Of a DNA stretch of 11,535 bases, positions 1-11,535 are shown piece after piece; the stretch's first letter is position 1; each line of letters starts with the position of its first letter. Origin of the DNA: Thermoplasmata archaeon (GTDB lineage Archaea > Thermoplasmatota > Thermoplasmata > Lutacidiplasmatales > UBA184); the NCBI GenBank assembly GCA_030039825.1, contig JASHUV010000072.1:1-11535 (forward strand). The letters are read 5' to 3'. The notes below the pieces were generated by a model. That model was not told where the DNA came from and did no database searches. It worked only from the letters and a program-made list of their open reading frames with translations. The position numbers were made by a program, and so were the translations under genes.

Positions 1-25
1 TCTGGAGTCCAACAATTAGTTCCCC
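1..25 (+). repeat. left terminal inverted repeat of the IS481-type element
   Basis: This stretch pairs as an imperfect inverted repeat with 1108-1132. Matching positions are concentrated in an outer block (1-10, seven of ten) and an inner perfect 11-mer (15-25); positions 11-14 differ. The inner block probably serves as the transposase recognition site (inference from family behaviour). It is cut by, or abuts, the window start. Confidence 0.75.
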
Positions 26-138
26 CTGGAACGAGCGAGCGGAGGGAGGACCTGCCCTCGACGGGAAAGGGGGGTCGTAGGGGGGAGCCGAACGTCACCT
101 CCTTCCAACGTCTCCTTCGGCCGGGTCCTTCCGGCCGC

Positions 139-1077
139 GTGACCCAGCTCACCGATCGCCGGATCGAGTGGCTCGTTCGGCAGGCCGAGGGCAAGGCCCA
201 CCCCCCCGAGACGCTCGGCCAGATGGCGGCCCGATGGGGGGTCACGCGCCGATGGCTCCGGAAGCTCCTTCAACGCTGGCGCCAGTCCGGCGCCGTGCCC
301 CGCCTCAACCCCCGTCGACGCCCCCCGGGGCCCCCTCTCACCGAGGACCAGAAGCGGCTCCTCATCGAGGAGTTTCGGCGGTCTCCACGGGGCGCGACGA
401 AGCTCTACAAGGCCCTCGCGCGGCGAGGGCTGCGCATCCCGAAGATGCAGATCTACCGGTTCGGCAAGAGCCAGGGTTGGGTCGTCCCCAACCCGCGCAA
501 GCAACGCCCCCGTCGATATGTCCGCTACGAGCGGCAGCACTCGGGCTCGCTGCTCCACGGGGACTTCCACCGGACGTCGGAGAAGCACCCCCATTGCATC
601 CTCTGGGAGGACGACGCGAGTCGGGTGATCCTGTCGGGAGGAGAGTTCGCGAGGGAGACGACCCAGGAGGCGCTCGCCACCCTCACGATGGCCCTCCGCC
701 GGGCGACGGCGTGGAACCTCGACGTGAGGGAGGTGAACACCGACCGGGGGACCCAGTTCTACGCCAGCCCCTCGACCCTGGGGGAGCGCACGACCCATGC
801 GTTCGTGGAGTTCCTGAGGTCCCAGGGTATCCGCCACGTCGTCAGTCGGGTGAACCACCCTCAGACGAACGGGAAGCTCGAGCGATTGTGGCGGGAGTAC
901 GATCGGCACCGGTGGCGGTATCCGACGCTCGAGGAGTTCATCGAGTGGTACAACGACCAGATCCACGAGTCGCTGTGGGTCGAGCTCTTCGAGACGCCTC
1001 GAGAGGCGTGGCAGCGCAAGATGCCGGTGGAGAGCCAGCTCGGCCTCTTCCTCCGACGCGCGGAGGCGGAGGGATGA
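139..1077 (+). CDS. IS481-family DDE transposase
   Basis: Transposase of 312 aa that would cut and join the element ends. An N-terminal helix-turn-helix DNA-binding region lies at about residues 20-50 (LGQMAARWGVTRRWLRKLL), with a second basic helical region at about 65-115. The rve/integrase-like catalytic core runs from about 135 to 255. The DDE triad is visible as D142 (HGDFH), D202 (NTDRGTQF) and E248 within HPQTNGKLERLW, the signature of IS481 and related integrase-core transposases. The start is GTG 139; the frame stays open for some distance upstream but offers no other start codon, and no ribosome binding site is obvious. Length is normal for the family and no frameshift or stop is seen, so the gene is probably functional. 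The first transposase residues are the least certain part. Confidence 0.92.
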   Translation: MTQLTDRRIEWLVRQAEGKAHPPETLGQMAARWGVTRRWLRKLLQRWRQSGAVPRLNPRRRPPGPPLTEDQKRLLIEEFRRSPRGATKLYKALARRGLRIPKMQIYRFGKSQGWVVPNPRKQRPRRYVRYERQHSGSLLHGDFHRTSEKHPHCILWEDDASRVILSGGEFARETTQEALATLTMALRRATAWNLDVREVNTDRGTQFYASPSTLGERTTHAFVEFLRSQGIRHVVSRVNHPQTNGKLERLWREYDRHRWRYPTLEEFIEWYNDQIHESLWVELFETPREAWQRKMPVESQLGLFLRRAEAEG

Positions 1078-1107
1078 GCCGCCCCCCGCACCCCCCTCGT
1101 AGAAGAA

Positions 1108-1132
1108 GGGGAACTAATAACCGGATTCTACA
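1108..1132 (-). repeat. right terminal inverted repeat of the IS481-type element
   Basis: This is the reverse-complement partner of 1-25, with the perfect core at 1108-1118 (GGGGAACTAAT on the given strand). The outer end is ACA at 1130-1132. It begins about 30 bp after the transposase stop codon, the usual compact IS arrangement. The base run following it (GGGGGCCC) would be host flank. Confidence 0.75.
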
Positions 1133-1246
1133 GGGGGCCCTTCCCGCCGCCGGGACCCTCCCTCCTCGGGTTTTCGCCCGGGATCGGGTCGGCGGCCGGA
1201 CCGGGAAACGATAGCTGGGCCCGGCCGTTCGGCCCCCGAGGCCCGG

Positions 1247-2215
1247 ATGCGGATCCTCGCGATCGGCGACCTTCCGGAGGAGCTCGCGGCCTCCTGGGGG
1301 TCGCTCGTCTGGTCCGACCGAGACCCCCCGTTCGATCCCGCGTTGCTCCGCCGGGCGGTGAGGCTCGGCGTCCCCCTCGCGGAGTATCTCGGCGTGGTCG
1401 CGGTCGAGGGCCCGGACGTCCTCGCGCAGGTCATGGTCGGGCACCACCGCTGGACGACGGCGCACGGGACCGAGGAGGTCGCCGGCATCGAGAACGTCGT
1501 GACCCGACCCGACGCGACGCACCGGCACCTCGCCACCCGCCTTCTCGCCGAGGTCCACCGGCGGGAGGTCGAGACCGGTCACCGCCTGGCGATGCTCTGG
1601 ACCCGCCGTAGCTGGGGCGCGCACCGCCTCTACGAGCACCTCGGGTACCGGGACATCTACTCGCCCCCCACCGCGCTCCTCCCCCCCGGGCCGACGGAGA
1701 GGAACCGCCTCCCCGCCGGTGTCCGGGTCCGCCCGGCCCGGGCGAGCGACGCTCCGGTCCTCGAGGGACTCCTGCGCCGGGCCTCGAGAGGTCGCCTCGG
1801 GTTCGCGCACCGGTTCCCGACGGCGTTCGAGGCGAGGTTCCGGTTGGGATGGCGCGCCGCGAGGGACCACCACCTGCTCGTCCGGGACGGGACGCCCGTC
1901 GGCTATTTCGCCGGCGGAGACGGACGGCGACTCGTCGAGGTCAACGAGGGCATGGTCCTCGATCGGGCCCTCGTCCCGACCCTGATCGACGCGATGCGGG
2001 CCCAAAGGAGGCACCGGTGGCTCGGTCTGGGTTCCACGACGCTCGTGAACGACGCGCGGGTCCCGTTGCGGGAGGGGGGATTCGTCCTCGCGCGGAACTC
2101 CCACGCGACACTGATGGCGAAGCCGTTGATCCGGGCGCCCGCCGCGACGTGGACGGAGCTGCGTCGGACCGTCGAGGACGCGCGATTCGTCTGTCACCGC
2201 GGGGACATGTTCTGA
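1247..2215 (+). CDS. tandem GNAT-domain N-acetyltransferase-like protein
   Basis: Protein of 322 aa with two GNAT folds in tandem. The first half contains the usual acetyl-CoA region at about residues 80-135: a beta strand (IENVVTRPDATHRHLATRLL) followed by the helix and the C-terminal HRLYEHLGYRDI motif typical of GNAT proteins. The second half starts at about residue 158 with VRVRPARASDAPVLEGLL, a classic GNAT N-terminal strand and helix. In the first domain the pyrophosphate-binding loop, usually R/QxxGxG/A, reads RHLA without glycine, so activity or donor binding may be altered. The second domain has no clear acetyl-CoA loop and is probably a structural or regulatory half. The substrate cannot be told from sequence. 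The start is ATG 1247, with no alternative nearby. The gene stands alone between the insertion sequence and tRNA-Ala, and I see no convincing promoter. Confidence 0.8.
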   Translation: MRILAIGDLPEELAASWGSLVWSDRDPPFDPALLRRAVRLGVPLAEYLGVVAVEGPDVLAQVMVGHHRWTTAHGTEEVAGIENVVTRPDATHRHLATRLLAEVHRREVETGHRLAMLWTRRSWGAHRLYEHLGYRDIYSPPTALLPPGPTERNRLPAGVRVRPARASDAPVLEGLLRRASRGRLGFAHRFPTAFEARFRLGWRAARDHHLLVRDGTPVGYFAGGDGRRLVEVNEGMVLDRALVPTLIDAMRAQRRHRWLGLGSTTLVNDARVPLREGGFVLARNSHATLMAKPLIRAPAATWTELRRTVEDARFVCHRGDMF

Positions 2216-2321
2216 TCCGATCCGCGGGGCGGCGGCGCGACCGGGCCACCGGACGGCCCTCGCGACGGACCGATCGAGGCCGGCGGGATCGCCCGCCTCC
2301 CCTCGGCACCTCAGGTCGAAG

Positions 2322-2393
2322 TGGACACGGGGGGATTTGAACCCCCGGCCTCTGCTTTGCGAAAGCAGCGATCTTCCGCTGATCTACGTGCCC
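2322..2393 (-). tRNA. tRNA-Ala(CGC), intronless
   Basis: A complete 72-nt cloverleaf reads on the minus strand. The acceptor GGGCACG pairs with CGUGUCC, giving the G3:U70 wobble pair that is the identity element for alanyl-tRNA synthetase. The D arm is GAUC/GAUC, the anticodon arm CUGCU/AGCAG with loop UUCGCAA (anticodon CGC, reading GCG), the variable loop AGGCC, and the T arm GGGGG/CCCCC with loop UUCAAAU. The discriminator is A and CCA is not encoded, as is usual in archaea. The anticodon loop is exactly 7 nt, so there is no intron, in contrast to the two tRNAs at 5918-6202. Confidence 0.97.
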
Positions 2394-2416
2394 GCGCGAC
2401 GGCCGAGGAAGCCCGG

Positions 2417-2426
2417 GGCTTAAGTG
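2417..2426 (-). promoter_or_regulatory. TATA-like box for tRNA-Ala
   Basis: The AT-rich hexamer CTTAAG (2419-2424) lies in otherwise GC-rich DNA. It is centred about 28 nt upstream of the tRNA 5' end at 2393, the expected archaeal TATA spacing. Confidence 0.6.
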
Positions 2427-2443
2427 TTGAGGGGGGCGACGCG

Positions 2444-3055
2444 CTACGGCGCCACCACGGCGAGCGAGGCGAGCTTCGCGGGGGGCGGGAGGGACGGCGC
2501 GACCGACGTCGAGCTCGTCGTCGGCGGGACCTCGCCCCCCTCGCCGCCGGCCGGAGGGCGGCGGGCGGAGGCGGTCCGCGTCGCGCGCGCCTTCGGGGGG
2601 AGGAGAAGGTGTTCGTCGGGGTCGTATCGGAAGAGGCCGGCGTACCGCCCCCAGTTGATGATGTTCTGGACGAACTCGTCGGCCGGGGCCGTGGTGAACG
2701 AGACGAGCCTCAGGAGCTCCTCCTCGGTGAGCCGCCGCTCCGGCGCGCTCTCGAGCGCGCGGACGAGGGTCTTGAACAGCTTCGCGCCGAGGAGCTTGTC
2801 CCGGATCAGGTCCTTGCGGGCGCCGATCGACCCCGCCAGGAGCTGCCGCCCGGAATCGGTGAGCGTCGCGCGCCCGTCGGCGAGCTTGAGGAAGCCGAGG
2901 ACCTGGGAGAAGTCGATCGCCGGGAGGATCTCGTCGATCTCGAGGTCGAGGTCGTCGGCGAGGCGGGCGATCTCCTCGTCGCCCTTGTGGCTGCCCAGGA
3001 GGACCAAGAGACCCATCATCTCCGTGGGGGAGCACTTCGGATAGGACGTCGGCAC
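2444..3055 (-). CDS. free-standing AAA-associated domain protein of an ABC importer
   Basis: Protein of 203 aa matching the C-terminal AAA-associated domain (Pfam AAA_assoc_C, named from memory), which normally forms the tail of nitrate/sulfonate-type ABC ATPases. Visible landmarks are MMGLLVLLGSHKGDEEIARL (residues 13-32), the hydrophobic DFSQVLGFLKL (48-58), LTDSGRQLLA (65-74), ARKDLIRDKLL (79-89) and the hallmark INWGRYAGLFRYD (133-145). A Pro/Ala/Thr-rich tail follows from about 155. The start is GTG 3055, keeping YPKCSP ahead of the domain; ATG codons at residues 13-14 are the alternative. It follows the ATPase by 53 nt in another frame and has its own TATA-like box. It probably acts as a regulatory partner of the ATPase (inference). 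The separation could also reflect a frameshift in an ancestral fusion. Confidence 0.85.
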   Translation of the reverse strand: MPTSYPKCSPTEMMGLLVLLGSHKGDEEIARLADDLDLEIDEILPAIDFSQVLGFLKLADGRATLTDSGRQLLAGSIGARKDLIRDKLLGAKLFKTLVRALESAPERRLTEEELLRLVSFTTAPADEFVQNIINWGRYAGLFRYDPDEHLLLPPKARATRTASARRPPAGGEGGEVPPTTSSTSVAPSLPPPAKLASLAVVAP

Positions 3056-3096
3056 GGGGGATCGGACTCCGTTCGGGGACCGTGAGAGACGGGCGC

Positions 3097-3106
3097 CCCT
3101 ATATCG
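3097..3106 (-). promoter_or_regulatory. TATA-like box upstream of the AAA-associated gene
   Basis: CCTATATCGC on the given strand (GCGATATAGG on the minus strand) lies just after the ATPase stop codon, about 45 nt upstream of GTG 3055. That spacing would give a short 5' leader of about 20 nt, so this gene may be transcribed independently of the transporter. Confidence 0.5.
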
Positions 3107-3108
3107 CA

Positions 3109-3927
3109 CTAACCGTGGGCCTGGGAGGTGGCGCCGGGGAGGGGGGAACCCCCTGCCGGCGGGGGCATGGAGGTGCCCTCGGTGATGAGGGAGTACACGT
3201 AGTCGGTGAGAGCGTAGAACGCCTCCGACTTGCGGTCGCGCGGCCGGGGGAGGTTCACGAGGACCCCGGCGAGCACGCGCCCGGGCCGCCGCGAGAGGAC
3301 GAGGACGCGGTCGGCCATCGCGAGCGCCTCCTCGATGTTGTGCGTCACGAGGAGGACCGCCTCGGGCGGCAGGTTCGGATCGCGCCAGAGCTGCAGGACC
3401 TCCTCGCGAAGGCCCTCGGCGGTCAGCGGGTCGAGGGCGCTGAACGGCTCGTCCATCAGGAGCACCGCCGGTTCGATGGCGAGGGCCCGGGCGAGGCCGA
3501 CGCGCTGGCGCATCCCCCCGGAGAGCTCGCGGGGGTAGGCCTCCTCGAACCCGACGAGGCCGGTGACCGTGACGTACCGCTCGACCTGCGCGTCGATGCG
3601 CTCCGCGTCCCACCCGCGCGCCTCCAGGCCGAGGGCGACGTTCTCCTTGACCGTGAGCCACGGGAAGAGCGCGAAGCTCTGGAAGACCATCGCCATCTCG
3701 TGGTTCGGGCCGCGGACCGGATGGCCCCGGAAGAGGATCTCCCCCTTCGTGGGGCGGTCGAGGCCCTGGATGAGGCGGAGGAGCGTCGACTTCCCGCATC
3801 CGGAGGGACCGACGATCGCGAGGAAGTCGTTGTTGGCGACGCTGAAGGAGACGTTCGACATGATCGTGATCGGCCCGTGGCGCGAGGTGAACGCCTTGTC
3901 GATCTCCGAGACCTCGATGAGCGCCAC
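3109..3927 (-). CDS. nitrate/sulfonate/taurine-type ABC transporter ATP-binding protein
   Basis: ATPase of 272 aa that energises the importer whose permease lies just upstream. Walker A is GPSGCGKS (40-47), the Q-loop glutamine is Q83 in MVFQSFALFPW, the signature is LSGGMRQR (135-142), Walker B is VLLMDEP (155-161), the D-loop is SALD (163-166) and the switch histidine is H196. All catalytic motifs are intact. The overall pattern (FALFPWLTVKENV, DRVLVLSRRPGR) is that of the SsuB/TauB/NrtD group. The Pro/Gly-rich C-terminus ends without the AAA-associated domain, which is encoded by the next gene. The start GTG 3927 is chosen because GGAGG lies 5 nt upstream and the homologous N-terminus (ALIEVSEIDKAF) begins there. 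It lies 29 nt after the permease stop and is clearly in the same operon. The substrate is unknown. Confidence 0.93.
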   Translation of the reverse strand: MALIEVSEIDKAFTSRHGPITIMSNVSFSVANNDFLAIVGPSGCGKSTLLRLIQGLDRPTKGEILFRGHPVRGPNHEMAMVFQSFALFPWLTVKENVALGLEARGWDAERIDAQVERYVTVTGLVGFEEAYPRELSGGMRQRVGLARALAIEPAVLLMDEPFSALDPLTAEGLREEVLQLWRDPNLPPEAVLLVTHNIEEALAMADRVLVLSRRPGRVLAGVLVNLPRPRDRKSEAFYALTDYVYSLITEGTSMPPPAGGSPLPGATSQAHG

Positions 3928-3932
3928 GACCT

Positions 3933-3937
3933 CCTCC
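3933..3937 (-). promoter_or_regulatory. Shine-Dalgarno for the ABC ATPase
   Basis: GGAGG on the minus strand lies 5 nt upstream of GTG 3927, with a second AAGGAGG at 3939-3945. It decides the start of this internal operon gene. Confidence 0.6.
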
Positions 3938-3956
3938 GCCTCCTTACCGCTCCCCG

Positions 3957-5726
3957 TCAGTCGTACCGGTACTTCTCGACCGCCCTCCGGTAGAGCGGCT
4001 TCCAGAGGACCTCGTTGAGGGCGAGGACGGCGATGACCATCGTGAACAGCGCGGCGACCATCAGCGGGAGGCCGGCGCCGTTGAGCTCCGCGTTCCCGAC
4101 ATCGATGAGCTGCCCGATGCCGAGGACCTGGAACGGCGCGGCGCCGGAGGGGTTCTTGAGATACTCCGCGATCACGAGCGCGTTCCACCCGCCCCCGAAC
4201 GCCGTGATCGAGCCCGTGACGAACGCCGGGAAGATCGCGGGGAAGAGGAGCCGGCGCCGGTAGAGCGGGCCGTCGAGGCCGTAGGAGCGGGCCGCCTCGT
4301 CGAGGTCCGGCGGGAGGTTGCGCACCCCCGAGAGGAGATTGAAGAAGAGGTACCAGATCATCCCCGTGATCAGCATCAGGACCGACGTGGCGGGGGCGCC
4401 GATCACCGGCCAGACCACGAAGATCAGCGCCGGGAAGAGCGCGGTCGCGGGGACCGAGGCGATGACCTCGACGACCGGCAGGCCGATCCGCGACGCCCTC
4501 GGGCGGCGGGCGAAGAGGACCGCCAGCGGCAGGGCGATGGCGAGGGAGATCGCGTACGCGGCGACGAGGCGCCCCCCGGACGCGGCGAGCGCGAGCGGGA
4601 GGGTCGCGATCTGGTCGTGGACCTGGGGTAGGATCGGCCCGGTCAGCACGCGGTAGGTGGCGACCGTGATCGCGATGACGAGGAGCCAGGCGAGGACGAG
4701 GATGAGGCCGAGGACCACGACGCGCAGCGCGGCCGTTTCGGTCGGCCGGCGCCGGGAGGGCCGGGCGACCTGCCCCGCCCGCGCGGCGAGCGCCACGAAC
4801 GGGGTGCCGATCCGGGTCACGCCGGAGACGACGCCGCGGCGGACGTAACCGGCGGCCCGCAGGAGCGGCGTCCGGGAGCGCGGCCCGCCGGTCAGCTCCG
4901 CCTCGCCGCTCGGCGCGGTGTCGTAGCGGTACTTCTCCGCCCACCGGCTCAGCGGCCGCCAGAGGAAGAGGTCGAGCGCCGTGATGAGAGCGATGAGCGC
5001 CGCGAGGCCGAGCACGAGCTCCGAGCCGGCGCCCTTGCCGGCGGCGGTCAGGAGGTAGGTCCCGATGCCGGGAAGCGCCGTCGTGGAGGTCGCCGTGGAG
5101 ATGAACTCCGCCGCGACGAGGAAGTACCAGCCCCCCGTCCAGGAGAGGATCGAGTTGTAGACGAGACGGTTCGCCGTCGCCGGCAGGAGGACCTGGCGGA
5201 TCCTCTGCCAGCCCTTCAGCCCGAAGGTGTCGGCGGCCTCCTTGAGGTCGGCCGGGACCGACTTCAGCGACTCGTAGACGCCGAAGACCATGTTCCAGGA
5301 CATCGAGGTGAAGATGAGGAAGATCGAGGCGAGGTTCGCGCCGATCGGGCTGCCCGGCGTCAGACCGACGAAGAGCGCGATGGCGATCGGGAAGAAGCCG
5401 AGGATCGGGATCGACTGCAAGAGGTCGAGGATCGGGATGAGGATGTGTTCGCGCGTCGTGTTGGTCGACGCGTAGTAGCCGTAGACGAGCGCGAAGCCGA
5501 GGGAGAGGAAGTAGGCGAGGAGCATCCTCACGAAGGAGGCCCCGAGGTCGGGCAGGATGACGAGGAGCTGGGCGCCGACCGCGCCGGTCGCGCCGGAGGC
5601 GCTCGCGAGGACGACCGGGGCCCCGATAGCGACGCCGAGGAGCGCGGCCGAGACCGCGACGGGGCGGCGAGGACCGGAGGGCGGCGCCGGCGCTACCGGG
5701 TCCTCCGGTCGACGCGTCCCTGCCAC
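3957..5726 (-). CDS. fused double-domain ABC transporter permease (nitrate/sulfonate type)
   Basis: Permease of 589 aa made of two consecutive BPD_transp_1 domains in one chain, so a single polypeptide can supply the whole membrane channel. About 12 membrane segments are seen, six per half. Each half carries the cytoplasmic coupling (EAA) motif for ATPase docking: EAADTFGLKGWQRIRQVLLP in the first and EAARSYGLDGPLYRRRLLFP in the second. Both halves end with the same KYRYD, at the junction and at the C-terminus, consistent with an internal duplication. An Arg-rich linker separates them. The start GTG 5726 has GGAGG 5 nt upstream and a TATA-like box about 65 nt upstream. The first gene of the importer operon; no periplasmic-type binding protein is adjacent. 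The substrate could be an oxyanion, sulfonate, taurine or a vitamin precursor. Confidence 0.92.
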   Translation of the reverse strand: MAGTRRPEDPVAPAPPSGPRRPVAVSAALLGVAIGAPVVLASASGATGAVGAQLLVILPDLGASFVRMLLAYFLSLGFALVYGYYASTNTTREHILIPILDLLQSIPILGFFPIAIALFVGLTPGSPIGANLASIFLIFTSMSWNMVFGVYESLKSVPADLKEAADTFGLKGWQRIRQVLLPATANRLVYNSILSWTGGWYFLVAAEFISTATSTTALPGIGTYLLTAAGKGAGSELVLGLAALIALITALDLFLWRPLSRWAEKYRYDTAPSGEAELTGGPRSRTPLLRAAGYVRRGVVSGVTRIGTPFVALAARAGQVARPSRRRPTETAALRVVVLGLILVLAWLLVIAITVATYRVLTGPILPQVHDQIATLPLALAASGGRLVAAYAISLAIALPLAVLFARRPRASRIGLPVVEVIASVPATALFPALIFVVWPVIGAPATSVLMLITGMIWYLFFNLLSGVRNLPPDLDEAARSYGLDGPLYRRRLLFPAIFPAFVTGSITAFGGGWNALVIAEYLKNPSGAAPFQVLGIGQLIDVGNAELNGAGLPLMVAALFTMVIAVLALNEVLWKPLYRRAVEKYRYD

Positions 5727-5787
5727 GCCCGCCTCCGACGCCGAACCGAGAGTACCGCCGAGCCGCGCCGTCGGGGCGACCGTCCCC

Positions 5788-5797
5788 GGATATATCT
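5788..5797 (-). promoter_or_regulatory. TATA box of the ABC importer operon
   Basis: GGATATATCT on the given strand contains the strongest TATA-like element in the window. It is centred about 66 nt upstream of GTG 5726, leaving a 5' leader of about 40 nt with a Shine-Dalgarno (GGAGG, 5732-5736). The 191-bp gap to tRNA-Gln (5727-5917) holds only this and the divergent tRNA promoter. Confidence 0.65.
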
Positions 5798-5883
5798 AAT
5801 GTGCCCGCCCCCGGAGCCCGTCCGGGGCCGGGACCGTCGGAGGAACGCGCCCCCTCCCGTCCGGCCGCCCGCGCTCCGCGGCA

Positions 5884-5893
5884 CCTTTATTTG
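5884..5893 (+). promoter_or_regulatory. TATA-like box of the tRNA-Gln/tRNA-Leu unit
   Basis: TTTATTT (5886-5892) is centred about 29 nt upstream of the tRNA-Gln 5' end at 5918, in GC-rich surroundings. No comparable box precedes tRNA-Leu, so the two tRNAs are probably transcribed together. Confidence 0.6.
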
Positions 5894-5917
5894 GGCCGCC
5901 CCGCTCCGTTCCTCCGT

Positions 5918-6024
5918 AGCCCCGTAGTGTAGTGGCCAATCATGCGAGACTCTGGATCTCGCGACGCAGGTTCGAACGCTCCCGGGGGCCGAACCCCCCG
6001 GGGTCGGAACTCCTGCCGGGGCTA
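5918..6024 (+). tRNA. tRNA-Gln(CUG) with a 34-nt intron in the T loop
   Basis: The acceptor AGCCCCG (5918-5924) pairs with CGGGGCU (6017-6023) and the discriminator is A6024. The D stem is GUG/CAU with U13.U22 unpaired, and the D loop contains GG. The anticodon stem CGAGA/UCUCG encloses loop CUCUGGA, giving anticodon CUG (5952-5954). A 4-nt variable loop follows. The T stem GCAGG (5966-5970) pairs with CCUGC (6012-6016), but 41 nt lie between them instead of 7. Removing about 34 nt (near 5977-6010) restores loop UUCGAAU and a 73-nt mature tRNA. The intron folds into an 8-bp hairpin. CCA is not encoded. In archaea this tRNA is normally charged first with glutamate and then amidated. Confidence 0.93.
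5977..6010 (+). other. tRNA-Gln intron (position about 59/60, T loop)
   Basis: A 34-nt insertion between T-loop residues 59 and 60; the exact ends are uncertain by 1-2 nt. CCCGGGGG (5981-5988) pairs with CCCCCGGG (5995-6002) around loop CCGAAC. Exon GUUC (5970-5973) can pair with intron-end GAAC (6007-6010), leaving short unpaired segments at both junctions: a relaxed bulge-helix-bulge rather than the canonical 3-4-3 form. Confidence 0.8.
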
Positions 6025-6026
6025 CT

Positions 6027-6043
6027 CCCCGATCTCCTCGGGG
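6027..6043 (+). other. perfect hairpin between tRNA-Gln and tRNA-Leu
   Basis: CCCCGA (6027-6032) pairs perfectly with TCGGGG (6038-6043) around a 5-nt loop. It occupies half of the 33-nt spacer between the two tRNA genes. No T-run follows, so it is more likely a processing or spacer structure in a shared precursor than a terminator. Confidence 0.55.
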
Positions 6044-6081
6044 CGGGCCGTACCATTGCGGGGGTGCTCCAGCTCGGCCAA

Positions 6082-6108
6082 TCCGGTCCCTCCGGGAACC
6101 GGGGCCAC
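6082..6108 (+). other. tRNA-Leu intron 1 (position 21/22, D arm), canonical BHB
   Basis: A canonical bulge-helix-bulge is visible. The central 4-bp helix is GGCC (6076-6079) with GGCC (6103-6106), flanked by 3-nt bulges AAU (6080-6082) and ACC (6107-6109). Outer pairs are CUC (6073-6075) with GAG (6110-6112); the intron hairpin is CCGGU-CCC with GGG-A-ACCGG. Cutting after the second base of each bulge, the known rule, excises exactly 6082-6108 and restores the D stem. Confidence 0.87.
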
Positions 6109-6156
6109 CGAGGCAGGGCTTAGGACCCTGTTGCCTAGGGCATGCGCCGGTTCAAA

Positions 6157-6188
6157 GGGCGAGGCGGCCCCGGCCGCCCGCCGGGAAC
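6157..6188 (+). other. tRNA-Leu intron 2 (position about 59/60, T loop)
   Basis: An insertion of about 32 nt at the same T-loop site as in the neighbouring tRNA-Gln. The intron folds as GGCG-A-GGCGGC (6158-6168) with GCCGCC-CGCC (6173-6182). Exon GUUC (6150-6153) pairs with GAAC (6185-6188). The 3' junction GGAAC/UCC is identical to that of the tRNA-Gln intron, while the hairpins differ. Exact cleavage sites are uncertain by 1-2 nt. Confidence 0.8.
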
Positions 6189-6242
6189 TCCGGCCCCCCG
6201 CATCCCGGCTCCGTCCCCGTCCCTGACCGGTCGGAGCGCGCG

Positions 6243-7145
6243 ATGGCGACGCCGGCGCTCCTCGATCCCCGCCAGATCCTCGCCCTCGATCCCGCCGGCG
6301 CCGATGCGCTGCTCGACCGGCTCGAACGGACGGTCCCGGTGCGACCGCCGCTCGTCGAGTTCGCCCCGCCGGGCGCCCGCGAGGGCACGGTCTTCGGGGA
6401 CACGCACGGCGATTGGCGATCGACGATCGCCGCCGCCCAGCGATTCTGGAGCGCCCCGTCGGCGGGCGCCCTCGTCGGTCTCGGCGACTACATCGACCGT
6501 CCGCCGGAGGACTGCGGCGAGGGCTCGGTCGCGAACGCGCTCCTCCTGCTCCAATGGACCGCCGCCTTCCCGGAGCGCGTCCTTCTCATCCAAGGGAACC
6601 ACGAGGCCCACCGACGGATCGCCGTCGTCCCTCACGGCCTCGCGGAGGAGGTCGATCAGCTCTGGGGCCCGGAGGAGGCGCGCTACCTCCGCCTGATGGC
6701 GCTGCTCGAGCGCGGGCCGCTCGCCGCGACGACGGCGAGCGGCGCCTTCCTGGCGCACGGGGGCTTCCCTCGGGCGGTCGGGTCCGATCCGTACCCCCAG
6801 GAGTTCCGGGCCGACGACGACGAGGTCCTCGCGGAGATCGTGTGGGGCGAACCGGACGCGGGTCGCTCGCGACGCGGGGTCGTGACCCCGTTCCGAGAGA
6901 GCGACCTCGACCGCTTCCTCGCCCGGAGCGGCACGCGCCTCTTCCTGCGCGGCCACGACCCGGACCTCACCGGACGACCGCTCTACGGCGGCCGCTGCCT
7001 GACCCTGCACACCTGCCGCCTCTACCAGCGCTTCGGCGGAGTGATCGCCGCCCGTCTCCCGCTCGACCGGACCGTCGCGAGGGCCGGCGACCTCCTCCTC
7101 GAGCACCTGGCGACGGAAGGCCGGGTCTACCCGCCCGTCGATTGA
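6243..7145 (+). CDS. PPP-family metallophosphatase (serine/threonine phosphatase-like)
   Basis: Protein of 300 aa with the complete calcineurin-like/PPP metal signature: GDTHG (52-56), GDYIDR (81-86) and GNHE (118-121), followed by metal-ligand histidines H172 (FLAHGGF) and H238 (FLRGHDP). These would bind two divalent metals and hydrolyse phosphate esters; the GDxxDR/GNHE pairing and spacing are those of protein Ser/Thr phosphatases rather than nucleotide pyrophosphatases. There is no signal peptide or membrane segment, so it is cytosolic. An N-terminal extension of about 45 residues precedes the core. The start ATG 6243 lies 40 nt after tRNA-Leu with no TATA-like box between, so it may be expressed by read-through from the tRNA unit. 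Its last 19 nt overlap the convergent tsr3 gene. The physiological substrate is unknown. Confidence 0.9.
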   Translation: MATPALLDPRQILALDPAGADALLDRLERTVPVRPPLVEFAPPGAREGTVFGDTHGDWRSTIAAAQRFWSAPSAGALVGLGDYIDRPPEDCGEGSVANALLLLQWTAAFPERVLLIQGNHEAHRRIAVVPHGLAEEVDQLWGPEEARYLRLMALLERGPLAATTASGAFLAHGGFPRAVGSDPYPQEFRADDDEVLAEIVWGEPDAGRSRRGVVTPFRESDLDRFLARSGTRLFLRGHDPDLTGRPLYGGRCLTLHTCRLYQRFGGVIAARLPLDRTVARAGDLLLEHLATEGRVYPPVD

Positions 7146-7768
7146 GAGGCCGGGGCGAGCTCGCGACGCCCCCGCCGCGCGTCGGCGGCCCGGGGGTCGG
7201 GGGCGTACACCCGCTGCTCGAGCGCGACGACCTCCGACGGTCCGTCGCCGGGGCGGAGGCCGGTGAGGAGCGCCTCGTTCATGCGGAAGAACGCGTCGCC
7301 CCCGTGGAAGCGATCGAGCAGGTCCTCGGCCGCGCGGCGGTCGCCGAGCACGGCGAGCGAGGCGGCGAGCGCCTCGGCCGTGTTGAGCTCCCCGAGACGG
7401 CCGAAGTGCTGGGGGTTCGCCGCGAGGAGCCACGGGAGCCGGCGCCGCTCGGGAAGGCGGCCGAGCCACGGGGCCTCGCGCGGGTATCCGCCCCGCTCCG
7501 CGAGGCGGTTCCAGGAGCAGTCGATGACGAGGACGCCGGCCGTCCGGGCCCGGGCCGCATCGGACGGCGCGAGCGGACGCTCGGCGTGCGGGTCGAGGAG
7601 GAGGGGGAGCGGCGCCGGCGGACGGCCCGGTCCGACCGAGCGGACGAGACCGGCCCGAAGGAGGCGGAGGCCGGTGCACGCCTTCGGGTGGTCCTCGCGC
7701 GAGAGGAGGATCAGGAGCGGGACCGCGCCCTCAGCGCGGCGGTTCCGCGTACTCTCGGAAGATCGCAT
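7127..7768 (-). CDS. Tsr3, small-subunit rRNA aminocarboxypropyltransferase
   Basis: Protein of 213 aa of the Tsr3 (DUF367) family, which transfers the 3-amino-3-carboxypropyl group of S-adenosylmethionine to a modified pseudouridine in the decoding region of small-subunit rRNA. Family blocks are visible in order: REDHPKACTGLRLLRAGLV (24-42), LLLDPHAERPLAPSD (56-70), VIDCSWNRL (81-89), the highly conserved LPWLLAANPQHFGRLGELNT (111-130) and AEALAASLAVLGD, then the FHGGDAFFRMNEALL stretch. The length is typical apart from a Ser/Gln-containing C-terminal tail. The start ATG 7768 is the only in-frame start before the conserved core and lies 38 nt inside the end of the aldolase gene, so translational coupling is likely. 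Its 3' end overlaps the convergent phosphatase by 19 nt. Confidence 0.92.
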   Translation of the reverse strand: MRSSESTRNRRAEGAVPLLILLSREDHPKACTGLRLLRAGLVRSVGPGRPPAPLPLLLDPHAERPLAPSDAARARTAGVLVIDCSWNRLAERGGYPREAPWLGRLPERRRLPWLLAANPQHFGRLGELNTAEALAASLAVLGDRRAAEDLLDRFHGGDAFFRMNEALLTGLRPGDGPSEVVALEQRVYAPDPRAADARRGRRELAPASQSTGG

Positions 7769-8702
7769 GGACCTCTCGCGAGATGCGGAGCGCGTCGTCC
7801 CAGGGCCTCTGCCAGAGGTTCCGGCCGAAGATGATCCCCGTCGCGCCGCCGGCCATCGACATCCGGACCTTCTCGAGGAGGTCGGTGTCGTCGACCTTCT
7901 CGCCGCCCGAGACGAGGACGAGCGCGCGGCCGGCGCTCTCGACGACCTTGCGGAAGGCGTCCTGGGGCGAGAGCGCGAGCGCGTTGTACGGCGGAGGGCT
8001 GTCCTTGTCCTTGTCCGACCGGACCGGATAGTTGAGCTTCACGATGTCGGCGCCGAGCTCGAGCGCGACGCGCGCCGCGTAGTCGATGGCGTAGAGGCTC
8101 TCCTTGCCGCCCTTCTTCGCGACGGCCTCGCCGCGGGGGTACGCCCAGACGATCACCGGTAGGCCCAGGCTCTCGGCCTCCTCGCGGACCATCCGGAACT
8201 GCTCGAAGTCCCGGTCCTGGCTCGGAGAGCCGACATAGACCGTGTAGCCGACCGCGTCGGCGCCGAGGCGCGCGGCGTCCTCGACGCTCCCCGTCAAGGC
8301 GCTGAACGCCTGGGCGTCGGACGGGATCGAGGTCTTCCCGTTGAGCTTCAGGATGAGCGGGACGTCGCCGGCGTACTCGCCGAAGTACCGCTCGGCGAGC
8401 CCGACATGGAGGGCGATGGCCGAGAAGTGGCCGTCCCGCGCCAGCCGGAACTGGTAGTCCGGATCGAGGGCGTCCGGGTTCGAGAAGAAGTCGGCCGGCC
8501 CGTGCTCGAGCCCCTGGTCGATCGGCAGGATGAGGAGCGTCCCGCCCCCCGGACCGTGGTGGTAGAGGAGGCGCTTCAGCCGGGTCCTCTTCCCGGGCGA
8601 GAGGCCGAGGGAGGAGAGGGCCGGGCGCCGAAAGGGGGTGCCCGCCGAGAGGCCGGCGCCGGTCGGAAGGGGAACGGACGGTCGGGCCGCGGGGGCGTCC
8701 AT
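7731..8702 (-). CDS. class I fructose-bisphosphate aldolase, DhnA/FbaB type
   Basis: Protein of 323 aa that interconverts fructose 1,6-bisphosphate with dihydroxyacetone phosphate and glyceraldehyde 3-phosphate in glycolysis/gluconeogenesis. TIM-barrel landmarks are LPIDQGLEHGPADFFSNP (59-76), which carries the conserved aspartate and phosphate-binding region, PLILKLNGKT (115-124), VGYTVYVGS (151-159), GADIVKLNYPV (217-227) with the expected Schiff-base lysine K222, and the C-terminal phosphate-binding segments VLVSGGEK and GATGIIFGRNLWQR. The DQGLEHGP motif fits the FbaB-like aldolases better than the shorter ADH synthases of aromatic amino-acid synthesis, which remain the alternative. The start ATG 8702 lies 31 nt from a TATA-like box, indicating a leaderless mRNA; an N-terminal extension of about 40 residues is unlike shorter archaeal relatives. 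It overlaps tsr3 by 38 nt. Confidence 0.92.
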   Translation of the reverse strand: MDAPAARPSVPLPTGAGLSAGTPFRRPALSSLGLSPGKRTRLKRLLYHHGPGGGTLLILPIDQGLEHGPADFFSNPDALDPDYQFRLARDGHFSAIALHVGLAERYFGEYAGDVPLILKLNGKTSIPSDAQAFSALTGSVEDAARLGADAVGYTVYVGSPSQDRDFEQFRMVREEAESLGLPVIVWAYPRGEAVAKKGGKESLYAIDYAARVALELGADIVKLNYPVRSDKDKDSPPPYNALALSPQDAFRKVVESAGRALVLVSGGEKVDDTDLLEKVRMSMAGGATGIIFGRNLWQRPWDDALRISREVHAIFREYAEPPR

Positions 8703-8728
8703 GGTCCGGACGGCGCACGGGCGCGGCC

Positions 8729-8738
8729 GATTTAAGTC
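8729..8738 (-). promoter_or_regulatory. TATA-like box of the aldolase-tsr3 unit
   Basis: TTTAAG (8731-8736; CTTAAA on the minus strand) is centred about 31 nt from ATG 8702, so transcription would begin within a few bases of the start codon. It resembles the CTTAAG box of tRNA-Ala. Confidence 0.6.
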
Positions 8739-8775
8739 TTGGTCGGCGAGGGGACCTCCTCCGCCCCGGCCGGGC

Positions 8776-8783
8776 GCTTATGG
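8776..8783 (+). promoter_or_regulatory. TATA-like box of the cation transporter gene
   Basis: GCTTATGG is centred about 31 nt upstream of ATG 8811, again a leaderless spacing. It lies inside the longer reading frame that begins further upstream, which supports the internal ATG as the true start. Confidence 0.5.
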
Positions 8784-8810
8784 CCCGAGGGGGCCGTGCC
8801 GGGCCGACGG

Positions 8811-9695
8811 ATGCGGTCCGAGGTCATCGTCGAAGCGACCGTCGCCGTGAACGCCGTCCTCTTCGTCGGCCTCTTCACCGTCGGCGAGATCTCCGGGAGC
8901 CGCGCGGTCCTCTCCCAGGCGATCTACGTCGCGGCCGACCTGATCGGCGCCCTCCTCCTGACCTGGGGGATCATCGCCTCCCAGCGCCCCCCGGACGACC
9001 GCCATCCGTTCGGCCGCGGAAAGGAGCGCTTCTTCTGGTCGTTCTCCGCCTCGCTCGTGACGTTCACCGTCGCCGGCCTTCTCGTCATCCTCACGGCGCT
9101 CGACGCCCTCGAGCGCCCGGGCGAGGTCACCGACCTCCGCGTCGCGATCCTCATCCTCGCGGCGACGGTCCTCTCGAGCCTCGTCACGCTCTACGTGACG
9201 CTCCGGGAGCTCCGTCACGCCAACACGTCGATCTCCACCTTCCTCGAATCGTCGAACCTCGGCCTGAAGATCATCTTCTACCAGGACATCGCGTCCGTCT
9301 GCGGCGCGCTCGTCGCCCTGTCCGGGGTGGGCCTCATCGCGCTCACCCACGACTCGATCTACGACGGGATCGCGTCGATGGGCGTCGGCATCCTCTTCCT
9401 CATCACGGGCGTCCTCATCGCCGGCGAGAGCCGGGAGCTCCTCGTCGGGAAGGCCGTCCCTCCGGACGACGCCCGGAGGATCCTCGCGACGGTCGAGCGC
9501 GACGCCCGGGTCCGGAGGGTCCGGAGCGTCCAGTCGATGATGCTCGGTCCGGAGGACCTGCTCGTCGCGCTGCGCGTCAACTTCCAGGACGGGCTCACCA
9601 CCGACCAGATCGAGGGCGCGATCGACCAGATCTCGGCGGCGCTCCGGGAGACCTTCCCGACGCTCCGCCACCTGCTCATCGAGCCCGAGTCTTGA
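8811..9695 (+). CDS. cation diffusion facilitator family transporter with atypical metal site
   Basis: Membrane protein of 294 aa, expected to export divalent metal in exchange for protons. Six membrane segments (about residues 5-25, 33-55, 76-97, 110-132, 153-178, 188-204) precede a cytosolic metal-binding-like C-terminal domain. Family marks are LSQAIYVAADLIGA in TM2, HPFGRGKERFFW (65-76) in the TM2-TM3 loop, IYDGIASMGVG (183-193) before TM6 and GESRELLVGKA (205-215), placing it near the SLC30A9-like branch. In TM2 the usual histidine is Y39 (D43 kept), and TM5 has Q158-D159 where related proteins, as I recall, have E-D or HxxxD. Metal choice is therefore uncertain. ATG 8811 is preferred over starts near 8739 because of the promoter position and family length. 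It is convergent with the MFS gene, 34 nt apart. Confidence 0.88.
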   Translation: MRSEVIVEATVAVNAVLFVGLFTVGEISGSRAVLSQAIYVAADLIGALLLTWGIIASQRPPDDRHPFGRGKERFFWSFSASLVTFTVAGLLVILTALDALERPGEVTDLRVAILILAATVLSSLVTLYVTLRELRHANTSISTFLESSNLGLKIIFYQDIASVCGALVALSGVGLIALTHDSIYDGIASMGVGILFLITGVLIAGESRELLVGKAVPPDDARRILATVERDARVRRVRSVQSMMLGPEDLLVALRVNFQDGLTTDQIEGAIDQISAALRETFPTLRHLLIEPES

Positions 9696-9729
9696 ACGGC
9701 CCCGCCCAGGGGGCGAGACCGCGACCGCC

Positions 9730-10941
9730 CTATCCGGCCGGGGCGAACCGGTACCGGGCGACGGTCAGGAGCACGAGCCCGACGGCGATCCCGCCGAAGT
9801 AGAGGTCGAGGCCGGTCGCCCCGGCGGCGTCGAAGAGCGAGGTCGAGACGAGGAGACCGATCATCATCCCGAGGCTGATCGTCAGGGTGTAGACGGCCAT
9901 CGTCGTGGCGCGCGAGGTGGCGCGGCTCGCGTCCGCGAGCGCCGCGAGCGCCGCCGGACCGTAGGCGAGCGCCGGCAGGACGCTCGCCCCCACGATCGCG
10001 AGCGCGGCGTCGGAGACGCCGTAGGTCGCGAGGAGACCGGCGCCGATGAGGACGCCGACGAAGCCCACCGTGCCGACGCCCATCAGCGCCATCCGGCCGA
10101 AGCGGTCGGCGAGCCCGCCGAAGTACGGCTGGGTGGCGAGGAGGAGGAGGCCCCCGACCCCGATCACGGCCGCGAGCTCCCAGGTCGGCAGGCCCGCCGA
10201 GCCGGCGGCCCCCCCGAGGAAGACGAACAGCGTCCCGAGGAGGAGGTAGATCACGAGCCAGGGGAGGGTCACGAGCAGGACGTCCCGGCGGAGGGCCGCG
10301 CGAAGCAGACGGAAGACCGGCGAGCTCGGGTGGGCCGGGACCGGTTCCTGCACCGACCGCAGCGACAGGTAGGCGAGGCCGAAGCCGCCCCCCAGGATCG
10401 CCCCGCCGATCAGGAAGAGGGCGCCGAGCTCCCCGTTCGGGAGGGCGGCGAGGAGGCCGAAACCGGCGGCGAAGCCGAGCACCCATCCCATCAGGTTCAT
10501 GGCGTCGAAGCGGCCCATCGCGAGCCCGCGCTCGTCGACCCCGGCCTCGTCCCCCACGAGAGCGAGGCTCGTGGTCAGGATCGCCCCGCTCGCGATGCCG
10601 AAGACGTAGTTGAGCGGCCCGAGGAAGAGCGGGTCCCGCGAAAGGGCCCCGAGCGCCGTGAGCACGGCCGCCCCCCCGATCGCCGCGAAGAGGACGGGGA
10701 AGCGCCCCCGCCGGTCGGCGACCTGTCCGGTCGCGAGGACGGTCGTGAACTCTCCCGCCGGCGCGAGGGCGGCGACGAGACCGATCGTCCCGACCGACGC
10801 CGTGCCGAACCCCTGCGAGGTCCCGGCGATGTAGGAGGCGAAGACGGAGATCGTCAGGCCGAAGGCGAACCGGATGAGGAACGTCGAGATGTAGACGACC
10901 CGCAGGACCCGGGATCGGCCGCCGTCGTCCGGCCCCGTCAC
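9730..10941 (-). CDS. major facilitator superfamily (MFS) transporter
   Basis: Protein of 403 aa with about 12 membrane segments. The MFS loop signature appears twice, as expected for the two 6-helix halves: GQVADRRGR (72-80) between TM2 and TM3 and GGLADRFGR between TM8 and TM9. A charged, Pro-containing central loop (RSVQEPVPAHPSSPVFRLL) separates the halves. The start GTG 10941 lies 7 nt after the stop of the glyoxalase-like gene, so the two are one transcription unit; other starts would place the first helix too far in or run into the upstream gene. It has no features that define a substrate; a drug- or metabolite-efflux role is a guess from the general family resemblance. Confidence 0.87.
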   Translation of the reverse strand: MTGPDDGGRSRVLRVVYISTFLIRFAFGLTISVFASYIAGTSQGFGTASVGTIGLVAALAPAGEFTTVLATGQVADRRGRFPVLFAAIGGAAVLTALGALSRDPLFLGPLNYVFGIASGAILTTSLALVGDEAGVDERGLAMGRFDAMNLMGWVLGFAAGFGLLAALPNGELGALFLIGGAILGGGFGLAYLSLRSVQEPVPAHPSSPVFRLLRAALRRDVLLVTLPWLVIYLLLGTLFVFLGGAAGSAGLPTWELAAVIGVGGLLLLATQPYFGGLADRFGRMALMGVGTVGFVGVLIGAGLLATYGVSDAALAIVGASVLPALAYGPAALAALADASRATSRATTMAVYTLTISLGMMIGLLVSTSLFDAAGATGLDLYFGGIAVGLVLLTVARYRFAPAG

Positions 10942-10948
10942 GCCCGGG

Positions 10949-11341
10949 TCACCGGGCGCCCCCGGCCGGGCGCTCGAGGAGCTCGATCCAGACGTCGTCG
11001 GGGTCGAGGAGGAAGGCGATGCGGCCGGACCCCCCTTGGAGCGAGTAGGGCTCCTTCGCGACCCGGACCCCGCGGGCCCGGGCCGCGGCGAGGAAGGCGT
11101 CGAGATCGGGGACCTCGAAGGCCAAGTGGTCGAGCTGCTCACCGGGGTCGATCCGCTCCTTCCCCTCCCAATAGGTAAGCTCGATCCGCGCGCCGCTCGC
11201 CGGATCCCGAACGAAGGCGATCTCGGCGTGGTTCTCGGGGATCGGGCGCCGCCGCTCGAACTCGAGGCCGAGGACCTCGGTGTAGAACGCCAGGCTCCGA
11301 TCGAGGGAGCCGACGGTGAGGGAGGTGTGGAGGAAGCGCAT
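10949..11341 (-). CDS. glyoxalase I-like VOC-family protein (lactoylglutathione lyase type)
   Basis: Protein of 130 aa formed by two betaalphabetabetabeta (VOC) repeats. It aligns by eye along its length with bacterial GloA: MRFLHTSLTVGSLDRSLAFY at the N-terminus, the LAFY..VLGL turn, IELTYW, LDHLAFEVPD and IAFLLDPDDVWIELLE. The four metal ligands are all present at the expected spacing: H5, E54, H72 and E120. It would isomerise the hemithioacetal of methylglyoxal and a thiol cofactor; because most archaea lack glutathione, the natural thiol may differ, or the substrate may be another VOC compound. The start ATG 11341 is chosen over an upstream in-frame start at 11395 because a TATA-like box lies 27-32 nt upstream and homologues start here. 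It is followed directly by the MFS gene. Confidence 0.9.
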   Translation of the reverse strand: MRFLHTSLTVGSLDRSLAFYTEVLGLEFERRRPIPENHAEIAFVRDPASGARIELTYWEGKERIDPGEQLDHLAFEVPDLDAFLAAARARGVRVAKEPYSLQGGSGRIAFLLDPDDVWIELLERPAGGAR

Positions 11342-11364
11342 CGGCGAACGAGCGGGCACCCCGC

Positions 11365-11374
11365 GCTTAGTCTT
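11365..11374 (-). promoter_or_regulatory. TATA-like box of the glyoxalase-MFS unit
   Basis: GCTTAGTCTT on the given strand is centred about 28 nt upstream of ATG 11341, the spacing of a leaderless archaeal mRNA. It lies in the 53-nt gap after the gltX stop codon. Confidence 0.5.
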
Positions 11375-11394
11375 GGCGGCGGACGGGCCCGCCA

Positions 11395-11535
11395 CTAGGG
11401 GTGGCCGAAGCAGACCCGGACCGGCCCCTCGGCGGGCTGCGGCTCCTCCACCCGGACGAACCCGTACCGCTCGAACTGGTAGATCGTGCGCGGCGGCGCG
11501 CTCGCCAGCGCCCCCTCGGCGAGGCCCCGCTCCCA
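11395..11535 (-). CDS. glutamyl-tRNA synthetase, archaeal type (C-terminal 46 residues only)
   Basis: The minus strand encodes the last 46 residues and a TAG stop of a gene that runs off the right edge. The segment TIYQFERYGFVRVEE matches the conserved end of the beta-barrel anticodon-binding domain of archaeal/eukaryote-type class Ic Glu/Gln-tRNA synthetases (typically ..QFERFGFVRxD..). In archaea this enzyme charges both tRNA-Glu and tRNA-Gln with glutamate, so it would act on the tRNA-Gln encoded at 5918. The identification rests on a short segment; a GlnRS tail would look similar but is rare in archaea. Confidence 0.72.
   Translation of the reverse strand, partial: WERGLAEGALASAPPRTIYQFERYGFVRVEEPQPAEGPVRVCFGHP

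Follow-up and report, generated by a model that had tools for sequence, protein, structure and literature searches.

Does the window, the whole 11,535-nt stretch of DNA that we analysed, encode a working tRNA-Leu(UAG) that is interrupted at two unusual sites? The initial annotation had proposed such a gene, with one intron in the D arm and another in the T loop, both at non-canonical sites. Exons and introns placed by script fall at the same positions:

6058-6202, + strand: tRNA-Leu(UAG) gene, read as a working gene with two introns (split-tRNA scan and reading of the window)
6058..6081, + strand: tRNA-Leu exon 1, acceptor 5' strand and D arm to position 21 (placed by script; near-invariant among relatives)
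6082..6108, + strand: tRNA-Leu intron 1, 27 nt, in the D arm (21/22), with exon GGCC opposite intron GGCC and bulges AA^T and AC^C (BHB central helix 4/4 in 40/40 genes)
6109..6156, + strand: tRNA-Leu exon 2, D stem 3' strand, arm of anticodon UAG, variable arm, and T stem and loop to position 59 (sequence reading and script)
6157..6188, + strand: tRNA-Leu intron 2, 32 nt, in the T loop (59/60), with T54-R57 opposite the 3' part of the intron and bulges A58A59^N and NN^T60 (54-56 paired in 41/41 genes)
6189..6202, + strand: tRNA-Leu exon 3, T60, T stem 3' strand, acceptor 3' strand, and A73 (script)

ARAGORN calls no tRNA at 6058-6202, neither in the whole window nor in the isolated unspliced gene. 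From the joined exons it calls tRNA-Leu(tag) over 1-86, which is the full-length 86-nt tRNA that had been predicted once the inserts are removed. The anticodon loop reads CTTAGGA, so the usual site, 37/38, has no insert, as claimed. (In two congeneric loci, L268 and L276, the Leu loop is CCTAGGA, with C for T at the normally invariant position 33; our gene pattern dropped them.) Judging from the sequence, it is as good as certain that 6058-6202 encodes tRNA-Leu(UAG) and that its D arm and T loop are each interrupted by an intron. (At the left end of the window is a transposase-like ORF, 139-1077, with weak rve and HTH matches.)

We compared this gene with its counterparts in relatives. (Labels beginning with L and G are ours, for loci and genomes.) We fetched 39 loci by way of the neighbouring phosphatase, so these loci were not selected for the tRNA. 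They are mostly from Thermoplasmata MAGs, with one from Ca. Lutacidiplasma silvani; with these as its nearest named relatives, the host is a Lutacidiplasmatales-type archaeon of the Thermoplasmatota, from a group that lives in soil; this is the phylum that the initial annotation had suspected. The same Leu gene, with both inserts, lies in front of the phosphatase in 37 of the 39 loci, and the identity of its exons averages 98.2% (minimum 94.2%). As for the other two loci, L072 has the D-arm insert only and L058, which begins at the phosphatase match, has no Leu match.

Some orthologues naturally lack one or both inserts, and their junctions are exactly the ones predicted. The D intron of Leu is exactly absent from L098, and L221 is a second gene without it. 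The T-loop intron is exactly absent from L072 and from three g19/g20 loci, which retain the D intron, and in four g17 loci Leu has neither intron (L245-L247 by eye). The pattern for the Leu T intron was found in 76 of 103 genomes of the family and is confined to g1, g18, and g22 of seven genera. At 76 of 78 places this intron measures 32, 35, or 38 nt; the exceptions are G056 (33) and G078 (34). From this distribution, the Leu D intron seems to be older than the T intron, which probably arose before the split of g1, g18, and g22.

Both exon-intron borders of the tRNA-Leu introns have the pairing expected of a BHB motif, in the D arm in 40/40 genes and at positions 54-56 of the T loop in 41/41. 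In the D arm, exon GGCC pairs with intron GGCC, GGCT, or GGTC in those 40 genes. In all seven T-loop inserts of this genome, the intron ends in a two-base tail, and the four bases just ahead of it lie opposite T54-R57; the 5' bulge consists of A58-A59 and one intron base, the 3' bulge consists of the tail and T60, and the intron forms a hairpin. If base 57 is G, the intron mostly has C opposite, and if it is A, there is usually a mismatch (intron 2 of tRNA-Leu in this genome has A opposite G). Because the base facing A57 is usually unable to pair, the T-loop motif is often 3 bp and a mismatch.

The introns keep their pairing as they diverge. Among 41 distinct Leu genes, mean identity is 57% for 27-nt D introns and 63% for 35-nt T introns. 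(Exon identity in this set is inflated because the genes were found by a pattern that fixes most exon positions.) Five aligned T-loop inserts (T stem, central helix, and intron stem) have 90% standard pairs, versus 75.5% when shuffled, and 0/500 shuffles reach the observed value. In the intron stems, pairing is 92.8% for D27, 86.1% for T32, and 78.8% for T35, versus 71.6, 62.4, and 66.8% in shuffles, with 0/2000 reaching the observed values, and in the D30 class (n=5) the observed pairing is reached by 36/2000 shuffles; these statistics ignore relatedness among the loci.

Could the inserts instead stay in the RNA, making this a pseudogene or giving a tRNA whose D and T loops are swollen? ARAGORN's failure to recognise the unspliced Leu gene would fit. 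But exons that are 98% conserved in 37 loci unselected for the tRNA, next to introns that diverge yet keep the BHB motif, are not what this explanation predicts, and neither are intronless orthologues with identical junctions. Also, the Gln-Leu gene pair is found in 65 of 78 congeners and in 25/25 near-complete ones. The initial annotation had named a second, intact tRNA-Leu(UAG) gene as evidence that would refute its own proposal, and none was read in the near-complete congener G001, whose Leu genes are CAA, GAG, TAA, CAG (by eye), and the interrupted TAG, with one unreadable 73-nt match (L161). A caveat is that our own genome, at 64% complete, could hide one. Retention of the inserts is extremely improbable, and from the comparison of sequences we conclude that both inserts are almost certainly spliced out.

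The adjacent tRNA gene is interrupted as well:

5918..6024, + strand: tRNA-Gln(CUG) gene (anticodon CTG) with a T-loop intron (split-tRNA scan; joined exons called by ARAGORN)
5977..6010, + strand: tRNA-Gln T-loop intron (59/60), 34 nt (4-bp central helix TTCG:CGGA)

ARAGORN and Rfam put the 3' end of tRNA-Gln at 5990, versus 6024 once the intron is recognised. The initial annotation was right about both Leu introns and their sites, and it overlooked the T-loop introns of tRNA-Gln and of five other tRNA genes. With Rfam matches and the scan we found 20 tRNA genes in this 64%-complete genome, and seven have T-loop introns (Gln CTG, Leu TAG, Asn GTT, Gly TCC, Arg TCT, Glu CTC, and Ser CGA). Two of the 20 have D-arm introns (Leu TAG and Pro TGG) and two have anticodon-arm introns (Tyr and Leu TAA); Pro, Tyr, and Leu TAA were read by eye. 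(The D-arm insert of tRNA-Pro(TGG), L015 153-257, seems by eye to be about 30 nt.) When exons of the interrupted genes are joined, ARAGORN reports full-length tRNAs for 7/7, versus 2/7 when unspliced, both with wrong ends.

The congener G001 (93% complete) has 41 Rfam matches, one degenerate and one unread, besides Leu TAG. The introns in these genes number about 12 in the T loop, 3 in the D arm, and 4 in the anticodon arm (Asn by eye). Across the fetched loci, T-loop introns occur in 12 isodecoders of the genus. Several other features of G001 are worth recording. D-arm inserts are present in a Met(CAT) and in Arg(GCG). The degenerate match (L212, G001:C1:85313-85385, 27.3 bits) is tRNA-like and is possibly a pseudogene or an unusual tRNA. 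The tRNA-Trp (L180) has an anticodon-arm intron of 90 nt; in other archaea, according to the excerpted text of PMC4090602, anticodon-arm introns of tRNA-Trp can contain a C/D-box RNA.

T-loop introns scattered elsewhere in the class were also overlooked at first. Our model R1, built from five class I T arms, gives lower bounds (the T-loop introns of Leu and Ser in G000 escaped it, as did the tiny ones of G026); at E 0.01 it matched 25/25 genomes of the genus, 0/3 from two other families of the order, and 3/13 from elsewhere in the class. At E 0.001, it matched at least 71 of 250 genomes of the class: 28 from the genus, 16 from other genera of the family, and 27 from outside the family. Among the last group, 23 of the 27 have a single match, and within the family G192 has none. 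In the outside-family genomes inspected (G028, G029, and G038), the inserts are located in the T loop. Going by these matches, site 59/60 is used sporadically in the class and heavily in this family. (By eye, Arg in G038 and G029 has both anticodon-arm and T-loop inserts, and Gly(CCC) in G028 has a T-loop intron; these are L151, L152, and L153. In G026, which belongs to another family of the order, Asn and Arg(TCG) carry T-loop inserts that are about 13-15 nt long, along with anticodon-arm introns, also by eye; see L197 and L199.)

Which enzyme could cut such introns? PF01974 matches twice within a single ORF in G000 and in six near-complete congeners (G001, G002, G013, G018, G019, and G022). 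No second EndA subunit was seen with PF01974 among 41 genomes, 5 of which have no match at all; in G011, a third match is a 111-aa piece at a contig edge. The invariant residues Y294, H302, and K333 align with catalytic residues of EndA from A. fulgidus, and we take their roles to be catalytic here as well. The model of EndA has a pLDDT of 93.1 and resembles the enzymes from M. kandleri (5x89, TM-score 0.85), A. fulgidus (2gjw, 0.74), ARMAN-2 (4fz2, 0.65), and Thermoplasma (2ohc, 0.62). EndA has two fused alpha repeats of which the second is catalytic, as in the alpha'2 type. It does not match the Thermoproteales type, in which alpha and beta are separate subunits and a CSL lies near the active site. 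Nor is there a CSL- or ASL-like insertion: against 1r0v and 2gjw, the catalytic half aligns through the site where the chimera 3p1y has its CSL. Judging from sequence and model, this lineage has a fused, alpha'2-like splicing endonuclease that lacks the loops tied to broad specificity. RtcB was found in 29 of the 31 genomes searched; in our own, incomplete assembly it is a fragment in a 107-aa ORF.

Excerpts of PMC6379350 class alpha'2 enzymes as narrow, with M. kandleri as a euryarchaeal exception of constrained broad specificity. A narrow-type enzyme may still be compatible with introns at 59/60, given that their 3-4-3 motifs are near-strict and it is their place that is new.

The lengths of the introns raise another question, because they change in steps of 3: Leu D introns are 24, 27, 30, or 33 nt, Leu T introns are 32, 35, or 38 nt, and the Gln-Leu spacer is 27, 30, 33, or 36 nt. 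The D intron is a multiple of 3 in 69/71 genes, and the T intron is 2 mod 3 in 69/71. These lengths correspond to a reading frame through the precursor that was missed in the initial annotation, whose splicing structure otherwise stands:

6056..6226, + strand: conserved frame through the unspliced tRNA-Leu, from TTG at 6056-6058 (its last base is G1 of the tRNA) to TGA at 6224-6226 (comparative frame counts)
5942..6226, + strand: alternative start in the same frame, at an ATG inside tRNA-Gln, giving a 94-codon ORF (in frame and open in 52/53 loci)

In a set of 55 genes, the frame is open through the tRNA in 55/55, and in 55/55 it first meets a stop 6-45 nt beyond the tRNA, versus 7 and 6 in the other frames. 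Openness within the tRNA is by itself weak proof, because another frame likewise lacks stops there in 49/55 genes. In the subset fetched by the phosphatase, the stop rule holds in 37/37, versus 5 and 4. With 71 genes, the first stop is 0-45 nt past the tRNA in 68, versus 8 and 7 in the other frames. The first codon at the 5' end of tRNA-Leu is ATG, GTG, or TTG in 63/71 genes (51/55 in the earlier set). Twenty further regions served as a test set; L275 and L277 repeat counted genes, and the pattern dropped L268, L269, and L276, which have exon variants (their stops, read by eye, are at +15, +18, and +30). The 15 new genes follow the stop rule in 12 cases (the other stops are at 51, 129, and 195 nt), versus 1 and 1 in the other frames, and 11 have a start triplet.

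How well do length changes respect the frame? On a phosphatase tree with several open forks, we counted by hand about 16 length changes, of which 15 are multiples of 3. Loci added later have three Leu-intron length changes that are not multiples of 3 (L219/L270, L233, and L258), and in L038, where the spacer change is not a multiple of 3, the frame is broken between Gln and Leu. Apart from these three Leu-intron changes and one spacer change, indels keep the frame and no stop falls within it, as in a leader ORF. We consider the comparative evidence for a frame constraint on the Leu precursor to be strong. Since neither T-loop intron is a multiple of 3 (the remainder is 2 for Leu and 1 for Gln), the frame would be lost on splicing, and what stays readable is the unspliced RNA. 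(The tRNA-Gln intron is fixed at 34 nt in 68/68 loci with a Leu T-loop intron, and GT precedes the gene in 50/50, which is stricter than a step-of-3 rule requires.)

The frame leads to a third gene, and a possible promoter lies ahead of the first:

6243..7145, + strand: calcineurin-like phosphatase gene, putatively coupled to the leader frame (PF00149)
5886..5890, + strand: TATA-like box TTTAT, 32 nt ahead of tRNA-Gln, a candidate promoter for Gln, Leu, and phosphatase (sequence motif counts)

By its motifs, the phosphatase is presumably of the PPP type. A phosphatase motif lies within 300 nt downstream of the tRNA in 52/53 loci with the Leu T intron and in 1/5 without it. TTTA(T/A) is found at -31, -32, or -34 of tRNA-Gln in 44 of 64 loci (20 lack it), versus 0/64 in a control region at -100..-51. 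In translationally coupled operon leader ORFs, the upstream stop overlaps or just precedes the downstream start, for example as NTGA. Here too, the frame's stop lies beside the phosphatase start (within 0-45 nt of the tRNA in the 68/71 genes above), and it overlaps that start as NTGA in 13/53 loci, including L219 and L233, whose frames are shifted. At phosphatase starts in frame and within 60 nt, NTGA occurs 14 times in our frame, versus 2 and 5 times in the others. In L258, NTGA would be in frame if not for its 1-nt change; its own frame stops at +40. Unlike known coupled leaders, this one is a tRNA pair with three introns, RNase P is expected to cut inside the NTG codon (between NT and G), and the frame would shift once either T-loop intron was removed. 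From these patterns we infer a translated leader that is coupled to the phosphatase. Two other coding explanations were tried. An N-terminal extension of the phosphatase through the tRNA is ruled out, as its frame relative to tRNA-Leu takes all three values, and an antisense frame meets stops in all three frames of the variable parts (7, 24, and 6).

The frame might have arisen by accident: stops are scarce in GC-rich DNA, the remainder is set by the tRNA exons, and lengths could step by 3 through shared ancestry. In keeping with this, stops in the Leu introns are rare in any frame (0, 1, and 2), intron lengths cluster on the tree, codon positions in the introns vary about equally, and 3 of the 15 new loci miss the stop rule. 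But chance does not readily explain why stops in the first 60 nt after the tRNA are specific to one frame (57, versus 8 and 7) across a spread of 6-45 nt, or why the spacer has 0 stops in 521 codons, versus 9/521 and 2/472 in the others. Moreover, lengths do not step by 3 in general: T-loop introns of Arg, Glu, Gly, and Asp differ by single nucleotides, and in four loci without the Leu T intron, D introns are 31, 32, 33, and 35 nt and Gln introns are 33, 33, 34, and 35 nt (L244 replacing L248). And in L219 and L233, off-frame length changes are followed by an NTGA overlap in the shifted frame itself. An accident is unlikely.

At the opposite extreme, the frame might encode a functional small protein whose sequence matters. 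It is open and bounded by start-like and stop codons, as a gene for such a protein would be. But outside the fixed tRNA exons there is no clear codon-position bias and no visible conservation of amino acids, so this is very improbable. The absence of bias at variable positions suggests that it is the act of translation, and not the peptide, that matters. Given these comparisons, the frame through the unspliced precursor is probably translated.

Overall, we think it very likely that the locus holds a working, doubly interrupted tRNA-Leu(UAG) whose precursor would also serve as a translated leader to the phosphatase. Transcription probably starts from the TATA box before tRNA-Gln, and the transcript would be common to tRNA-Gln, tRNA-Leu, and the phosphatase gene. 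As it folds, the D arm and the T loop would each form a BHB motif. The genes for both processing enzymes are present: fused EndA would cut at both motifs, and RtcB would join the exons to give the 86-nt tRNA. The T-loop site would be reusable, in that an insert ending in a GRA-like triplet and two more bases could form a BHB motif there; T54-T55-C56 is present in nearly every tRNA, which would explain why the same site is interrupted in 12 isodecoders. Before processing, the same RNA would be translated through the unspliced tRNA to the stop beside the phosphatase start, so that translation of the phosphatase would depend on the unprocessed precursor. We lean towards a bifunctional pre-tRNA, in which translation of the Gln-Leu leader competes with RNase P and EndA, slow processing raises output of the PPP-type phosphatase, and intron length is under selection for frame.

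How does this compare with other archaea? According to the excerpted text of PMC4090602, fewer than 10% of the tRNA genes of Euryarchaeota have introns, these are single and at the canonical position, and the enzymes are mostly alpha4 or alpha2. The intron load at 59/60 in this family contradicts that statement. The same excerpt describes introns in Crenarchaeota (Thermoproteales) and Nanoarchaeota that are similar in having BHB motifs outside 37/38, with 59/60 among the sites, in occurring several per tRNA and in many isodecoders, and in that intron transposition has been suggested. Here, in contrast, the host family is GC-rich and belongs to the Thermoplasmatota, 59/60 dominates, and EndA is fused and alpha'2-like instead of alpha2beta2. 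The epsilon2 EndA of ARMAN-2, the (alpha-beta)2 EndA with a CSL, and the M. kandleri enzyme, as described in excerpts of PMC12397907 and PMC6379350, share the EndA fold and the aligned catalytic residues and come from lineages with unusual introns. Unlike the ARMAN-2 epsilon2 and (alpha-beta)2 enzymes, EndA here has no ASL- or CSL-like insertion. M. kandleri is, in those excerpts, another euryarchaeote that copes with a relaxed motif.

A term search of PMC9287336, the paper on Lutacidiplasmatales genomes, finds four mentions of tRNA and none of introns. In open-licence PMC literature, none of the titles or abstracts among the matches listed deals with introns of this kind in Thermoplasmatota or with a reading frame that crosses a pre-tRNA. 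BHB tRNA introns are themselves known; what is new is a family-wide load of introns at 59/60 together with an alpha'2-like enzyme.

This lineage runs counter to the picture of euryarchaeal introns as few and canonical and of their endonucleases as strict: introns have entered many of its tRNA species at a single T-loop site that can be used again. Whether endonuclease loops and intron diversity are linked, as is supposed, thus becomes directly testable. We know of no earlier case of tRNA introns that are kept in phase by an overlapping frame. If the frame constraint is real, it would be the first such case known to us, and it suggests a simple sensor of tRNA processing.
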